Shown piece after piece: positions 1 through 64,000 of a DNA stretch of 64,000 nucleotides. This DNA comes from Psychrobacter immobilis (GTDB lineage: Bacteria > Pseudomonadota > Gammaproteobacteria > Pseudomonadales > Moraxellaceae), in the NCBI RefSeq assembly GCF_904846175.1, contig NZ_CAJGZM010000001.1, positions 310,001 through 374,000 on the forward strand, in the 5' to 3' direction. The first letter of the stretch is position 1; each line of letters starts with the position of its first letter. Both the position numbers and the translations under genes were made by a program. The notes below the pieces were generated by a model that did no database searches, was not told where the DNA came from, and saw only the letters and a program-made list of their open reading frames with translations.

Positions 1-1900
1 GATAGCCATACAAATCATAGGTTTGTCCACCACGGCGCAGATAAACTTCCGCCCGATAATGATGCTCTTGCGGCAGTTTATTCGCCATATCTTCCGTATA
101 ATAATCAGGCGCTTCATGCTCTGATAAGCGCACCTCGTACCAGAATTCGACGTTATCGCCGCCACGTAGCTCAAATACCACGCGATCATTTATTTCATCA
201 AAGTTCACATCAGGTAACCAACCCGTTTCAGCAAACTTTTCTGCAACTTCATTCATCGACGATAAAACCGTACCTTTAATATAATTCAGTACTTTTTCAC
301 GCGTTGGCTGCTGGGTCATATAATCAATACGGTCACGCCATGCATCTAGTTTCAACAGATGTGGCGGCAGATGATTGTCATTGGCCAAGCTTTGATTGCG
401 ATGACCTTCGATACGCAGCGCGCGCCACATCCCGTACATCGCAAGCAAAATAATAATAGTAAAGGGCAATGCACTGACAATGGCTGCTGTTTGCAACGCT
501 TGTAACCCGCCTGCAAGCAGAAGTACAGAGGCAACAACGCCAAGTATCAATACCCAAAACGTGCGCTGCCACGCGGGTGTGTCACTACGCCCACCTGCTG
601 CGAGCGAATCAATCACGAGCGAGCCTGAGTCAGACGAGGTGATGAAAAAGGTGATAATAAGCACGACGGCAAGTACAGAGACTACTTGGGTAAAAGGTAG
701 ATTCTCGAGCAGTTTAAATAAGGCAATGGCTTGGTTATTTTGCACTTCGGTAATAAGCGAGTCATAGCCTTGAATCATAATCATATGTAGCGCTGTATCA
801 CCAAATACCGCAAACCAGAAGAATGTAAAAATGGTGGGTACTAGCATGACGCCAACGATAAACTCGCGAATGGTACGACCACGGCTGATTTTGGCAATAA
901 ATATACCGACAAAAGGCGACCAAGAAATGGTCCAAGCAAAAATAAATAGTGTCCAACTGGTAATCCAGTCGCTTTGCTGATACGCCTGTAAACTAAAGGT
1001 ACGCTCGACAATATTACCCAAATAACTACCAGTATTTTCCATAAAGGCGTTTAGAATAAATATCGTCGGTCCTACCGCAAATACAAACAGCATCAGCGCC
1101 GTTGCCAGTATCATATTTAAGATAGATAAACGTTTGACCCCTTTATCCATACCAGCCAGCACCGATATCAAGGCCAGCCCCGTAATCAAGACGATTGCAA
1201 TCACTTGGACGGTTGTATTGACTGGAATGCTTGGTACTAGGTAATTCAAACCGGTATTTATCTGCGACACTGAAATACCAAGACTGGTGGCCAAACCAAA
1301 TAAAGTACCCAAAATCGCAAACACATCAACCGCATGGCCAATAGGCCCATAAATCTTATCGCCTATTATAGGATATAACGTTGAGCGCATCGACAATGGT
1401 AGACCATGACGAAAAGCAAAGTAGGCCAGCGTCAAGGCTACTACACCATTGATTGCCCAAATATGAAAGCCCCAATGGAAGTAAGCAATCTGCATGGCTT
1501 CTTTTGCTGCAGCCACGGTTTGTGGCTCTGATAGCGGCGGCGTCGCAAAATGCGTGACCGGCTCAGCTACCCCATAAAACAGCAAAGCAATCCCGTACCC
1601 TGCCGAAAATAACATCGCAAACCATTCAATAAAATTATACTGCGCCTCACCATGGTCAGGTCCTAGTTTGATAGAACCATAGGGTGAGAACGCCAACACC
1701 ACAATAAACATCAAAAATAACGCAGTTGCTAGCATATAAAACCAGCCGAATGTGGCCGTGGTAAAGCTCAGCACTTCACCGAATAGATCACTGGCCGCTG
1801 TTGGATTCACAGAAGCGCCTATGACCAATAAAATCATAACGATAGCTGTCGGTATGAATACCGGCATCAAAATAGTGGAGCGAAATTTTTTATGCTTCAT
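1..1900 (-). CDS. BCCT-family (BetT-like) choline/glycine betaine transporter, 3' end cut by window
   Basis: Inner-membrane carrier of the betaine/choline/carnitine transporter family, taking up compatible solutes driven by an ion gradient. At least 633 residues lie in the window and no stop is reached, so the C-terminus is missing. About twelve hydrophobic segments fill residues 10-490. The motif HWGFHIWAINGVV (about residues 142-154) and the family signature around SWSPFVGIFIAKISRGRT (about residues 325-345) are clear, and the stretch after YPIIGDKIYGPIGHAVD resembles E. coli BetT. A long hydrophilic C-terminal domain (from about residue 487) is typical of BetT-type members, where it senses osmotic stress. 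The start is the ATG at 1900; no bet dehydrogenase genes are nearby. Substrate choice between choline and betaine is inferred. Confidence 0.9.
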   Translation of the reverse strand, partial: MKHKKFRSTILMPVFIPTAIVMILLVIGASVNPTAASDLFGEVLSFTTATFGWFYMLATALFLMFIVVLAFSPYGSIKLGPDHGEAQYNFIEWFAMLFSAGYGIALLFYGVAEPVTHFATPPLSEPQTVAAAKEAMQIAYFHWGFHIWAINGVVALTLAYFAFRHGLPLSMRSTLYPIIGDKIYGPIGHAVDVFAILGTLFGLATSLGISVSQINTGLNYLVPSIPVNTTVQVIAIVLITGLALISVLAGMDKGVKRLSILNMILATALMLFVFAVGPTIFILNAFMENTGSYLGNIVERTFSLQAYQQSDWITSWTLFIFAWTISWSPFVGIFIAKISRGRTIREFIVGVMLVPTIFTFFWFAVFGDTALHMIMIQGYDSLITEVQNNQAIALFKLLENLPFTQVVSVLAVVLIITFFITSSDSGSLVIDSLAAGGRSDTPAWQRTFWVLILGVVASVLLLAGGLQALQTAAIVSALPFTIIILLAMYGMWRALRIEGHRNQSLANDNHLPPHLLKLDAWRDRIDYMTQQPTREKVLNYIKGTVLSSMNEVAEKFAETGWLPDVNFDEINDRVVFELRGGDNVEFWYEVRLSEHEAPDYYTEDMANKLPQEHHYRAEVYLRRGGQTYDLYGY

Positions 1901-2263
1901 AGTCTGGTTCTTATGCTATTGTTTTTTGTAGGGATTATTTTGTTGGTATTGTTTTTAATACTAAGTTTTGTGAAATCGGACAAAATACATTTTCTATCGG
2001 TAATCCATCTATAAGCAGCTCATATAACAATATTTCGTTTAACCGTAATACATTTAAAAGTGCAAATAAGTATAAGCGCTAAGACGAAAACAACTTTTAT
2101 CATAGTTTTTCCTTAATTCCCAAACCAACTTAGCACTCGTAACACTATTTTAACGTTTGTTACATGACTATTACTAAGCAATAAAAAAGGCAACTTGTTA
2201 GCTGCCTTTTTATCGATGCTTATATTTATAAATGCTCTCATTATTAATAGTTAACTTAGAAAA
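1901..2263. other. Intergenic region between BCCT gene and HIT gene
   Basis: This AT-rich 363-base stretch must hold the promoter of the leftward BCCT gene, probably close to 1901-2100, and it holds the hairpin terminator of the HIT gene at 2183-2211. I see no further open frame or RNA gene in it. Confidence 0.5.
2183..2211 (-). terminator. Terminator of the HIT gene
   Basis: Inverted repeat aaaaaggca/tgccttttt with a short loop and T-rich flanks on both strands. It lies 50 bases past the stop of the leftward HIT gene and would also stop transcription coming from the other side. Confidence 0.75.
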
Positions 2264-2701
2264 TTAAGCATTAATAACCTCGGCTAATTGTTTTGCCATT
2301 TCAGCAAGCTCACCATGATCTGCTTGCATGACGGCATGACGACCAAGCTCATGGATACTCGATGGAATCAGGTGCACATGGTAATGAAAAACGGTTTGTC
2401 CTGCTTGCGAGCCATTTAACTGCATTTGAATAATACCTTCACGTTTAAACACCTGACGCTGTGCCTGCATAATTTTCTTACAAGTCATCAATACCGCCGC
2501 TGCGTACTCAGGTTCTAGACCAGTCAAGTCAACCGCTTTCTGCTTAGGAATCACCAATACATGACCTTTTGCTTGCGGCATGATATCCATAAAAGCGAGG
2601 GTTTTATCATCCTCAAAAACCTTATGATAAGGAATTTCACCCTTTAGCATTTTTGCAAAAATGTTGTTATCGTCGTATTTATTTTGGTTATCTTGACTCA
2701 T
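2264..2701 (-). CDS. HIT family hydrolase (HinT-like)
   Basis: A 145-residue histidine-triad protein. The catalytic triad motif HYHVHLIP is at residues 106-113, and the upstream NIFAKMLKGEIP and GHVLVIPK segments are typical of HinT-like purine nucleoside phosphoramidases. Members hydrolyse AMP-NH2 or aminoacyl-adenylates in the cytoplasm. The length fits the family (about 110-150 residues) with a short hydrophilic N-terminal addition. The ATG at 2701 has an AGGA ribosome site nine bases upstream. It is transcribed alone with its own terminator. The exact substrate cannot be read from the sequence. Confidence 0.9.
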   Translation of the reverse strand: MSQDNQNKYDDNNIFAKMLKGEIPYHKVFEDDKTLAFMDIMPQAKGHVLVIPKQKAVDLTGLEPEYAAAVLMTCKKIMQAQRQVFKREGIIQMQLNGSQAGQTVFHYHVHLIPSSIHELGRHAVMQADHGELAEMAKQLAEVINA

Positions 2702-2946
2702 TATTTTATTCCTTAATCGTTTATTAGTAATTGGTCGTCATCAATTGGTTATCAGTACTAAAGGGTAAATATCTCAGCAAATATAGTGGACGAAATATAA
2801 GCTAAGTACAAGTGGCTGATAAATTAACATTCCAATTGCAATCTCAGTTCAACCATAAAGCAATCTACACGTGACACAATTAATTTATTGGCGAGTGATG
2901 CGCTTAAAATGTTATATTAACTTTCTATTCCAATCACCCTACGTTT

Positions 2947-3756
2947 ATGGATTTGACCGCCTTGCCAACCCAATCAGCAGATAATAACACCACTTATTCA
3001 CAGCCCGTTTATTCAGAATCCTACGCTACAACGTTGTCGTCTGGTTCTATAGCGGATGCAACAGAGCAAGTTGGCTTTGAAGATCATGTAGCAGATACTG
3101 CTACGCAAAATCGGACGCAAACCTTTGACCCAAATACCATTATCTTAGCTGAGGCATTAACCGATAAGGCGATTAGTTGGCGTATCCATAATTGTAAAAT
3201 CAGCAAAAAAACCACTACACAAGATATGCCGCTGCCCTTTTTATATCATTACGACAGTTTGGATGACAATATTAAACAGACTTGTCCATTAACACCGTCA
3301 TTACTTGCACAATTTAATAATCCAATGACGGCTGATGAGGCTGCGAAACTTATCGGTATTGATAAGGCGCTGATAACCAGCCCTTGGCATGTCAAAGTCA
3401 TTGGCTCATTGGTGGTGTTTAGTGAAGCGCTGCAATTGGCCGTACGTCTGCATTGGACCAATACGGGCAAAGACACTCAGCAAATCTATACCAAAAATGA
3501 AGCGGATGCGCTTACTGCCGCCTTTAAAGAGTGGCAGTTTTTTGGTCGTATTGACGTCCTTTATAAAAACGCCAAACCTGCGTTAATCAGTATTGATGAG
3601 CAAGCTGAAAATAATGAGCAAATACTGACTATTGATGCTAGCTCTGACTATCAGTTCTTGCCAGCGACTCACGCCTTGGTCGTTATCGCTAAACTTGAAG
3701 CCGATAAAGCCGACTTACCTTGGTTTGAGACCGCTATTTTAGAGCGTCTTGCCTAA
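2947..3756 (+). CDS. Conserved-type hypothetical protein, cytoplasmic
   Basis: A 269-residue protein that I do not recognise. It has no signal peptide or membrane segment. Residues 1-60 are Thr/Ser/Gln-rich and look disordered; residues 65-269 look folded, with alternating hydrophobic strands (for example HVKVIGSLVVFSEALQLAVRLHW around 148-170) and an acidic C-terminal part. Codon use resembles neighbouring genes, so it is very probably expressed. No clear ribosome site precedes the ATG, and a later start is possible. It stands alone between the leftward HIT gene and ilvD. Confidence 0.6.
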   Translation: MDLTALPTQSADNNTTYSQPVYSESYATTLSSGSIADATEQVGFEDHVADTATQNRTQTFDPNTIILAEALTDKAISWRIHNCKISKKTTTQDMPLPFLYHYDSLDDNIKQTCPLTPSLLAQFNNPMTADEAAKLIGIDKALITSPWHVKVIGSLVVFSEALQLAVRLHWTNTGKDTQQIYTKNEADALTAAFKEWQFFGRIDVLYKNAKPALISIDEQAENNEQILTIDASSDYQFLPATHALVVIAKLEADKADLPWFETAILERLA

Positions 3757-3935
3757 ATATTGACCCTCAAGTCTTTATCATTATCGGTTAATTATTTTCA
3801 GTTATCCATATCTAATGGTATGGTAACGCCTTAGTATTATTCACTAGTACTCATATTGCATAAAAAGCACACTATCAGTATGACAGCGGATGCTGCACAC
3901 GTTCATAAATCTCCCTCATTTGTAAGGAATATCAC

Positions 3936-5846
3936 ATGGATTATCGCTCAAAAACTTCTACTGGCGGTCGTAATATGGCAGGTGCTCGTGCCCTATGGCG
4001 CGCAACCGGCATGACTGATGGCGACTTTGGCAAACCAATTATTGCCATTGCCAACTCCTTTACGCAGTTTGTACCGGGTCATGTGCATCTAAAAGATTTG
4101 GGACAATTGGTCGCGCGTGAGATTGAAAAAGCAGGCGGCGTCGCAAAAGAGTTTAATACCATTGCGGTCGATGACGGTATTGCCATGGGACACAGCGGTA
4201 TGCTGTATTCACTGCCAAGTCGTGACTTGATTGCCGACTCAGTTGAGTATATGGTCAATGCGCATTGCGCCGATGCCCTAGTGTGTATTTCTAACTGCGA
4301 CAAAATCACCCCTGGTATGCTAATGGCCGCAATGCGCCTTAATATTCCAGTGGTATTTATTTCAGGCGGCCCGATGGAAGCAGGTAAAGTGATTGCCAGC
4401 ACCGTCGCTCATAGCCACAATAACGATGGCGGTAGCGACGTCCATACCACTGACAGTAAAGGCAATGCGATTCGTAAGCTTGATTTGGTCGATGCGATGA
4501 TGGATGCCGCTGATGACAGCATCAGTGATGAAGACGTCTTAGCCATTGAAAGCTCAGCATGTCCGACTTGTGGTTCGTGCTCTGGCATGTTTACGGCTAA
4601 CTCTATGAACTGCTTGACGGAAGCTTTAGGTTTGGCATTACCGGGTAATGGTTCGCTATTGGCCACGCATTCGCTGCGTCGCGAGCTGTTCTTAGAAGCG
4701 GGTCGTACGATTGTGTCATTAGCCAAACGTCGCTACGAGCAAGACGATGATTCGGTATTACCGCGTTCTATCGCCACAAAAGCTGCCTTTGAAAATGCTA
4801 TGACTCTAGATATCGCCATGGGTGGCTCGACCAACACTATTTTACATTTGCTGGCTGCCGCAAATGAAGCCGAAGTTGACTTTAAAATGCATGACATTGA
4901 TCGTCTAAGTCGCGGTGTGCCTTGTCTGGCAAAAGTCGCTCCTGCGTCACAAAAATACCATATGGAAGATGTGCATCGTGCTGGTGGTGTCTTTGCGCTA
5001 TTGGCCGAGCTTGATCGTGCGGGTTTGCTGCACACCGATTTACCAACCATTCATAGTGCCACGATGAAAGAAGCCATCGATAAATGGGACATCATGAATC
5101 CTGATAATCTTGAAGCACGTGCACGCTTTATCGCCGCTCCTGGTGGCGTCCGTACTACTGAGGCGTTCTCGCAGTCCAAAGAATGGCCGAACCTTGACGT
5201 CAACCGTGAGTCAGGCTGTATCCGTAGTGCCCAGCATGCATATTCAACCGATGGCGGCTTAGCGGTACTATACGGCAATATCGCAGAACGTGGCTGCGTG
5301 GTCAAAACCGCTGGTGTTGATGACAGCATTTTAGTCTTCACTGGACGCGCACGTATTTTTGAGTCGCAAGATGATGCTGTAGCTGCTGTATTGGCTGACA
5401 ATATCGTCGCTGGTGATGTGGTCATCATTCGCTATGAGGGTCCAAAGGGTGGCCCTGGCATGCAAGAAATGCTCTATCCAACTACTTACCTAAAGTCAAA
5501 AGGCTTGGGTAAAGAGTGTGCGCTATTAACTGATGGTCGATTCTCTGGTGGTACTTCAGGCTTGTCTATTGGTCATGCCAGCCCAGAAGCTGCTGAAGGC
5601 GGTGCTATCGGTCTAGTTGAAGAAGGCGATACTATCCATATTGATATCCCAAATCGCACTATCAATATGCGAGTCAGTGATGCAGATTTGGCAGCACGTC
5701 GCGAAGCCATGGAAGCACGTGGTCGCGATGCTTGGAAACCTGTGAGTCGTGAGCGTCACGTCTCTCCTGCGCTACGAGCTTATGCGGCTATGACGACCAG
5801 TGCCGATACTGGTGCTGTCCGTGATGTTAGCCAAGTTGAGCGTTAA
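3936..5846 (+). CDS. ilvD: Dihydroxy-acid dehydratase
   Basis: Converts 2,3-dihydroxy-isovalerate and 2,3-dihydroxy-3-methylvalerate to the 2-oxo acids in valine/isoleucine synthesis. The 636 residues align from memory along the whole length of E. coli IlvD. Iron-sulfur cluster cysteines lie in CISNCDK (117-123) and CPTCGSC (209-215); the [11 protein letters not shown] segment at 79-89 and GRFSGGTSG near the C-terminus are intact. It is about 20 residues longer than E. coli IlvD because of a hydrophilic insertion at about 151-179. The ATG has AAGGA eight bases upstream. It is a single gene followed by a strong terminator at 5913-5940; no leader peptide or attenuator was seen upstream. Confidence 0.97.
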
Positions 5847-5912
5847 ACCAAAAACTTTGCTTATAAGTTTGTAAAAGTAGATTACTAAAACAATAATCTT
5901 ATGGAATTATCC

Positions 5913-5940
5913 AAAGCCTGCGCTATGCAGGCTTTTTTTT
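5913..5940 (+). terminator. Rho-independent terminator of ilvD
   Basis: A perfect nine-base stem (aaagcctgc/gcaggcttt), five-base loop and eight T residues, 66 bases after the ilvD stop. Its presence argues against any start for the next gene upstream of about 5940. Confidence 0.9.
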
Positions 5941-6077
5941 CACCAAAAAACAACGTAGCCGCCATTCTGATAACGTTTTTTTGCGGTATTAAAAAGCATT
6001 TACCTTCATTATTAAGGGATATTAAACACCCTCTAATATCAAATTTTAGACCCAATAAAATAGCGTGCATCAAGCTT

Positions 6078-7325
6078 ATGATTGAAAATTATAATGTATT
6101 CTTATTGGTCTGCGGCATTGCCTTTTTATTTGGGGCGCTGTTTCCTATTATCTTTAAACGTACGCCCATCTCATTACCCATGTTGCAAGTGAGTTTTGGT
6201 TTACTGATGGGTTATTGGTGGACGAGTTTATCTTTTTTAAATCCAATGGATAATGGTCTCATTATCGAAAAACTGACCGAAATTGTCGTATTGGTTTCAT
6301 TGGTGGGTGCAGGTATCAAGATTGACACTGAGCTGTCATGGCGATTATGGCGTCCGACCGTCCGATTACTGCTTATTACCATGCCGATTGGTATTTTTGC
6401 GATGGCCGTCCTAGGCTATTATGCTTTTGGTTTGACGCTAGGTGCTGCTATATTACTTGGCGCTGTACTGGCCCCGACTGACCCTGTACTGGCCTCTAGC
6501 ATTCAAGTTGGGCCGCCTAATACCGGTGGTGAAGACGCACCGCGCTTTACCTTGACGTCAGAAGCAGGGTTAAATGATGGGTTAGCGTTTCCTTTTGTTT
6601 ATCTCGCGATTAAGATAGCGGAAGCCTATAACGGAGGTCAGCAGTTCACGGGTGAGATGCTTTGGTCTTGGTTCGCCCATGATGTACTGTGGAAAATTGG
6701 CGCAGGTTTGGTGGTTGGGATTGTCGTTGGTAAAGTTTTAGCAAAACTGGTCTTTTCAAAGTACAGCCATAACACCACTATTTCTCAAGGATATGTGGTG
6801 ATTGCCATCACATTGCTCGCCTATGGACTGGCAGAATACGTGCATAGCTATGGGTTTATTGCGGTGTTTGTCGCCGCCTTTGCCTTTCGGCGCTCAGAGC
6901 GTGAACACAGCTATCATCATAAGTTGCACGATTTTGCTGAACAATCAGAAGGTTTGCTGATGTCCTTAGTGCTTGTTATATTTGGCATGTTCTTAGGTCA
7001 AGGCTTGCAAGCTGGAGTTGAGCTGACGTGGCGCGTCTATATCGTCAGCTTTACCTTTTTATTAATGATTCGTCCTATTGGCGGCTTTATAGCTTTATCA
7101 GGATTGAATCTTCCACGTACCGAAAAATACGCTATTTCTGCCCTCGGTATTCGCGGTATTGGCACCTTATATTATTTATCTTATGCGCTCAATCAAGGAT
7201 TTTTTAATAATGAAGATGCCCTTAAACTTTGGATAGTGTGCTCCATTGTGATTTTAACCTCAATCTTTATCCATGGTTTAAGTGCGACAAGGCTGCTTAA
7301 AATGACGCCTAATAAGTCGCACTAG
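6078..7325 (+). CDS. CPA1-type Na+(K+)/H+ antiporter, NhaP-like
   Basis: A 415-residue inner-membrane protein with about twelve hydrophobic segments, predicted to exchange sodium or potassium for protons. The hallmark CPA1 residues are visible: T134-D135-P136 and N166-D167, matching the ion-binding TDP and ND motifs of NhaP. The frame is open upstream to an ATG at 5901, but that start would place the ilvD terminator inside the coding region and add a non-membrane leader, so I chose the ATG at 6078, directly before the first membrane segment. No strong ribosome site is seen there. It faces the leftward hydrolase gene. The transported ion is unknown. Confidence 0.88.
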   Translation: MIENYNVFLLVCGIAFLFGALFPIIFKRTPISLPMLQVSFGLLMGYWWTSLSFLNPMDNGLIIEKLTEIVVLVSLVGAGIKIDTELSWRLWRPTVRLLLITMPIGIFAMAVLGYYAFGLTLGAAILLGAVLAPTDPVLASSIQVGPPNTGGEDAPRFTLTSEAGLNDGLAFPFVYLAIKIAEAYNGGQQFTGEMLWSWFAHDVLWKIGAGLVVGIVVGKVLAKLVFSKYSHNTTISQGYVVIAITLLAYGLAEYVHSYGFIAVFVAAFAFRRSEREHSYHHKLHDFAEQSEGLLMSLVLVIFGMFLGQGLQAGVELTWRVYIVSFTFLLMIRPIGGFIALSGLNLPRTEKYAISALGIRGIGTLYYLSYALNQGFFNNEDALKLWIVCSIVILTSIFIHGLSATRLLKMTPNKSH

Positions 7326-7353
7326 TATCAATTGCTCATGATGCTAATCAAAC

Positions 7354-8847
7354 TTATCTGTTAGCATCCACCAAATCCAATACCGCTTCCGTTAGCGCAA
7401 ACTGACGGATGTCATTGAGCATCGTTACATCAAAGTTATGGATAAAGGCAAATGACAGTTGCCGCGCAGGATCACACCAAGCAACCGAGCCGTTATAGCC
7501 CATATGACCAAAGCCTTGCGCCCTATCATTGCTACCTTCGCTGTCACAAAGACTAAACCTGCGATGATAGCCCAAACGCCAATTCATTTTTGCAGGCATC
7601 ACTGCATCCATTCCGGTAAATTGCGGGGTTGATAGCTCATTGAATGTTTCCTCATCAATCAGTGTCTGCCCCTGCCATGTACCGCCACTAGCTAGCATGG
7701 CATAAATAGTCGCTAATGCTTGTGCTGAGGCCACGCCATTGGCAGCAGGAATAATGGCTTGTAACGTCCGTTTATCATAATAATCAATAGACTGTTTATT
7801 GGCTAATATAAGGGCTGATTTATAGTTTTTTAGATTGAGCTGACTATTATTAAAGTATAAGCGATTAATTTTTGCCGTATCTAGACTTGGTAGCTCATCT
7901 AACTTTGTGCTTTCGTTTGTGCTGCCATTTGTGCTTGTTTGATTGGTTAGCGCTTTTTTTTGCCAACAAACATAGCTTGGTAGACTGGTATAAGTGTACA
8001 AGGTGTTGGCAGAGTCTGCCCTTAATACTGGCTTGCTGCGGCGAGGATGCGGTTGCGATTTTTTTGGGCTGCCTCGTTGACTGCTTTCTTGGTTTGTTGC
8101 TAAATCGCCTTCTTGCTCTGCTATCTGCTCTGCTGTCTCAAAATACTTAACCAGATGCGCAACATCGTTTACCTTGTTTTCTGGTATGCCAAAATAACAG
8201 CTATCTGCAATCCCTAGAGGCTCGGTCAAATAATGGCGCAGTGCCTCAGCTAACGACATATCGGTAACGGCTTCTATCACGCCACCCAAGACCCAACCAT
8301 AAACCAATGCACTATAAGCGCTATCATATAAATCGCTCTCTTCTGGCAACGTTATCGGCATGGCGGCAACTTTCTCTAGCATCATATTCCAATCGAGCAC
8401 AGCTTCATGATCGACATCGATACTCTGAATCGAAAACAAATTGGCCTGATGCGACATCACGCTACGTAAAGTAATCTGCTCTTTTCCCTGCGCGGCAAAA
8501 GCTGGCCAGTACTCAGCAATCGGTCGGTCATAATTGAGTAATTGCTGTGAGACCAACACATGCACCAAAGTCGCTAAAACACCTTTACCCGTCGAAAAAT
8601 TAAGCGATAAAGTATCAGAGCTCCATGGCAAATCCGCTCGTGACATTCCCACACTGGCTTTTGCAATGCATTGCCCCGCCTGATAAACCACCAATGCGCC
8701 ACCAGCTGGCGCATCATCAAGCTGTAAATATGTTAGCAATTGTTGTAATCGTTGTTGAAGTTCAGGGTTAATAGATACAATTGATTGATTCAGTTCACTT
8801 GCTTGATGGACGTTATTATTATTTGCTTGCGCATTATTTTTTATCAT
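7354..8847 (-). CDS. Serine hydrolase of the beta-lactamase/EstB type
   Basis: A 497-residue protein with the class C beta-lactamase/penicillin-binding fold. The nucleophile motif S-T-G-K is at 85-88, the Tyr motif YSA at 178-180, and a C-terminal HMGYNGSVAW segment takes the place of the KTG motif. No clear signal peptide is present, which together with YSA points to an EstB-like esterase or transesterase rather than a true antibiotic lactamase. Residues about 240-325 form a hydrophilic insertion rich in Gln, Ser, Thr and Lys between the two halves of the domain, making it longer than the usual 380-420. The ATG has GCGAG seven bases upstream. Confidence 0.85.
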   Translation of the reverse strand: MIKNNAQANNNNVHQASELNQSIVSINPELQQRLQQLLTYLQLDDAPAGGALVVYQAGQCIAKASVGMSRADLPWSSDTLSLNFSTGKGVLATLVHVLVSQQLLNYDRPIAEYWPAFAAQGKEQITLRSVMSHQANLFSIQSIDVDHEAVLDWNMMLEKVAAMPITLPEESDLYDSAYSALVYGWVLGGVIEAVTDMSLAEALRHYLTEPLGIADSCYFGIPENKVNDVAHLVKYFETAEQIAEQEGDLATNQESSQRGSPKKSQPHPRRSKPVLRADSANTLYTYTSLPSYVCWQKKALTNQTSTNGSTNESTKLDELPSLDTAKINRLYFNNSQLNLKNYKSALILANKQSIDYYDKRTLQAIIPAANGVASAQALATIYAMLASGGTWQGQTLIDEETFNELSTPQFTGMDAVMPAKMNWRLGYHRRFSLCDSEGSNDRAQGFGHMGYNGSVAWCDPARQLSFAFIHNFDVTMLNDIRQFALTEAVLDLVDANR

Positions 8848-8930
8848 TATTTACTCGCTTTATTTTTAATCTGAGTTATAAAAAACCGTTCTTACACTTA
8901 AAGACCACATGCTGATAAAATTTACTCAAT

Positions 8931-8957
8931 AAAAAGGCAACCTATTGGTCGCCTTTT
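8931..8957 (-). terminator. Terminator after the DUF442 phosphatase gene
   Basis: Inverted repeat aaaaaggc/gcctttttg with T/A-rich flanks, about 45 bases beyond the stop of the leftward gene at 9000 and before the next leftward gene. Confidence 0.75.
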
Positions 8958-8999
8958 TGTTGAGCCCTGCTAATCAGTTTAAATGAAATCGACGATAGC

Positions 9000-9569
9000 T
9001 TAACGCGGCACTAATAAACGATTATGAACCTCTTCTTCAAGCTTCGTCAACCCATGACTACGTCCGCGCTCCAAAGCGGTATCCATTTTACGCCCACGTA
9101 GCCATCCAGCACGCAGTGCGATTGCTGCGCCAGCACGATTACCAGAGCCACAATGCATAACGGTCTTTTTGCCATGATGCTGACGTAAGATATTATCAAA
9201 CGCCAATATCTTTAGCTGTTTTAAATCATTCGCGCCGCTTATAGGTAGCTGCTCATAAGCCATGCCAGCACCCTCGACCGCTGCTCGTTCATCAAAACTT
9301 AGCTCGTCATCAGGCTGCAGGTTAATCACCAACTCAACGCCAGCGGCCGCCAAAGCAGCTACTTTTTTTTCATCGAGCGCACCGCAAACAATCGTATTTT
9401 CATCAGGACGAAAATAAGGCTCAAAGATACTTGCTAAATTGATACCGTTATCTATAACGCTTGCAGCGTTTTTTTGGTTAACGTCGCTTTGCTCATCGGT
9501 AGCGCTTTGGTCTATCACAGCTGAGCTATCAGGCTCAACTGCACTTATTGCATTTTCATGTAAAGTCAT
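9000..9569 (-). CDS. DUF442/beta-lactamase-hydrolase-like phosphatase
   Basis: A 189-residue protein of the dual-specificity phosphatase-like group (also called Blh or TIGR01244-type). The cysteine phosphatase loop H-C-G-S-G-N-R at 139-145 contains the expected nucleophile C140 and R145. Upstream, VINLQPDDEL (81-90) and the conserved SFDERAAVEGAGMAY region match the family. Residues 1-45 are acidic and low in complexity. In other bacteria this domain is linked to sulfide oxidation or is fused to metallo-lactamases; no such partner is seen here. The substrate is unknown. The ATG has only a weak ribosome site. Confidence 0.8.
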   Translation of the reverse strand: MTLHENAISAVEPDSSAVIDQSATDEQSDVNQKNAASVIDNGINLASIFEPYFRPDENTIVCGALDEKKVAALAAAGVELVINLQPDDELSFDERAAVEGAGMAYEQLPISGANDLKQLKILAFDNILRQHHGKKTVMHCGSGNRAGAAIALRAGWLRGRKMDTALERGRSHGLTKLEEEVHNRLLVPR

Positions 9570-9617
9570 AATTAGTAATGTGTTCGTGAAATATGAATAT
9601 TAGAAATATGGCCTATA

Positions 9618-10532
9618 CTACTTATTGTCAGCTTGCAATTTAATCACACCTGCAAGATGCGGCTTATCATTCTTAGCGCTATATAAGCCAAACTCACAAG
9701 TATCTTCTGCATTTTTAAGCTGCGCAACTGGTTCTGCAATCAGCTCTACTTCAGCTGGTAAGAAGATAGGCAGCTTAAATGATACCTCAACCGTATAAGC
9801 ATCTGGTAGCTCATCCATCAAAGCCAGACACTTAGCCTTTGACCACATGCCATGAGCAATGGCTTTAGGGAAACCAAACGCGCGTGCTGATAGCGGATGC
9901 AGATGGATAAGGTTAAAGTCACCTGAAACAAACGCATAACGACGACCGATATCTTCTGGTACTTCAAAGATGCTGTGCACACCGTCTTGATTGACTGCTG
10001 GCTTCACGGTTACTGGGCGCGGCGTGCTTTTTTTATCTTTGCTGCTAGATTTTTTACCGCGTGATAAATAAGTAGACGTCCCTTCCCAAATAACTTCATC
10101 GTTTGATTTTACCGTGGTAACAAAATCAAACTGCTGACCTTGGGCATGGTCACGTAGATTATCAAATTTCACTGCCATGGCAACCGTTTCACGCTCACCG
10201 ATAGGACGGTACTGAGTGACGCTATTATCCACGTGTACCAATCCTAGCATGGCAAATGGAAACGGCTCTTTGACCATCATATTCATTTGCAACGTCTGTG
10301 ATAAGACCGAAAAATACGTCACAGGCACTTTGCCGTTGTCAGCGAAACCACAAATCTTACGGTAGTCATCAAGATTGTTTTGATCGATGTGCAAGTCATC
10401 TACATAATAGGTCGCTTGTGGCAATTGATCACGACTGATTTTACCGCTATTACCGATAGGCAATAAACTTTTGACGATATTAGCATAAGTGATATGCGCT
10501 TTTGGCAACGCATCATAATGTTTGTCTGACAT
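9618..10532 (-). CDS. MaoC-like dehydratase/hydratase
   Basis: About 304 residues. The hydratase-2 signature SGDFNLIHLHP...GFPKAIAHGM (about 203-229) carries the catalytic Asp/His pair of R-specific enoyl-CoA hydratases. Residues 1-160 look like a second, degenerate hot-dog half, and a Ser/Lys-rich linker (161-172) joins them. It probably hydrates 2-enoyl-CoA or acyl-CoA thioesters. The frame is open nine codons further, but the ATG at 10532 has AGGA at good spacing and was chosen. The next gene upstream is a FabG-type reductase, then a thiolase, so the three fit one acyl-CoA pathway. A repeat array lies in its upstream region. Confidence 0.88.
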   Translation of the reverse strand: MSDKHYDALPKAHITYANIVKSLLPIGNSGKISRDQLPQATYYVDDLHIDQNNLDDYRKICGFADNGKVPVTYFSVLSQTLQMNMMVKEPFPFAMLGLVHVDNSVTQYRPIGERETVAMAVKFDNLRDHAQGQQFDFVTTVKSNDEVIWEGTSTYLSRGKKSSSKDKKSTPRPVTVKPAVNQDGVHSIFEVPEDIGRRYAFVSGDFNLIHLHPLSARAFGFPKAIAHGMWSKAKCLALMDELPDAYTVEVSFKLPIFLPAEVELIAEPVAQLKNAEDTCEFGLYSAKNDKPHLAGVIKLQADNK

Positions 10533-10624
10533 AATAAATCCTAAGTGGGGCTTGAGCAAATTTTCTGGCTAGATGTAAAATGCGATGCATTCGTTTATTA
10601 GTAAGAGCTTTGACTGATATTGAC

Positions 10625-10686
10625 TTGATTAACAATTACTTTGATTAATACTGACACTTATTTTGATTAATATAGGTTTTGATTAA
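10625..10686. repeat. Four TTGATTAA repeats upstream of the MaoC gene
   Basis: Exact TTGATTAA copies start at 10625, 10641, 10663 and 10679, so the steps are 16, 22 and 16 bases. They lie 93-154 bases upstream of the MaoC start. They could be operator half-sites or remnants of a local tandem duplication. Confidence 0.7.
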
Positions 10687-10821
10687 AAGGTAATTTCGCC
10701 CAACAAAGCGGGTCACTCCCTTTACCCAATACAGCTATTTATCATTATAGTAATAACCCGCCACCAACGTGAAAAACCATCTAACAAACCGTGCAAGTTA
10801 TTATTACTGTGTTTTTATCAT

Positions 10822-10849
10822 AAAAAAGCCACCCTAGGGCAGCTTTATT
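10822..10849 (-). terminator. Terminator of the FabG-type gene
   Basis: Read on the minus strand the stem AAAGCTGCC/GGTGGCTTT (two G-T pairs) has a CTAG loop and ends in six T residues. It is about 135 bases past the stop of the leftward reductase gene. Confidence 0.75.
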
Positions 10850-10985
10850 ACAATTTATCAGCAATTTTTTCGTAAGCATATGTGAGGTAAATCTAAAACC
10901 TTACTGGTTATCATATACTTAGTGCAGGCTTAATTGAAATTAATTATCTATGTTATTAAGCATAATTTTTCCTGCAGTATATCTA

Positions 10986-12386
10986 CTAAGCACCCAATAA
11001 GCTTTGACCACAAACGCGTACAATGTTGCCATTTAGACCACCAGATGCTGGTGAAGCAAACCATGCAATCGTCTCTGCCACGTCTACTGGCAAGCCGCCT
11101 TGGCTCATTGAGTTCATACGGCGACCGGCTTCACGAATAGCAAAAGGAATCGCTTCTGTCATTTGCGTTTCGATAAATCCTGGAGCAACAGCGTTAATCG
11201 TCATACCTTTCGCATTGTCTTCTAACTGTTTAGCAGTGGCATTTACTAAACCAATAACGCCTGCTTTAGAAGTCGCATAGTTACTTTGACCTAAGTTACC
11301 AGCGATACCTGAGATTGATGAAACGCAAACAATACGCGCGTTTTCTTTTAGCACATCATTATCAAGCAAGTAGCGGTTTAGCTTGGCAATACTGCCCAAG
11401 TTAATATTGATGACCATATCCCATTTTTGCTCATCCATATTGGCGAGCGTTTTGTCACGCGTGATACCAGCATTATGAATCACTGAATCTAGACCACCAC
11501 GTTTTTGCGCGGCTTCGGCGATTTCTTTGCCCGCATCTTCACTAGTGATGTCGACTGTCAAAACCGAACCACTGATTTCGCTCGCGACTTTTTGTAAGTC
11601 AGCTTGCTGCTGTGGTACATCAAGACAAATAACGTGAGCGCCTTCGCGTGCCAAGACACGGGCAATTGCTTCGCCAATACCGCGACTTGCGCCCGTAACC
11701 AGCATGGTTTTGCCGCCCAAAGGCTGTGCCCAATCAACGTCAACGTTATCGCCGTTGCTAACACGTACCACTTGTCCTGAAACGTAAGCTGAACGTGCTG
11801 AGGTGAAAAAACGTAATGTTGAATCTAGGTTTTTCTCAGCGCCTTCGGCAACATAAATAAGCTGGGCCGTGATACCACGCTTAAACTCTTTACCGACCGA
11901 CTTTACAAAACCTTCAAGCGCGCGCTGAGCCAATGCTGCTTCAATATCCGTGAGGTCTTCTGGTGGACGACCGATGACAATAACGCGACCTGATTTTTCA
12001 ACGCGGCGCGCAACGGCATGAAAAAATTCATACACTTGCTTTAGCTCATCCGCGTTACTGATATTACTGGCATCAAATAATAAAACTTTAAATTTATCAT
12101 CGCCGCCTGTATTGGCCTTGGCTTTAACGCCAGCATCAGACAGCGCATCTTTCACATTATCACTGCTATTTACAAACACGTCAGCGTGCAGCTCTGACAA
12201 AATACGAGCTACTGACTCGCTGATCGCTGTATTGTCACCATTAGCGCGACCAACCAATACGCTACCACGTACCGCAGGCTGACCACTATCAAAACGATCT
12301 AAATCTACTGGCATCGGTAAGCCTAAGTTTTTTGCTACTTTTTTACCAATAGAAGACTGAACAAAATCACCATAACGGTCTGACAT
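10986..12386 (-). CDS. fabG: 3-oxoacyl-ACP/acyl-CoA reductase, long (high-molecular-weight FabG) type
   Basis: A 466-residue short-chain dehydrogenase that reduces 3-oxoacyl thioesters with NAD(P)H. The C-terminal half (about 225-466) is the catalytic domain: TGASRGIG (231-238), NAG (305-307), the active-site Ser near 357, Tyr370 and Lys374. The N-terminal half (1-220) is a degenerate Rossmann domain lacking these residues, as in mycobacterial FabG4-type proteins. The ATG has AGGA eight bases upstream. It is divergent from the thiolase gene and upstream of the MaoC gene, which suggests joint action on acyl-CoA. Directional role (synthesis or oxidation) is not decided by the sequence. Confidence 0.9.
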   Translation of the reverse strand: MSDRYGDFVQSSIGKKVAKNLGLPMPVDLDRFDSGQPAVRGSVLVGRANGDNTAISESVARILSELHADVFVNSSDNVKDALSDAGVKAKANTGGDDKFKVLLFDASNISNADELKQVYEFFHAVARRVEKSGRVIVIGRPPEDLTDIEAALAQRALEGFVKSVGKEFKRGITAQLIYVAEGAEKNLDSTLRFFTSARSAYVSGQVVRVSNGDNVDVDWAQPLGGKTMLVTGASRGIGEAIARVLAREGAHVICLDVPQQQADLQKVASEISGSVLTVDITSEDAGKEIAEAAQKRGGLDSVIHNAGITRDKTLANMDEQKWDMVININLGSIAKLNRYLLDNDVLKENARIVCVSSISGIAGNLGQSNYATSKAGVIGLVNATAKQLEDNAKGMTINAVAPGFIETQMTEAIPFAIREAGRRMNSMSQGGLPVDVAETIAWFASPASGGLNGNIVRVCGQSLLGA

Positions 12387-13005
12387 AATATAATCCTATA
12401 ATTAACGAGTAAAATAAAAATGGGCGGGCAGATAATAGTAAACAAAAATACGATGCGCGTATTATAAAGACTCACCCGCATTAGCATTGATAAAAATTAT
12501 TAGTATTTAGTAAGTGGGCTTAAAACTGCATCAACTATACACTTCCATGCGAAACAAGTACAAAAGCCACTAATGTCTATAACAATCTGTAGACAAGCCA
12601 GTATACAAGATGGCAACTTTTTCTAGCGTTCAAAACGCCCAACTTATGCTAAAATTTAACGTATAAGTTATGGCAAAAGCATTTATAGATAACAATATAT
12701 TATCAAATAGCCTGTTATGCAATGCAAATAATCAACACTAGCCAGTCCAATTGCCTGCTGTTGACTGGCGTGAAAAGTTATTAACCCTTGCGATAGCTTA
12801 AAAGTAGCGTCACATCATTTGCTAAAGACATACAGTAAGGTGCTAAAAAACGCCTTATCATGAGCCACTGCATTTTTGATAATAGCTGAATTTATTTTAT
12901 AGAAACATTTTACGCTCCTTTATTAAGAACTGTTTACTGTGTTTTTCTTTTAATTATTATGTTTTTACCTTTTTACTTCTACCCATACTTTTTAAGGATA
13001 ATATT
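12387..13005. promoter_or_regulatory. Divergent promoter region, FabG-type gene / thiolase
   Basis: A 619-base AT-rich region between two divergent genes. It contains a 7-base inverted repeat AACTTAT/ATAAGTT at 12641-12669 with a 15-base spacer, a possible operator. No open frame or RNA gene is apparent. Confidence 0.5.
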
Positions 13006-14658
13006 ATGAGTAATAAAAACAATCACCCTGATAGCCCTGTTGTTGAAAGCACTGTTGTAAAGGCTAGCGATACAAAAAATACCGAAATTGCTGCGAAAGA
13101 GTCAGCGACTAAAGATGCTAAGCAGCCAAACGTGTTTGATACAGTAGCAAATTCAAAAGCGACTGAGTCGAAAAAAGCGGACACTAAAGCTTCTGATGTA
13201 AAAACAGACAGCTCTAAGAAAGACGACTCTAAAAAAGACAGCGCCGCCAAAGACAGTAAAAATACCGCTGCGAAAGACGACAACAAACCGAAAGAAGCTG
13301 ATAAAAAAGCAGACACGACTAGCGCTAACAAAACCAATACGACGGCTAAAAAAGCCAGCCCAACCAAGCTTAGCTCAGGTCAACATCGCGTGGCTATCTT
13401 AGGCGGCAACCGTATTCCTTTTGCTCGTTCAAACGGTACATACGCAGATGTCAGCAACACCGACATGCTAACGGCAGCATTAGATGGTTTGGTTGAACGC
13501 TTTAATTTACAAGATAAGAAAGTCGGTGAAGTGGTTGCCGGCGCGGTCATGAAGCTGAGCCGTGATATCAACTTAACGCGTGAAGCGACATTAAGCACAG
13601 CATTGAACCCACATACTCCAACGTATGATATCTCACAAGCTTGTGGTACTGGCTTACAAGCAACGTTTGCTTCTGCCAATAAAATCGCCCTTGGTATTAT
13701 CGATTCAGCCATTACTGGCGGTGTTGATACGACTTCTGACGCGCCTATCGCAGTTGGCGATGGCTTACGTAAAGTATTGATTAAATTGGGCGCGGCTAAA
13801 GACAACAAACAACGTCTAAAAGCGCTAATGGGTTTAAATCCAAAAGACTTACTAGATACTCCGCAGAATGGCGAGCCACGTACTGGTTTATCAATGGGCG
13901 ACCATCAAGCGATTACCACACTTGAGTGGAACATCAGCCGTGAAGCACAAGATGAGCTTGCTTTTACTAGCCATCAAAACCTAGCGCGCGCTTATGATGA
14001 AGGTTTCTTTGATGACCTAATCACCCCATATAAAGGTTTGACGCGTGACAATAACTTGCGCCCAGATACCACGCTTGAAAAACTGGCTAAATTGAAACCT
14101 GTGTTTGGTAAAAAGAACGCCAACCCGACCATGACAGCGGCTAACTCTACGCCACTAACCGATGGTGCTTCTTGCGTACTATTAGGTACTGATGAGTGGG
14201 CAGCAGCACATGGTCTTAAGCCATTGGCTTATATCGTTCATCAAGAAACGGCGGCTGTGGACTTTATCGGTAAGTCTGGCGACAAAGAAGGCTTACTGAT
14301 GGCGCCAGCTTATGCGGTACCGCGTATGCTTGAGCGTGCTGGTCTGACCTTACAAGATTTTGACTTTTATGAGATTCATGAAGCATTTGCCTCACAAGTG
14401 CTATCAACCCTTGCTGCTTGGGAAGATGAGAAATTCTGTGCAGAGCGTCTAGGTCTTGATGCGCCACTAGGTTCTATCGATCGTAGCAAGCTAAACGTCA
14501 ATGGTTCATCACTTGCCGCAGGTCACCCATTTGCTGCAACCGGTGGTCGTATCCTAGCCACTGCTGCCAAACTGTTAGACCAAAAAGGTTCAGGTCGCGC
14601 GCTTATCTCTATCTGCGCCGCTGGTGGTCAAGGTGTTACTTGCATCCTAGAGAAATAA
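13006..14658 (+). CDS. Acetyl-CoA C-acyltransferase (thiolase) with long charged N-terminal extension
   Basis: A 550-residue thiolase that joins or cleaves 3-oxoacyl-CoA. The catalytic residues are present: Cys213 in QACGTG, His458 in EIHEAF, the GHPFAATGG motif near 510-520 and Cys537 in CAAGGQG. The catalytic part (about 126-550, 425 residues) has the usual length and resembles FadI-type enzymes. Residues 1-125 are an additional segment made almost entirely of Lys, Asp, Ala, Ser and Thr, with many KKAD, KDS and AKD-like repeats, probably disordered. The start is well supported by AAGGA eight bases before the ATG, so the extension is translated. It is divergent from the FabG-type gene. Confidence 0.9.
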   Translation: MSNKNNHPDSPVVESTVVKASDTKNTEIAAKESATKDAKQPNVFDTVANSKATESKKADTKASDVKTDSSKKDDSKKDSAAKDSKNTAAKDDNKPKEADKKADTTSANKTNTTAKKASPTKLSSGQHRVAILGGNRIPFARSNGTYADVSNTDMLTAALDGLVERFNLQDKKVGEVVAGAVMKLSRDINLTREATLSTALNPHTPTYDISQACGTGLQATFASANKIALGIIDSAITGGVDTTSDAPIAVGDGLRKVLIKLGAAKDNKQRLKALMGLNPKDLLDTPQNGEPRTGLSMGDHQAITTLEWNISREAQDELAFTSHQNLARAYDEGFFDDLITPYKGLTRDNNLRPDTTLEKLAKLKPVFGKKNANPTMTAANSTPLTDGASCVLLGTDEWAAAHGLKPLAYIVHQETAAVDFIGKSGDKEGLLMAPAYAVPRMLERAGLTLQDFDFYEIHEAFASQVLSTLAAWEDEKFCAERLGLDAPLGSIDRSKLNVNGSSLAAGHPFAATGGRILATAAKLLDQKGSGRALISICAAGGQGVTCILEK

Positions 14659-14716
14659 TTTTCTCACTGATGTCATTAGCAATAAGCCATTAGTTAATAA
14701 ATAGTGTTAAGCTTTT

Positions 14717-14756
14717 AAAACACCCTTTAATCCAATGATTAGAGGGTGTTTTTTTT
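14717..14756 (+). terminator. Terminator of the thiolase gene
   Basis: Stem aaaacaccct/agggtgtttt followed by a T run, about 60 bases after the stop codon. Confidence 0.85.
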
Positions 14757-14943
14757 GTCTAAATGAAAGTGTTATAAAGCGAATGCAACAAGCAAACACT
14801 GCTCACTCATAGCTGCATCATTAGATATGTTAAAATAGCTTTATAAAGGGCATTCATATAAAAGGTTGTCATATAAAGAATTTTAATAATAAAACACAGT
14901 AACAATAAAAGGCAGCCATAAAAATATTTATTAGGAGCTTACT

Positions 14944-15957
14944 ATGAGCAAGGATACCTCATCAATTAATCAGCAAACCTTAAAAACACCAAAGCGGCAA
15001 GAACTGTCAGCACTTGAACAGGAGAGTTTCATTGCCCGAATGGATAAAGAAGTGTTCGGCGATGAGCTGCGCCGCAAAATGCATCAAGACTTGATAGATA
15101 GCTATGATGAAGAGCTTGAAAATGAGATAGACGATTACGTGCGCGACTTTCGTTTTGATGGGCGCGAGATGAGTGAGCAAGAAAAGCTTGATCGCCGTAC
15201 CTATTTTCAAGAGTTATTGCGGCTGCAAAGAGAACTTATCAAACTACAAGATTGGGTGGTTGAATACGGTGAACGTATTGTGGTGATATTTGAAGGGCGT
15301 GATTCTGCTGGTAAGGGTGGCGCTATCAAGCGTATTACTCAGCGCTTAAACCCACGTGTTTGCCGCGTTGCAGCCTTACCGGCTCCAACAGAACGTGAAC
15401 AATCACAGTGGTATTTCCAGCGCTATGTAGCGCATCTACCTGCCGCTGGTGAAATCGTCTTGTTTGATCGCAGCTGGTATAACCGTGTGGGTGTCGAGCG
15501 TGTCATGGGATTTTGTACCGACGCCCAGTACGAAGAATTCTTTCAATCGGTACCTGAATTTGAGCGCATGCTGGTACGCTCAGGTATTCGTTTGGTCAAG
15601 TACTGGTTTTCGATTACCGATGATGAGCAGCATTCACGTTTTATGAGCCGGATTCACGACCCTCTTAAACAGTGGAAACTGTCAGCGATGGACTTGCAAT
15701 CACGCCGCCGCTGGGAGGATTATACCAAAGCTAAAGAGACCATGTTTGAGCGCACGCATATTCCTGAAGCCCCGTGGTGGGTGGTTGAAGGTAATAATAA
15801 AAAACGCGCACGACTAAACTGTATTGCCCATTTGCTTGAACAAATCCCTTATCAAGAAGTACCGCGTGATGAGATTGAATTGCCTGAACGTAAGCGCGAT
15901 GATGAATACTACCGCGAGCCAATTCCTGATGATATGTATGTGCCACCTCGTTATTAA
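14944..15957 (+). CDS. ppk2: Polyphosphate kinase 2
   Basis: Uses polyphosphate to phosphorylate nucleoside mono- or diphosphates, or runs in reverse. The 337 residues hold one PPK2 domain: Walker A in FEGRDSAGKGG (116-126), Walker B region EIVLFDRSWYNR (170-181) and the lid sequence RVGVERVMGFC (181-191). A helical N-terminal region of about 70 residues and a Pro/Arg-rich tail flank it. A single domain of this length fits class I enzymes, but class and preferred nucleotide are not certain. The ATG is preceded by TTAGGAG. It is a single gene ending in a strong terminator. Confidence 0.93.
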   Translation: MSKDTSSINQQTLKTPKRQELSALEQESFIARMDKEVFGDELRRKMHQDLIDSYDEELENEIDDYVRDFRFDGREMSEQEKLDRRTYFQELLRLQRELIKLQDWVVEYGERIVVIFEGRDSAGKGGAIKRITQRLNPRVCRVAALPAPTEREQSQWYFQRYVAHLPAAGEIVLFDRSWYNRVGVERVMGFCTDAQYEEFFQSVPEFERMLVRSGIRLVKYWFSITDDEQHSRFMSRIHDPLKQWKLSAMDLQSRRRWEDYTKAKETMFERTHIPEAPWWVVEGNNKKRARLNCIAHLLEQIPYQEVPRDEIELPERKRDDEYYREPIPDDMYVPPRY

Positions 15958-15996
15958 ACACATTCATTCACGTCTTATTTAAGAAATTTTATTGAC

Positions 15997-16037
15997 AAAA
16001 AAAGCAGCCTTATAAATATATAAGGCTGCTTTTTTTC
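15997..16037. terminator. Bidirectional terminator between ppk2 and pilZ
   Basis: Long near-perfect stem aaaaaagcagccttata/tataaggctgctttttt, A-rich on one side and T-rich on the other, placed between two convergent genes. Confidence 0.9.
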
Positions 16038-16092
16038 TTTCGCTAACTATTATCTTAGTCATAGCGAATACAATTGCTGATCTGTAGAAACA

Positions 16093-16440
16093 CTACATGG
16101 TATAAGTCGATTGTAAGCTATCAATCTTACCGGCCAATAAACGCTCGACCTCATTTTTAATTCTTAATCCAGCGATATCTGTCCCTATCTGCACAGCAAA
16201 ACCTGCTGGTCGACCGCTTTGGCTTTTAGAGTTAATCCAAACCACTTTACCATTCATAGGTAAGCGTTCGCTAGCATTAGGCAAAGTCACGGCAATAAAC
16301 ACCTCGTCACCCAGTTTTTGTATTCTATCAGACGGTACAAATAACGCGCCATTGGTCACAAAGGATAGATAGCTTGCGTATAACGTTTCCATATCTTCAA
16401 TATGACAGGTTAAAATCCCGCCACGTCCTGGCATTGCCAT
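16093..16440 (-). CDS. pilZ: PilZ-domain protein, type IV pilus biogenesis type
   Basis: A 115-residue PilZ-domain protein. The position directly downstream of holB is the classical place of pilZ, whose product is needed for type IV pilus assembly through PilB/FimX-type partners. The arginine-rich RxxxR motif needed for cyclic-di-GMP binding is not seen at the N-terminus, and only a degenerate NGALF stands where the (D/N)xSxxG motif would be. That matches the non-binding pilus-type PilZ. The ATG has AGGA eight bases upstream. It follows holB by 40 bases, likely in one transcript. Confidence 0.85.
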   Translation of the reverse strand: MAMPGRGGILTCHIEDMETLYASYLSFVTNGALFVPSDRIQKLGDEVFIAVTLPNASERLPMNGKVVWINSKSQSGRPAGFAVQIGTDIAGLRIKNEVERLLAGKIDSLQSTYTM

Positions 16441-16480
16441 AGTCCGCTTCCTTTATGAGTGAGGTTTAAATTATTTTAAT

Positions 16481-17599
16481 TTATAAATACGCCAATTCTT
16501 GCATCAGCTTATCATAAGCGAATTTTTCTTGCACATTTTGTTGTAGGGCAATTTTTGTTTGTTGCAGACTATTTATAAACGCCTCAAATCCACTCTCAGC
16601 AGGTTTGTAGTTGTTTAATGATGCGGATAAATCAACGTCTTTTTGCAGTGCATCGAGACCCAAACACACACGGCGCATATCAACCAGCATCAGCTCAGAC
16701 AGTTGAATAAACTCGCTAATACTCAACTGGGTTTGCCAATAGTCGCTTGCCGCCACGCTACTGCGTTTACCGCTCCGTAACGCTTGCCACGTTGTGAGCC
16801 ATAGCGCGCGCTTGCTATACCAAGGCGCTTGCGCAAGGGCAACCGCTGCTAGAGGTGCACCATTTGCCAATTGTATGAGCTGCTCAATGGCAGCCGTACT
16901 GACCGCCTCACGATTGACCGTACTACCCAGTGCTTGTGTCACATAATCAACTGAAACAGCAGGGTCAATCGTTTGTAATGCCAGCTGCTGAACACGGCTC
17001 TTAATGGTTGGCAGTAACTGCGCCGGAGTATCACTGATTAGAAATAAATGTACTTGCGCTTGTGGCTCTTCTAAGGTTTTAAGCAGCGCATTGGCGGCAG
17101 CAACGGTCATTTGCTCTGCATAATCTAGTACACAAATCCGCATTCCCTGCCCGCCTTGATAAATAAAAGGCTGTAAAGCACGAATATCATCGACTTTTAT
17201 TTTTAACGCAGTGTTACTAGCAGCTTTGGCAGATTTTTTGTCTTTTGCGGTGCTAGTTGCTGCTTCTTTAGCACGAGTATTATCGGCGCTGACTGGCATA
17301 CTAATCATTGGCAAGACTTGTAAGCTTGGATGCGTCCCGGATCTAAGCCATTGACAGCTCTCGCAAGTCCCACAAGCCCCAAGCGGATGGCTATCGCGCT
17401 CACGACATAATAACCATGCCACCAAGCGCCAGACGAAAGCACGCTTTCCCATCCCTTGCATACCAGCCGCTAAAAGTGCATGCGGTAAGGATTGCTGCGG
17501 CATTAATACCCGCTTTGTCAGCTGTGACCATAACTCATTTTGCCACGGTAGTAATGGTGCAAAATAGATATTATCACTCAAAGGCACTGTGCTGGTCAT
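16481..17599 (-). CDS. holB: DNA polymerase III subunit delta'
   Basis: Clamp-loader subunit of the replicative polymerase, 372 residues from the chosen start. The P-loop-like GMQGMGKR is at 46-53, the four zinc-binding cysteines are at 65, 76, 79 and 82, and the arginine-finger region reads PTIKSR. Residues about 103-125 contain an Ala/Lys/Ser-rich insertion. The frame is open eight codons further, but GGGAG lies at good distance before the ATG at 17599 and nothing comparable precedes 17623. It is followed closely by pilZ; the usual tmk neighbour is absent and kdsB lies upstream. Confidence 0.92.
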   Translation of the reverse strand: MTSTVPLSDNIYFAPLLPWQNELWSQLTKRVLMPQQSLPHALLAAGMQGMGKRAFVWRLVAWLLCRERDSHPLGACGTCESCQWLRSGTHPSLQVLPMISMPVSADNTRAKEAATSTAKDKKSAKAASNTALKIKVDDIRALQPFIYQGGQGMRICVLDYAEQMTVAAANALLKTLEEPQAQVHLFLISDTPAQLLPTIKSRVQQLALQTIDPAVSVDYVTQALGSTVNREAVSTAAIEQLIQLANGAPLAAVALAQAPWYSKRALWLTTWQALRSGKRSSVAASDYWQTQLSISEFIQLSELMLVDMRRVCLGLDALQKDVDLSASLNNYKPAESGFEAFINSLQQTKIALQQNVQEKFAYDKLMQELAYL

Positions 17600-17781
17600 T
17601 TCAGTTATCTCCCTCATGGTCATCGCTCAATGCTTTTAATGCGTTCACTACCTTTAACACGCTGAACACCTTTAATATATTCAATCTACTAATACACTTA
17701 AAACCTTTAAAGACCAAATAAACCAATTATTTTTAACAAAAATACCGTTTTATTTACTTAGGCTATTATTAATTATCTATA

Positions 17782-18630
17782 TCAACAGTTTTGAAAATCC
17801 ACTAAGCTCATGGCATTGAGACGATCCAAATCTTCTTGGGTATCGACGCCTGCCGGTAGATGACAGGCTGCTGAGGCAATAGCAATATGGCCACCATTTT
17901 CTAATACCCGCAATTGCTCTAGGCTTTCCAGTGTTTCGAGTGGCGTTTGCGGCCAATGTACAAACTGCTGCAATAAGCTGACGCGGTATGCATATAATCC
18001 CAGGTGCCGATAAGCATTTTTTGGTGCTTGCTGCGGTATATCGCTGTCGCTTGCCAATACTGCATCACGATCACAAGGGATTGGCGCGCGACTAAAATAC
18101 AATGCTCGCTGTAGGTGGTCAGACGTCTGACTGACGACTTTAACGACCGATGGGCGCATAAAAGTCACGTAGTCTTCGATAGGTTCACATAAAGTCGCCA
18201 TCACGCTATCTGCATCTTGCACCAACAACGCTTTGACTTGCTCTAATAGCAATGCCGGTACCAAAGGTTCATCACCTTGCATATTGACCACGATATCATG
18301 CTCAGCCCAGCCTTTGATAGCTGCTACCTCAGCCAAGCGATCAGTTCCTGATGCATGAGCATTACTGGTCATTACCACATCGAAACCTGCCTCCATACAA
18401 ACTTTGGCAATTGCTTCATCATCCGTGGCAATACACATATCATCGGCAAAATCAGCCAACTGTGCCTTTTCAGCTACCCAAAGTATCATCGGCTTACCAT
18501 GGATATTTAACAATGGCTTACCAGGCAGACGGGTACTTTTAAAGCGTGCAGGAATGACAATATGCGTTTTGGCGGGCGTTGTTTCAGTTGTTGCTACTAT
18601 TGTTTTGGCTGAGGTTAAGACTGACGACAT
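17782..18630 (-). CDS. kdsB: 3-deoxy-manno-octulosonate cytidylyltransferase
   Basis: Activates Kdo to CMP-Kdo for the inner core of lipopolysaccharide. The nucleotide-binding motif [15 protein letters not shown] is at 26-40 and VNMQGDEPL with its catalytic Asp follows at about 114-122. It is 282 residues, about 30 longer than E. coli KdsB because of a Thr/Ala-rich N-terminus of about 20 residues; AGGA before the ATG supports that start. It is the last of the exbB-exbD-msbA-lpxK-kdsB run, 38 bases after lpxK. Confidence 0.95.
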
Positions 18631-18668
18631 GATTTATTCCTATAAAAATTATCTAATCTTTTAGACTT

Positions 18669-19778
18669 CTAGCCATCATTGATATCAATATTTAAAGCTT
18701 TTAATTGCTGCTGTAAGCTGTCATAGCAACTGTCCGATAACACCGCAGTCACTGGCAATACCCATAAGCGATTAACGAGTTCTTGATACTTCTCGCTAAG
18801 TGGTTGGCGGTTAGTCGTATCTATTAGTAACGCTCTGATTTTAACCGCGTCTTTACTGGTGACAATAATAGGCTGCTCGGTATACTGTAAAAGCTCATCT
18901 AAGCTAAAATCATAATGATCCGGATAGGGATGACCAATGACATCGAAACCGAGCGATGCTAAAGTATCAAAAAAACGCTGTGGATAGCCGATACCGCTTA
19001 CCGCATGTATCCGACTATTTGGCATAGGTGGCATAGGCATTTTTGCTGCGACAGTTAAGTCATCTATCTCAACAGCAGAAGACCATAAAAGCTGCAATTT
19101 ATCAGCTTGTAGATGCATCGTTAAACGGTCAGATTGAGCTTTCTTATTATCAGTAGTCTTCCTATCGGCTTTTTCATGGTAAACCACATTTGCGCCTTTT
19201 AAGCGTGACATAGGTTCACGTAAAAAACCGGTTGGTAGCAGCTGCTGATTACCAAAGCCACGTGACGCATCAACCACAATCCATTCGATATCGCGTTGCA
19301 ACGCATAGTGCTGCAAGCCATCATCGGCAATAATCAATTGTAAACCGGGATAAGCCTTTAATAAAGTTGTAATCGCTTGCTTACGATTGGGGCATACTGC
19401 CATAGCAGCGCCTGTCATATTGACAATTAAAGAAGGCTCATCACCTACGATGCTTGGCAAACTATCAGCATGCACCAAAGCTGGCATCTGACTGCTATCA
19501 CCGCCATAACCGCGACTGATGATACCTACCTTTATACCTTGCTTTTGCAAGTGATTCACTAACGCAATGATTAACGGTGTCTTGCCGCTGCCACCCACTG
19601 TAATATTGCCGATAACCAGCACCGGAATAGGCGCACGATAACTTGCAAACAGACCTACTTTATAAGCCTGACGGCGTATCAACGTGACGAATCCATACAA
19701 CCAACTAACAGGCAGCAGTAGCCAGAGCCAAGCGGTCTGACGTTGCCATGCACGTGTCATTGTGGTTTCAATACTCAT
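18669..19778 (-). CDS. lpxK: Tetraacyldisaccharide 4'-kinase
   Basis: Phosphorylates the 4' position of the lipid A disaccharide at the inner membrane. The 369 residues carry the LpxK P-loop VGGSGKTP at 61-68 after the typical membrane-associated N-terminus WLLLPVSWLYGFV (about 18-33), and the IADDGLQH motif at about 149-156. Its placement between msbA and kdsB is the common gammaproteobacterial arrangement. The ribosome site before the ATG is weak. A Lys/Asp-rich stretch near 200-215 looks like a surface loop. Confidence 0.95.
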   Translation of the reverse strand: MSIETTMTRAWQRQTAWLWLLLPVSWLYGFVTLIRRQAYKVGLFASYRAPIPVLVIGNITVGGSGKTPLIIALVNHLQKQGIKVGIISRGYGGDSSQMPALVHADSLPSIVGDEPSLIVNMTGAAMAVCPNRKQAITTLLKAYPGLQLIIADDGLQHYALQRDIEWIVVDASRGFGNQQLLPTGFLREPMSRLKGANVVYHEKADRKTTDNKKAQSDRLTMHLQADKLQLLWSSAVEIDDLTVAAKMPMPPMPNSRIHAVSGIGYPQRFFDTLASLGFDVIGHPYPDHYDFSLDELLQYTEQPIIVTSKDAVKIRALLIDTTNRQPLSEKYQELVNRLWVLPVTAVLSDSCYDSLQQQLKALNIDINDG

Positions 19779-19868
19779 GATGGTGTGCCATCTATCCTAT
19801 TTATTCAGCGATTTTTATTCTAAAAAAACTATGAACGAGCACTTATTCAACACGTTCATTGAGCACAT

Positions 19869-21656
19869 TTACTCAAAATCGCGAGCATACATTTGCGCAT
19901 AATGACCGTGCAATTGCACCAACTCTGCATGCGTACCGAGCTCTACAATCTGACCACCATCTAGCACAGCAATACGATCCGCTGACTCAATCGTCGTTAA
20001 ACGATGTGCAATCACTAGCGTGGTGCGGTCTTTCATGACATTATCCAGCGCTTGCTGAATATAGTATTCTGACTCATTATCTAAAGCACTAGTCGCTTCA
20101 TCTAAAATCAAAATCGGCGCATCTTTTAATAGTGCTCGAGCAATCGAGATACGCTGGCGTTGACCACCAGACAGCTGCAAACCTTCAGCGCCTATTTCAC
20201 TTTGATAGCCATTTGGCATTTTCATAATAAAATCATGGGCAAAAGCGTCTTTTGCAGCTCGCTCAACCTCAGCTTGGGTTTTATCCGCCAGACTGCCATA
20301 GGCTATATTATTAAACACCGTGGTATTAAACAGCACCACTTGCTGATTGACCATCGCAATCTGCGCCCGCAAGCTCTCAAGCTTAATGTCTTCAATCGGC
20401 ATACCATCAAGGGTAATTTGCCCAGCAGAAGTGTCTAAGGTACGGGTAAGTAAATTGACTAAAGAAGATTTACCAGCGCCACTACGCCCAACCAATGCGA
20501 CCGTCTCGCCTGCATGCACGTCTAAAGTAAAGTCACGCAGCGCCACAGTTGAATCAGGATAAACCAAGCTGACATTATCCAGTTTAATTTCACCTGCTAA
20601 GATTGGATTAAGTACACCGGTATCTGCTTCTTCTCGCTCATCTAGTAAAGCAAATATTGATTCGCCGGCCGCAAGCCCTCTTTGCAACTGTTGATTGACA
20701 TCAGTCAATGAACGCACCGGCTTACTTAACAAGCCTGCCGCTGCAATGTAAGAGATAAACTCACCTGCTGAAATATTATCTATCACCGCAGGGCGCAGCG
20801 CGAGCCACACCACTACCGCCATGGCTATTGCCATTAATAGCTGTACGGCTGGAGTATTGATGCTATTGGTCACAACGACCTTCATCCCTTGGCGCAGGTT
20901 TTTCTTTGACGTGGTATCAAAGCGTTTAGCCTCGTAAGCTTGTCCACCGTAATTCTTAACCACTTGATAGCCATTAATCACTTCATTGGTGATATGACTG
21001 ACATCGCCCATGGTTTCTTGAATACCCTTTGAAAGCTTTAAATAACGCTTTGAGGCTACCCGTATCAGCCATAAAATCGGTGGCAGCACGACGAACAAAA
21101 TCAAGGTCAAACGCCAGTTGCTATAAAGCAAAAAACCTATCAAAGCCACGACCGTCAAGCCATCGCGTAATAGGGTTTTCATCGAATCAGTGCTGGCTGC
21201 GGTCACCTGCTCAACATCAAAAATCAGCTTGGACGAAATCGTCCCTGCTGGATTTGCTAAATAAAACGAGCTTGGCAAACGCAGTAACTTATTAAATACT
21301 TGCACACGTAGCTCATATACAAGATTGCGCGACACTAACGCTGTATAGTAGTTACCTAAAAAACTCCCTACACCACGAACGAAAAACAACAGGACAATAA
21401 TAAACGGAAATAAATCTTGCTTACTTTGATCATTTTGATTAATGGCATCAGTGATATATTGCAGTAATTTGGCAATCCAAATCTCTGTTGCCGCATTAAT
21501 AGCAAAGCCGATAACCATCAGCAATAGCGCCCACCAATATGGTTTAAGGTAGCTTAACAGACGTAATAAGGTCTTATGCTTAGGCGTACTTGATGGCGCT
21601 GCCGATAGCTTATTAGCAGAAGTTTTTTTAGAGTCAGGTTGATAAGCTTGGCTCAT
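19869..21656 (-). CDS. msbA: Lipid A export ABC transporter, permease/ATPase fusion
   Basis: Flips core-lipid A across the inner membrane. The 595 residues combine a six-helix ABC exporter membrane domain (about 30-325) with an ATPase domain: Walker A GRSGAGKSS (390-398), signature LSGGQ (495-499), Walker B ILILDE (515-520). The first 28 residues are a Ser/Lys-rich cytoplasmic leader. GAGG precedes the ATG by seven bases. It sits between exbD and lpxK, which supports MsbA over other exporters of the family. Confidence 0.94.
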   Translation of the reverse strand: MSQAYQPDSKKTSANKLSAAPSSTPKHKTLLRLLSYLKPYWWALLLMVIGFAINAATEIWIAKLLQYITDAINQNDQSKQDLFPFIIVLLFFVRGVGSFLGNYYTALVSRNLVYELRVQVFNKLLRLPSSFYLANPAGTISSKLIFDVEQVTAASTDSMKTLLRDGLTVVALIGFLLYSNWRLTLILFVVLPPILWLIRVASKRYLKLSKGIQETMGDVSHITNEVINGYQVVKNYGGQAYEAKRFDTTSKKNLRQGMKVVVTNSINTPAVQLLMAIAMAVVVWLALRPAVIDNISAGEFISYIAAAGLLSKPVRSLTDVNQQLQRGLAAGESIFALLDEREEADTGVLNPILAGEIKLDNVSLVYPDSTVALRDFTLDVHAGETVALVGRSGAGKSSLVNLLTRTLDTSAGQITLDGMPIEDIKLESLRAQIAMVNQQVVLFNTTVFNNIAYGSLADKTQAEVERAAKDAFAHDFIMKMPNGYQSEIGAEGLQLSGGQRQRISIARALLKDAPILILDEATSALDNESEYYIQQALDNVMKDRTTLVIAHRLTTIESADRIAVLDGGQIVELGTHAELVQLHGHYAQMYARDFE

Positions 21657-21800
21657 AAAAGCCTCAATTTAGGTATAAAAAAGAAATTAATGAAAGGTGC
21701 ACAGCAATGGCGATTGCTTATAAGATAAAGCATTAAAGGCTTTTAGAATAATGGTGGTAATGCTTAATGAGCTTTACCATCTTATCAAATACTATAAAAA

Positions 21801-22244
21801 TTATTGTTGTGATGATTGCGGTAAAGGCTGACCAAGTGGCACAACCGTACTGATATTTAAATTTAAAAAACCCAATTTACCAGCGATATCCATGACGCGT
21901 ACTACGGATTGATGCGTGGCATTCGCATCGGCAGCAATCACAAATAGCATATCGCGATTACTGCCCGCCTCTTGCTGTAGCATGCTGGTTAATTCAGCCT
22001 CGTTGCTACTGGCAAGCGTAATGCCATTGACCAAATAACTACCATCTTCTTGCACGGCCACTTCAATACTGTTTTTCTCTTCTGTCAGTGCTACGCCCTC
22101 AGCTTCAGGAAGAATGATATTTAAGCGACTAAAATGATTAAACGAAGTAGCTAAAAGTAAAAATACGATTAAAAATAATAAGCAATCAATCATCGGCGTA
22201 AGATTGATTTCAAGCGGCTCAACGGTCGGTTTTCTAAAGCGCAT
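21801..22244 (-). CDS. exbD: ExbD/TolR-type biopolymer transport protein
   Basis: A 147-residue partner of an ExbB proton channel. One membrane segment spans about 18-36 and contains Asp20, the proton-pathway aspartate of the family, followed by a periplasmic domain. The pair converts proton flow into work on an envelope partner. No tonB or tolA is nearby, and this ExbBD pair beside msbA-lpxK is a known arrangement whose exact partner is not shown by the sequence. GAGAG precedes the ATG. Confidence 0.9.
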   Translation of the reverse strand: MRFRKPTVEPLEINLTPMIDCLLFLIVFLLLATSFNHFSRLNIILPEAEGVALTEEKNSIEVAVQEDGSYLVNGITLASSNEAELTSMLQQEAGSNRDMLFVIAADANATHQSVVRVMDIAGKLGFLNLNISTVVPLGQPLPQSSQQ

Positions 22245-22344
22245 ATCACTCTCTTTAATGTGCCTAATATTTAATGTGCCTAATGTTTTTTAAGATGCTT
22301 ATATTTATTTGCTCAACAAATAATAATCAACAACGCTGTTGCTA

Positions 22345-23088
22345 TCATAAAGTCGCCGCTGCAGTATTATCCAAATCTGAGGTGTCAAGAGAAAGCTCAT
22401 TATTTACTTGACTCGCTTTGCTATCTACTGCTGTATGATTGCCTGCATGAAACGTAGCAGAACTAGGAATATTATCTAACAAATGATAATCATATAACTC
22501 TTGAATCATGAGCCCCGCTTGGGTCTCAAACTGCGCATTGATATCGATAATGCGGCGCTGAAAATAACGATAAGCAACCAGAGCTGGGATAGCCACAATC
22601 ATACCAGCAGCCGTGGTAATCAAAGCCTGTGACACGCCAGCCGCCAACATCGTTGGGTCTTGCATCGCACCATCCGTAATCGCTAAGAATGACGAGATAA
22701 TACCTAATACCGTACCCAACAAACCAAGTAATGGCGCAATCGCTCCAATGGTACCAAGCATATTAATATTTTTTTCTAACTGATGCACTTGCACACTGGC
22801 ACGGTTTTGCATATGCATCGTCATCGAGTCTAAGCCGTATTGGCGGTAAAGCAGGCCAGTCGCTAGAATATCGCCCAAAGGGGTTTTTTCTTTCACATTC
22901 ATCAACTGCGTACGACCAATATCTCCGTTTTCACGTAGGCGAGTTATCAGCTGTTCGCGCAATCTATTGGGCACAATCTTATTAAATTGCAAAGTGTGGC
23001 TACGTTCGATAATAATTACCAATGCCAATATTGAGCACACCACGATAGGTGTCATCAGCCAACCACCTGCTTTTACCAGCTCCCACAT
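22345..23088 (-). CDS. exbB: ExbB/TolQ/MotA-type proton channel
   Basis: A 247-residue inner-membrane protein with three hydrophobic segments at about 10-27, 110-140 and 153-176. The segment MLGTIGAIAPLLGLLGTVLGII and the AAGMIVAIPALVAY stretch are family hallmarks. It forms the proton channel with the ExbD-type protein encoded 100 bases downstream. The C-terminal 40 residues are Asn/Asp/Ser-rich. AGAG precedes the ATG. Confidence 0.9.
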   Translation of the reverse strand: MWELVKAGGWLMTPIVVCSILALVIIIERSHTLQFNKIVPNRLREQLITRLRENGDIGRTQLMNVKEKTPLGDILATGLLYRQYGLDSMTMHMQNRASVQVHQLEKNINMLGTIGAIAPLLGLLGTVLGIISSFLAITDGAMQDPTMLAAGVSQALITTAAGMIVAIPALVAYRYFQRRIIDINAQFETQAGLMIQELYDYHLLDNIPSSATFHAGNHTAVDSKASQVNNELSLDTSDLDNTAAATL

Positions 23089-23167
23089 AATGACTCTCTT
23101 CTATATTTTTAGAAATTATTAAAAGATGGTTTACATTTGAATAGTTAGTTCAGGCTCATAAAAAGCA

Positions 23168-24328
23168 TTAAGCCTGCGCTTCTATATGCTTAATCAAGGC
23201 TGCTAACTGATCTTGGCTATGAAAGAATATCTCAACACTACCCTGCCCATCTTTTTTATGTTTGAGCTTTACTTCCGCCCCTAACATATCGGTCAAGCGC
23301 TGGGTCAAACGCTCAACATCACGAGACTGTACTTGCTCAGTGCGATTGGCTTTTGGGGCTGGTTGCAGGATGGACTTGACCAGCTTTTCAGCCTCGCGCA
23401 CCGTCATACCACCATCAATGATTTTTTGCGCAATGATAGGCTGCTGTTCTGATGACAATGCTAACAATGTACGGGCGTGCCCCATGTCTAAAGCACTGTT
23501 TGCCAAATGGTCTTTGACCGTATCATGGAGCTGATTTAAACGTAGCAGATTTGATACCGTGGTACGCGCCTTACCAACAACTTCGGCAATCATGGCATGA
23601 CTCATACCAAACTCTGTATGAAAACGTTGTAAGGCGGCGGCCTGCTCAATCACTGATAAGTCTTCACGCTGGATATTCTCAATCAGTGCCAATGCAATGG
23701 CCAACTCATCGGATAACGCACGCTCAATCGCTGGTATAACCGATTTACCCGCCATTTTTGCCGCACGCCAGCGGCGCTCACCGGCGATAATTTCATGCGT
23801 AACCAACGCCTCACTTTTGTCTTCATTCGCCAATAATGGACGAATAACAATCGGCTGCATGACGCCATGTTGCTCAATAGAAGAGGCCAATTCTGCCAGC
23901 GCCGTTTCACTCATATCACGGCGCGGTTGATACTTACCTGCTTGCAGACGCGTCACATCGATTTGTACTAAGCTGATTTGGTCTTCAGGGGCGCTATTAT
24001 CTGTCACATTTCCACGAGCTTTATTAGCAGGAATTTTCTTAGTCGTACGCGCTTTACGACTATTGCTGTCAGTAGATTCATCTGTGATTGACGAGGCGGA
24101 AGGCTTTTTAATAGGTTTTGTATCTACAGCTTTACCTGCCGTGTTGGCATCCTGTTGCTGTCTGTTGGCTTCTGATATTTCAGTTTCTAACATTGCATCT
24201 GACACAGTAGGCTCGCGCACCACCGTATCATCTTGTAAGGCAGAGGCGGCAATTTGTTTTTCTTTTTTGATTGACCCTAATAAAGCATCTAAGCCTCGAT
24301 TGGCAGCCAACCCTCTTTTCTTTGCCAT
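23168..24328 (-). CDS. parB: Chromosome-partitioning protein ParB
   Basis: Binds parS sites and spreads as a CTP-dependent clamp in chromosome segregation. In 386 residues one sees the N-terminal KKRGLAANRGLDALL segment that contacts ParA, the CTP-binding motif GERRWRA (183-189), the ENIQREDLSVIEQA helix (217-230), the helix-turn-helix (about 244-262) and the C-terminal dimer domain. A stretch of about 95 residues (25-120), rich in Ser, Thr, Lys and Asp, makes it longer than typical ParB (about 290). AGGT precedes the ATG. It lies 148 bases after parA. Confidence 0.95.
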   Translation of the reverse strand: MAKKRGLAANRGLDALLGSIKKEKQIAASALQDDTVVREPTVSDAMLETEISEANRQQQDANTAGKAVDTKPIKKPSASSITDESTDSNSRKARTTKKIPANKARGNVTDNSAPEDQISLVQIDVTRLQAGKYQPRRDMSETALAELASSIEQHGVMQPIVIRPLLANEDKSEALVTHEIIAGERRWRAAKMAGKSVIPAIERALSDELAIALALIENIQREDLSVIEQAAALQRFHTEFGMSHAMIAEVVGKARTTVSNLLRLNQLHDTVKDHLANSALDMGHARTLLALSSEQQPIIAQKIIDGGMTVREAEKLVKSILQPAPKANRTEQVQSRDVERLTQRLTDMLGAEVKLKHKKDGQGSVEIFFHSQDQLAALIKHIEAQA

Positions 24329-24476
24329 GATTACCTATCCTCTAACGCTAAAATAAAAAGCCAAATGATTGCTACTGCCGGCTTACTGATAAATATAGTT
24401 TGCTACTTTTAATGTTTAAGCTAACTGATGACTAGCAGCTTATGATTAGAAAGTTACGATTAGAAAGCTATAACTA

Positions 24477-25253
24477 TTAACTTTGCTTCATCACTTCAGC
24501 TGCCAGTTTTTGATACGCGCGTGCGCCTTTTGACCATCTCTCGTAGGCTATAACGGGTAAACCATGTGCCGGTGCTTCTGCTAGACGAATATTTCTTGGA
24601 ATGTGAGTCTTGTACATAATCTCGCCGAAATGCGCCTCTAATTCAGCAGACACATCACGCGCCAAGGTATTACGCGCATCGAATAAGGTTCTGACCACGC
24701 CACGAATATACAGCTTAGGATTAAGTTCAGTGAGACGCTCAATTGTCTGTGACAAGTCCGCTAAACCTTCTAGCGCATAATATTCACACTGCATTGGTAT
24801 AATAACGCTGTCGGTAGCAACCAAGGCATTAATCGTCAGCAAGTTTAAACTTGGCGCACAATCGATAATCACATAATCATAAGCAGGTTTATTGGCGGCG
24901 ATTTGATCGTTGACCAACTGCGCCATCGCCGTTTTAAACAGCTCATGACTGTTGGTCTTACTCATTAAAGTGATGTCCATACCCGCCAAATCACGATTGG
25001 CACCGATGACATCAAAGCCAGCTGGACTGGCAACAATCGCCTCAGACAGCGATACCCCATCGAGCAGTACATCAGCGATGGTCAGCTCTAATTGGTTCTT
25101 ATCCACGCCCGTGCCACTGGTGGCATTACCTTGTGGGTCTAAGTCAATCAGCAGTACGTGCTTGCGCTTGGCCGCTAAGCTGGCGGTCAAATTCACTGCC
25201 GTCGTGGTTTTACCCACGCCGCCTTTTTGATTCGCAATTGCTATGATTTCCAT
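24477..25253 (-). CDS. parA: Chromosome-partitioning ATPase ParA (Soj)
   Basis: Walker-type ATPase that moves the origin region together with ParB. From the chosen ATG at 25253 it has 258 residues and begins MEIIAIANQKGGVGKTT, with the deviant Walker A at residues 10-17 right at the N-terminus as usual for chromosomal ParA. A TTG four codons further upstream is open but not needed; GAGTGAG precedes the ATG. The DPQGNAT, DCAPSL and PMQCEYYALEGL segments are intact. It lies between rsmG and parB. Confidence 0.96.
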   Translation of the reverse strand: MEIIAIANQKGGVGKTTTAVNLTASLAAKRKHVLLIDLDPQGNATSGTGVDKNQLELTIADVLLDGVSLSEAIVASPAGFDVIGANRDLAGMDITLMSKTNSHELFKTAMAQLVNDQIAANKPAYDYVIIDCAPSLNLLTINALVATDSVIIPMQCEYYALEGLADLSQTIERLTELNPKLYIRGVVRTLFDARNTLARDVSAELEAHFGEIMYKTHIPRNIRLAEAPAHGLPVIAYERWSKGARAYQKLAAEVMKQS

Positions 25254-25444
25254 ACACTCACTCAATTTAATTAGGATCTGTTACTGATTTTACTGAAACA
25301 TTTTTGCTACTTGTAGTTATTATATTACTCAATTACCTGACGCTTACCTATAATGTTGTTTAAACACCTGCTTATAAATAATAAGACCATTTATATGTCA
25401 CTATAGAACAATTGTTGTCTTACAGTGTATTGCGTGCTCATAGC

Positions 25445-26161
25445 TTAGACATTTTTATAAGATAATTCAATTAAATGACGACTATCTTGTAAACGCGGTA
25501 CTTTTAACGGAATTGTCTTAATCTGCCAACTGCCATCTAGCGCTTGTAGCTCTTCATCGCTTGGAGCTTTGCCTTTCATCGCGCATAAATAACCATTATC
25601 TGCCAAGCGCGGCTGAGCGACTTCGACAAAATCAATCAAGCTAGCAAAAGCTCTCGATGTTACTACCTCGTAGCTGGCTTCATGCGCCTCAATACGCGAG
25701 GCGATTGGATGCATGTTACTCAAACCAAGCTCGCTGCTGATTTGTTTAATAAAACGAATTTTCTTCTGATTGCTATCAAGCGCGGTACATTGGCGCTCAG
25801 GCTGACAGATAGCGATAATCACCGCTGGCAAGCCCGCTCCCGTGCCAATATCCAGCAGCGACCCTGACGGTAAATGCGTTATAATAGCCAAACAATCGAT
25901 GATATGTTTGATAAGCGCTTCGACTGGATCGGTAATAGCGGTCAGATTATACGCTTTATTCCATAATAAAAGCTGGTCTAAATACAATAATAACGTGCGC
26001 TGCTGCGTCGTGCTTAATGCAAGACCCAACTCGTCTATTGATTGCGCCAAGATATTTGCCAGTGTGGGTAATTGCGCACCGAGCTTTACAAAACCTGTCG
26101 GGTCAATATGAATGTTACCCGTGTTAGCAGATGATGATGAGGTTTTAGTAGAATCTGACAT
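25445..26161 (-). CDS. rsmG: 16S rRNA (guanine527-N7)-methyltransferase
   Basis: Methylates G527 of 16S rRNA using S-adenosylmethionine. The 238 residues include the SAM-binding LLDIGTGAGLPAVI motif (about 101-114), the SSELGLSN region and the VTSRAFA motif that are typical of RsmG (GidB). The first 20 residues are a Ser/Thr-rich leader. It is the first gene of the rsmG-parA-parB group, with a gap of about 190 bases to parA. The partner gene mnmG is not within the window. Confidence 0.95.
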   Translation of the reverse strand: MSDSTKTSSSSANTGNIHIDPTGFVKLGAQLPTLANILAQSIDELGLALSTTQQRTLLLYLDQLLLWNKAYNLTAITDPVEALIKHIIDCLAIITHLPSGSLLDIGTGAGLPAVIIAICQPERQCTALDSNQKKIRFIKQISSELGLSNMHPIASRIEAHEASYEVVTSRAFASLIDFVEVAQPRLADNGYLCAMKGKAPSDEELQALDGSWQIKTIPLKVPRLQDSRHLIELSYKNV

Positions 26162-26548
26162 ACGGGTTATCCAGTTTTGACATGTGAACCGTCTATTTTA
26201 TCATGCAGGCTGCCTATTGAATAGTTGCAGATTGCGCCAATGTACGCCATCTTATACTATCTACGCCTATATTGAAGGCTTATCTTCTTCGACAGTCATC
26301 ACATTATCTTAGCAAAATTAATATGACTTCAACCTAATTAATAAAAATATCCATCTTTCTATGATACAAAATTGCGCTGAATGTCTTGTCTAAAACGCGC
26401 CTATATCTTGTAAGATGTCCTGATACATTATTAAAAATATTCATTATTAAAAATGATTGATTGTTAAAAGTGCATTCTTAAACTTAGCGCCTAAACAACA
26501 AAAGCTCAATAACCATTCCGCCCCTTTAAAACGACTTACTATATCACT
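26162..26548. promoter_or_regulatory. Divergent intergenic region, rsmG / Lon-like gene
   Basis: A 387-base AT-rich region between divergent genes. It includes a direct repeat CATTATTAAAAAT at 26426-26438 and 26442-26454 with a third imperfect copy near 26459-26471. Promoters of both genes must lie here; no single strong one stands out. Confidence 0.5.
26426..26471. repeat. Short tandem repeat upstream of the Lon-like gene
   Basis: CATTATTAAAAAT occurs exactly at 26426 and 26442 and with three changes at 26459, so the steps are 16 and 17 bases. It lies about 80-120 bases upstream of the start of the protease gene. Confidence 0.6.
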
Positions 26549-29464
26549 ATGACCGAACCGCAAAATACACCTATGAATCAAGACCCAAAAGACAACAACC
26601 CTATGGTAACACCTGTTAATAAAGCAGAAGAGTCCGAACCATTACCAACAAATCTGCCTAAAAAAAAGCCCTCTAAAACAAAGCTACCTAAAAAAGAACT
26701 GGCACGCAAAAAGCCGGCAGACATTACTGAGCCAGATAGCACATTAGATGCACCTAGCACGCCTCATGCGGTATTTATCGATGTTAATGAGCGCTGCCTT
26801 ATCAGTGCCGAGCAGCTTAAGCGTTATACGGATACCAATGAGCTACCGAGCGATACCCGCACTGCCCCCGATTTAGATATCGGCTTTGGGCAACAGCGTG
26901 CCCTTAAAGCGTTATATACGGCACTGGATATTCATGCCAGCGGCTATCATGTGTTTGCCGCTGGTGAAAATGGTTTAGGTAAACGCACGGTTATCAGTCG
27001 CTTGCTACAGCGGATTGCCGCTGACGCACCAACACCCGATGATTGGGTTTATGTATATAACTTTACCGATCCACGTACACCGCAAGCATTACGTTTACCT
27101 TCTGGTCAGGCGACCATACTACAACAACAGGTCAATCAATTGTGGCAGCAAGCCAAAAAACGACTTAGCCAGCGTTTTCGTAGCGACCAATATCAAAGCA
27201 AAATCGAAGCCATCAAAAATGATACCCATCAAAAAGAAAGTCAAGCTTACGACGACCTAAATACCGAAGGCAAACAATACGATTTGGCACTGACGTTTCG
27301 TTCATTTGATAATAAAGCGGTATTTGTACACCCAAGCCAACTACCAAAAGAAGATAGTGATAGTGAGGTTAAAGATGACAAAAACTTTAACAGCCAGAAA
27401 AATAAGTCAATAAAAGAGGAAAGTCAAAGAGCCAATATTCCTAATGGCCATATTTCTAGTGCTGATGATAGCGTTACCAAAGATGCTAGCCACGAGTACG
27501 GCAAGAGCGAATATGAAGCTGAGCTAAATAATTTTGCGCAAAAGAACCATATGCAAAAGCGTTTAAGTCAGTTAACCATCGCGTTAGAGCAATTAGAAGA
27601 CGAAGCCAATGATGCGATTGAAGCGCTACATCGCAATATTGCACGTCGAGCACTACAGCCCTTATTTGCCCCTATCTATGAGCAGTTCGCCGCCCATCCA
27701 TCGGTCGTCGACTATCTAAAAACCGTATTTACCGATATGGTCACGCATGTCGAGCGTATCGTTAATGGCGATGACGAAGAGTTTGTGACGGCAGTCCTTG
27801 CTACAACGCCAAGCCGCTATGCAGTGAACGTCATTGTCAGTCACGCGCCAGATAGTGGAGCACCTGTCATTTTTGAAGATTTGCCGACGCATTTAAACCT
27901 ATTGGGTCATGTCGAGCAAATCACCCAATTGGGTACGGTGACCACCGATGTCAGTATGATTCGAGCAGGTGCCCTGCACCGTGCCAATGGCGGCTATCTA
28001 TTGTTAGAAGCCAGTCACTTACTTGAGCACCCTTATGCATGGCAAGGTCTTAAGCGCGCCCTCCAATCACGTAAAATCAAACTCTCAAGCCTTGAGCAGA
28101 TGCTCACCTTAACAGGCAGCTTATCGCTAGCGCCCGCGCCCATTGACCTTGATATTAAGGTGATTTTGCTTGGCGAAGCGGATTTATATTACGAACTTCT
28201 AGAACTTGAGCCAGAGTTTGATGCGGTATTTAAAGTACGCGCCGATTTTCATGATGATGTGACTCGCAGCCCTGAGCACGAATTGGCATTGGTCGCCAAA
28301 ATGGCTGACATCATTGATTATGCTAACCTTTATCCTTTTGATAGCAGCGCACAAGCCGCTCTACTTGAGCATTTAAGCTTACAAGCCGAAGACCAAGACC
28401 GCTTAAGTTTACATAGCGATTTATTGATTAAGCTCTTACATGAATCCAACCGCCATGCACGTTTGAGCGGTAAAAATATCGTTAGTGCCATTCACGTCAC
28501 TTATGCTATTGACGATATGGATGAGCGCTCAGGATATTTGCGCGACCTTTATTGGGATGAGCTAAAAAATGGACAACAGCTTATTCAGACCCAAGGCGAT
28601 GCTGTTGGACAAGTAAATGCGCTCACTGTCGTCAGCTATGCCGATAGCGAGTTTGGCATGCCCGCTCGTCTGACAGCGGTCATTCAGCCAAATATCGGCG
28701 CGGGCGAAATCCTCGATATCGAGCGCGATGTGGATTTAGGCGGGAGCTTACACGCCAAAGGTATGCTGATTATGACCAGCTATTTGCGCGCCTTATTTAG
28801 TCAGCATCATGCGCTAAACTTTAGCGCCTCGCTCGCTTTTGAGCAAAGTTATGCCCATATCGATGGTGATAGTGCGACGGTCAGTGAAGGCTGCGCGCTA
28901 CTCTCCGCCTTGGCAAACGTCCCTATCAATCAATCTTTTGCGATTACCGGTTCGATGAATCAGTTAGGCGAAGTCCAAGCGGTTGGCGGTATCAATTCTA
29001 AAATCGCCGGTTTCTTTGACGCTTGCCGTGAGCAAGAGCTGACGGGACAACAAGGCGTAGTCATTCCAATGGCCAACGTCAAACAATTAATGCTACGTGA
29101 CGACATCATTGCCGCCGTTCAAGCAGAGCAATTTCATATTTATGGCGTACATACCTTAAGTGAAGCCTTGACCTTAATGACCGGTTTGCCTGTTGATACC
29201 ATGAATAAAAAAGGTCGCTACCGTAAAGAAACCTTATTTGGCAAAGTATTAAGCCGTTTGATGCTTTGGGATGAGAATCAGAATACTGATGACGAAGTCG
29301 ATGATAAAAAGTCGAAAAAGAAAGCCAAGAAAAAGCGCCAAGCTAAGCGTCAGAAAAAACAGGATAAGCAAAAAAAGTCGAAGAAAGAGAAAGGTGAGTT
29401 AGATACAAGTCCAGACGTAAATCCAGATGAAAACATAGAGAAAAATACAGAAGAGCATCTGTAG
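26549..29464 (+). CDS. Lon-like AAA+ ATP-dependent protease (YcbZ/LonB-related)
   Basis: A 971-residue cytoplasmic protease of the Lon-2 group. The P-loop ENGLGKR lies near 140-147 and a Walker B-like GGYLLLE near 480. The C-terminal serine/lysine protease domain has the catalytic Ser775 in DGDSAT and Lys818 in GGINSKI. Unusual parts are a charged leader with Lys/Pro repeats (1-60), a hydrophilic insertion (about 265-320) in the helical region between the two ATPase halves, and a C-terminal tail of about 45 residues that is extremely Lys-rich and then acidic. No clear ribosome site precedes the ATG. The cellular substrates are unknown. Confidence 0.88.
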   Translation: MTEPQNTPMNQDPKDNNPMVTPVNKAEESEPLPTNLPKKKPSKTKLPKKELARKKPADITEPDSTLDAPSTPHAVFIDVNERCLISAEQLKRYTDTNELPSDTRTAPDLDIGFGQQRALKALYTALDIHASGYHVFAAGENGLGKRTVISRLLQRIAADAPTPDDWVYVYNFTDPRTPQALRLPSGQATILQQQVNQLWQQAKKRLSQRFRSDQYQSKIEAIKNDTHQKESQAYDDLNTEGKQYDLALTFRSFDNKAVFVHPSQLPKEDSDSEVKDDKNFNSQKNKSIKEESQRANIPNGHISSADDSVTKDASHEYGKSEYEAELNNFAQKNHMQKRLSQLTIALEQLEDEANDAIEALHRNIARRALQPLFAPIYEQFAAHPSVVDYLKTVFTDMVTHVERIVNGDDEEFVTAVLATTPSRYAVNVIVSHAPDSGAPVIFEDLPTHLNLLGHVEQITQLGTVTTDVSMIRAGALHRANGGYLLLEASHLLEHPYAWQGLKRALQSRKIKLSSLEQMLTLTGSLSLAPAPIDLDIKVILLGEADLYYELLELEPEFDAVFKVRADFHDDVTRSPEHELALVAKMADIIDYANLYPFDSSAQAALLEHLSLQAEDQDRLSLHSDLLIKLLHESNRHARLSGKNIVSAIHVTYAIDDMDERSGYLRDLYWDELKNGQQLIQTQGDAVGQVNALTVVSYADSEFGMPARLTAVIQPNIGAGEILDIERDVDLGGSLHAKGMLIMTSYLRALFSQHHALNFSASLAFEQSYAHIDGDSATVSEGCALLSALANVPINQSFAITGSMNQLGEVQAVGGINSKIAGFFDACREQELTGQQGVVIPMANVKQLMLRDDIIAAVQAEQFHIYGVHTLSEALTLMTGLPVDTMNKKGRYRKETLFGKVLSRLMLWDENQNTDDEVDDKKSKKKAKKKRQAKRQKKQDKQKKSKKEKGELDTSPDVNPDENIEKNTEEHL

Positions 29465-29587
29465 ACGTTGTCATGCTTTTCTGCGATGATTGGTTTTTGT
29501 GTTTTGCCTTTGACTTTGCTTTTCTTATTGATAAAAAACTCAGAGAAGCTAGCAACCAAACCTGTGACTGAATAAAGGTTATCTTTA

Positions 29588-30748
29588 ATGACTGTACATT
29601 CTACTGACGCCGATAGTATTCAAGCTCAAGTAGCTGTTGATGATTCAGCAACTGCGCTAGTGATGAGAGAAGTTACTGAGCAAAATGAAGAAGTTACTGC
29701 AGATAATAAAGCGTCTGAGGAAGCAGCAGATAATCGTCATGGAGCCGCGACGACGGCGCGGCAATGGCAAGTGTTGTCACAATTGCAGCGCAATCGCTGG
29801 GTAGGTACAACCCATGTCTACGAGCAGCTTATATTGGCAGGTTTTGATATCAGTTTGCGCACGGTGCAACGCGACTTAAATGCTCTTGCTAAACGCTTTC
29901 CTATCGAAAAAAACAATGCCAATCCACAGGGCTGGCGCTGGAAAGATGATGCGCCGCTGCAAAGCTTACCGCATATGAATTTATCACAAGCGGTTGCCTT
30001 TAATATGGTCGAAGCCAATCTAAGTCAGCTGCTACCGCCGGTTATTTTAGATGAGTTATTCCCTTGGTTTGACTTAGCACGCAGGCAGCTCAAAAATAGC
30101 AAAGTCACGCATTCATGGATTGACAGAGTACGTATCGAGCCTGCGACTCAGCCTTTAATTGCGCCGCATATTGATTTGGACAGTAAAGACAACATTTATC
30201 ATGCGTTATTTTATCAATTACAGATACAAGCGAGCTATACTCGCAGTGATAAATCACAAGCCAGCGAATATACCCTAAACCCTATTGCTATCATTCAGCG
30301 TGGGGTGATTATTTACCTGTTGGCAACGCGTACCGATGACCCAGAAATGATTATTCGTACCTTTGCTTTGCATCGATTTACAAGCGTCGAGATACTAGAA
30401 AGCGTGGCTAAAACCCCAGATAAATTCCAATTGGATAACTATCTAGATGCAGGCGGCATGGGCTTTAGCCATCCTCTATTTAGCCAATTACCTGATCATG
30501 GAAAACATACCGTGGTTGAGCTACAATTTACCAAACAAGCGGGCAAAAGCTTAACGGAAAGCAAGCTGAGTGACGACCAAGTCGTTATCATAAACAATGA
30601 TGGAACCCTGACCATACAAGGAACTGTTAACTTAACCTCACAGTTGGTTTGGTGGTTACGTGGCTTTGGTAGCGGTCTATTAGATGCTAAGCCCGCGCTG
30701 CTTTATCAAGCCGTATTAGACAAACCAATAAATGATGAAGAAAAATAG
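29588..30748 (+). CDS. WYL-domain transcriptional regulator
   Basis: A 386-residue regulator with an N-terminal winged helix-turn-helix (about 55-115, including SLRTVQRDLNALAKRFP) and a WYL-type ligand domain (about 210-275, with NPIAIIQRGVIIYLLA and ALHRFTSVEI), followed by a C-terminal extension ending in a VWWLRGFG-like segment. WYL proteins usually bind nucleotides or nucleic acid fragments and control stress, repair or defence genes. Residues 1-55 are acidic and disordered. It starts 124 bases after the Lon-like gene, with AAGG at a longish distance before the ATG. Its targets are not shown by the sequence. Confidence 0.87.
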   Translation: MTVHSTDADSIQAQVAVDDSATALVMREVTEQNEEVTADNKASEEAADNRHGAATTARQWQVLSQLQRNRWVGTTHVYEQLILAGFDISLRTVQRDLNALAKRFPIEKNNANPQGWRWKDDAPLQSLPHMNLSQAVAFNMVEANLSQLLPPVILDELFPWFDLARRQLKNSKVTHSWIDRVRIEPATQPLIAPHIDLDSKDNIYHALFYQLQIQASYTRSDKSQASEYTLNPIAIIQRGVIIYLLATRTDDPEMIIRTFALHRFTSVEILESVAKTPDKFQLDNYLDAGGMGFSHPLFSQLPDHGKHTVVELQFTKQAGKSLTESKLSDDQVVIINNDGTLTIQGTVNLTSQLVWWLRGFGSGLLDAKPALLYQAVLDKPINDEEK

Positions 30749-30859
30749 CTCATTATTAATGATTATAAAAATCTAATAGCCATACTCAAACACCCTAACG
30801 CTTATAATATTTAAAATAACTATCGCAACATTCAACATGTAAAATCCAAAAGGAATATT

Positions 30860-31519
30860 ATGTCGACCACTATCCCATCACCACTACTTTCAGACAGTTT
30901 ACGAGGGCTGGGTTTAGATGCGGGGACGTTATTCTTTGCGCTAAATTATGAATTTACCAAGATTGAGCAAAAAGGTTTATTTAAAAACTTAAAGAAGCGC
31001 TTTAAGAAAAATGAAGGTGCCATTGATATCGATTTGGCCTGCGTACTCTATGACGATAACTGTATCATCAGCGATATTGTTTGGTTTAAGCAGTTACGTG
31101 ATAAAGCAGAATCCATCAAACATCAAGGCGATAGTCTCAATGGCAAAGACCGCGGTGAGCAAGCGATGTACCTTGCACCTCTTGACCAAGAGCAAATCCG
31201 GCTTTATTTGGATAAAATCCCCGCGCACATCACACATATCGCTTTGCTTGCAAACTCTTATCATGGGCAGCCTTTTAGCAGAGTCAAAAAAGGTGAAATT
31301 CATTTAAGCGATGATGAAGGCAACCGCTCTTTTGAAGTTAATTTAAAGCAGCTGCCGCGTGATTGCATTACGCTTTGGGTCGCGCACTTGCGCCGAGAGG
31401 TGGATGACTGGCATTTGACTTTACAAAATCTACCACTGCCTGCGACAGATCTATCGACAGCCGCGCAAGAAGTGGCACATGAATTGGCGCGTGCCCTGCC
31501 TGCTCCGCAAGGGATTTAA
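30860..31519 (+). CDS. TerD-family (tellurite/stress response) protein
   Basis: A 219-residue protein with the TerD fold. The family core is clear: IDIDLACVLYDD (55-66), IVWFKQL (73-79) and IKHQGDSLNGKDRGE (86-100), which carries the calcium-binding acidic residues. A Lys-rich loop (40-52) interrupts the N-terminal part. TerD proteins occur in ter clusters linked to tellurite, colicin and phage tolerance, but no terZABC genes are present here. The ATG has AAAGGAA eight bases upstream, and a terminator at about 31569-31609 follows. A possible partner is the WYL regulator 112 bases upstream. Confidence 0.85.
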   Translation: MSTTIPSPLLSDSLRGLGLDAGTLFFALNYEFTKIEQKGLFKNLKKRFKKNEGAIDIDLACVLYDDNCIISDIVWFKQLRDKAESIKHQGDSLNGKDRGEQAMYLAPLDQEQIRLYLDKIPAHITHIALLANSYHGQPFSRVKKGEIHLSDDEGNRSFEVNLKQLPRDCITLWVAHLRREVDDWHLTLQNLPLPATDLSTAAQEVAHELARALPAPQGI

Positions 31520-31568
31520 CATTAATGTAGAAATTTAGAGAGGTAGAACTGATTAGTACCTAACAATA

Positions 31569-31609
31569 AAAAGGATTAGACGTTATTAATAGCGTCTTAC
31601 CCTTTTTTT
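31569..31609. terminator. Terminator after the TerD-like gene
   Basis: Imperfect stem aaaagg-a-ttagacg / cgtctta-c-cctttt with a T run, between two convergent genes; it can serve both. Confidence 0.75.
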
Positions 31610-31690
31610 ACACCAAAATTTTCAATTCAAGAACTGCTTTTAAGAGCTGCTCTTAAAAACTATCTTTAAAAAAAGGCTTAAACGTAAGCT

Positions 31691-32671
31691 TTACTCTAAC
31701 GGCTCACCGCAATGCGGGCAAAAATTCTTTTGCCGCACTTCTCTTTCGCGGCGTTCTAGCTCTTGCTCACGCAATACTTGCAGCACAATCTCTTGTGCTT
31801 GCTCCTTATCCAAACCAAGCTCGCGGCGGATCTTCTCAATCATCATCTGATTCTGTACCAAATCAAAATCACTATCGACCAATTGTCCGCGAAAATCTTG
31901 CTCAAGCTCTTCACGGCGCTGACTGAGCTCATTTGCCAGACCCGTGGCCAAGATACCGGCTGGTAATGCAGCCAGACCGACGCCTAATATGGTAATAATT
32001 GCACCCAATATCTTACCAGCATTGGTGATGGGCGTTACATCGCCGTAGCCAACCGTCGTTAAGGTGACCACCGCCCACCACATGGCTTTGGGTATCGATT
32101 CAAACTCGTCTGGCTGCGCGTGGTTTTCGACCAAATAAATCCCACTCGATGCCGTCACAATCATAATAATTAAGATAAAAAGGACCGCTTGAAACGAGCC
32201 CTTTTCCTTACTGATGACCACCAATAAAATACGTAAGGAAGCAAAATAACGAGTGAGCTTAAGTATGCGAAACAGACGTAAGATACGTAAGAAACGCAAA
32301 TCTATACTGACGAAGAAATTTAAGAATGCGGGTGCAATCGCAATAATATCAATCAATGCCGACGGGCTTTTTAGCCAATCCCAACGCTGACGCCACGTGG
32401 TATTGTCAGGCTTTGCTTCCGCAACACTCCATAACCTGAGCAAATATTCGATGGAAAATACGATAATCGAGAAATTCTCAAACCAAGTAAAGTACTCTTG
32501 ATATGGATAGTACCAGCCGTCAACGGACTCAGCGATGACCGCCGTGACGTTCGCCATGATCAAAAGAATGAGGAAATAGTCAACATAGCGACTAAAGAGT
32601 GTATCATGCTCATCGTTTTGTAGAATGTTATAGACGAAAAGACGCAAGCGCCGTATAGATTGGAGTAGCAT
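31691..32671 (-). CDS. Voltage-gated-type potassium channel
   Basis: A 326-residue six-helix ion channel. The selectivity filter TTVGYGD is at about 205-211, between the last two membrane segments, and the S4 helix shows regularly spaced arginines (RFLRILRLFRILKLTR, about 126-141), so it should conduct K+ across the inner membrane and sense voltage. The C-terminal part (about 260-326) is an Arg/Glu-rich likely coiled coil that ends in CPHCG, half of a zinc ribbon. The frame is open further from a TTG at 32728, but the ATG at 32671 with GGGA just upstream is preferred. A tandem repeat lies upstream. Confidence 0.87.
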   Translation of the reverse strand: MLLQSIRRLRLFVYNILQNDEHDTLFSRYVDYFLILLIMANVTAVIAESVDGWYYPYQEYFTWFENFSIIVFSIEYLLRLWSVAEAKPDNTTWRQRWDWLKSPSALIDIIAIAPAFLNFFVSIDLRFLRILRLFRILKLTRYFASLRILLVVISKEKGSFQAVLFILIIMIVTASSGIYLVENHAQPDEFESIPKAMWWAVVTLTTVGYGDVTPITNAGKILGAIITILGVGLAALPAGILATGLANELSQRREELEQDFRGQLVDSDFDLVQNQMMIEKIRRELGLDKEQAQEIVLQVLREQELERREREVRQKNFCPHCGEPLE

Positions 32672-32789
32672 GGCGTCCCTATGCGGTTTTAGACTGGCCT
32701 TATATGAATAAAAGCCAAGTACGGACAATCGATGAATAGCTGAATTGATTCTAAAAATATGGTTTTTCTTAGAGAATTAGTGATGGATT

Positions 32790-32828
32790 ACTTTTAAAAT
32801 TAAAAGTGTCAAAATTAAAAGTATCAAA
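32790..32828. repeat. Inverted and tandem repeat upstream of the channel gene
   Basis: ATTAAAAGTGTCAAA (32799-32813) is followed directly by the same 15 bases with one change (32814-32828). The first copy overlaps an inverted repeat ACTTTTAA/TTAAAAGT (32790-32807). It lies about 120-160 bases upstream of the channel start. Confidence 0.6.
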
Positions 32829-32865
32829 GCTAATTTTACTTTGATTTATCCATCAGCAGTCATGA

Positions 32866-33093
32866 TTATACAAAATTTAGATAATAAATGTAGGTTGCCG
32901 CTAACAATATAATGGCAATCAAAAAAAAGACCAAGCGTAGAAAGCGCTCATCAACTCTTAACTGACTGCTTAAATTTTGCGCAGGTAATAAGAATAAACC
33001 ACATTTAGGACAACACGAATCAAGTTGGTTTAACAGTTTGATTGAACGGGCGTTTTCACAGCGCAGTGGAGAATTACTACAATAGCCAAGCAT
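32866..33093 (-). CDS. Small zinc-ribbon membrane protein
   Basis: A 75-residue protein whose cysteines C5, C12, C28 and C31 (the last two in CPKCG) form a zinc-ribbon-like pattern, followed by one hydrophobic segment at about 53-72, so it is probably a single-span inner-membrane protein. It ends just upstream of the channel gene, whose product also ends in a CPHCG motif, and both are read leftward, so they might be co-transcribed. I do not recognise a family. The ATG is certain as an open start, but the ribosome site is poor, so real expression is less sure. Confidence 0.6.
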   Translation of the reverse strand: MLGYCSNSPLRCENARSIKLLNQLDSCCPKCGLFLLPAQNLSSQLRVDERFLRLVFFLIAIILLAATYIYYLNFV

Positions 33094-33231
33094 AATATGT
33101 AACCAGAACCTTTAGCAAATAGTAGAAAAAGCGAAAAATTAAAACTGATTAAAAAACAGATCTTAATTTAACCTATCACATCAATCGCAACTGTAACTTA
33201 AGATATAAATATTACTACTTTCTATGCAATG

Positions 33232-33263
33232 CCTTACTTTTGGTAAGGTTTTTGTATTATAAT
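33232..33263 (+). promoter_or_regulatory. Putative ompW promoter with inverted repeat
   Basis: A TATAAT -10 box at 33258-33263, with the weak -35 TACTTT at 33235-33240. A perfect inverted repeat CCTTAC-ttttg-GTAAGG (33232-33248) overlaps the -35 and is followed by five T. It could be an operator. Confidence 0.55.
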
Positions 33264-33375
33264 AGAGAGATAATGTTACGAGTTAACAATAACTATAACA
33301 TTGTGTATCGGTCACTAATGTCATCCCTCATTAGAAACTAACCAATAATCATCTATTATGTTGAGGAATCAAACG

Positions 33376-34011
33376 ATGAAACTACAATCCCTAGTTTTAG
33401 CTGCTGCAACTGCCCTTACTATGACCACTGCTTTCGCTGTACCTGCTGGTACTTGGTCAGTCGCTGCCGGCGCACACTATGTTGATCCTAAAAGCGATAA
33501 CGGTAACGTCACTATAGGTAATACAAATTATGCTGTAGATGTTGACGGCGATGTACGTCCAACCATCAGTGGCGAATACTTTATCGCTAATAACGTTGGT
33601 GTTGAACTACTAGCGGCTATTCCATTTCATCATGATTTCACTTTAACTGATGCAAATGGTGGTGAAATCACAGGTAGAACTCAACATTTACCGCCTACTC
33701 TTTCACTACAATATCACTTCGACGGCTATAATATGCCTATGAATGTGAAACCATTTGTTGGTGTTGGTGTGAACTACACGACTTTCTTTAAAGAGAAAGC
33801 CAATGTTCCAGGTACTGAGCTAAAACTTGACGATAGCGTCGGTGTTGCTGGTCATATCGGTCTTGATATCCCATTTGCTCCTACCGAGTCTTTCCGTATT
33901 GATGCCCGTTATATGGACATCAAAACTGATGCTACTTTAAACGGTGCAGATATTGGTGAAATCGACATCAGCCCTTGGGTATATGGCGTTGCTTTTGTAA
34001 AACAGTTCTAA
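33376..34011 (+). CDS. ompW: Outer membrane protein OmpW
   Basis: Small eight-stranded outer-membrane beta-barrel of 211 residues, a channel for small hydrophobic molecules. A signal peptide (about 1-21, cut after AFA) is followed by GTWSVAAGAHYVDPKSDN, typical for OmpW after the cleavage site, and the protein ends in a terminal Phe as barrels do. PPTLSLQYHF, GVGVNYTTFF and YMDI strands alternate in the OmpW way. The start at 33376 has TTGAGGA nine bases upstream; an ATG six codons earlier is less likely. Transcribed alone with its own terminator. Confidence 0.93.
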   Translation: MKLQSLVLAAATALTMTTAFAVPAGTWSVAAGAHYVDPKSDNGNVTIGNTNYAVDVDGDVRPTISGEYFIANNVGVELLAAIPFHHDFTLTDANGGEITGRTQHLPPTLSLQYHFDGYNMPMNVKPFVGVGVNYTTFFKEKANVPGTELKLDDSVGVAGHIGLDIPFAPTESFRIDARYMDIKTDATLNGADIGEIDISPWVYGVAFVKQF

Positions 34012-34046
34012 TATAGCCCATTGCTATAGACTGAACGGCATAAATA

Positions 34047-34076
34047 AAAGAAGCCAGCTTAATAGCTGGCTTCTTT
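34047..34076 (+). terminator. Terminator of ompW
   Basis: Perfect 13-base stem AAAGAAGCCAGCT/AGCTGGCTTCTTT with a four-base loop, about 35 bases after the stop. Confidence 0.85.
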
Positions 34077-34179
34077 ATATCTGTCATTTATCTATAATTT
34101 AGTGAAATAACAGATATAAAAAAGACCACCCGTAGATAGTCTTTTCATGATTCATACTATTTTTAAATAATCATAAAAC

Positions 34180-35961
34180 CTATAGCAAAATCCGACGTGG
34201 ATCTGCCAATAAGCTTGCGATATAACGGGTAAATACCGCGGCATCGGCGCCATTAATCACCCGATGGTCATAAGACAATGATAGCGGCAACATCAAACGC
34301 GGCTCAAAGGTTTGCTTAGTGGCATTCCAACGCGGCTGCATACTCGCTTCTGATACGCCTAAGATACCCACTTGTGGCCAATTTACTAATGGTGTAAATG
34401 CAGTACCACCTAAGTTACCTTGACTAGATATCGTAAAGCTCGCGCCTTGCAAGTCTTTAGTCGTGAGCTTCTTATCACGCGCTTTAACCGCAAGTTCCCC
34501 AATTTCAACGGCAATCTGCTTAAGCCCTTTATCTTGCACATTTTTGATAACAGGTACAATTAAACCGTCATCAGTCGCTACCGCAATACCCATATTCACG
34601 CTCTTACGTAAGATAACTTGGGTATTATCATCGCTTAAATGACTATTAAAACGCGGATGCTGGGTCAATGCGTAAGCAGTTGCTTTGACAACAAAGGCTA
34701 AAATAGTGAAGCCAATACCTTCCGCTTTCATAGCACCTTTAAGCTCACCACGTAACTTTTCAGTGTCAGTGATATCAGACAAGTCAAACTGCGTCACTTG
34801 CGGCAATAAGGTATTATAATTAAGCTGCGGTATCGACACTTTTTGTAGACGGCTTAAGTCTTGTAATTCGGTCTCACCCCATATTTCAGTATTACTCATA
34901 TCAGGTAAGCTTGGCAGGCTTGAGCTAACTCCATTGCTACTTGCAGGTGCTACTTTTTGCGTATTTAAGCTATCTTTTACATGCGCAAATAAATCTTCTT
35001 TTAAGATACGATCATTAAGCGCCGAACCCGTCACTTGGGTGATATCAACCCCTAGCTGACGCGCAAGCTTACGCACAGCAGGACCGGCATAGATATCGAC
35101 CATTTTTTCGTTGACTTGTGCTTCGCTCAGCTTAGCATTTGTAGCGTTCGTATTAGTCGTAGATTTAGCGGCTTTTTTGGGCTCGCCAGTCGTTTGCGAC
35201 TTAGCAGACTGCTCAGCTGATTCAGTTTTATTAGTGGAGTCAGCAGGTTTTGATGCTTGCGATTTAGAAGTCTCTGCTTTAGATTCACTAACATTATTAC
35301 TGGCGCTATTTGAACTATCACCCATGATAACGATAAAGTCTTGACCATTGACGACCATATCGCCGGCTTGCACCAATATTTTTTCAACCTTACCCGCTTC
35401 TGGCGCCGGTACTTCAACTGACGCTTTATCAGATTCAATAAGCAGAATTGATTGATCAGCAGTAACCATATCACCGACACTGACCATAATCTCAGACACT
35501 TGCGCTTCATCGACACCTAAATCTGGCAAAGCATGAGTGGTTGATTTTCCTACTTGCTCGCCTGCTTGCTCGCCTGCTTGCTCACTTGCTCGATTGGCAG
35601 ATTGAGAAGTGTTTGGCTCGGCTATTTTATTGTCGTTTTGCTTCTCTGCTTGCTGATTGTCCTGCGACTCATTTTGTTTATCAGCGCCAGTATCTATTTC
35701 GTTTTCTATATCAGTGCTTTGACTGTCAGCATCGGCTTCGCTTTCAAGCTCAATAAGCACCATACCTTCGCTCACTTGGTCGCCAACTGCCACGCTAATC
35801 TTAGTCACTTTACCGGCAGCCGAGCTCGGCACTTCTACTGAGGCTTTATCAGATTCCAATAAAATAATATTGTCATCTTTTGCAATAACGTCGCCAACTT
35901 CGACCATAATCTCACTGACTTCGGCGCTATCGACACCCAAATCGGGGGCTTTAATATCCAT
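34180..35961 (-). CDS. aceF: Dihydrolipoamide acetyltransferase (E2) of pyruvate dehydrogenase
   Basis: Transfers acetyl groups to CoA in the pyruvate dehydrogenase complex. The 593 residues hold two lipoyl domains with lipoyl lysines K39 and K179 in ESDKASVEVP, Ala/Gln/Ser-rich linkers (about 75-145 and 220-285), the peripheral-subunit binding domain (about 290-325, with AGPAVRKLARQLGV) and the catalytic domain with the SYDHRVINGAD motif near the C-terminus. The first linker has three EQAGEQ-like repeats. The ATG has GGAG upstream. It is 39 bases after aceE, in one operon; no lpd gene follows. Confidence 0.96.
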   Translation of the reverse strand: MDIKAPDLGVDSAEVSEIMVEVGDVIAKDDNIILLESDKASVEVPSSAAGKVTKISVAVGDQVSEGMVLIELESEADADSQSTDIENEIDTGADKQNESQDNQQAEKQNDNKIAEPNTSQSANRASEQAGEQAGEQVGKSTTHALPDLGVDEAQVSEIMVSVGDMVTADQSILLIESDKASVEVPAPEAGKVEKILVQAGDMVVNGQDFIVIMGDSSNSASNNVSESKAETSKSQASKPADSTNKTESAEQSAKSQTTGEPKKAAKSTTNTNATNAKLSEAQVNEKMVDIYAGPAVRKLARQLGVDITQVTGSALNDRILKEDLFAHVKDSLNTQKVAPASSNGVSSSLPSLPDMSNTEIWGETELQDLSRLQKVSIPQLNYNTLLPQVTQFDLSDITDTEKLRGELKGAMKAEGIGFTILAFVVKATAYALTQHPRFNSHLSDDNTQVILRKSVNMGIAVATDDGLIVPVIKNVQDKGLKQIAVEIGELAVKARDKKLTTKDLQGASFTISSQGNLGGTAFTPLVNWPQVGILGVSEASMQPRWNATKQTFEPRLMLPLSLSYDHRVINGADAAVFTRYIASLLADPRRILL

Positions 35962-36000
35962 CCGTAATTCTCCTTATATTATGATTGCCTTGTCTTTTGG

Positions 36001-38814
36001 CTATTCTTTGACGTCATCATCATTGAGTAAAGCGGCGTCAGCTGGGTCTTCTGCGCGACCTTCGCTACTTATCTCATCATCATCTTCATCGACAAACTCT
36101 GGTACAGGGCTCGGATTGACATTGTCAGGGGCTGGCGCATCTGGGAAGTGATCATAATGAGGCTGTTGTTGCCATGCAGGCGGTTGGTCGGCTTCGATAC
36201 CGAAGCTTGAAATCGCATCTTTTACCAAACGCATCTCAACTTCACCCTCATCGGCTAAGCGCTTAAGCGTTGCAACCACAATATGTGCGGCATCAACGTG
36301 GAAGAAGCTACGTAATTGCTCACGGGTGTCCGAGCGACCATAGCCATCGGTGCCTAAAGTTGTATAAGGGCGATTGTCAGGTAACCATGCACGGATTTGT
36401 TCTGGATAATTGCGCATATAGTCTGTCGCCGCCACGACGATACCTTCGTGCGGAGCAAGCTGTTCGGTGACCCATGGCACCACTTCTTCATCCATTGGAT
36501 GCAGGCGGTTGTAATCATCACAAGCCATACCATCGCGAGTCAGCTCATTAAAGCTGGTCACACTCCAGACGTTAGATGAAATATTAAACTCATCTTGTAA
36601 TATTTTGGCCGCTTTTTGCACTTCGCGTAAAATAACGCCTGAACCTAGCAGCTGAACTTGGCTTGAACCGTTGTCCTCTAACAAATACATACCACGTTTA
36701 ATGCCTTCTTGGACGCCTTCTGGCATGGCAGGTTGTTCGTAGTTTTCATTCATCAAGGTCAAGTAATAATAAATGCGCTCGCCCTCACCATACATACGGC
36801 GTAGACCATCATGCATAATCACTGCCAGCTCATAACCAAAGCAAGGATCGTAAGTCACGCAATTCGGCACAACGTTAAATAAAATCTGTGAATGACCATC
36901 TTGATGTTGCAAGCCCTCGCCATTTAGCGTGGTGCGACCGGCCGTTGCACCAAGTAAGAACCCTTGCGCCTGACAGTCACCCGCCGCCCATGCCAAGTCG
37001 CCAACACGCTGGAAGCCAAACATAGAATAGTAAATATAAAGCGGAATCATCGGCAAGGCGTTGACAGAATAACTGGTTGCCAGTGCAATCCATGTACTCA
37101 TCGCACCCGCTTCATTAATACCTTCTTCTAGCATGTGACCATCGATGGCTTCTTTATATCCCATCAAGGCTTCACTGTCTTCTGGCGTATATTTTTGCCC
37201 AGAAGCCGAGTAAATGCCCAATTGACGGAACATACCTTCTAGACCAAAAGTACGCGCTTCATCAGGAACGATAGGCACAACGCGGTCTTGAATGTCTTTA
37301 TTTTTTAGCATGGCTGATAGCAGACGTACAAAGACCATGGTGGTCGATTGCTCTTTACCATTACTGCCTTTAAGCACACGATCAAAAATAGACAAATCTG
37401 GAATATTGAGTGGTATATGACCACTACGGCGATTCGGCAGATGACCACCTAAGGCTTCGCGGCGACCTTTTAGATACTTCATCTCCAGCGAATCTTCTTT
37501 TGGACGATAAAACGGTAACGTCTGTAATTCGTCATCGGTAAATGGCAAATCAAAACGGTCACGGAAATACATCAAAGCTTCATGATCGAGCTTTTTGATT
37601 TGATGCGATTTATTTACCGCTTGTGCTTGGGTTGACAAACCATAACCTTTAACAGTTTTCACCAAGACAACGGTCGGTTGACCTTTGGTTTTCATGGCTT
37701 CACTAAAGGCAGCATAGACTTTCATTGGATCATGACCACCGCGATTTAAGCGCGAAATATCATGGTCAGACAGCTCGTTTGCCATCTCCTCTAACTCTGG
37801 ATATTTACCAAAAAACTCTTTGCGCGTAAATTCAGGTGTACGGGCTTCATACAACTGATACTCACCGTCGACCGCTTCTTCCATACGATATTTAAGCACG
37901 CCGGTGGTATCTTTATCTAACAAGCTATCCCATTGACCGCCCCAAACCACCTTAATCACGCGCCAGCCAGCGCCGCGGAATACCGACTCAAGCTCTTGAA
38001 TAATCTTGCCGTTACCACGCACCGGTCCATCAAGGCGCTGTAAATTACAGTTGACGACCCAAATTAAATTGTCCAGTTTCTCACGACCGGCGAGAGAAAT
38101 AGCACCCAAGCTTTCTGGCTCATCAGTTTCGCCATCACCCAAGAAGGTCCAAATCTTGCGATCTTCTTTTTCTAACAAACCGCGGTTTTCCATATAGCGA
38201 TGCACATGCGCATGGTAAATGGACATAATCGGACCCAAGCCCATCGACACGGTTGGGAACTGCCAATAATCTGGCATTAAGTACGGATGCGGATAGCTTG
38301 AGAGACCCTTGCCGCCCACTTCACGGCGGAAGTTTTCCAGCTGTTCTTCGGTCAGACGACCTTCTAGATAAGAGCGCGCATAAATACCAGGCGCTGAGTG
38401 ACCTTGATAGTAAATCATGTCACCGCCGAAATGATCACTGGCAGCACGGAAGAAATGGTTAAAGCCGGTTTCATAAAGAGTCGCACTTGAAGCGAAGGTC
38501 GCTAAGTGACCGCCTAAATCATCATCATTCTTATTAGCGCGCATTACCATTGCCAACGCGTTGTAGCGAATCAAAGCACGAATTTTACGCTCAATCGTCA
38601 AATCACCTGGGTACATTGGCTCATCTTCGACGGCGATGGTATTGATATAAGCCGTATCGAGACGGTTAAATGGAAGTCCTTCTTGTACTGCCATGTTATA
38701 TAACGCTTTTAATAAAAACTGTGCCCGATCCTTATCGGCATGTTTGATAACGGACTCAAACGCTTCCAGCCATTCTTGGGTTTCGGTGCTATCAGCATCC
38801 TTATAATAATTCAT
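36001..38814 (-). CDS. aceE: Pyruvate dehydrogenase E1 component, homodimeric type
   Basis: Decarboxylates pyruvate with thiamine diphosphate and acetylates lipoyl groups on E2. The 937 residues include the thiamine diphosphate motif GDGETDEPES (about 228-237) ending in VVNCNLQRLDG, and EFTRKEFFGKYPE and the GLEGMFRQLGIY region of AceE. It is about 50 residues longer than the E. coli enzyme (887) because of an acidic C-terminal tail with Pro and Asp repeats. AGGATT precedes the ATG. It is first of the aceE-aceF operon. Confidence 0.97.
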   Translation of the reverse strand: MNYYKDADSTETQEWLEAFESVIKHADKDRAQFLLKALYNMAVQEGLPFNRLDTAYINTIAVEDEPMYPGDLTIERKIRALIRYNALAMVMRANKNDDDLGGHLATFASSATLYETGFNHFFRAASDHFGGDMIYYQGHSAPGIYARSYLEGRLTEEQLENFRREVGGKGLSSYPHPYLMPDYWQFPTVSMGLGPIMSIYHAHVHRYMENRGLLEKEDRKIWTFLGDGETDEPESLGAISLAGREKLDNLIWVVNCNLQRLDGPVRGNGKIIQELESVFRGAGWRVIKVVWGGQWDSLLDKDTTGVLKYRMEEAVDGEYQLYEARTPEFTRKEFFGKYPELEEMANELSDHDISRLNRGGHDPMKVYAAFSEAMKTKGQPTVVLVKTVKGYGLSTQAQAVNKSHQIKKLDHEALMYFRDRFDLPFTDDELQTLPFYRPKEDSLEMKYLKGRREALGGHLPNRRSGHIPLNIPDLSIFDRVLKGSNGKEQSTTMVFVRLLSAMLKNKDIQDRVVPIVPDEARTFGLEGMFRQLGIYSASGQKYTPEDSEALMGYKEAIDGHMLEEGINEAGAMSTWIALATSYSVNALPMIPLYIYYSMFGFQRVGDLAWAAGDCQAQGFLLGATAGRTTLNGEGLQHQDGHSQILFNVVPNCVTYDPCFGYELAVIMHDGLRRMYGEGERIYYYLTLMNENYEQPAMPEGVQEGIKRGMYLLEDNGSSQVQLLGSGVILREVQKAAKILQDEFNISSNVWSVTSFNELTRDGMACDDYNRLHPMDEEVVPWVTEQLAPHEGIVVAATDYMRNYPEQIRAWLPDNRPYTTLGTDGYGRSDTREQLRSFFHVDAAHIVVATLKRLADEGEVEMRLVKDAISSFGIEADQPPAWQQQPHYDHFPDAPAPDNVNPSPVPEFVDEDDDEISSEGRAEDPADAALLNDDDVKE

Positions 38815-39506
38815 CTTTCTTAATCCTTTTTATCAGTCAGCCCTGCACGATAACAGGGTGTTATTAAATCAGAGTGTGGTACGTATCTTAATGAGCAATC
38901 GATTGACTTGATGCTTTCCTTATAACGTCCTTGCTGCATCTAAGCATTGCATTGCCATTCATGGTTATAACAGAGAATTCTAAATAAATCGTATCACTTT
39001 AGATTAGCATAGGCGTAAATAAACATCGTTGTAAAATTAAACGATATCCGCTACGCGATTCTCACTATCAAATGATAATGACACTCTATTATAGGTACTT
39101 ATTGAGGGTTTGTTTATAGCTATGAATAAATGCCAATATGACAAGTATTTTTGAAATAAATAGTGATTAGTTTTTAAATGAATATTTGTAGGCAAATTAA
39201 TTAGGGTATGCCTCTACTGTAGGTTTAAGAGCTGCTAACTCATAAAAATCTAAAGGAGCTATAATAGAACTATAAACATACGGCAGTGTTCAAATATATT
39301 TTGATTAGATAAAATTATAAACATTATCCACTTTATAATTAAATAGCATATTCCTCAGAATTACCTCATAATCTTTAAATCATATAGTCGCTATATCATC
39401 TAATAGTAATACAGTATTTAAAGTACATAATAACCAATGTTAATAGACAATTTGAAGCTCAATCAGCTTGTAGATAGCAACATGAGAATTAAGGAAGAAA
39501 TATACT
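38815..39506. other. AT-rich intergenic region, aceE / secreted-protein gene
   Basis: A 692-base, very AT-rich region between divergent genes. It must carry the leftward aceE promoter near 38815-39000 and a rightward promoter for the gene at 39507; a TATAAT box is at 39260-39265 and an AATTATAA/TTATAATT inverted repeat near 39310-39340. No open frame above about 40 codons is convincing. Its unusual length and AT content set it apart from neighbouring DNA. Confidence 0.5.
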
Positions 39507-39971
39507 ATGAAGTGCCTTAGATTTTTAAAGGTTATTTTTTCAGCAGCTCTATTATCTATAATTTCATTAAATATGGCGTATGCTAATAACGGAGTAAAAA
39601 TGGAGCTAACAACTAATGAAGTAGTTAAGGATCAGAAGGGTAAAGTAGTTTATATACCTGTCAGAACAGCTTCAACTGGTGCTATTATTGAATACAAAGC
39701 TACTTACACTAATACCTTAGCACAAGATTTAAATGACTTAATTATCACTTTGCCAATTCCTTCAAGCATGACATTTACTGGTGAGGCACATCCCGCTAGC
39801 GCCCAAGCTAGTATCGATGGAAAAAACTATGCCGATATACCATTAATGCGTCAAGTAGCTGGCAAAATTACTAATATGCCACTTTCGGAATACCGTTATG
39901 TGCGTTGGAACATCAAACTTTTACCTGCAAAAAAATCTGCTAATGTATCTTTAAATACGACAGTCAATTGA
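39507..39971 (+). CDS. Secreted DUF11-like protein of unknown function
   Basis: A 154-residue protein with a signal peptide (about 1-26, ending AYAN). The mature part contains IEYKATYTNTLAQDLNDLIITLPIPSSM, typical of DUF11/conserved-repeat immunoglobulin-like domains, so it is likely periplasmic or surface-exposed. Exact role unknown. Ribosome site AAGGAAG precedes the ATG. Base composition is more AT-rich than in neighbours. After the TGA the same frame stays open for 45 more codons (39972-40109) that look coding-like, so the gene may be shortened by this stop (see findings). Confidence 0.65.
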   Translation: MKCLRFLKVIFSAALLSIISLNMAYANNGVKMELTTNEVVKDQKGKVVYIPVRTASTGAIIEYKATYTNTLAQDLNDLIITLPIPSSMTFTGEAHPASAQASIDGKNYADIPLMRQVAGKITNMPLSEYRYVRWNIKLLPAKKSANVSLNTTVN

Positions 39972-40109
39972 ATTCTGTATTACATCCTTTATAACGACAC
40001 TCTTATAAAAGGTGCTTACTTTAGACTACGCTTCAAATTTGATGAAGACTTATTCAAACGCGAAGATTCACGCAAAAATAAGCCGCTCAGCGCAAATTCT
40101 ACGTTATAA
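39972..40109 (+). other. In-frame open extension past the stop of the DUF11-like gene
   Basis: Directly after the TGA at 39969-39971 the same frame reads 45 codons to a TAA at 40107. The second half translates to a polar, protein-like stretch with RFKFDEDLFKRED. It may be a lost C-terminus, a readthrough product, or chance. Confidence 0.3.
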
Positions 40110-40134
40110 TTCCTCCTAGTTTTCATTTATTCTC

Positions 40135-40168
40135 ATTGTCGTAAGCCATGCTTACGGCAATTTTGTAT
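40135..40168 (+). terminator. Putative hairpin terminator
   Basis: Stem ttgtcgtaagc/gcttacggcaa with one G-T pair followed by a short T run, between the DUF11-like gene and the lipoprotein gene. Confidence 0.5.
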
Positions 40169-40256
40169 TAACGGGGCGATATTTTTTATCCCATGACAAC
40201 TAACCCCCTTAAATACAAACCTCTAATACTTATTACCTTACTATAAGGTTGTTCTT

Positions 40257-41039
40257 ATGCCTCACACTAGCACTCAAGCCGCCGGCTATAAAAAAAATTT
40301 ATATACTGCGTTATCTGCTGCGTTACTATTATCAATGGTTTCTTGTGTATCAACGCCAAGCACTGCACCAAAAGAAAATGCACTAAAGGCAGCAGATTAC
40401 TGTCTTAGCAGCAACGATACTGAAACCTTAGCCTCTACTAAAGCTCAAAGCGCCCAACAGCGCGCTATGAATTGCATGTTGAACGAATTGCAAACTTATC
40501 AGCAAAAAAACATGAGCGCGCGGCAACAATACTTTGCTTACAAAGCTCAGGCTTGGCTAAACTATGCCACTGATAAAGACAGTATGAATAGTCGTTCAGA
40601 TGCTGGCGTGGAAGCTGCCCAAACGGCAGAAAATATCTTGCAAGCTTTAAAAAATGATAAAGTTGAAGACCTTGAACTTATAGAGGACATTCCGTCTACT
40701 TCTGCGCTCATGCGACCTGATTTATGGGCAACTTTAAACGCTCTTAAAGATAGTGGCGGCATCAATAGTGCGCCACGCGAAATCGCCTTTAGTGAAGTGT
40801 CATTAATATGGGCAGCTAGCGACCAATGTGAGCACGGAGCAAAATCATCAAACAGTCACTTTCGGATGGGCGATCGCTGGCTTGAGCAAGCGCACGAGGC
40901 TTTCGTTAACACCCACGATTCAAAAGCGAACGTCGCTTTAGAAGCGCTTATCGTGCATTATTATGAAGAATACGCCCCTTTAGATTCAAGCGATGATACT
41001 TGTAACGGTCAAGCGCTAAAAACGATTGATAAAAATTAG
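40257..41039 (+). CDS. Putative lipoprotein of unknown function
   Basis: A 260-residue protein. The N-terminus has a basic start, a hydrophobic segment (about 17-28) and the lipobox LSMVSC with lipidation cysteine near residue 30, so it is probably an outer- or inner-membrane lipoprotein facing the periplasm. The mature part is helical, with heptad-like Ala/Gln runs (about 60-130) and several other cysteines. I do not recognise a family. Ribosome site AAGG precedes the ATG. A terminator follows at 41096-41122. Confidence 0.65.
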   Translation: MPHTSTQAAGYKKNLYTALSAALLLSMVSCVSTPSTAPKENALKAADYCLSSNDTETLASTKAQSAQQRAMNCMLNELQTYQQKNMSARQQYFAYKAQAWLNYATDKDSMNSRSDAGVEAAQTAENILQALKNDKVEDLELIEDIPSTSALMRPDLWATLNALKDSGGINSAPREIAFSEVSLIWAASDQCEHGAKSSNSHFRMGDRWLEQAHEAFVNTHDSKANVALEALIVHYYEEYAPLDSSDDTCNGQALKTIDKN

Positions 41040-41095
41040 ATGCTTTTGGGGCGATCGCCCTTGATAGCTAAATAAATGTTTAATAAATACGCGCA

Positions 41096-41122
41096 AAAAA
41101 GCCGACATCATGTCGGCTTTTT
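41096..41122. terminator. Bidirectional terminator
   Basis: Perfect stem AAAAAGCCGACA/TGTCGGCTTTTT between the lipoprotein gene and the convergent TetR gene. Confidence 0.85.
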
Positions 41123-41177
41123 AATAATATCTGTTATTTGATTTTAAATTCTAGGCTAATTTCATAGGGATTAACAA

Positions 41178-41870
41178 TTAGCGATTTTTACGCGGTAATT
41201 TTTCTGGTAAGTAGCAGCGCAGATAAGCGATAGATGCGGTATTGGCTTCTTGTAAATACTTATCGGTAATGCTTTGATGACGGCGGTAAGAAACCGTAAA
41301 AATGGCATTGATAATGCTAAAGGTAATCAATAATACATCTTGAATATCTTCAAATTTCGGCATCTCATAACGCTCTGATAGGCGTTTATAGACCAATTGC
41401 ACCACTTGATTGTCCATATGCTCACCATAACTGTCACCTTCAAAATCAGGCGTATTGGTGTCATAAATCAATTTGGCTTTGGTTTGATCTTCATCAAATA
41501 TTTGTACGCAACGCTCAATCAGTGCGGTCAAATAAGCTTGCCATCTGTCATAATCAACGGTTTCAACAGTGGTAAGTACTTCTAAGATGTCGATGGCATT
41601 TAAAAAACGCAATGCTAAAAATATCGCTTCGATGTTTGGAAAGAAATGATAAGCAGAAGCTCTTGGAATACCTGCTTCTTCACAAACAGCAGCCAAGGTA
41701 ATATCGTTAATCGCTTGAGTTTCACTCAATTTTTTCGCGCCCATCAATAGCTTTTGACGGCGTGCGCGACCTTGCTGACTGGTAAACTTAAATTTATTAG
41801 GCACCAGCTTTTTTGCTAGCTCCGAATCTACCAACACATCTTCAATTTTGTCGTCTTTACTTTCACTCAT
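41178..41870 (-). CDS. TetR-family transcriptional regulator
   Basis: A 230-residue regulator. The helix-turn-helix (about 60-90) reads LAAVCEEAGIPRASAYHFFPNIEAIFLA, a clear TetR/AcrR motif. The remaining 140 residues form the ligand-binding helices. A Lys/Arg-rich leader (1-40) precedes the domain. The frame is open to 41918, but the ATG at 41870 has AAGAG at good distance and fits the family better. Ligand and targets are unknown; neighbours are the lipoprotein gene (convergent) and the EEP-domain gene (same strand, 210 bases away). Confidence 0.88.
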   Translation of the reverse strand: MSESKDDKIEDVLVDSELAKKLVPNKFKFTSQQGRARRQKLLMGAKKLSETQAINDITLAAVCEEAGIPRASAYHFFPNIEAIFLALRFLNAIDILEVLTTVETVDYDRWQAYLTALIERCVQIFDEDQTKAKLIYDTNTPDFEGDSYGEHMDNQVVQLVYKRLSERYEMPKFEDIQDVLLITFSIINAIFTVSYRRHQSITDKYLQEANTASIAYLRCYLPEKLPRKNR

Positions 41871-42082
41871 GATAAATCTCTTAATGTTACGCCCCATCTT
41901 TATAAATATAGTCTTCATCGGATAGCATCTGTCCTAAATCGAAGAACATTCTATCAACCGGTAATTTGGGTCAATAGCACCACTACTATACTCAATGAAG
42001 AGGCATGATAAACGCTTGTACACAGTCAAGCAAGGGACATGAATAGGTTAAAAATAATCCACTAACTACGCAAAAAATGGGT

Positions 42083-43111
42083 TTAATTGTGAAGTTTTAT
42101 TTTCGCTCGTATAATACCATGATCAGTGACTCTATCGGCATAATCCCACTTCAAATGGTCATTAAAATAGTCAACTCGCTCAACATGACCGAGCGAAAAC
42201 TTACTATCAGGCAAAAACTCTTCTGAAACAAATAGCTGATCAATCACTTCTGGCATACCCTGATAAATATGAGTATACGCCACATCTTTCATCCAACCAT
42301 AACGGGCTTGGATACGAGCAGCATCAAACAATGCTACGTCACGCATACTCTTATCATAATTGACTTCGCCAGTTTCAGTCATCAATTGGGTGGTAACGCT
42401 ACCGGTGACATCGTTCATATCACCTAACAAGATCAATGGCTCACGAGTATGATGCAAGCGTTCAATGATAGAAATACGAATAGAGGCGGCTTCTGCAGCG
42501 CGCATACATAAACTACGCAGCTTGGCACGAATGCGAATGTTTGGATCGTCCATATCTTCTAATAAGTGACCGTTTTCATCGCGTAAGAAAAAAGCCCGTT
42601 TGCTTTTTAAATGCGCGGTAATAATCGTCATCGGCTGCCCATAAGCGTTCACTCGTAATATGAGCGGTGGGCGATTAAAGCGCTGATAAGGTCCAATATC
42701 AGGAATATCAATGACCGCTTTTGGCTCTATCTCTTCTAGCAAGGTGCTTTCTAACTGCTCAAAACGAGTGATAATACCGACGGATGGTGTATTTTGCGCG
42801 CCCTTTCCTTGGGTATAAGGACTTGCACTATCGTTGCTTGCCAGCGGAATCACTACATGCTCAGGCTCAAATCCCAATGATAGCGCTAATGCTTCGAGGG
42901 CATTGCTATCCCATACTTCTTGCACGGCAATGATATCAGCATGTGCTTTTGCCAATAAATCGATAAGGCCGCGCAGCTTATGGTCGTATTCTTTGTTGGT
43001 ATAAGCAGGTGCGTTTTCGTAATAAATTCGATTAGGATTGGCAAAATTTAGTAAATTGGCAGTCGCTATATAAAATTGTTTAGAAGCACTACTTTGCGCA
43101 TCATTAATCAT
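42083..43111 (-). CDS. Endonuclease/exonuclease/phosphatase-family protein
   Basis: A 342-residue protein with the DNase I-like fold. Metal-binding and catalytic motifs are visible in order: N-terminal TANLLNF (about 18-24), QEVWD with the Glu ligand (64-68), ITAHLKSKR, LGDMND near 226-231 and the final TDHGIIRA with the Asp-His pair. Members are nucleases, phosphatases or sphingomyelinase-like; no signal peptide is seen, so it acts in the cytoplasm. AGGT precedes the ATG. Substrate unknown. Confidence 0.85.
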   Translation of the reverse strand: MINDAQSSASKQFYIATANLLNFANPNRIYYENAPAYTNKEYDHKLRGLIDLLAKAHADIIAVQEVWDSNALEALALSLGFEPEHVVIPLASNDSASPYTQGKGAQNTPSVGIITRFEQLESTLLEEIEPKAVIDIPDIGPYQRFNRPPLILRVNAYGQPMTIITAHLKSKRAFFLRDENGHLLEDMDDPNIRIRAKLRSLCMRAAEAASIRISIIERLHHTREPLILLGDMNDVTGSVTTQLMTETGEVNYDKSMRDVALFDAARIQARYGWMKDVAYTHIYQGMPEVIDQLFVSEEFLPDSKFSLGHVERVDYFNDHLKWDYADRVTDHGIIRAKIKLHN

Positions 43112-43427
43112 AAATTACCTATTATTATTATTTTTAATAACTGTCTTTTATCACCATATATTCATATATAACAATATACATTAAAAAAGCCTCCAAAGGA
43201 ATCTTTGGAAGCTTTAAAATAACATAAAACAAACTTGTTTTAGCCGTTAGTAGAATAAGCTCTACAATCCGACTAACTCCAGTAATGAGAGAGTAAGCTT
43301 TTGTATTGTTTGCTTACTCATATTAAATAAACCATTAATTAACCTTAACTATCAGAATTAACAAATATCAGTTTATTTATCATTACTTTTATTGGCTATC
43401 TTAGTGTCTTATTAGCATAGGGTTATA
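43112..43427. other. Intergenic region with inverted repeats
   Basis: This stretch of 316 bases follows the leftward Gly-zipper gene. It holds a terminator at 43183-43216, an inverted repeat TAAAACAA/TTGTTTTA (43225-43242), and GAGTAAGC/GCTTACTC (43291-43319). It also carries the promoter of the leftward EEP-domain gene. No open frame is seen. Confidence 0.5.
43183..43216 (-). terminator. Terminator after the Gly-zipper gene
   Basis: Minus-strand stem AAGCTTCCAAAG/CTTTGGAGGCTT (one mismatch) followed by TTTTTT, about 210 bases past the stop at 43428, leaving a long 3' untranslated stretch. Confidence 0.75.
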
Positions 43428-44108
43428 CTATGACAAGCGGTTCCAAGCATCACGTGAAGCGCGACGTGCATCGTTCCATTCTAGACGCGACTCACCTTTT
43501 ACTTCATGCCATGAGCGCTCCAAATCTGACTCGTGGTCTTCAAAACGAGCCTCGGCTGGATAACGTGCGCGGTTTGCATAACCAACAGCATACGCTGGAT
43601 GTAAATCGCGGTCAAAGTCATGACCTTCACGATAGTAATCCGCCTTAGCATATTCTGCACGCCAGTAAGCTTCTTCACGAGTCGGATCGATGGCTTCCGC
43701 TGCTGCATGACCTGCACCGCCGCCAACGATAGCACCAATAGCACCACCGATTAACGTACCAAGTGGACCTGCCATTGTACCAATTGCGGCACCTGCTGCT
43801 GCACCACCAAGACTACCGATACCTGTACCGAGTGGATGTGAACCTGGTTCACCTGTGATTGGATCAGCATTCAAATCTTGCTTACTTTCTTTTGACATAT
43901 GCTTGACGGCAGTACGATCGATGCCATCATGATCATCGATGATATTGTCATTTTCATGTCTAACGATTCGATTGCCATTGATATCATGGTCAGTGCCAGT
44001 TAATCGACGTTCATTATCATCGATAATACGCTCTCTATCGCCGACTTCAAGATAGTCATCAGCGATTACACGGTTATTAGGGTCTGTAATGCGTCCATCG
44101 TTATTCAT
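43428..44108 (-). CDS. Glycine-zipper protein of unknown function
   Basis: A 226-residue protein with three parts: an acidic, Asp/Asn-rich N-terminal half (1-85) with several internal repeats of the form xxDDN or DDHD; a glycine zipper (about 95-137) of GxxxG type that can insert in membranes or pack helices; and a C-terminal acidic/aromatic tail with YW, Trp and Arg residues. No signal peptide is evident. Ribosome site AAGGA precedes the ATG. I know it only as a type seen in Acinetobacter-like bacteria, with unknown role, possibly in stress response. Confidence 0.75.
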   Translation of the reverse strand: MNNDGRITDPNNRVIADDYLEVGDRERIIDDNERRLTGTDHDINGNRIVRHENDNIIDDHDGIDRTAVKHMSKESKQDLNADPITGEPGSHPLGTGIGSLGGAAAGAAIGTMAGPLGTLIGGAIGAIVGGGAGHAAAEAIDPTREEAYWRAEYAKADYYREGHDFDRDLHPAYAVGYANRARYPAEARFEDHESDLERSWHEVKGESRLEWNDARRASRDAWNRLS

Positions 44109-44394
44109 AATATTATCCTTAAATTATTTGTTATATATTAGATTTATTAATTGCTAACTTATTAATGAATAGAAAATTAAATATCAGCGGTATTGCTTAT
44201 TAACTCATCTAAAGTATAGGGATTTATGAATAGCGACAGATAGACAGGTTATGTAAACTCTGTCCAAATTACGATTGCCTTACGTTACAACCTGTATCTT
44301 TATCACGAATTTGCATGGATTTGTAGGTCAGTAAAGCATTTTGAGTAATTTTTAACTGATTTTTTATAGCACTTTAGAACTGTTAATTAGAAAC

Positions 44395-45987
44395 TTACAT
44401 CACTTTTAGCGCCCTATCGATAGCTCCTTGCCATTTATTAAGGTGCTGCTGACGTCTATCGGCAGACATTTTAGGCTCAAAAATCCGCTCAACTTGCCAT
44501 GACGCTTGCATTATTGATTCATCATATAGACCGGTTTTCAATCCTGCTAATAAAGCCGCACCTTTAGCAGTGATTTCTGTGTCTTTGGGGCGCAGTACCG
44601 GTACGCCTAATAAGTCGGCTTGAAACTGCATGAGTAAGTCATTATTAGCTGCGCCGCCATCGACTCTTAGCTCAGTCAATGGATGAGGACTGTCTTTTTG
44701 CATGGCAATAAGAACATCGTACGTCTGATACGCCACCGCTTCCAATGCCGCGCGCGCAATATGGGCTTTGGTGGTACCGCGGCTCATACCCGTAATACTG
44801 GCGCTGATATCGGAGCGCCAATAAGGGGCGCCAAGTCCTGTAAAGGCCGGCAATAAGACCACCTCTTCACTGCTATCTACTTGCCGCGCTAAGCTCTCAA
44901 CCTCACTACTTTGTTGAATCATACCGAGATTATCACGCAACCACTGCACGATAGCGCCCGCCATAAACACACTGCCTTCTAAGGCATAAGTGACTTCTCT
45001 TTTAGCCGGCTGTAGCATACGTCTGCCAGACTGGACAATTTGATCAAAGGATAGATTTTCTGGACGAGTTGGCGTTGATTTGCGTTGCCAAGCAATAGTA
45101 GTTAATAGCTTGTGCTCGCTCAGTTTTGGCTTTTCACCAATATTCATCAGCATAAAACAGCCGGTTCCATAGGTATTTTTTGCCATGCCTGCATCAAGGC
45201 AGCCTTGCCCAAACAGTGCTGCCTGCTGGTCGCCCAATACCGCCTGAATAGGAATTTGTTTGGCAAATAATCCTTTTTTGGTTTTACCAAAATCGCCATC
45301 AGATGGCAGTACCTTGGGCAATATATTCATTGGTACACCAAAGCAGGTACATAACTCCTCCGACCATGCCAGTTTATGGATATCATACAATAAGGTACGA
45401 CAAGCATTGGTCACATCGATGACATGCTCGCCGCCGGTTAAATTATAAATAAGCCAGCTATCTATAGTGCCGACAGCGATTTCCCCTTTATTGGCGCGTA
45501 CTCTTAATTTAGGATCGTTTTCTAACAACCACGCGATTTTACTGGCGCTAAAGTAAGGGTCCAAACGTAATCCTGTGATACGCTGCACTTCACTTGCCAT
45601 GTCATCATGGTTATTATCGGTCTTAGCTCCCGTGCTTTCTGCAGCAAGCGTTTTACAATAGCTGGCGGTACGGCGGTCTTGCCAAATAATAGCAGGCGCT
45701 AGCGGTTTACCCGTTTGCTTGTCCCACATCACGATAGACTCACGCTGATTGGTAATCGCAATACTGGTAACATCGGTTGCCAGCAGCCCTGCCTGATTAA
45801 TCACATCATGGGCACAGCTAATCTGAGTTTGCCAAATCTGCTGCGCATCTTGCTCGACAAAACTTGCCTGCGGAGTTTTCAAAGTTGTCGGCTGCTGCAC
45901 CATTTTAATCGGGCGGGCATGGTCGTCATACAGTATCGCCCGACTCGACGTCGTACCTTGATCTAGCGCTAAAATATATCCAGCCAT
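44395..45987 (-). CDS. glpK: Glycerol kinase
   Basis: Phosphorylates glycerol with ATP. The 530 residues cover a full FGGY kinase: LDQGTTSSRA (about 7-16), the IAITNQRES region, the GVLGDQQAALFGQ motif and the RVDGGAANNDLLMQFQADLLGVPVLRP C-terminal signature. The start is the ATG at 45987 (AGGA eight bases upstream); an overlapping GTG one codon earlier is not preferred. No glpF or glpD is adjacent. A lysine-rich insertion near 305-320 is unusual but outside the active site. Confidence 0.94.
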   Translation of the reverse strand: MAGYILALDQGTTSSRAILYDDHARPIKMVQQPTTLKTPQASFVEQDAQQIWQTQISCAHDVINQAGLLATDVTSIAITNQRESIVMWDKQTGKPLAPAIIWQDRRTASYCKTLAAESTGAKTDNNHDDMASEVQRITGLRLDPYFSASKIAWLLENDPKLRVRANKGEIAVGTIDSWLIYNLTGGEHVIDVTNACRTLLYDIHKLAWSEELCTCFGVPMNILPKVLPSDGDFGKTKKGLFAKQIPIQAVLGDQQAALFGQGCLDAGMAKNTYGTGCFMLMNIGEKPKLSEHKLLTTIAWQRKSTPTRPENLSFDQIVQSGRRMLQPAKREVTYALEGSVFMAGAIVQWLRDNLGMIQQSSEVESLARQVDSSEEVVLLPAFTGLGAPYWRSDISASITGMSRGTTKAHIARAALEAVAYQTYDVLIAMQKDSPHPLTELRVDGGAANNDLLMQFQADLLGVPVLRPKDTEITAKGAALLAGLKTGLYDESIMQASWQVERIFEPKMSADRRQQHLNKWQGAIDRALKVM

Positions 45988-46404
45988 CACTTACATCCTA
46001 TTTTATATAATGTTTTTCTTGGTTTTTATGCGCTTGTTTGATTCATCTGCTTTTATGGCTATCTATTTATGACCAGTACTTTTGTTTGTCTTAAGCAATT
46101 TACTATTTAAGCAACCTTTAGTCACTCATCCATAAACCCTCACCCATAAACAGTGCTATTATCTAGCTTAAAGCTAAACACTTAACATAAAAGCCCCGCT
46201 CATTCAACGTAAAATAAGCGAATAGTGAGCATTGACCCGTCACTATTGTGGCACTACAGTGTACGCTTTGTTATGAATAACCAATTTTTGCTTTCTATTA
46301 ATAGTCTATAATATCGCCCTGTTTGACTATCTTCAAAACACTTTGCGTTCTAAATACTTTGTGCTCGAAACACATTGCATTCTAATTAATGGCTTATGTG
46401 ACTT
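45988..46404. promoter_or_regulatory. Divergent promoter region, glpK / export operon
   Basis: 417 bases of AT-rich DNA. It contains a perfect inverted repeat AATAGTGA/TCACTATT (46221-46228 and 46240-46247, 11-base spacer), a likely operator for one of the two divergent units. No open frame is seen. Confidence 0.55.
46221..46247. repeat. Inverted repeat AATAGTGA-N11-TCACTATT
   Basis: Perfect 8-base arms with 11 bases between, between the divergent glpK and tolC-like genes. It has the size of a dimeric repressor site. Confidence 0.6.
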
Positions 46405-48177
46405 ATGAAATTTGCTTTATCGACTCTGTCTACTGCTGTGATGACGGTTACGCTCATGGGCTTAGCCGCACCTCACTGCGCTAACGCCAATGATGATACT
46501 ATCACGCCAGAAAATGAAGTAGCTCCCGTTGTAGTGACGCAAATTATTGACGCGGATACGCCAAACAGCCTTCAAGACAATAGTAATAGTACTCAAAAGA
46601 ATACAATTCAAGGCAATACAATTCAAAGAAGTGGCACTCAAATAAGTCAGGCTCAAACCTATAAAAACCCTACACAAAAAAGTATTATAAAAAATAAAGC
46701 TGCGACGCTGAATATCGAGTTAGATAAAGCAAAGCCCAATATCGCTTTAAGCACCCTTATTGACCCCATCACCCATAAAAGCATTGATAACAGTTATCCC
46801 TTAGAAGTGTCTAGCCTGCTCAGTCTTGAGCAAGCGCAAAATATTTTATTGCAAGTTTCGCCAAAAATCGCCGCCAATCAAGCCGCGATTGCTGCCAGTG
46901 AATATGAAACCGATGCGCTAAAAACCATTGATCATCCATTGGTATTTGCACGTGTCTCCGCCACTGCTTATAAATTAGACGCCGATATTGACTTATCGTC
47001 AATTAAAACGGGCATTATCAAAGATGTGAATAGTAGCGTTGATAATATCGACCCACCCATAAACATAGAAGATTTACCGGATTTTGGTGAGTTGGTCGGT
47101 GACCGTATCCCAGATAATTACAACTTAAAGCGCTCAGGTTCAACGACGGGCGCAGGTCTAGGAGTGGTATGGCCCATTTACACCGCTGGACGCACAGCGG
47201 CATTAACCGGCGCTTCCACTGCCCGCACTCAAGAAGCCGTCGCCGATAGCATACTGGATACCAACGAGCTTTATAACACCTTAATTGAGCGTTATTTTAA
47301 GGCACAATTAGCGATTATTGCCGCTTATTTACGTGAGGATGCTTATGATACGGTGCAGCAAGTTGACCATATGGCGCAGCGGCTTTTTGAAGAAGGGTTT
47401 ATCTCACGCGTCGATCGCTTAGAAGCCCAATCGGCGCTTGCGGATGCGAAAAGCGAATCGGTCAATGCCAATAATGATGCGCGTCTTGCGATGATGGCAC
47501 TACAGCGTCTTTTGCGTACCGATTATCGTATTAAACCAAGCACACCTTTATTTGTTTCTAGCCGTCCTCTGCCTGATGTGAACTATTTTCAAGATTTGGC
47601 ACTGAACAATCATCCAGGTCTACAAAAAGTCGCGGCTAAACGGGCGCAAGCTCAGCAGCTACACGCACTATCCGATACGGGCTACAAACCTACGGTTATG
47701 CTTTATGGCTATGGACAAGTTGAAAAAGACCCCAGTTGGGTCGCTGGTATCTCAGCAAGTTGGAAGCTTTGGGGCGGGCTTGATAAAACCGCTACCTTAG
47801 CTTCTAGCAATGCAAAGATACGCCAAGCCGATTTGTCTGAGATTGAAGTCAGTGACAATCTATTATTGTTGGTCGAAAAAAACTGGCACGATGTCAATAA
47901 TGCCCAATCTCGCTATCAGGCATTACAAAGTAATGTGGATTTGGCAGCCGAGGTATTGCGCTTGCGTCAACTCGGACTACAAGAAGGCTTGAATACGCCT
48001 ATCGATGTGGTACAAGCGCAAACGCAGTCGCTCAAAGCACGTACGGAACAGGCGCAAGCGGCGAATACTTATGTACAATCTCTTGCTGCTCTAATGCAAA
48101 GCTGCGGTACGCCCCTTGCCTTTAATGCTTACCTAAACGCCGCTGACATTCGTCTACCAGCCTTATATGACAAATAG
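46405..48177 (+). CDS. TolC-family outer membrane efflux protein
   Basis: Outer-membrane channel of an export system, 590 residues. A signal peptide (about 1-28) is followed by a Gln/Asn/Thr-rich segment (about 30-125) not usual for TolC, then the repeated helical hairpins of the OEP family: AARLGVVWPIYTAGRT-like GLGVVWPIYTAGR (about 250-262), FEEGFISRVDRLEAQSALADA and, in the second repeat, LWGGLDKTATL and VEKNWHDVNNAQSRY with LGLQEGLNTPIDVVQAQTQSL. It heads the operon with the HlyD-like gene. No clear ribosome site precedes the ATG. Confidence 0.9.
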   Translation: MKFALSTLSTAVMTVTLMGLAAPHCANANDDTITPENEVAPVVVTQIIDADTPNSLQDNSNSTQKNTIQGNTIQRSGTQISQAQTYKNPTQKSIIKNKAATLNIELDKAKPNIALSTLIDPITHKSIDNSYPLEVSSLLSLEQAQNILLQVSPKIAANQAAIAASEYETDALKTIDHPLVFARVSATAYKLDADIDLSSIKTGIIKDVNSSVDNIDPPINIEDLPDFGELVGDRIPDNYNLKRSGSTTGAGLGVVWPIYTAGRTAALTGASTARTQEAVADSILDTNELYNTLIERYFKAQLAIIAAYLREDAYDTVQQVDHMAQRLFEEGFISRVDRLEAQSALADAKSESVNANNDARLAMMALQRLLRTDYRIKPSTPLFVSSRPLPDVNYFQDLALNNHPGLQKVAAKRAQAQQLHALSDTGYKPTVMLYGYGQVEKDPSWVAGISASWKLWGGLDKTATLASSNAKIRQADLSEIEVSDNLLLLVEKNWHDVNNAQSRYQALQSNVDLAAEVLRLRQLGLQEGLNTPIDVVQAQTQSLKARTEQAQAANTYVQSLAALMQSCGTPLAFNAYLNAADIRLPALYDK

Positions 48178-48270
48178 CTCATTTAGTAAAAAATATTAAA
48201 TGCCAAGATTAAATAACGCCAGACCTATTCTGCTTATTCCCGACTTTATCGCTTTAGGAATCTCACTGTC

Positions 48271-49515
48271 ATGACTGAATCTAATAACGAATCAGGCGAC
48301 TCACGCAAATTAAATGCTTCAGACCAAGCCGCTGAATCAAACAACAGTCAGCATGAGCGAAAGCCTCTTGATGCTATTGATGGCACTCGACCGACTGAAG
48401 CCTTCGTTGATAGTGTCGATAGCGCTGATACTGACCAAGAGCAAGCTGTGCCCCCTTATAAGCGCGAGCCTACAAAAGCGAATAAATCTGCCATGATCAA
48501 AAAGGTAATTTTGGTGCTTTTTGTGCTGCTCATATTAGGGGCGATTGCTTATGGTCTATATAAAAGCAATCAACACAATGAGCCTGAAGTCATCACCCTA
48601 CAAGGGCAGATGCAAATGCAGCAGACGTCCATTGCCGCAAAAGTACCGGGGCGTATTGCACAAATCATGGTTACAGAAGGTGATGCGGTGACGGTCGGTC
48701 AGCAGTTAATTGAGATGGACTCACCCGAGATTAACGCTAAGATTAATCAGGCGCGTGCTGGCAAACAAATGGCCCAAAGTCAGCTTGATAAAGCAGAAAA
48801 TGGTGCTCGTCCACAAGAGATTGCGCAAGCAAAAGCCGCCTGGCAAGCCAATAAAGCGGCGTCTGATTTGGCAGAAAACACCTATCAGCGGGTCAATCGT
48901 CTTTATGAAGAAGGGCTGATGGCACGGCAAAAACGCGATGAAGCGTATGCGCAATATTTGGCTACTCAAGATCAGACAGAAGCGGCGCGCTTGCAGTATG
49001 ACTTAGCAATGGAAGGCGCACGCAGTGAAGACAAATCTGCCGCGACGGCGCAAGTTGCCCAAGTCGATGCGCAACTAGAAGAGGCCTTGGTCGCAAAAGA
49101 GGAAGCCAATCTAAGAAGCCCGATTGCAGGTATCGTGGATAATGTCATCGTTAATGCTGGCGAAGTGATTGGTCAAGGCGTGCCGCTCCTTACTTTGGTA
49201 AATACCAATGATCAATGGGTGGTACTCAACGTCACTGAAACCTATTTAAATCAGTTTGCGATTGGTCAACGCTTTATGGGTACGATTCCCGCTTTGTCAT
49301 CGCCTGAAAAACCTTATACCAAGCAATTTACCGTTTATGCCACCTCAACATTATCTGATTTTGCTACTTGGCGTCCGACCAATAATAACGATGGTTTTGA
49401 TGTGCGTACCTTTGAGGTTAAAGCGCGTCCATCAGCGCCTGATCGCCGTATTCGTTCGGGCATGAGCGTGGTTGTCAATATCAATCCAGCCCTTGCTAAT
49501 CAGAGCCAAGAGTAA
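48271..49515 (+). CDS. HlyD-family membrane fusion protein
   Basis: Periplasmic adaptor linking inner-membrane pump and TolC, 414 residues. A hydrophilic cytoplasmic leader (1-72), one membrane helix (about 77-97), the barrel-sandwich segment (about 108-150, with AAKVPGRIAQIMVTEGDAV), a helical coiled coil (about 150-265) and the closing LRSPIAGIVDNVIVNAGEV hybrid part (about 288-306) give the normal HlyD order. Spacing to the next gene is three bases, so it is translated together with the permeases. The exported molecule is unknown. Confidence 0.9.
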   Translation: MTESNNESGDSRKLNASDQAAESNNSQHERKPLDAIDGTRPTEAFVDSVDSADTDQEQAVPPYKREPTKANKSAMIKKVILVLFVLLILGAIAYGLYKSNQHNEPEVITLQGQMQMQQTSIAAKVPGRIAQIMVTEGDAVTVGQQLIEMDSPEINAKINQARAGKQMAQSQLDKAENGARPQEIAQAKAAWQANKAASDLAENTYQRVNRLYEEGLMARQKRDEAYAQYLATQDQTEAARLQYDLAMEGARSEDKSAATAQVAQVDAQLEEALVAKEEANLRSPIAGIVDNVIVNAGEVIGQGVPLLTLVNTNDQWVVLNVTETYLNQFAIGQRFMGTIPALSSPEKPYTKQFTVYATSTLSDFATWRPTNNNDGFDVRTFEVKARPSAPDRRIRSGMSVVVNINPALANQSQE

Positions 49516-49518
49516 ACC

Positions 49519-50844
49519 ATGCGCTTGACTAAGCAAAAGAAGCTAGGTGAGCAAAAGGGGTTGATTGGCGCTTTTGTACGCAGTGCTGGCTACGAGCGAC
49601 GTTTTTTAGCCAAAAACCCATGGGATTTGAGCATGGTGATTTGGATACCGCTTGCAACCGTGCTATTGATTTGGTGGATTTTTTCACAAATACAAATCAC
49701 CGATTTACCCATCGGCGTGATGGATAAAGATCGCGGTCCTATTGCCAATACCGCCGTGCGTTATTTGGAAGCCAACCCGAATCTCACAGTCAAACAGCTG
49801 TATCATTCGCCAGCAGCGGTAGAAGCGGCGCTCCTCCAACGTGATATTTATGCTGTGGTCATTATTCCTGAAGATTTTTCGCGCAATATTTCATCCAGTA
49901 AACCTGCGCCTATCGTGCTGCAAGTAAATGCCCAATACGGTACTCACTCTGGCATCATCCAAACCAGCGTGCAATCGGTGATTGGTACGCTATCGGCAGG
50001 CGTTGAGATACAGCGTTTGGTAAAAAAAGGGATGGCACCCTCACAAGCAGCGATTGCCTACTCGCCCATTAGTATTCAGCGTATTAGCTTATTTAATGCC
50101 GCAACGGATTATCAGCAGTTTTTAGCATCGACCGTTATCCCTGCTCTGCTGCATATTTTAGCAATGGTCATCGGTGCCACGACCATTGGGCGTGAGCTAC
50201 GTGATAAGCAAATCGGTCGGTGGTATGACTTTATTGAAAGCGGCCATCCTGATTTAACCAACATTGCAAACAGCAAAACCATAGCCGCTTTAACTGCTAT
50301 TGAAGACCATAACACCTCTATTAAAGATGATAGGCCTAGAAAAGCCAGTATTTCAGTCTTACTATTTGGTTTATTGGGTAAGTACTTTTGGCCAATACTA
50401 GCTTATAGCCTATGGTCAGTTCTGGCGTTGTGGCTGGCCGCTCCGCAGCAAACGCTCGCTATTAGCTCTATTACTGCTACTTATATCGGCCTTGTCTTGC
50501 TTATGATGCTGTCATTTTGGCTTGGGGCAATATTTACTTTAACCTCATTTTCATTACGTATGGGCTTATCGTCTACGGGGTTTATCTCAGCGCCTTCTTA
50601 TGCTTTTGCAGGGGTGACATTTCCTTATATCGCCATCAGTGACAGTGCTCAGCATTGGTCAGACGTCTTACCACTCACCCATTATCTTAAGCTGCATATC
50701 GCACAATTACAGATGCAAGCACCCGTTGCCATCTCACTCCCAATTGTCTACGGACTGACGTTAGCGACCCTTATTGCTATGTTCTTAGCCACTTTATTGA
50801 GCAAACGCGCGCTCTCACATCCTGAACGCTGGGGAGCACGCTAA
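49519..50844 (+). CDS. ABC-2-type membrane protein, first permease
   Basis: A 441-residue protein of the ABC2 membrane type (YhhJ/YbhS-like). One membrane helix (about 40-60) is followed by a periplasmic domain (about 61-200) with LPIGVMDKDRGPI, and five more helices fill 215-435. Between helices 3 and 4 a cytoplasmic stretch (about 250-285) with Lys/Arg/Asp is present. It starts three bases after the HlyD gene and shares TAATG with the next permease. No nucleotide-binding gene is nearby. Confidence 0.85.
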   Translation: MRLTKQKKLGEQKGLIGAFVRSAGYERRFLAKNPWDLSMVIWIPLATVLLIWWIFSQIQITDLPIGVMDKDRGPIANTAVRYLEANPNLTVKQLYHSPAAVEAALLQRDIYAVVIIPEDFSRNISSSKPAPIVLQVNAQYGTHSGIIQTSVQSVIGTLSAGVEIQRLVKKGMAPSQAAIAYSPISIQRISLFNAATDYQQFLASTVIPALLHILAMVIGATTIGRELRDKQIGRWYDFIESGHPDLTNIANSKTIAALTAIEDHNTSIKDDRPRKASISVLLFGLLGKYFWPILAYSLWSVLALWLAAPQQTLAISSITATYIGLVLLMMLSFWLGAIFTLTSFSLRMGLSSTGFISAPSYAFAGVTFPYIAISDSAQHWSDVLPLTHYLKLHIAQLQMQAPVAISLPIVYGLTLATLIAMFLATLLSKRALSHPERWGAR

Positions 50845-52076
50845 TGTCTATATTAAAAAAACAGCCTGACTCACCAAAAGAATCTGTATCACTAAAAGAT
50901 AAGTTATCTAACGCAGCAGCAGATTCAAAAGACTGTTCTTCATCGCAAAGCTTTTTAGGCAGTTTTTTGCAAACCATTAAAGACGTCTTTTCTGATAAAG
51001 GCGTGCTGTTATTATTAATGATTGCACCGATTATCTATGGCTTTTTTTATCCTTGGCCGTATTCAGCGGAAGTGATTAACCATGTGCCAGTGGGTATTAT
51101 TGATCAAGACAACAGTAACTTATCTCAAACCATCGTCCGTTACGCCAGTGCCAGCCCACAATTAGATACCAAGCGCTTTCTCAATGAGCAAGATGCCATC
51201 AAGGCTATATGGTCAGATGACATCGCTGGTTATATGATTATTCCAAGCGGACTTGAACAGCAAGTACTATCTGGAAAAGCGGCAAGCGTCAGCGTACTGG
51301 GTAATGGCGGCTATTTCTTGCTAAATAAAAACGTCCAAATGGGGTTTCTACAAGCGGTCAGTACGGTATCAGCAGGGGTTAAGATTAAAAAAAGCGTGGC
51401 GCAAGGAGCTTATTCTGCGACCGCAGCGGCAAGCACGCAGGCGGTACCCTTAAAAATTATTCCTTTATATAACCAAACCGAAGGCTACGGCGCTTACGTG
51501 GTGCCAGCGGTCGCTATTCTTATTCTGCAGCAAACCCTTTTAATGTCTACAGCGATGTTGATTGGTACGTGGTATGAGCAGCGTCGTCATGCCACCAGTA
51601 TTCGCGGCTGGCTCGGACGCATTGCAGCGCTCAGTATGTTCAGCTTTATCATCGGCTGCTTCTATTATGGCTGGACCTTTGAGCTGCATCATTATCCGCG
51701 CGGACAAAACATGCTCGGCAGCTTGTTATTTTTGCTACTATTTTGTCCGACTGTAGCCACGCTTGGCTGCGTGTTTGGACTGTGGTTCCGCCAGCGTGAA
51801 CGTAGTATGCAAATCTTAATTTTCAGCTCACTGCCGATGTTTTTTGTCAGTGGTTATCCATGGCCTGCCCATCAATTGCCAGAGTTTTTACAAATCATAC
51901 GCTGGTTAATACCGACGACACCTGGCATCAATACCTCTGTTCAGCTCAATCAGATGGGTGCAAGCGTAGCGCAAGTCGCAACCGGATTTTATGCACTGGC
52001 AGGATTGTGGCTATTTTACTTTATATTGCTGCTTTTATTTCGCTGGCGTACCACGCAAAGCAAAACCGCCTTTTAA
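50844..52076 (+). CDS. ABC-2-type membrane protein, second permease
   Basis: A 410-residue protein of the same family as its neighbour: hydrophilic leader (1-50), a helix at about 53-73, a periplasmic domain with VPVGIIDQDNSNLSQTI (about 81-97), then five helices (about 225-400). Start overlaps the stop of the first permease by one base (TAATG), showing translational coupling and suggesting a heterodimer. Followed by a strong terminator. Like its partner it lacks an ATPase domain. Confidence 0.85.
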   Translation: MSILKKQPDSPKESVSLKDKLSNAAADSKDCSSSQSFLGSFLQTIKDVFSDKGVLLLLMIAPIIYGFFYPWPYSAEVINHVPVGIIDQDNSNLSQTIVRYASASPQLDTKRFLNEQDAIKAIWSDDIAGYMIIPSGLEQQVLSGKAASVSVLGNGGYFLLNKNVQMGFLQAVSTVSAGVKIKKSVAQGAYSATAAASTQAVPLKIIPLYNQTEGYGAYVVPAVAILILQQTLLMSTAMLIGTWYEQRRHATSIRGWLGRIAALSMFSFIIGCFYYGWTFELHHYPRGQNMLGSLLFLLLFCPTVATLGCVFGLWFRQRERSMQILIFSSLPMFFVSGYPWPAHQLPEFLQIIRWLIPTTPGINTSVQLNQMGASVAQVATGFYALAGLWLFYFILLLLFRWRTTQSKTAF

Positions 52077-52123
52077 GTTAAAAAGAGCTTTATAGCACTT
52101 ATGCTATTAGAAAATGCCACAAA

Positions 52124-52157
52124 AAAAGCGCCTGCTTATTAAGCAGGCGCTTTTTTA
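52124..52157. terminator. Bidirectional terminator after the export operon
   Basis: Perfect stem aaaaaagcgcctgcttaa/ttaagcaggcgctttttt with a tiny loop, between convergent export operon and sthA. Confidence 0.9.
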
Positions 52158-52196
52158 TGTATCTGACTTTACGGTTTCACAGTTAAAAACCAACCA

Positions 52197-53846
52197 TTAA
52201 AAAACGCGATTTAAACCATTGAGGGCTGCCACACGATAAGCTTCTGCCATCGTTGGATAGTTAAAGGTCGTATTGACGAAATACTCAAGGGTATTATTGC
52301 TCTTGCACTTCATCACTGCTTGACCGATATGAATAATCTCTGACGCGTGATTTCCGTAGCAATGAATGCCTAAAATCTCAAGCGTATCACGATGGAACAA
52401 AATCTTTAACACACCTGAGCGTTCACCAATGATTTGCGCGCGTGCCAGATGTTTAAAAAATGCCTGCCCGACTTCATAAGGAACTTTTTCATCGGTCAGC
52501 TCTTGCTCAGTTTTACCGATACAAGAAATCTCAGGAATGGTGTAAATACCTGTTGGCACACTCGATACCGGTTCTGCATCACTATCGCCAACCATAAAGG
52601 CCGCCGCACAGCGTCCTTGATCGTAAGCAGCAGAAGCCAATGATGGCCAGCCGATAACGTCACCAGCGGCATAGATGTTTTCCACACCCGTACAATAGGT
52701 ATCATCAACTTTAAGCTGCCCACGGCTATTGGCTTCAAGCCCGATAGCTTCTAAGTTCAAGCCTTCTGTGTTACCTGAGCGCCCATTTGACCAAAGAATG
52801 GCATCTGATTTAATGCGCTTGCCGCTTTTTAGATGCAAAACCACATAATCATCATGCGTTTCAAGATGGTCAATTTCTTCATTGCTGCGAATCAGCACGC
52901 CAAATTGTCTAAAGTCATGAGCGATGGCATCACTAATTTCGCTGTCGAGATAACTGAGCAATTGATCTTGGTTATTGATTAAGTCAACTTTATAGCCAAG
53001 ACCGGTAAAGATAGACGCATACTCACAACCAATGACCCCTGCACCATAAATGATGATTTTCTTGACCACATAATCCATTTGCAAGATTTTATCGGAGTCA
53101 AAAACACGCGGATGGTTAAAGTCTAAAATATCAGGACGATAAGGACGGCTCCCAACGGTGATAATGGCTTTATTAAAGGTGACGGTTTCAAAGACACCAT
53201 CATCTTTTTCGACATTTAAAGTATGCTCATCAATAAAGCTTGCCCAGCCATGAATCACATCAATGCGATTACGCTCGTAAAAACGCGTATGGGTAGTCAC
53301 CTGATTGCGTATCACCTGACGCGCATTAGCCAACACACGGTTTAGCGGTACTTGCTGATATTCCATCGCTTTGGTAAACATCGGATCACGGCGAAAGTTA
53401 ATCAAGTTAAAGACTGATTGACGCAATGCTTTACTTGGAATCGTACCCACATGGGTAGAGTTGCCGCCGACCTGTTCGCGTGGGTCGATAACCGCAACTT
53501 TTTTACCCGACTTCGTCAGCTTCATGGCTGCCGCTTCACCAGCCGGCCCTGCGCCTAAAACGACAACATCATACTCATACTTATGCTTATCGCCTTTGAT
53601 ACGCTGCGAGTCTTTGGTAAAAGGGGTTTTGATATCAATACGGATATCATCTAGCGGATTGACCAAGTCAGGATGGTGCATGATATCTTCAGTGACTTGC
53701 TGATGGGTTTGATCAATTTTTGCTTTTTTAGTTTTACCCTCAGTATGCTCAGGGTTTGGCGCGCGGCCGCTCTCTTTATTAGACACTTCGGTGTGAGTGT
53801 CTTTACCAATATCGTTGGTCGCGTCGCTTATAGGTTTGCTTCCCAT
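52197..53846 (-). CDS. sthA: Soluble pyridine nucleotide transhydrogenase
   Basis: FAD enzyme that moves hydride between NADPH and NAD+. The 549 residues contain the FAD motif [14 protein letters not shown] (about 94-107), GTIPSKALR as in SthA (the second redox cysteine is absent and the usual first cysteine is replaced by Ser in GGNSTHVGT), the NAD-binding [14 protein letters not shown] and the C-terminal dimer domain with [16 protein letters not shown]. It has about 80 residues more at the N-terminus than E. coli SthA (466), a charged Lys/Asp/His-rich segment. GAGGA before the ATG supports that start. Confidence 0.93.
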
Positions 53847-54036
53847 CGTATCCTCTTTATTAATTTATGAATCTATTTATTTTTTAGGTCATCAATGTCT
53901 GCATGTCTACATACAGTCAAGTCATGGCGCTAAAGCGTGCCTACCATACGTTGTGATAGGATATTTTGCAATGTTGGCTATAGTTAGGTTGTTACCGTTA
54001 CCCTAGCTATTTATTGGACGTTATTAATTACTATGT

Positions 54037-54933
54037 TTAACCAATCCGGCGTTTAAGACCTGTCATCTGCAAGATACGGGTGGCAATCTCTTCAACAGAC
54101 ATCTCGGATACATCAAGGCTTGGAATGCCTTGCGAGGTATAAATCCCTTGTATTGCACGCTGCTCTTGCTGACATTGCTGATAGCTTGAATAACGACTAC
54201 CTGCGCGTCGTTCTTGGCGGATCTTCACCAAGCGATCTGTATCGATAATCAAACCAAATAGCTTATGTTTATGCTCACGTAAGGCTTTGGGCAGGTTATT
54301 GTCGTTTAAATCTTCTTCAGTTAAAGGATAGTTTGCCGCCCGAATACCAAATTGTAGCGCCAAATATAATGACGTTGGCGTTTTACCAGAGCGCGAAACG
54401 CCGATAAGAATAATATCTGCCGCATGGTAATGGCGGGTGCGTGCCCCATCATCATTGTCTAAAGCAAAATGCACGGCATCGATACGCTCTTTATAAGTCT
54501 CAGAATCAACGTTATCATGGGCATGACCCGAATGTCCGTCCGGCTCGACACCCGTCTCTTCCGCTACCCGACCGATTAAGCCTTCATACATATCCAAGTT
54601 ACAGCTATGTGCTGAGTTAATTTTTTCGCGAATCTCGGGGCTGACAATCGTATCGAATACCAATGGCAATAAACCATCGCGTTGATACGCAGTATTGATT
54701 TGTTCAACCGCATCTTCGGCACGCTCTAAGCTATCGACATAAGGCAATACTCGAGTCTCAAAAGGCACAGAGGCAAACTGACTTAAAATAGCACGTCCGA
54801 GAGTTTCGGCAGTGATTGCCGTGCCATCAGAGATAAAAAAGGCGGTTCTGATATTTTGGTCGTTATCTACTTGCAATGCTTGTTTGTTTTGAATAGTCGG
54901 ATTGGCTGCTTCGGGCGGATTGTTTGCGAACAT
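54037..54933 (-). CDS. ppsR: Pyruvate, water dikinase regulatory protein (PSRP)
   Basis: Bifunctional kinase/pyrophosphorylase that inactivates and reactivates PEP synthase by ADP-dependent phosphorylation. The 298 residues have the DUF299 features FFISDGTAITAETLGRAILSQF (about 32-53) and the P-loop GVSRSGKTPTS (about 177-187), then the GLIID and RQERRAGSRYSS segments. An N-terminal leader of about 28 residues is not conserved. AAGG precedes the ATG. It is divergent from ppsA, its target. Confidence 0.94.
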   Translation of the reverse strand: MFANNPPEAANPTIQNKQALQVDNDQNIRTAFFISDGTAITAETLGRAILSQFASVPFETRVLPYVDSLERAEDAVEQINTAYQRDGLLPLVFDTIVSPEIREKINSAHSCNLDMYEGLIGRVAEETGVEPDGHSGHAHDNVDSETYKERIDAVHFALDNDDGARTRHYHAADIILIGVSRSGKTPTSLYLALQFGIRAANYPLTEEDLNDNNLPKALREHKHKLFGLIIDTDRLVKIRQERRAGSRYSSYQQCQQEQRAIQGIYTSQGIPSLDVSEMSVEEIATRILQMTGLKRRIG

Positions 54934-55619
54934 AACGTGAACACCTTTGTTAAAACGTTAAAACATCAATAGTCGCTTTTGCTTAGCGCTGAAAAATCTT
55001 TAATCGGCTCTTGCTAGCCATTTATGGCAACTTCTAATAAAAACTTATCGTAAAATTTTTTTTATGATATTTATTTGTCATGCTATTTAATAGTCATTGG
55101 CTGTTAAATAGCGCTTAATTAGTATAAGCGCGTTTAGCACAATCTATGCGCTATATTATACGCATAATAGCCGTTCAATAGAAATCAATGTTACAGGCGT
55201 ACACTTAAAAGCTATCATAAAAGCCAGCATCAAAATAAAGCTCACTTTTAAATCTATCATTAAACACTTTAGCAATGCTTTAAGAGTTATCCAGAATTTA
55301 ACAGTTATATAGTCACCTATATGTAAAAGAAAAATAGAGACACAAATTTTAAGGCTATTTTATGACAGCCTTAAGTTAATTTCGGCTACTTTATCTAATA
55401 TTAGTGCTTATAAATGAACTAATAGAACCTATCATACCTACATTTTTATTATATTCTAGCAGGCAAATATTATGTTCTTGGCGCGCAAATATGTAGCAAT
55501 CCCCACAATTTGTATCTTTTTGACGAATTTTTTGGTTCTAGGTATCGAAATTATCCAAATATAGGGGTATAATCGACCATTATAATCTTTACTAAATAAC
55601 CTTATTTTCTGGAGTTATC
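54934..55619. promoter_or_regulatory. Divergent promoter region, ppsR / ppsA
   Basis: A 686-base AT-rich region between regulator and target. A TATAAT is at 55568-55573 and another at 55581-55586, both possible -10 boxes of ppsA; a perfect inverted repeat TTAAGGCT/AGCCTTAA (55349-55356 and 55367-55374) lies about 245 bases before ppsA. No open frame is seen. Confidence 0.55.
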
Positions 55620-58004
55620 ATGGCAGCGCAATCTACAGCACTTGTAATCAATCTTGATCAGCTAGGAAAAGATGACATTGATATGGTTGGCGGCAAGAAT
55701 GCCTCGCTTGGCGAGATGATCAGCCATCTATCTGATTTGGGTGTCAGCGTTCCAGGTGGCTTTGCGACCACTTCAAATGCGTTCAATCGTTTTTTGACAG
55801 AAACAGGCTTACTAGACAAAATCAACAACGAGCTTAAAGCGCTTGATGTTAATGATGTCAACAAGCTTGCCGAAACGGGTAAAAAAATCCGTACGTGGAT
55901 CATTGAGCAAGAGCTGCCAAGTGACCTTGAGCAAGAAGTGCGTCAGTCATTTGAAACCATGAGTGGCGGCGAAGACATCGCGGTTGCGGTACGTTCTTCT
56001 GCGACTGCTGAAGATTTGCCAGATGCTTCATTTGCTGGTCAGCAAGAAACTTTCTTGAACATTCGCGGCATTGATAACGTCCTAATTGCGATTAAAGAAG
56101 TATTTGCGTCTCTATATAACGACCGTGCTATCTCTTATCGTGTGCATAAAGGTTTTGAGCATGAAGGTGTTGCCCTATCTGCTGCTGTACAGCGTATGGT
56201 TCGTTCAGAAACTGGCGCTGCCGGCGTTATGTTCACCCTAGATACCGAAAGTGGTTTTGATCAAGTGGTCTTTATCACCTCAAGCTACGGTCTAGGTGAA
56301 ATGGTTGTGCAAGGCGCGGTCAACCCAGATGAGTTCTATGTATCGAAAAAATTACTTGCTAATGGTAAACCGGCGATTATCCGTCGCAACCTAGGTAGCA
56401 AGCATAAGAAAATGATTTACGGTGATGAAGGTAGCACCACTAAATCTGTAAAAATCATTGATGTTGAAAAAGAAGAGCGCATGCAGTTCTCTTTATCAAC
56501 TGAAGAGCTGAATTCACTTGCCAAACAAGCGATGACCATTGAAAAGCATTATGGTCAAGCGATGGATATCGAGTGGGCAAAAGACGGCGATACCAATGAA
56601 ATTTTTATCGTACAAGCACGTCCAGAAACCGTTAAGAGCCGCCAAGACAGCAATGTCATGGAACGTTATATCATCAATACTGGTGATGCTAAAATCCTAT
56701 GCGAAGGTCGTTCAATCGGTCAACGTATTGGTGCTGGTAAAGTACGTATCGTTAGCAACTTAAACGAGATGGACAAAGTACAAGATGGCGACGTATTAGT
56801 ATCAGATATGACGGATCCAGATTGGGAACCAGTAATGAAGCGCGCTTCTGCTATCATAACCAACCGTGGTGGTCGTACCTGTCATGCTGCTATTATCGCT
56901 CGTGAGCTTGGTGTTCCAGCTATCGTTGGTTGTGGTAACGCCACTGAGTTATTGGTTGACGGTCAAGACGTCACCGTTTCTTGTGCTGAAGGTGATACTG
57001 GCTTTATTTATGAAGGTCAGATTGATTTTGAAGTACAGACCAACTCTGTTGAATCTATGCCAGAGCTTGCATTCAAAGTAATGATGAACGTTGGTAACCC
57101 AGATCGCGCCTTCTCATTTACCCAAATGCCAAACGAAGGTATCGGTCTTGCGCGTCTTGAGTTTATTATCAACCGTATGATTGGTGTGCATCCAAAAGCG
57201 CTACTTAACATGAACAGCTTACCACGTGAAATCGCCCAAGCTATTAATGAGCGTATCGCCGGTTATGCTTCACCAGTTGATTTCTATGTTGACAAATTGG
57301 TCGAAGGTATCTCAACCCTGGCTGTAGCCTTTATGGACCAGCCTGTTATCGTTCGTATGTCTGATTTTAAATCAAACGAATACGCTAACTTGCTTGGTGG
57401 TAAGTTATACGAGCCATCAGAAGAAAACCCAATGCTTGGTTTCCGTGGTGCGAGTCGCTACGTCTCTGATAACTTCCGTGACTGCTTCGAGCTTGAGTGT
57501 AAAGCACTAAAACGCGTCCGTGATGAGATGGGTCTGACTCACGTCGAGATTATGATTCCATTCGTTCGTACCGTTGGCGAAGCCAAAGAAGTCATCGAGC
57601 TACTTGAGAAAAATGGTCTAAAACGTGGTGAAAATGGTCTGCGCGTCATCATGATGTGTGAGTTACCAACCAACGCCTTACTAGCAGAAGAGTTCCTAGA
57701 GCACTTCGATGGTTTCTCGATCGGTTCAAACGATTTGACTCAGTTAACGCTTGGTCTAGATCGTGACTCAGGTATCGTCTCACATCTATTTGATGAGCGT
57801 GATCCTGCGGTTAAGAAACTATTATCTATGGCGATTGAAGCTTGTAATAAAGCGGGTAAATACATTGGTATTTGTGGTCAAGGTCCATCAGATCACCCAG
57901 ATCTTGCTTACTGGCTCATGGAACAAGGTATCGACTCAGTGTCATTAAACCCTGACTCAGTATTAGATACTTGGTTCTTCTTAGCCGGTGAAGAAGCGAA
58001 GTAA
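55620..58004 (+). CDS. ppsA: Phosphoenolpyruvate synthase
   Basis: Makes PEP, AMP and phosphate from pyruvate, ATP and water in gluconeogenesis. The 794 residues match E. coli PpsA in length and order: ATP-grasp domain with [11 protein letters not shown] (about 23-33), phosphohistidine domain with [15 protein letters not shown] in which His422 is the phosphate carrier, and PEP-binding barrel with [15 protein letters not shown] and the final [11 protein letters not shown] containing the catalytic Cys. TGGAG lies seven bases before the ATG. The regulator ppsR is divergent. Confidence 0.97.
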
Positions 58005-58056
58005 GCCGTAACGTTCAGTCACAGCGTTAACTCACATTGTCATGTAAAATATAATC

Positions 58057-58093
58057 ATTAGGGTCTATTTGATTTTTTCAAATAGACCCTAAT
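58057..58093 (+). terminator. Long perfect hairpin after ppsA
   Basis: Perfect 16-base stem ATTAGGGTCTATTTGA/TCAAATAGACCCTAAT with five T in the loop, 52 bases after the ppsA stop. There is no T run after the stem, so termination is likely but not typical. Confidence 0.6.
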
Positions 58094-58186
58094 ATAATGT
58101 ATTACCAAAAGTGACTTAAAAGCCGTTTTTTAAAGATAGCTTTTTAAAAACAGTGACTTAAGATATGACTAACTATGTAGGCAATT

Positions 58187-59173
58187 ATGCAGATTTTCCT
58201 TGCTCGAAATAACGTACAAGCCGGTCCATACACCTTGGATCAGCTCAATATTATGCTCACTTCTGGCGAAGTCGTATTAGATGATTTGATATGGCATGAA
58301 GGCTTAGATCAGTGGCAGCGTGTTGGTAATTTAACCAACAACCAGCCTTACTACCGTCCTGCTCCTATACTGTCGGCAGATAATAACGATTCTATTATTA
58401 ATAATGTCACTATCTTTCCAGAAGATTCTGCTAGCAGCACGGGTCAAGATAATAAAACTGTATCGCTAGACAGATTATACGGCAAGCCTGAACGTCCGGC
58501 AGAAAATGCTAAAAATAGCAAAGTAGACATGACAACCAATCGTCAATACAAGCCAACTGGCAATGTCTCATTAAATAAATCTAGTATGACTAATGCCACC
58601 TCAGCAAAAGATAAAGTCGTAGGTAATGTCGTCCTTGCGCCTATTATGTCACGGGTATTGGCGACGGCACTTAATGCTCTACTATATTTATTAGCGATTT
58701 TTCCGCTAGTCATGGCATTAACCAAAATGGATGTGGATTATACCAAGTTTCAAAATATCCAAGATATGGATGCCGCTTATCAGTACTCAATGACGCTGAT
58801 GGAAAGTATTCCAAGCAGCACCTTGATGATGTCACAAGTGATGGTATTTGGTTTATTTGCGCTGCAACTAGTGTTTATCACCTTGCGTGGGCAATCACTT
58901 GGTAAGCTGATTACCGGTATTCGCGTCGTTGATCAAACGACCCATCGTCTGCCATCTTTTACCAAGCTTATCGGCATGCGTACCCTGCTACTGTTTATTA
59001 TTTATAACTTATTGTTCTCATTTACCAGCTTTTTAGGCTTTGTGGTCATTATTGTTCATTATTATATGGCATCAAAAAGCCCTGAAAATATCGGTTGGCA
59101 TGACAAACTTGCTAAAACCTTGGTGGTAAAAGCGGATAGCAGCCAATTAATCAAACAGCCAAAAGTAAAATAA
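58187..59173 (+). CDS. GYF_2/RDD-domain membrane protein
   Basis: A 328-residue inner-membrane protein. The N-terminus (about 1-50) is a GYF_2 domain (FLARNNVQAGPYTLDQL...LIWHEGLDQWQRV). A polar linker (about 50-145) leads to an RDD domain (about 148-315) with hydrophobic segments near 165, 220 and 265-290 and the RGQSLGKLITGIRVVD motif. Such proteins probably transport or organise membrane partners; no definite role is known. TAGG precedes the ATG. Followed by a terminator at 59240-59267. Confidence 0.88.
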   Translation: MQIFLARNNVQAGPYTLDQLNIMLTSGEVVLDDLIWHEGLDQWQRVGNLTNNQPYYRPAPILSADNNDSIINNVTIFPEDSASSTGQDNKTVSLDRLYGKPERPAENAKNSKVDMTTNRQYKPTGNVSLNKSSMTNATSAKDKVVGNVVLAPIMSRVLATALNALLYLLAIFPLVMALTKMDVDYTKFQNIQDMDAAYQYSMTLMESIPSSTLMMSQVMVFGLFALQLVFITLRGQSLGKLITGIRVVDQTTHRLPSFTKLIGMRTLLLFIIYNLLFSFTSFLGFVVIIVHYYMASKSPENIGWHDKLAKTLVVKADSSQLIKQPKVK

Positions 59174-59239
59174 TTAACTTAATAATTAATTTATAGCCTT
59201 GTTATAAACAGATTATTATAAATATCATAAAGTTATATT

Positions 59240-59267
59240 AAAAAGTGGCGTTTAGGCGCCACTTTTT
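59240..59267 (+). terminator. Terminator of the RDD-domain gene
   Basis: Stem AAAAAGTGGCG/CGCCACTTTTT with a short loop, about 65 bases after the stop. Confidence 0.85.
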
Positions 59268-59327
59268 ATTAGTAGAGCAGTATTTGCTGCTTTTATTGTT
59301 TATTAACAGCCGCTTAGTGATTAACCT

Positions 59328-59356
59328 TTGTGTTAAGCACTGAGTACTGTTATAAT
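59328..59356 (+). promoter_or_regulatory. Probable sigma70 promoter of rpsF-rpsR-rplI
   Basis: TTGTGT (59328-59333), 17 bases, then TATAAT (59351-59356) preceded by TGT, so an extended -10. It lies about 130 bases upstream of rpsF. Confidence 0.7.
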
Positions 59357-59484
59357 ACGGCGCTTTATAAACTAAGCTTATCCCCTATTGTTTTTCTGTA
59401 AAATCCGATAAAATTTGGGCTTACCTTATAAATCTCCTTGCTATTAACATAGGGTTAATAGCTACTAATCCGTAAGGAGTCATA

Positions 59485-59889
59485 ATGCGACATTACGAAC
59501 TGGTGTTACTTGTACACCCAGACCAAAGCGACCAAGTGGTCGGCATGGTTGAACGCTATATCAAGTTGGTTCAAGACAACGGCGGTGCAATCCATCGTCT
59601 AGAAGATTGGGGCCGCCGTCAACTGGCTTACCCAATCAACAAGATTCATAAAGCTCATTACGTTCTTTTCAACATTGAAACTGACGGTGAAACTTTAGCT
59701 GAACTTGAAGAATTATTCCGTTATAACGACGCGATCATTCGTAGTCTAGTTATGCGCCGTGACGATGCTGTCACTGAAGAGTCGCAGTTAGCCAAGAATG
59801 CCGATGAAAAACGCGCACGCAAAGCAACTACTCGTCGTCCTGACAGTCGTGAAAACGACAGTGACGACAACGACCACAGTGAAGACTAA
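59485..59889 (+). CDS. rpsF: 30S ribosomal protein S6
   Basis: Binds S18 in the platform of the small subunit. The 134 residues start [15 protein letters not shown] and include [20 protein letters not shown], both typical of S6. The C-terminus (about 100-134) is a Lys/Arg then Asp/Glu-rich tail; in other bacteria this region receives added glutamates. TAAGGAG precedes the ATG. First gene of the rpsF-rpsR-rplI operon. Confidence 0.97.
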
Positions 59890-59905
59890 TTAAAGGAGAA
59901 TACTC

Positions 59906-60136
59906 ATGGCACGTTTCTATCGCCGTCGCAAATTCTGCCGTTTCACTGCTGAAGGCATCACTCACATCGATTATAAAGATGTTGAATTGCTAAAACAGTA
60001 CATCAGTGATAATGGTAAAATCGTACCAAGCCGCATTACCGGTACATCTACTAAGTATCAGCGTCAACTAGCGACTGCTATCAAGCAAGCTCGTTATTTA
60101 TCGCTACTTCCATACACTGATAACCATCAGGGTTAA
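59906..60136 (+). CDS. rpsR: 30S ribosomal protein S18
   Basis: A 76-residue small-subunit protein that pairs with S6. The basic start [13 protein letters not shown] and the segment [28 protein letters not shown] are hallmarks of S18. AAAGGAG precedes the ATG; spacing to rpsF is 16 bases. Confidence 0.98.
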
Positions 60137-60162
60137 CCGTTAACTTTAACTAGGAATGACTC

Positions 60163-60672
60163 ATGCAAATTATTTTGTTACAGCGTATCGTCAACCTTGG
60201 TAAACTCGGTGAAACTGTCGATGTGAAACCAGGTTACGGACGTAACTTTCTTATCCCTTTGGGTAAAGCACTACCTGCTACTGCAGCTAACATTGAAAAG
60301 TTCGAAGCACGTCGTGCTGAGCTTGAAGCTGAAGAAGCAAAAGAAGTAGCTGTTGCTCAAGAACGTGCTGACGCATTAACTGACGTTAATGTTATCATGC
60401 GCGCTAAATCAGGTGACGAAGGCAAGCTATTCGGCTCTATCGGTACTCGCGATATCGCTGAAGCATTGACTAACTCAGGTCTAGAAGTTGACCGTGCTGA
60501 AATCAAGCTACCTGAAGGCACTTTACGTCAAGTTGGCGAATATAATGTTGATATTCAGCTACACCACGACGTTACTGCTAGTATCTTAGTAACCATTCTT
60601 TCAGAAGATGGCGACACTCAAGATTCAGCAGAAGAAGTTGAAGACGAGAACGAAGATTACTCTGAAGAGTAA
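60163..60672 (+). CDS. rplI: 50S ribosomal protein L9
   Basis: A 169-residue large-subunit protein with an N-terminal domain [30 protein letters not shown] (about 1-30), a long connecting helix (about 40-75) and the C-terminal RNA-binding domain. It is about 20 residues longer than E. coli L9 owing to an acidic Asp/Glu-rich tail at the end. TAGGA precedes the ATG. Last gene of its operon; terminator follows. Confidence 0.97.
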
Positions 60673-60692
60673 TATTTAGTACGAGTCTAAAG

Positions 60693-60725
60693 AAAAGCCA
60701 GTAACGTCATGTTGCTGGCTTTTTT
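60693..60725 (+). terminator. Terminator of the rpsF operon
   Basis: Stem AAAAGCCAG/CTGGCTTTT with an intervening ACGT-type loop and a T run, 20 bases after rplI. Confidence 0.85.
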
Positions 60726-60930
60726 GTGTTTTGAATCTCGCCAAGCTGAATCTGATAAACTATTTAATAAAAACTTACAATGATATCTGAGAGCAATAAT
60801 TGGTAATAAAATACCCATACAATCTATACTTAATAATAAACTACTGCTTATAAAGTCACCTTTAATATCAACATCTTAATTGCTATCCTATACCTATATA
60901 AATGTATAACTACGGATAAAATGGGACGCT

Positions 60931-61155
60931 ATGATAAATACTGATGACAAATTAATCTGTATCCAAGGTAATGAATTTTACTCAGAAGGTAAGGTATATA
61001 CCGTTGGTAGAATCGTGAATAATAAATACTTTCAGTTGCTGACTGGTAGTAATGATGACCATTGGTACGCAACTTTAGATGACGAAGGTATTTATGTTAG
61101 CTTTGATTCTATGAGTGCAGCAGATAATAAAGCTTGGTTTGATAAGATTGCTTAG
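60931..61155 (+). CDS. Small hypothetical protein
   Basis: A 74-residue soluble protein rich in Asp, Asn, Tyr and Trp with alternating hydrophobic residues, suggesting a small beta-rich fold. I do not recognise a family; short proteins of this kind are seen on phages and on bacterial chromosomes. ATG with GGGA nearby (spacing short) and its own terminator at about 61228-61259 make expression likely. Confidence 0.6.
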   Translation: MINTDDKLICIQGNEFYSEGKVYTVGRIVNNKYFQLLTGSNDDHWYATLDDEGIYVSFDSMSAADNKAWFDKIA

Positions 61156-61227
61156 GCAGTTTTTATTTATGTATTGATGACAGACATATAATTATGAAAG
61201 ATAAATTAGAAAATACCTTATTTCAAG

Positions 61228-61259
61228 AAACTGGCCATTATAAATGGTCAGTTTTTTTT
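61228..61259 (+). terminator. Terminator of the small gene
   Basis: Stem AAACTGGCCAT/ATGGTCAGTTT (one G-T pair) then eight T. It ends just before the stop of the convergent cobC gene. Confidence 0.8.
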
Positions 61260-61261
61260 GG

Positions 61262-61816
61262 TTAAAAATCTAGTTGAGAATGCTCTAAATAATTGACGGG
61301 TCGTGGCCATTCAACGGCTTTCTTCGGCACTTCTTGTCCAGCAACTATCATACTAGCAGCATTTATCCAACCTGCATGACCGACGACCAATATTGGTCTA
61401 TGACTGCTGTTTTGTCTAGCAATCTCATTTATCCAACTTTCCACACGCTCAAATAACTGCTGTAAACTTTCGCCGTGCTTAGGTGCAAAATCAGCAAAGT
61501 TATTACACCAGTCATCAATTTCTTGTTTTGGTATTTGTGCCCAAGGCTGAGCATCCCAGTTACCAAAATCAATCTCTGCAAGCTCAGGGGCGACATGATA
61601 TTGAAAGCCTTGCTTCGCTAGCATCTCACCCACTTTTAAGGAGCGCTGTAACGGGCTGACCCAAATGAATTTTGGTAATTGATGCAGACGCACAAAGCGC
61701 TGTATTTTATTAGCAAGGCGTTTTATTTTGCGTTTATCGACACTGATATCCGTCTGTCCGACACAAAACCCATTGGCCGCAATGGGCTTTGGATGCCGCC
61801 AAATATGAAAAATCAT
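61262..61816 (-). CDS. cobC: Histidine phosphatase, alpha-ribazole phosphatase type
   Basis: A 184-residue histidine phosphatase, likely removing phosphate from alpha-ribazole-5'-phosphate or adenosylcobalamin phosphate. The nucleophile is His8 in WRHPKP, where the canonical RHG is RHP; the second His is in GHAGWINA (about 145-152) and the LAEIDFGNWD motif (about 83-92) is normal. Position after cobT-cobS favours this function. It starts 38 bases after the cobS stop on the minus strand, with AGGA at a long distance before the ATG. Confidence 0.83.
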   Translation of the reverse strand: MIFHIWRHPKPIAANGFCVGQTDISVDKRKIKRLANKIQRFVRLHQLPKFIWVSPLQRSLKVGEMLAKQGFQYHVAPELAEIDFGNWDAQPWAQIPKQEIDDWCNNFADFAPKHGESLQQLFERVESWINEIARQNSSHRPILVVGHAGWINAASMIVAGQEVPKKAVEWPRPVNYLEHSQLDF

Positions 61817-61853
61817 TTGCTGTTACTATCCTGTTTTGACCATCACTTTTATA

Positions 61854-62747
61854 TCAGATAAACGGTATAGATATAGAGGCAGCAAGTCCGATATAAATGG
61901 CAATCTCACTCAGCTGCTGCGTGGCACCTAATCCATCACCCGTATAACCCTCTAAACGTCTACGTAATAAACGGCGCATATAGTCTGTAGCTATGAGGCC
62001 TAATAATAAAGCCAATAGCCATTGCCAGATACCAATTTGCTGCACGGTAGCAGGAAACAGGAGCAGGACGAGTACGCCAGCCAATAGCAACCACCCACTA
62101 CTCAATATTCCTTGAAAGGGCGTCAGCTGCTGCGCCATCGGTTTGGCCTTGGCATGCTCAATCTCACCGCCATAAGGCAATAGCGCCAGTAAGTTAATAC
62201 ATAATAAGCGTGAGGCGGTATGACCAATAATCAGCGCCACAATAGCCACCGATAGTGGCATGGCAGTCAGTAAACTGATTTTGATAAGTAACGCGCATAC
62301 CAACCCTAGTACACCATAAGTTCCTAAACGTGAGTCTTTCATAATGGTTAAAGTACGCTCGCGGGTCAGACCACCGCCTAAACCATCGCAACTATCAGCA
62401 AGTCCATCTTCATGGAAAGCGCCAGTGAGCCTAATCCCAAAAGCGGTACTTATCACTGCTGCTACCAAGGGCGTAAATAAGATACTGCCTAGCCAAAATA
62501 CGCCAGCGCAGAGCAGCCCAATCAATAAACCTACTCCAGGAAAATGACGGCTGCTCTGGTGCAACCACTGCGGATCATAATTGACAAATTGCGGTACGGG
62601 CAAGCGCGTCAAAAACTGTACCGCCACCAATAATAGACGCCATTCATGCTTTATAAATTGACCAACCCTTGGTTTAGACGATGATTGCTGTGGCGGCTCT
62701 AGTTGATTTAATGGGTTTTTTGATGGCTTTTTTGATAATTGTGACAT
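61854..62747 (-). CDS. cobS: Adenosylcobinamide-GDP ribazoletransferase (cobalamin synthase)
   Basis: Inner-membrane enzyme joining adenosylcobinamide-GDP and alpha-ribazole into cobalamin. The 297 residues have an N-terminal polar leader (1-45), about six hydrophobic segments and the conserved GAFHEDGLADSCDGLGGG acidic motif (about 108-126) followed by TIMKDSRLGTYG. Its start overlaps the cobT stop by one base (TAATG), so it is translationally coupled. Symbol cobV is used in some organisms. Confidence 0.93.
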   Translation of the reverse strand: MSQLSKKPSKNPLNQLEPPQQSSSKPRVGQFIKHEWRLLLVAVQFLTRLPVPQFVNYDPQWLHQSSRHFPGVGLLIGLLCAGVFWLGSILFTPLVAAVISTAFGIRLTGAFHEDGLADSCDGLGGGLTRERTLTIMKDSRLGTYGVLGLVCALLIKISLLTAMPLSVAIVALIIGHTASRLLCINLLALLPYGGEIEHAKAKPMAQQLTPFQGILSSGWLLLAGVLVLLLFPATVQQIGIWQWLLALLLGLIATDYMRRLLRRRLEGYTGDGLGATQQLSEIAIYIGLAASISIPFI

Positions 62748-63799
62748 TAGCTATTTTGTCCACTGATACCGGCATCATTAAAACTTGCCATCTCATTTAT
62801 AATGGCACAAGCTGACTGTAATAGTGGATACGCCAGTGCTGCACCGCTGCCCTCGCCTAGGCGCATACCCATATTAAGTAATGGCTCAGCATTAAGAAGC
62901 TTTAATAAATGCGCATGCCCTGGTTCAACCGAGTGATGGGCAAAGATAGCATATTGAGCAACACCGGGCGCTAGACGCTCAGCCGCCAACAACGCGCTAC
63001 TGGCAATAAAGCCATCAATCAATAAAATACGCCGCTCACTAGCAGCTTGAATCAGTGCCCCTGCCATCATAGCAATCTCAAGCCCGCCTAATGCTGCAAG
63101 TACATCGAGCGGCGCTTGCGCTTCACTATGCCGCGCTAATACTTGCGTTAAAATACTTGCCTTGTGTTGTAATCCTGCATCGTCAAGACCGGTGCCGCGA
63201 CCGATGCAATCATTAATCGGTATATCGCCCAACCTTGCCAGCAATAAACTGGCAGCGGACGTATTACCGATGCCCATCTCCCCAACAATCAGTAGATTGC
63301 CTGCCATGTTCTTAACCACGTTCATGCCGTTCTCTAAGGCAGCTAAGCATTCTGCTGTAGTCATCGCAGGCTCAGTTAGCGCATCACGGCTACCGTGACG
63401 GACTTTATAATTGAGCAATTGAGCATTAGGTGCAAAGTCAGCGTCGACACCAGCATCGACTACTTTCAGATCAATGTTATGCTGACGCGCTAAGACATTA
63501 ATGGCAGCGCCGCCTTGCAAGAAGTTGTAAACCATTTGCGCAGTAACTGCACTTGGGAACGCGGATGTACCATGCTTGGTTAGACCATGGTCGGCGGCAA
63601 ATACTCGAATTTGAGGCTGATTAATATGCGGCGCGGTCGTACCTTGAATCATACCCAACTGCACAGCAAGCATCTCTAAGCGTCCAAGGGCGCCAAGCGG
63701 CTTGGTCTTTTGATCGATGATTTGCTGCAACTGCTGACGCAGCTCGTTATTTTCTATATTTGCAATCGTAGGAGCTATAAATGTCTTCAAGGAAACCAC
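62747..63799 (-). CDS. cobT: Nicotinate-nucleotide-dimethylbenzimidazole phosphoribosyltransferase
   Basis: Makes alpha-ribazole phosphate for the lower ligand of cobalamin. The 350 residues include the KPLGALGRLE start region (about 33-42), VFAADHGLTKHGTSAFP (about 67-83), GEMGIGNTSAASLL (about 174-187), and MRLGEGSGAALAYPLL with the catalytic Glu near 325. No ATG begins this frame; the start is a GTG at 63799 or a TTG at 63790, the latter with GGTGG just before it. First gene of cobT-cobS-cobC. Confidence 0.94.
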   Translation of the reverse strand: MVSLKTFIAPTIANIENNELRQQLQQIIDQKTKPLGALGRLEMLAVQLGMIQGTTAPHINQPQIRVFAADHGLTKHGTSAFPSAVTAQMVYNFLQGGAAINVLARQHNIDLKVVDAGVDADFAPNAQLLNYKVRHGSRDALTEPAMTTAECLAALENGMNVVKNMAGNLLIVGEMGIGNTSAASLLLARLGDIPINDCIGRGTGLDDAGLQHKASILTQVLARHSEAQAPLDVLAALGGLEIAMMAGALIQAASERRILLIDGFIASSALLAAERLAPGVAQYAIFAHHSVEPGHAHLLKLLNAEPLLNMGMRLGEGSGAALAYPLLQSACAIINEMASFNDAGISGQNS

Positions 63800-63822
63800 C
63801 GTAATTTTTATACAGATAAAAC

Positions 63823-63850
63823 AAAACCCACATATTAGAGCGTGGGTTTT
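63823..63850 (-). terminator. Terminator of the gene at the right edge
   Basis: Minus-strand stem AAAACCCAC/GTGGGTTTT with T-rich tail. It lies between cobT and the partial leftward gene at the right edge and would end the latter. Confidence 0.7.
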
Positions 63851-63937
63851 ACCATTCTTTGAGCGCTTTTTTACTTTAAAGTAGCGGCTATGAATTCAAA
63901 TAATGCTTAGCTATGTACTCACAACCACAGCTTAAAT

Positions 63938-64000
63938 TTACTCTGCCAAGAGTTTTGCTAGCAACTCATTTATCTCGACTTTAAACTCTCTGTCTTCGAT
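63938..64000 (-). CDS. Partial unidentified protein, C-terminal 20 residues
   Basis: Leftward frame open from the window edge to a TAA at 63938, ending KVEINELLAKLLAE, helical and acidic. The codon pattern and the terminator just beyond it at 63823-63850 suggest a real gene end, but too little is present to name it. Confidence 0.35.
   Translation of the reverse strand: MEDREFKVEINELLAKLLAE

Follow-up and report, generated by a model that had tools for sequence, protein, structure and literature searches.

The locus described here raises a simple question: why should a thiolase begin with some 125 residues of low-complexity sequence, and what might such an extension do? The window, by which we mean the whole stretch of 64,000 nucleotides from Psychrobacter immobilis that was analysed, contains an open reading frame (13006-14658, plus strand) encoding a 550-residue Psychrobacter thiolase of the FadA2/PRK09268 type, an enzyme of fat metabolism; the nearest loci with species names were likewise Psychrobacter. 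The NF006740/PRK09268 profile (acetyl-CoA C-acetyltransferase) covered residues 121-550 and scored 805.6 bits against a cut-off of 539, so that FadA2 membership was supported by a whole-core match above the curated cut-off and by the presence of C213, H458, H507, and C537, which we take to be the catalytic Cys/His/His/Cys set. The initial annotation had judged C213, H458, and C537 to be intact, and these residues, together with H507, were indeed without variation across a 73-row alignment. Profile match, alignment, and structure match placed the enzyme core at V129-K550 (13390-14655, plus strand). The nearest solved structure by sequence was FadA2 (PDB 7xly; phmmer E 1.1e-169, with an end-to-end alignment of the core), and whereas 7 residues precede the match in the 7xly chain, a tail of ~125 residues does so here. 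Since the leading family matches began at residues 121-131 (NF006740, TIGR01930, Pfam), with Pfam Thiolase_N starting at residue 129, the extension is not part of the enzyme domain. None of the three other thiolases of this genome above the Pfam cut-off carried an extension (open frames of 398, 407, and 413).

The tail (residues 1-128; 13006-13389, plus strand) is composed mainly of K (26), A (18), S (17), D (15), T (15), and N (10), and its 27 basic and 20 acidic residues give a net charge of +7. The 100 residues from position 22 onwards consist to 95% of K/D/E/A/S/T/N/Q/P, the highest value among 338 ORFs (0.95; next 0.88), when all ORFs of at least 100 residues, with overlaps removed, were ranked over 464 kb of the genome including the window. 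The low-complexity extension of ~125 residues that had first drawn attention to the gene is thus real and exceptional in its surroundings. In the AlphaFold model, pLDDT was below 50 at residues 1-4 and 6-118, moderate in the core, and 60.7 on average for the whole model; docking of the tip of the tail onto the thiolase core was not seen in this model, in which confidence for the core is only moderate.

We then considered whether the tail is made at all. Inspection of the sequence identified a Shine-Dalgarno motif, AAGGA, 7 nt before the ATG of the long start (12994-12998, plus strand), and 47 of 86 long-start proteins share the same 16 nt, TTTTAAGGATAATATT, at this start. Among 13 close Psychrobacter pairs (one locus, L079, serving in two of them), dN/dS was 0.10 (dS 0.19) for residues 2-20, 0.32 (dS 0.27) for the remaining tail, and 0.01 (dS 0.235) for the core. 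These ratios, and the open frames found across the genus, argue that the tail frame evolves as translated sequence, and the tail looks truly coding, as had been proposed from its well-placed ribosome site. Judged by the same ratios, the Psychrobacter tail is under selection, loosely in its spacer and firmly at its tip. Translation could in principle begin at the GTG codon of V129 (13390), in which case the extension would not be made; in the window gene this GTG is the sole in-frame start downstream of the ATG that lies close to the core, short relatives begin at the equivalent RVAILGG, and a TCAGG lies upstream. However, the V129 codon is GTG in only 39 of the 83 Psychrobacter proteins, the others having GTT, GTC, or GTA, and the sequences most often found ahead of it are unlike one another and for the most part without a Shine-Dalgarno motif, whereas the long start has the conserved AAGGA. 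Given, in addition, the purifying selection on the tail, we regard a wrongly assigned start as highly improbable.

Our comparisons were based on 144 distinct proteins from 178 loci. The Psychrobacter set comprised 83 proteins with 81 distinct tails (L146, a second, shortened copy of the window's gene, was left out), and because these 83 sequences, like the 34 from the Acinetobacter side, are related, counts among them are not independent events. The gene was present in all 105 Psychrobacter genomes searched and had an open frame of at least 474 residues, enough for core plus tail, in 102. Frames were broken in the remaining three (G048, G050, and G075); G075 matched from residue 1, as did L104 and L099, the apparent counterparts of G048 and G050. 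Residue counts in the 83 proteins revealed a conserved tip motif, which in the window reads S10-P-V-V-E-S-T-V-V-K19 (13033-13062, plus strand). Its consensus is S-P-[VI]-x2-[ST]-T-V-V-K, with S10 in 81 proteins, P11 in 80, V or I at position 12 in 83, T16 in 76, V17 in 83, V18 in 75, and K19 in 79. The tails otherwise ranged from 44 to 276 residues in length (median 104) and from -24 to +10 in net charge, 20 of the 83 being net negative; L181 is an example of an acidic tail. A conserved short motif embedded in a hypervariable disordered linker is one mark of a short-linear-motif tether, and this arrangement was found here. Loose patterns picked out extra spacer elements in subsets of the proteins, one resembling YDSIAELKxATDIVDADG (20/83) and another resembling KKAKIKEDL (21/83). 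When the proteins encoded in the same genome were searched for further copies of the tip motif, this gene alone came up. At the DNA level one further pattern match appeared, antisense to the ORF that covers it, and was taken as chance.

Such variability also invites a more sceptical reading, in which the tail is simply tolerated, a hydrophilic extension prone to slippage and of use at best for solubility or turnover, its tip being kept only for translation initiation or N-terminal stability. Length and composition are hypervariable; the spacer of L091 contains 12 perfect copies of a 9-nt unit, pointing to growth by slippage; the tail is absent in Moraxella and in genus g7; and the tip adjoins the start codon, where constraints on nucleotides are expected. 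Since tails shrink to 44 residues and are missing from these two genera, whatever function they have is dispensable. Yet the constraint on the tip acts on amino acids, with its low dN/dS at a dS little below that of the core, and reaches as far as residue 19. Tails also persist throughout the genus, and family f20, discussed below, is tailed as well. On balance, a purely passive extension seems doubtful to us.

Some match to the thiolase was detected in 298 of 299 Moraxellaceae genomes at E 0.001, with none found in G107 and G125 at 1e-100. Among genomes read in detail, tailed forms occurred in g1 (Psychrobacter), g8, g9, g11, g14, and g15 (Acinetobacter), and short forms in g2-g7, g10 (Moraxella), g12, and g13; g16 was covered incompletely in this survey. 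A search of Moraxellaceae thiolases for the same extension had been proposed, and tails were found genus-wide in Psychrobacter and also on the Acinetobacter side, there without the Psychrobacter motif. Relatives lacking an extension, named at the outset as an observation that would count against it, do exist in Moraxella, though within Psychrobacter the tail was found throughout. Between Psychrobacter and Acinetobacter tails we observed only a loose likeness of the first residues; as the Psychrobacter tip motif was not found in the Acinetobacter-side tails, a common binding partner would be hypothetical. As a side observation, locus L101 (BMPS01000001.1), titled Streptomyces cinereus, bears a Moraxellaceae locus with an apparent counterpart in G143 (g7), and the assembly is probably mislabelled.

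In a core tree of 140 rows, the tailed forms plus Moraxella and g7 made up one clade of 127 rows (SH-aLRT 99), with the other short-form genera outside, and the label 'short' required 3 changes. The tree was built by a quick method, many of its inner branches are weak, and L104, L114, L128, and L146 were left out. Read most simply, it would imply a single gain in the ancestor of Acinetobacter and Psychrobacter, followed by losses in Moraxella and its sister genus g7, although one loss plus a regain would come at the same cost as one gain and two losses. The median distance from the fabG4 start to the thiolase core was 304 nt at 22 short loci, 505 nt at 34 Acinetobacter-side loci, and 915 nt in 80 Psychrobacter rows. 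Tailed loci thus hold more DNA in this interval, which indicates that DNA was inserted, and the tail would have arisen through such an insertion ahead of the old start. The structural and historical claims are strong, and we infer the course of gain and loss, and the isoforms described below, from comparison of sequences.

A candidate promoter is consistent with this origin. An extended -10-like element, TATGCTAAAAT (12645-12655, plus strand), matches the pattern TRTGYTAR and may be the thiolase promoter. When 700 nt were searched, 50 of 83 Psychrobacter loci showed the pattern, most of the matches listed lying at -298 to -406 (near -350). On the Acinetobacter side, 29 of 34 loci had it at -44 to -71 from the long start. 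Of 13 outgroup loci, 4 had it at -38 to -44 from the short start, and of 11 Moraxella/g7 loci, 2 had it. These positions fit an insertion between promoter and old start, although the pattern was chosen after looking at the sequences and is therefore weak evidence. If TATGCTAAAAT is the promoter, positions 12645-13005 would form an mRNA leader of ~350 nt before the Psychrobacter thiolase. The divergent gap has a median of 577 nt in Psychrobacter, as compared to 241 nt on the Acinetobacter side and 288 nt at short loci.

The old start appears to have survived inside the longer gene. In all 34 Acinetobacter-side proteins a Met (ATG) is found 5-10 codons ahead of the core, at the place where the short relatives begin. 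An AGGA, GGAG, or GAGG sequence lies 4-11 nt before this internal ATG in every one of them. The residues encoded at the internal Shine-Dalgarno vary (QD, QE, KE, KD, GD). Random synonymous recoding of them yielded the motif at an average rate of 0.24 (0.07-0.60 by protein), and at other positions of the same tails it was found 0 times in 1861. Codon choice was also skewed: Gln was CAG in 29 of 29 and Lys AAG in 4 of 4 cases at the internal site, compared to 135/579 and 159/1177 elsewhere. Both starts of the Acinetobacter-side thiolase are probably real, with the old one used as an internal start that would give rise to tailed and untailed isoforms. Among the 83 Psychrobacter proteins, an internal start with Shine-Dalgarno was kept in only four (L095, L096, L181, and L182), and these fall outside the 72-row tree group that contains the window gene. 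No internal start codon with Shine-Dalgarno was found in the window gene itself. (In the tree, the label 'tail+iM' was given to every row with a Met in the 25 codons ahead of the core, whereas a Met is treated here as an internal start only if it has a Shine-Dalgarno.) It is likely, on this pattern of conservation, that the Acinetobacter side makes both isoforms and the window lineage only tailed subunits, the internal start having been lost in crown Psychrobacter. In Mycobacterium tuberculosis, internal initiation gives rise to a shorter isoform of ClpB. The parallel with ClpB (PMC6168691) is that a single protein exists both at full length and with a shortened N-terminus; the isoforms proposed here, unlike those of ClpB, are predicted from conservation alone, for the Acinetobacter side and four Psychrobacter proteins, with none in the window gene.

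The DNA of the Acinetobacter-side tails behaves unusually in a further respect. In nine pairs, two of them from g9, dS was 0.12 in the tail and 0.395 in the core, and with tail dS this low, part of the constraint there must act on the nucleic acid. Taken to its limit, this would make the inserted DNA mainly a leader or regulatory region, serving the old start and the divergent fabG4, with the peptide as a by-product. In keeping with this, the tail was better conserved than the core at the DNA level in 8 of 10 pairs from Acinetobacter, dS in the tail was 0.02-0.09 as opposed to 0.11-1.3 in codons 21-85 of neighbouring genes (the same three pairs), and a block, GTGTCAAAnnCATCAA, was invariant at 14 fixed positions in 21 sequences. 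The effect was, however, missing in the distant Acinetobacter pairs L150/L147 and L158/L164, in L109/L113, in the g9 pair L122/L167, in the g11 pair L126/L130, and in Psychrobacter, where dS is higher in the tail than in the core (0.27 vs 0.235). Moreover, dN/dS of the Acinetobacter-side tails is still 0.24. That the peptide is a mere by-product thus strikes us as quite unlikely, while part of the Acinetobacter tail DNA probably has a regulatory job. Rfam gave zero matches at the gathering threshold on the five loci searched. Tail and leader DNA in the Acinetobacter loci L109-L113, L115, and L147-L166 was often more conserved than the core in close pairs, a pattern that points to a regulatory element located within the coding region, perhaps one shared with the divergent fabG4.

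The composition of the tail suggests another role, in which the Lys-rich extension would hold the thiolase at the nucleoid or at polyphosphate through binding to DNA, RNA, or polyphosphate itself. Published PASK motifs are defined as 20-residue windows in which D/E/S/K make up no less than 75% and one K is present (PMC12345225), and residues 54-88 of the tail (13165-13269, plus strand) fit this definition, reaching 17/20 (85%). The stretch therefore resembles those of PASK proteins in composition, and polyphosphate binding by it is putative; it differs in that the motif was present in only 16 of the 83 Psychrobacter tails, and so is not conserved, and in none of the 34 Acinetobacter-side tails. 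A PPK2 gene (14944-15957, plus strand; profile match) follows the thiolase, and of 80 named loci, 58 have PPK2 beside the thiolase, each of them titled Psychrobacter (four more Psychrobacter loci end before the gene could be seen). The initial annotation had a polyphosphate kinase gene following immediately; it is the next gene, but it lies 285 nt away behind a terminator-like hairpin with a T-run (14717-14752, plus strand; 16 pairs, loop 4), taken from a hairpin scan that overall found no excess of sites over shuffles (2 vs mean 2.9). PPK2 was not found within the stretch covered at any of 7 named Acinetobacter loci, all tailed, nor at the named Moraxella loci, nor at L091, L096, L098, and L100, which are Psychrobacter loci with tails of 184-276 residues. 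On present evidence we treat it as a separate downstream gene outside the tail system, and a tether to polyphosphate is not supported. Two other PASK-type sequences came to light: a 245-residue ORF with DDESNK repeats and without a Pfam match (L188:14662-15396, minus strand), and, in the window, a 971-residue Lon-like protease (26549-29461, plus strand; LonB-type AAA, LonC helical domain) that has a low-complexity N-terminus and a PASK-type stretch near its C-terminus.

PhaF, PhaM, AlgP, and histone H1 have lysine/alanine-rich tails, to which the thiolase tails are similar in composition. The best match is with the Acinetobacter-side genera, whose tails have a high positive charge (net +8 to +20), and this is the part of the proposed likeness to histone H1 that held up. 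Psychrobacter tails, as noted above, can be net negative, and the window tail, with its mixture of basic and acidic residues, does not share the consistently high positive charge of histone H1. PhaC_N had 0 matches in this genome, so that the PHA-producing host expected for a PhaM- or PhaF-like granule protein was not in evidence, and strong PhaC matches (E <1e-60) were found in 4 of 38 tail-bearing genomes compared to 9 of 30 other genomes searched; the suggested tether to storage granules is not supported on these grounds. Across all 68 genomes PhaC bore no relation to the tail. WS/DGAT was tried as a marker of lipid inclusions and, being carried by 67 of the 68, did not discriminate; association of the thiolase with lipid inclusions is possible.

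An order-wide search at 1e-80 detected the thiolase in 61 of 194 genomes. Across the order, 32 chosen regions were read. A start could be assigned in 28 of them, 23 being short, as seen from an ATG with Shine-Dalgarno, and 5 tailed, while 4 gave no start. The tailed ones were all five genomes of family f20 with a thiolase (L216 and L221-L224; outside Moraxellaceae), each with a Lys-rich tail of 23-35 residues, for example MAQAPKSTQKKTTAPKK. The short forms in other families and in outgroup Moraxellaceae point to a separate origin of the f20 tails, and a Lys-rich tail was probably gained on this thiolase two or more times. Such recurrence speaks against pure accident and gives mild support to positive charge having a role. 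For binding to DNA, RNA, or polyphosphate there are thus the f20 tails, the basic Acinetobacter-side tails, the PASK stretch, and the adjacent PPK2. Against it stand the net-negative tails of 20 Psychrobacter proteins, the scarcity of PASK, the hairpin before PPK2 and its absence at other tailed loci, and the fact that the most conserved part of the tail is its Lys-poor tip. We consider such binding rather unlikely as the main function. Of the first description of this gene, the translated disordered extension, the intact thiolase, and, as a plausible idea, the tether stand; its polyphosphate, granule, and histone H1 readings are not supported.

The best explanation for the extension is that it is a lineage-specific, translated, disordered tail added in frame before an ordinary FadA2-type thiolase. 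As to its function, our best-supported guess is a tether whose tip binds one partner, to which we give a probability of roughly 45% and which we rank ahead of both the polyelectrolyte and the passive alternative. The tail would then have two parts, the conserved tip S-P-[VI]-x2-[ST]-T-V-V-K and a hydrophilic spacer free in length and charge. Thiolases of the FadA2-type family are tetramers, and such an oligomer would hold out several tips on long spacers, all binding the one partner. This partner could perhaps be a protein of lipid inclusions or one of the other enzymes that make up the FabG4-MaoC-thiolase module. In the window, a FabG4-type high-molecular-weight 3-oxoacyl reductase (NF006110; 10986-12386, minus strand) and a MaoC-domain dehydratase, HtdX-like by position (9618-10559, minus strand), were both identified by profile match and lie divergent from the thiolase. 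FabG4 was divergent upstream at 77 of 80 named loci, and the other three start too near the gene to show it. The arrangement resembles that of M. tuberculosis, where the tags Rv0242c (fabG4) and Rv0243 (fadA2), as given in PMC10699116, suggest a divergent order, and where HtdX is described as sitting in the fabG4 operon (PMC8007833). Actinobacterial lipid-inclusion proteins include FabG4 and FadA2, according to PMC10699116, a lead only as to where the thiolase may be located. A. baumannii without the high-molecular-weight FabG is described as growing more poorly in rich medium and as impaired in pellicle formation (PMC8007833); this phenotype speaks for the importance of the module and is silent on the tail.

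A fuller account can be put forward tentatively. A disordered tether would have been gained once before a kept old start, so that tailed and untailed subunits came from one mRNA and the number of tethers in a mixed oligomer could be tuned. In crown Psychrobacter the tether would then have become obligatory, every subunit being tailed in the window lineage, with a fixed tip that recruits the enzyme to its partner. A comparable case is RNase E, the noncatalytic region of which carries microdomains, as outlined in PMC4435900: there, too, a fast-evolving disordered region on a conserved enzyme has short conserved motifs embedded in it. The RNase E scaffold is C-terminal and has several known partners, whereas the tail described here is N-terminal, with one main motif and a hypothetical partner. 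Among the literature matches listed, no title concerned a tailed Moraxellaceae thiolase or its internal start. To our knowledge, disordered extensions on bacterial metabolic enzymes have seldom been given a function.

For genome annotation, our results suggest that the annotated starts of this thiolase should be treated with care. For the biology of these bacteria, the system offers a gain placed on the tree, losses that seem to have followed, one clade predicted to make two isoforms next to another with tailed forms only, and a tip that can be mutated, which together make the role of the tail testable. Altogether, we view the tail as a likely tether that is worth testing.
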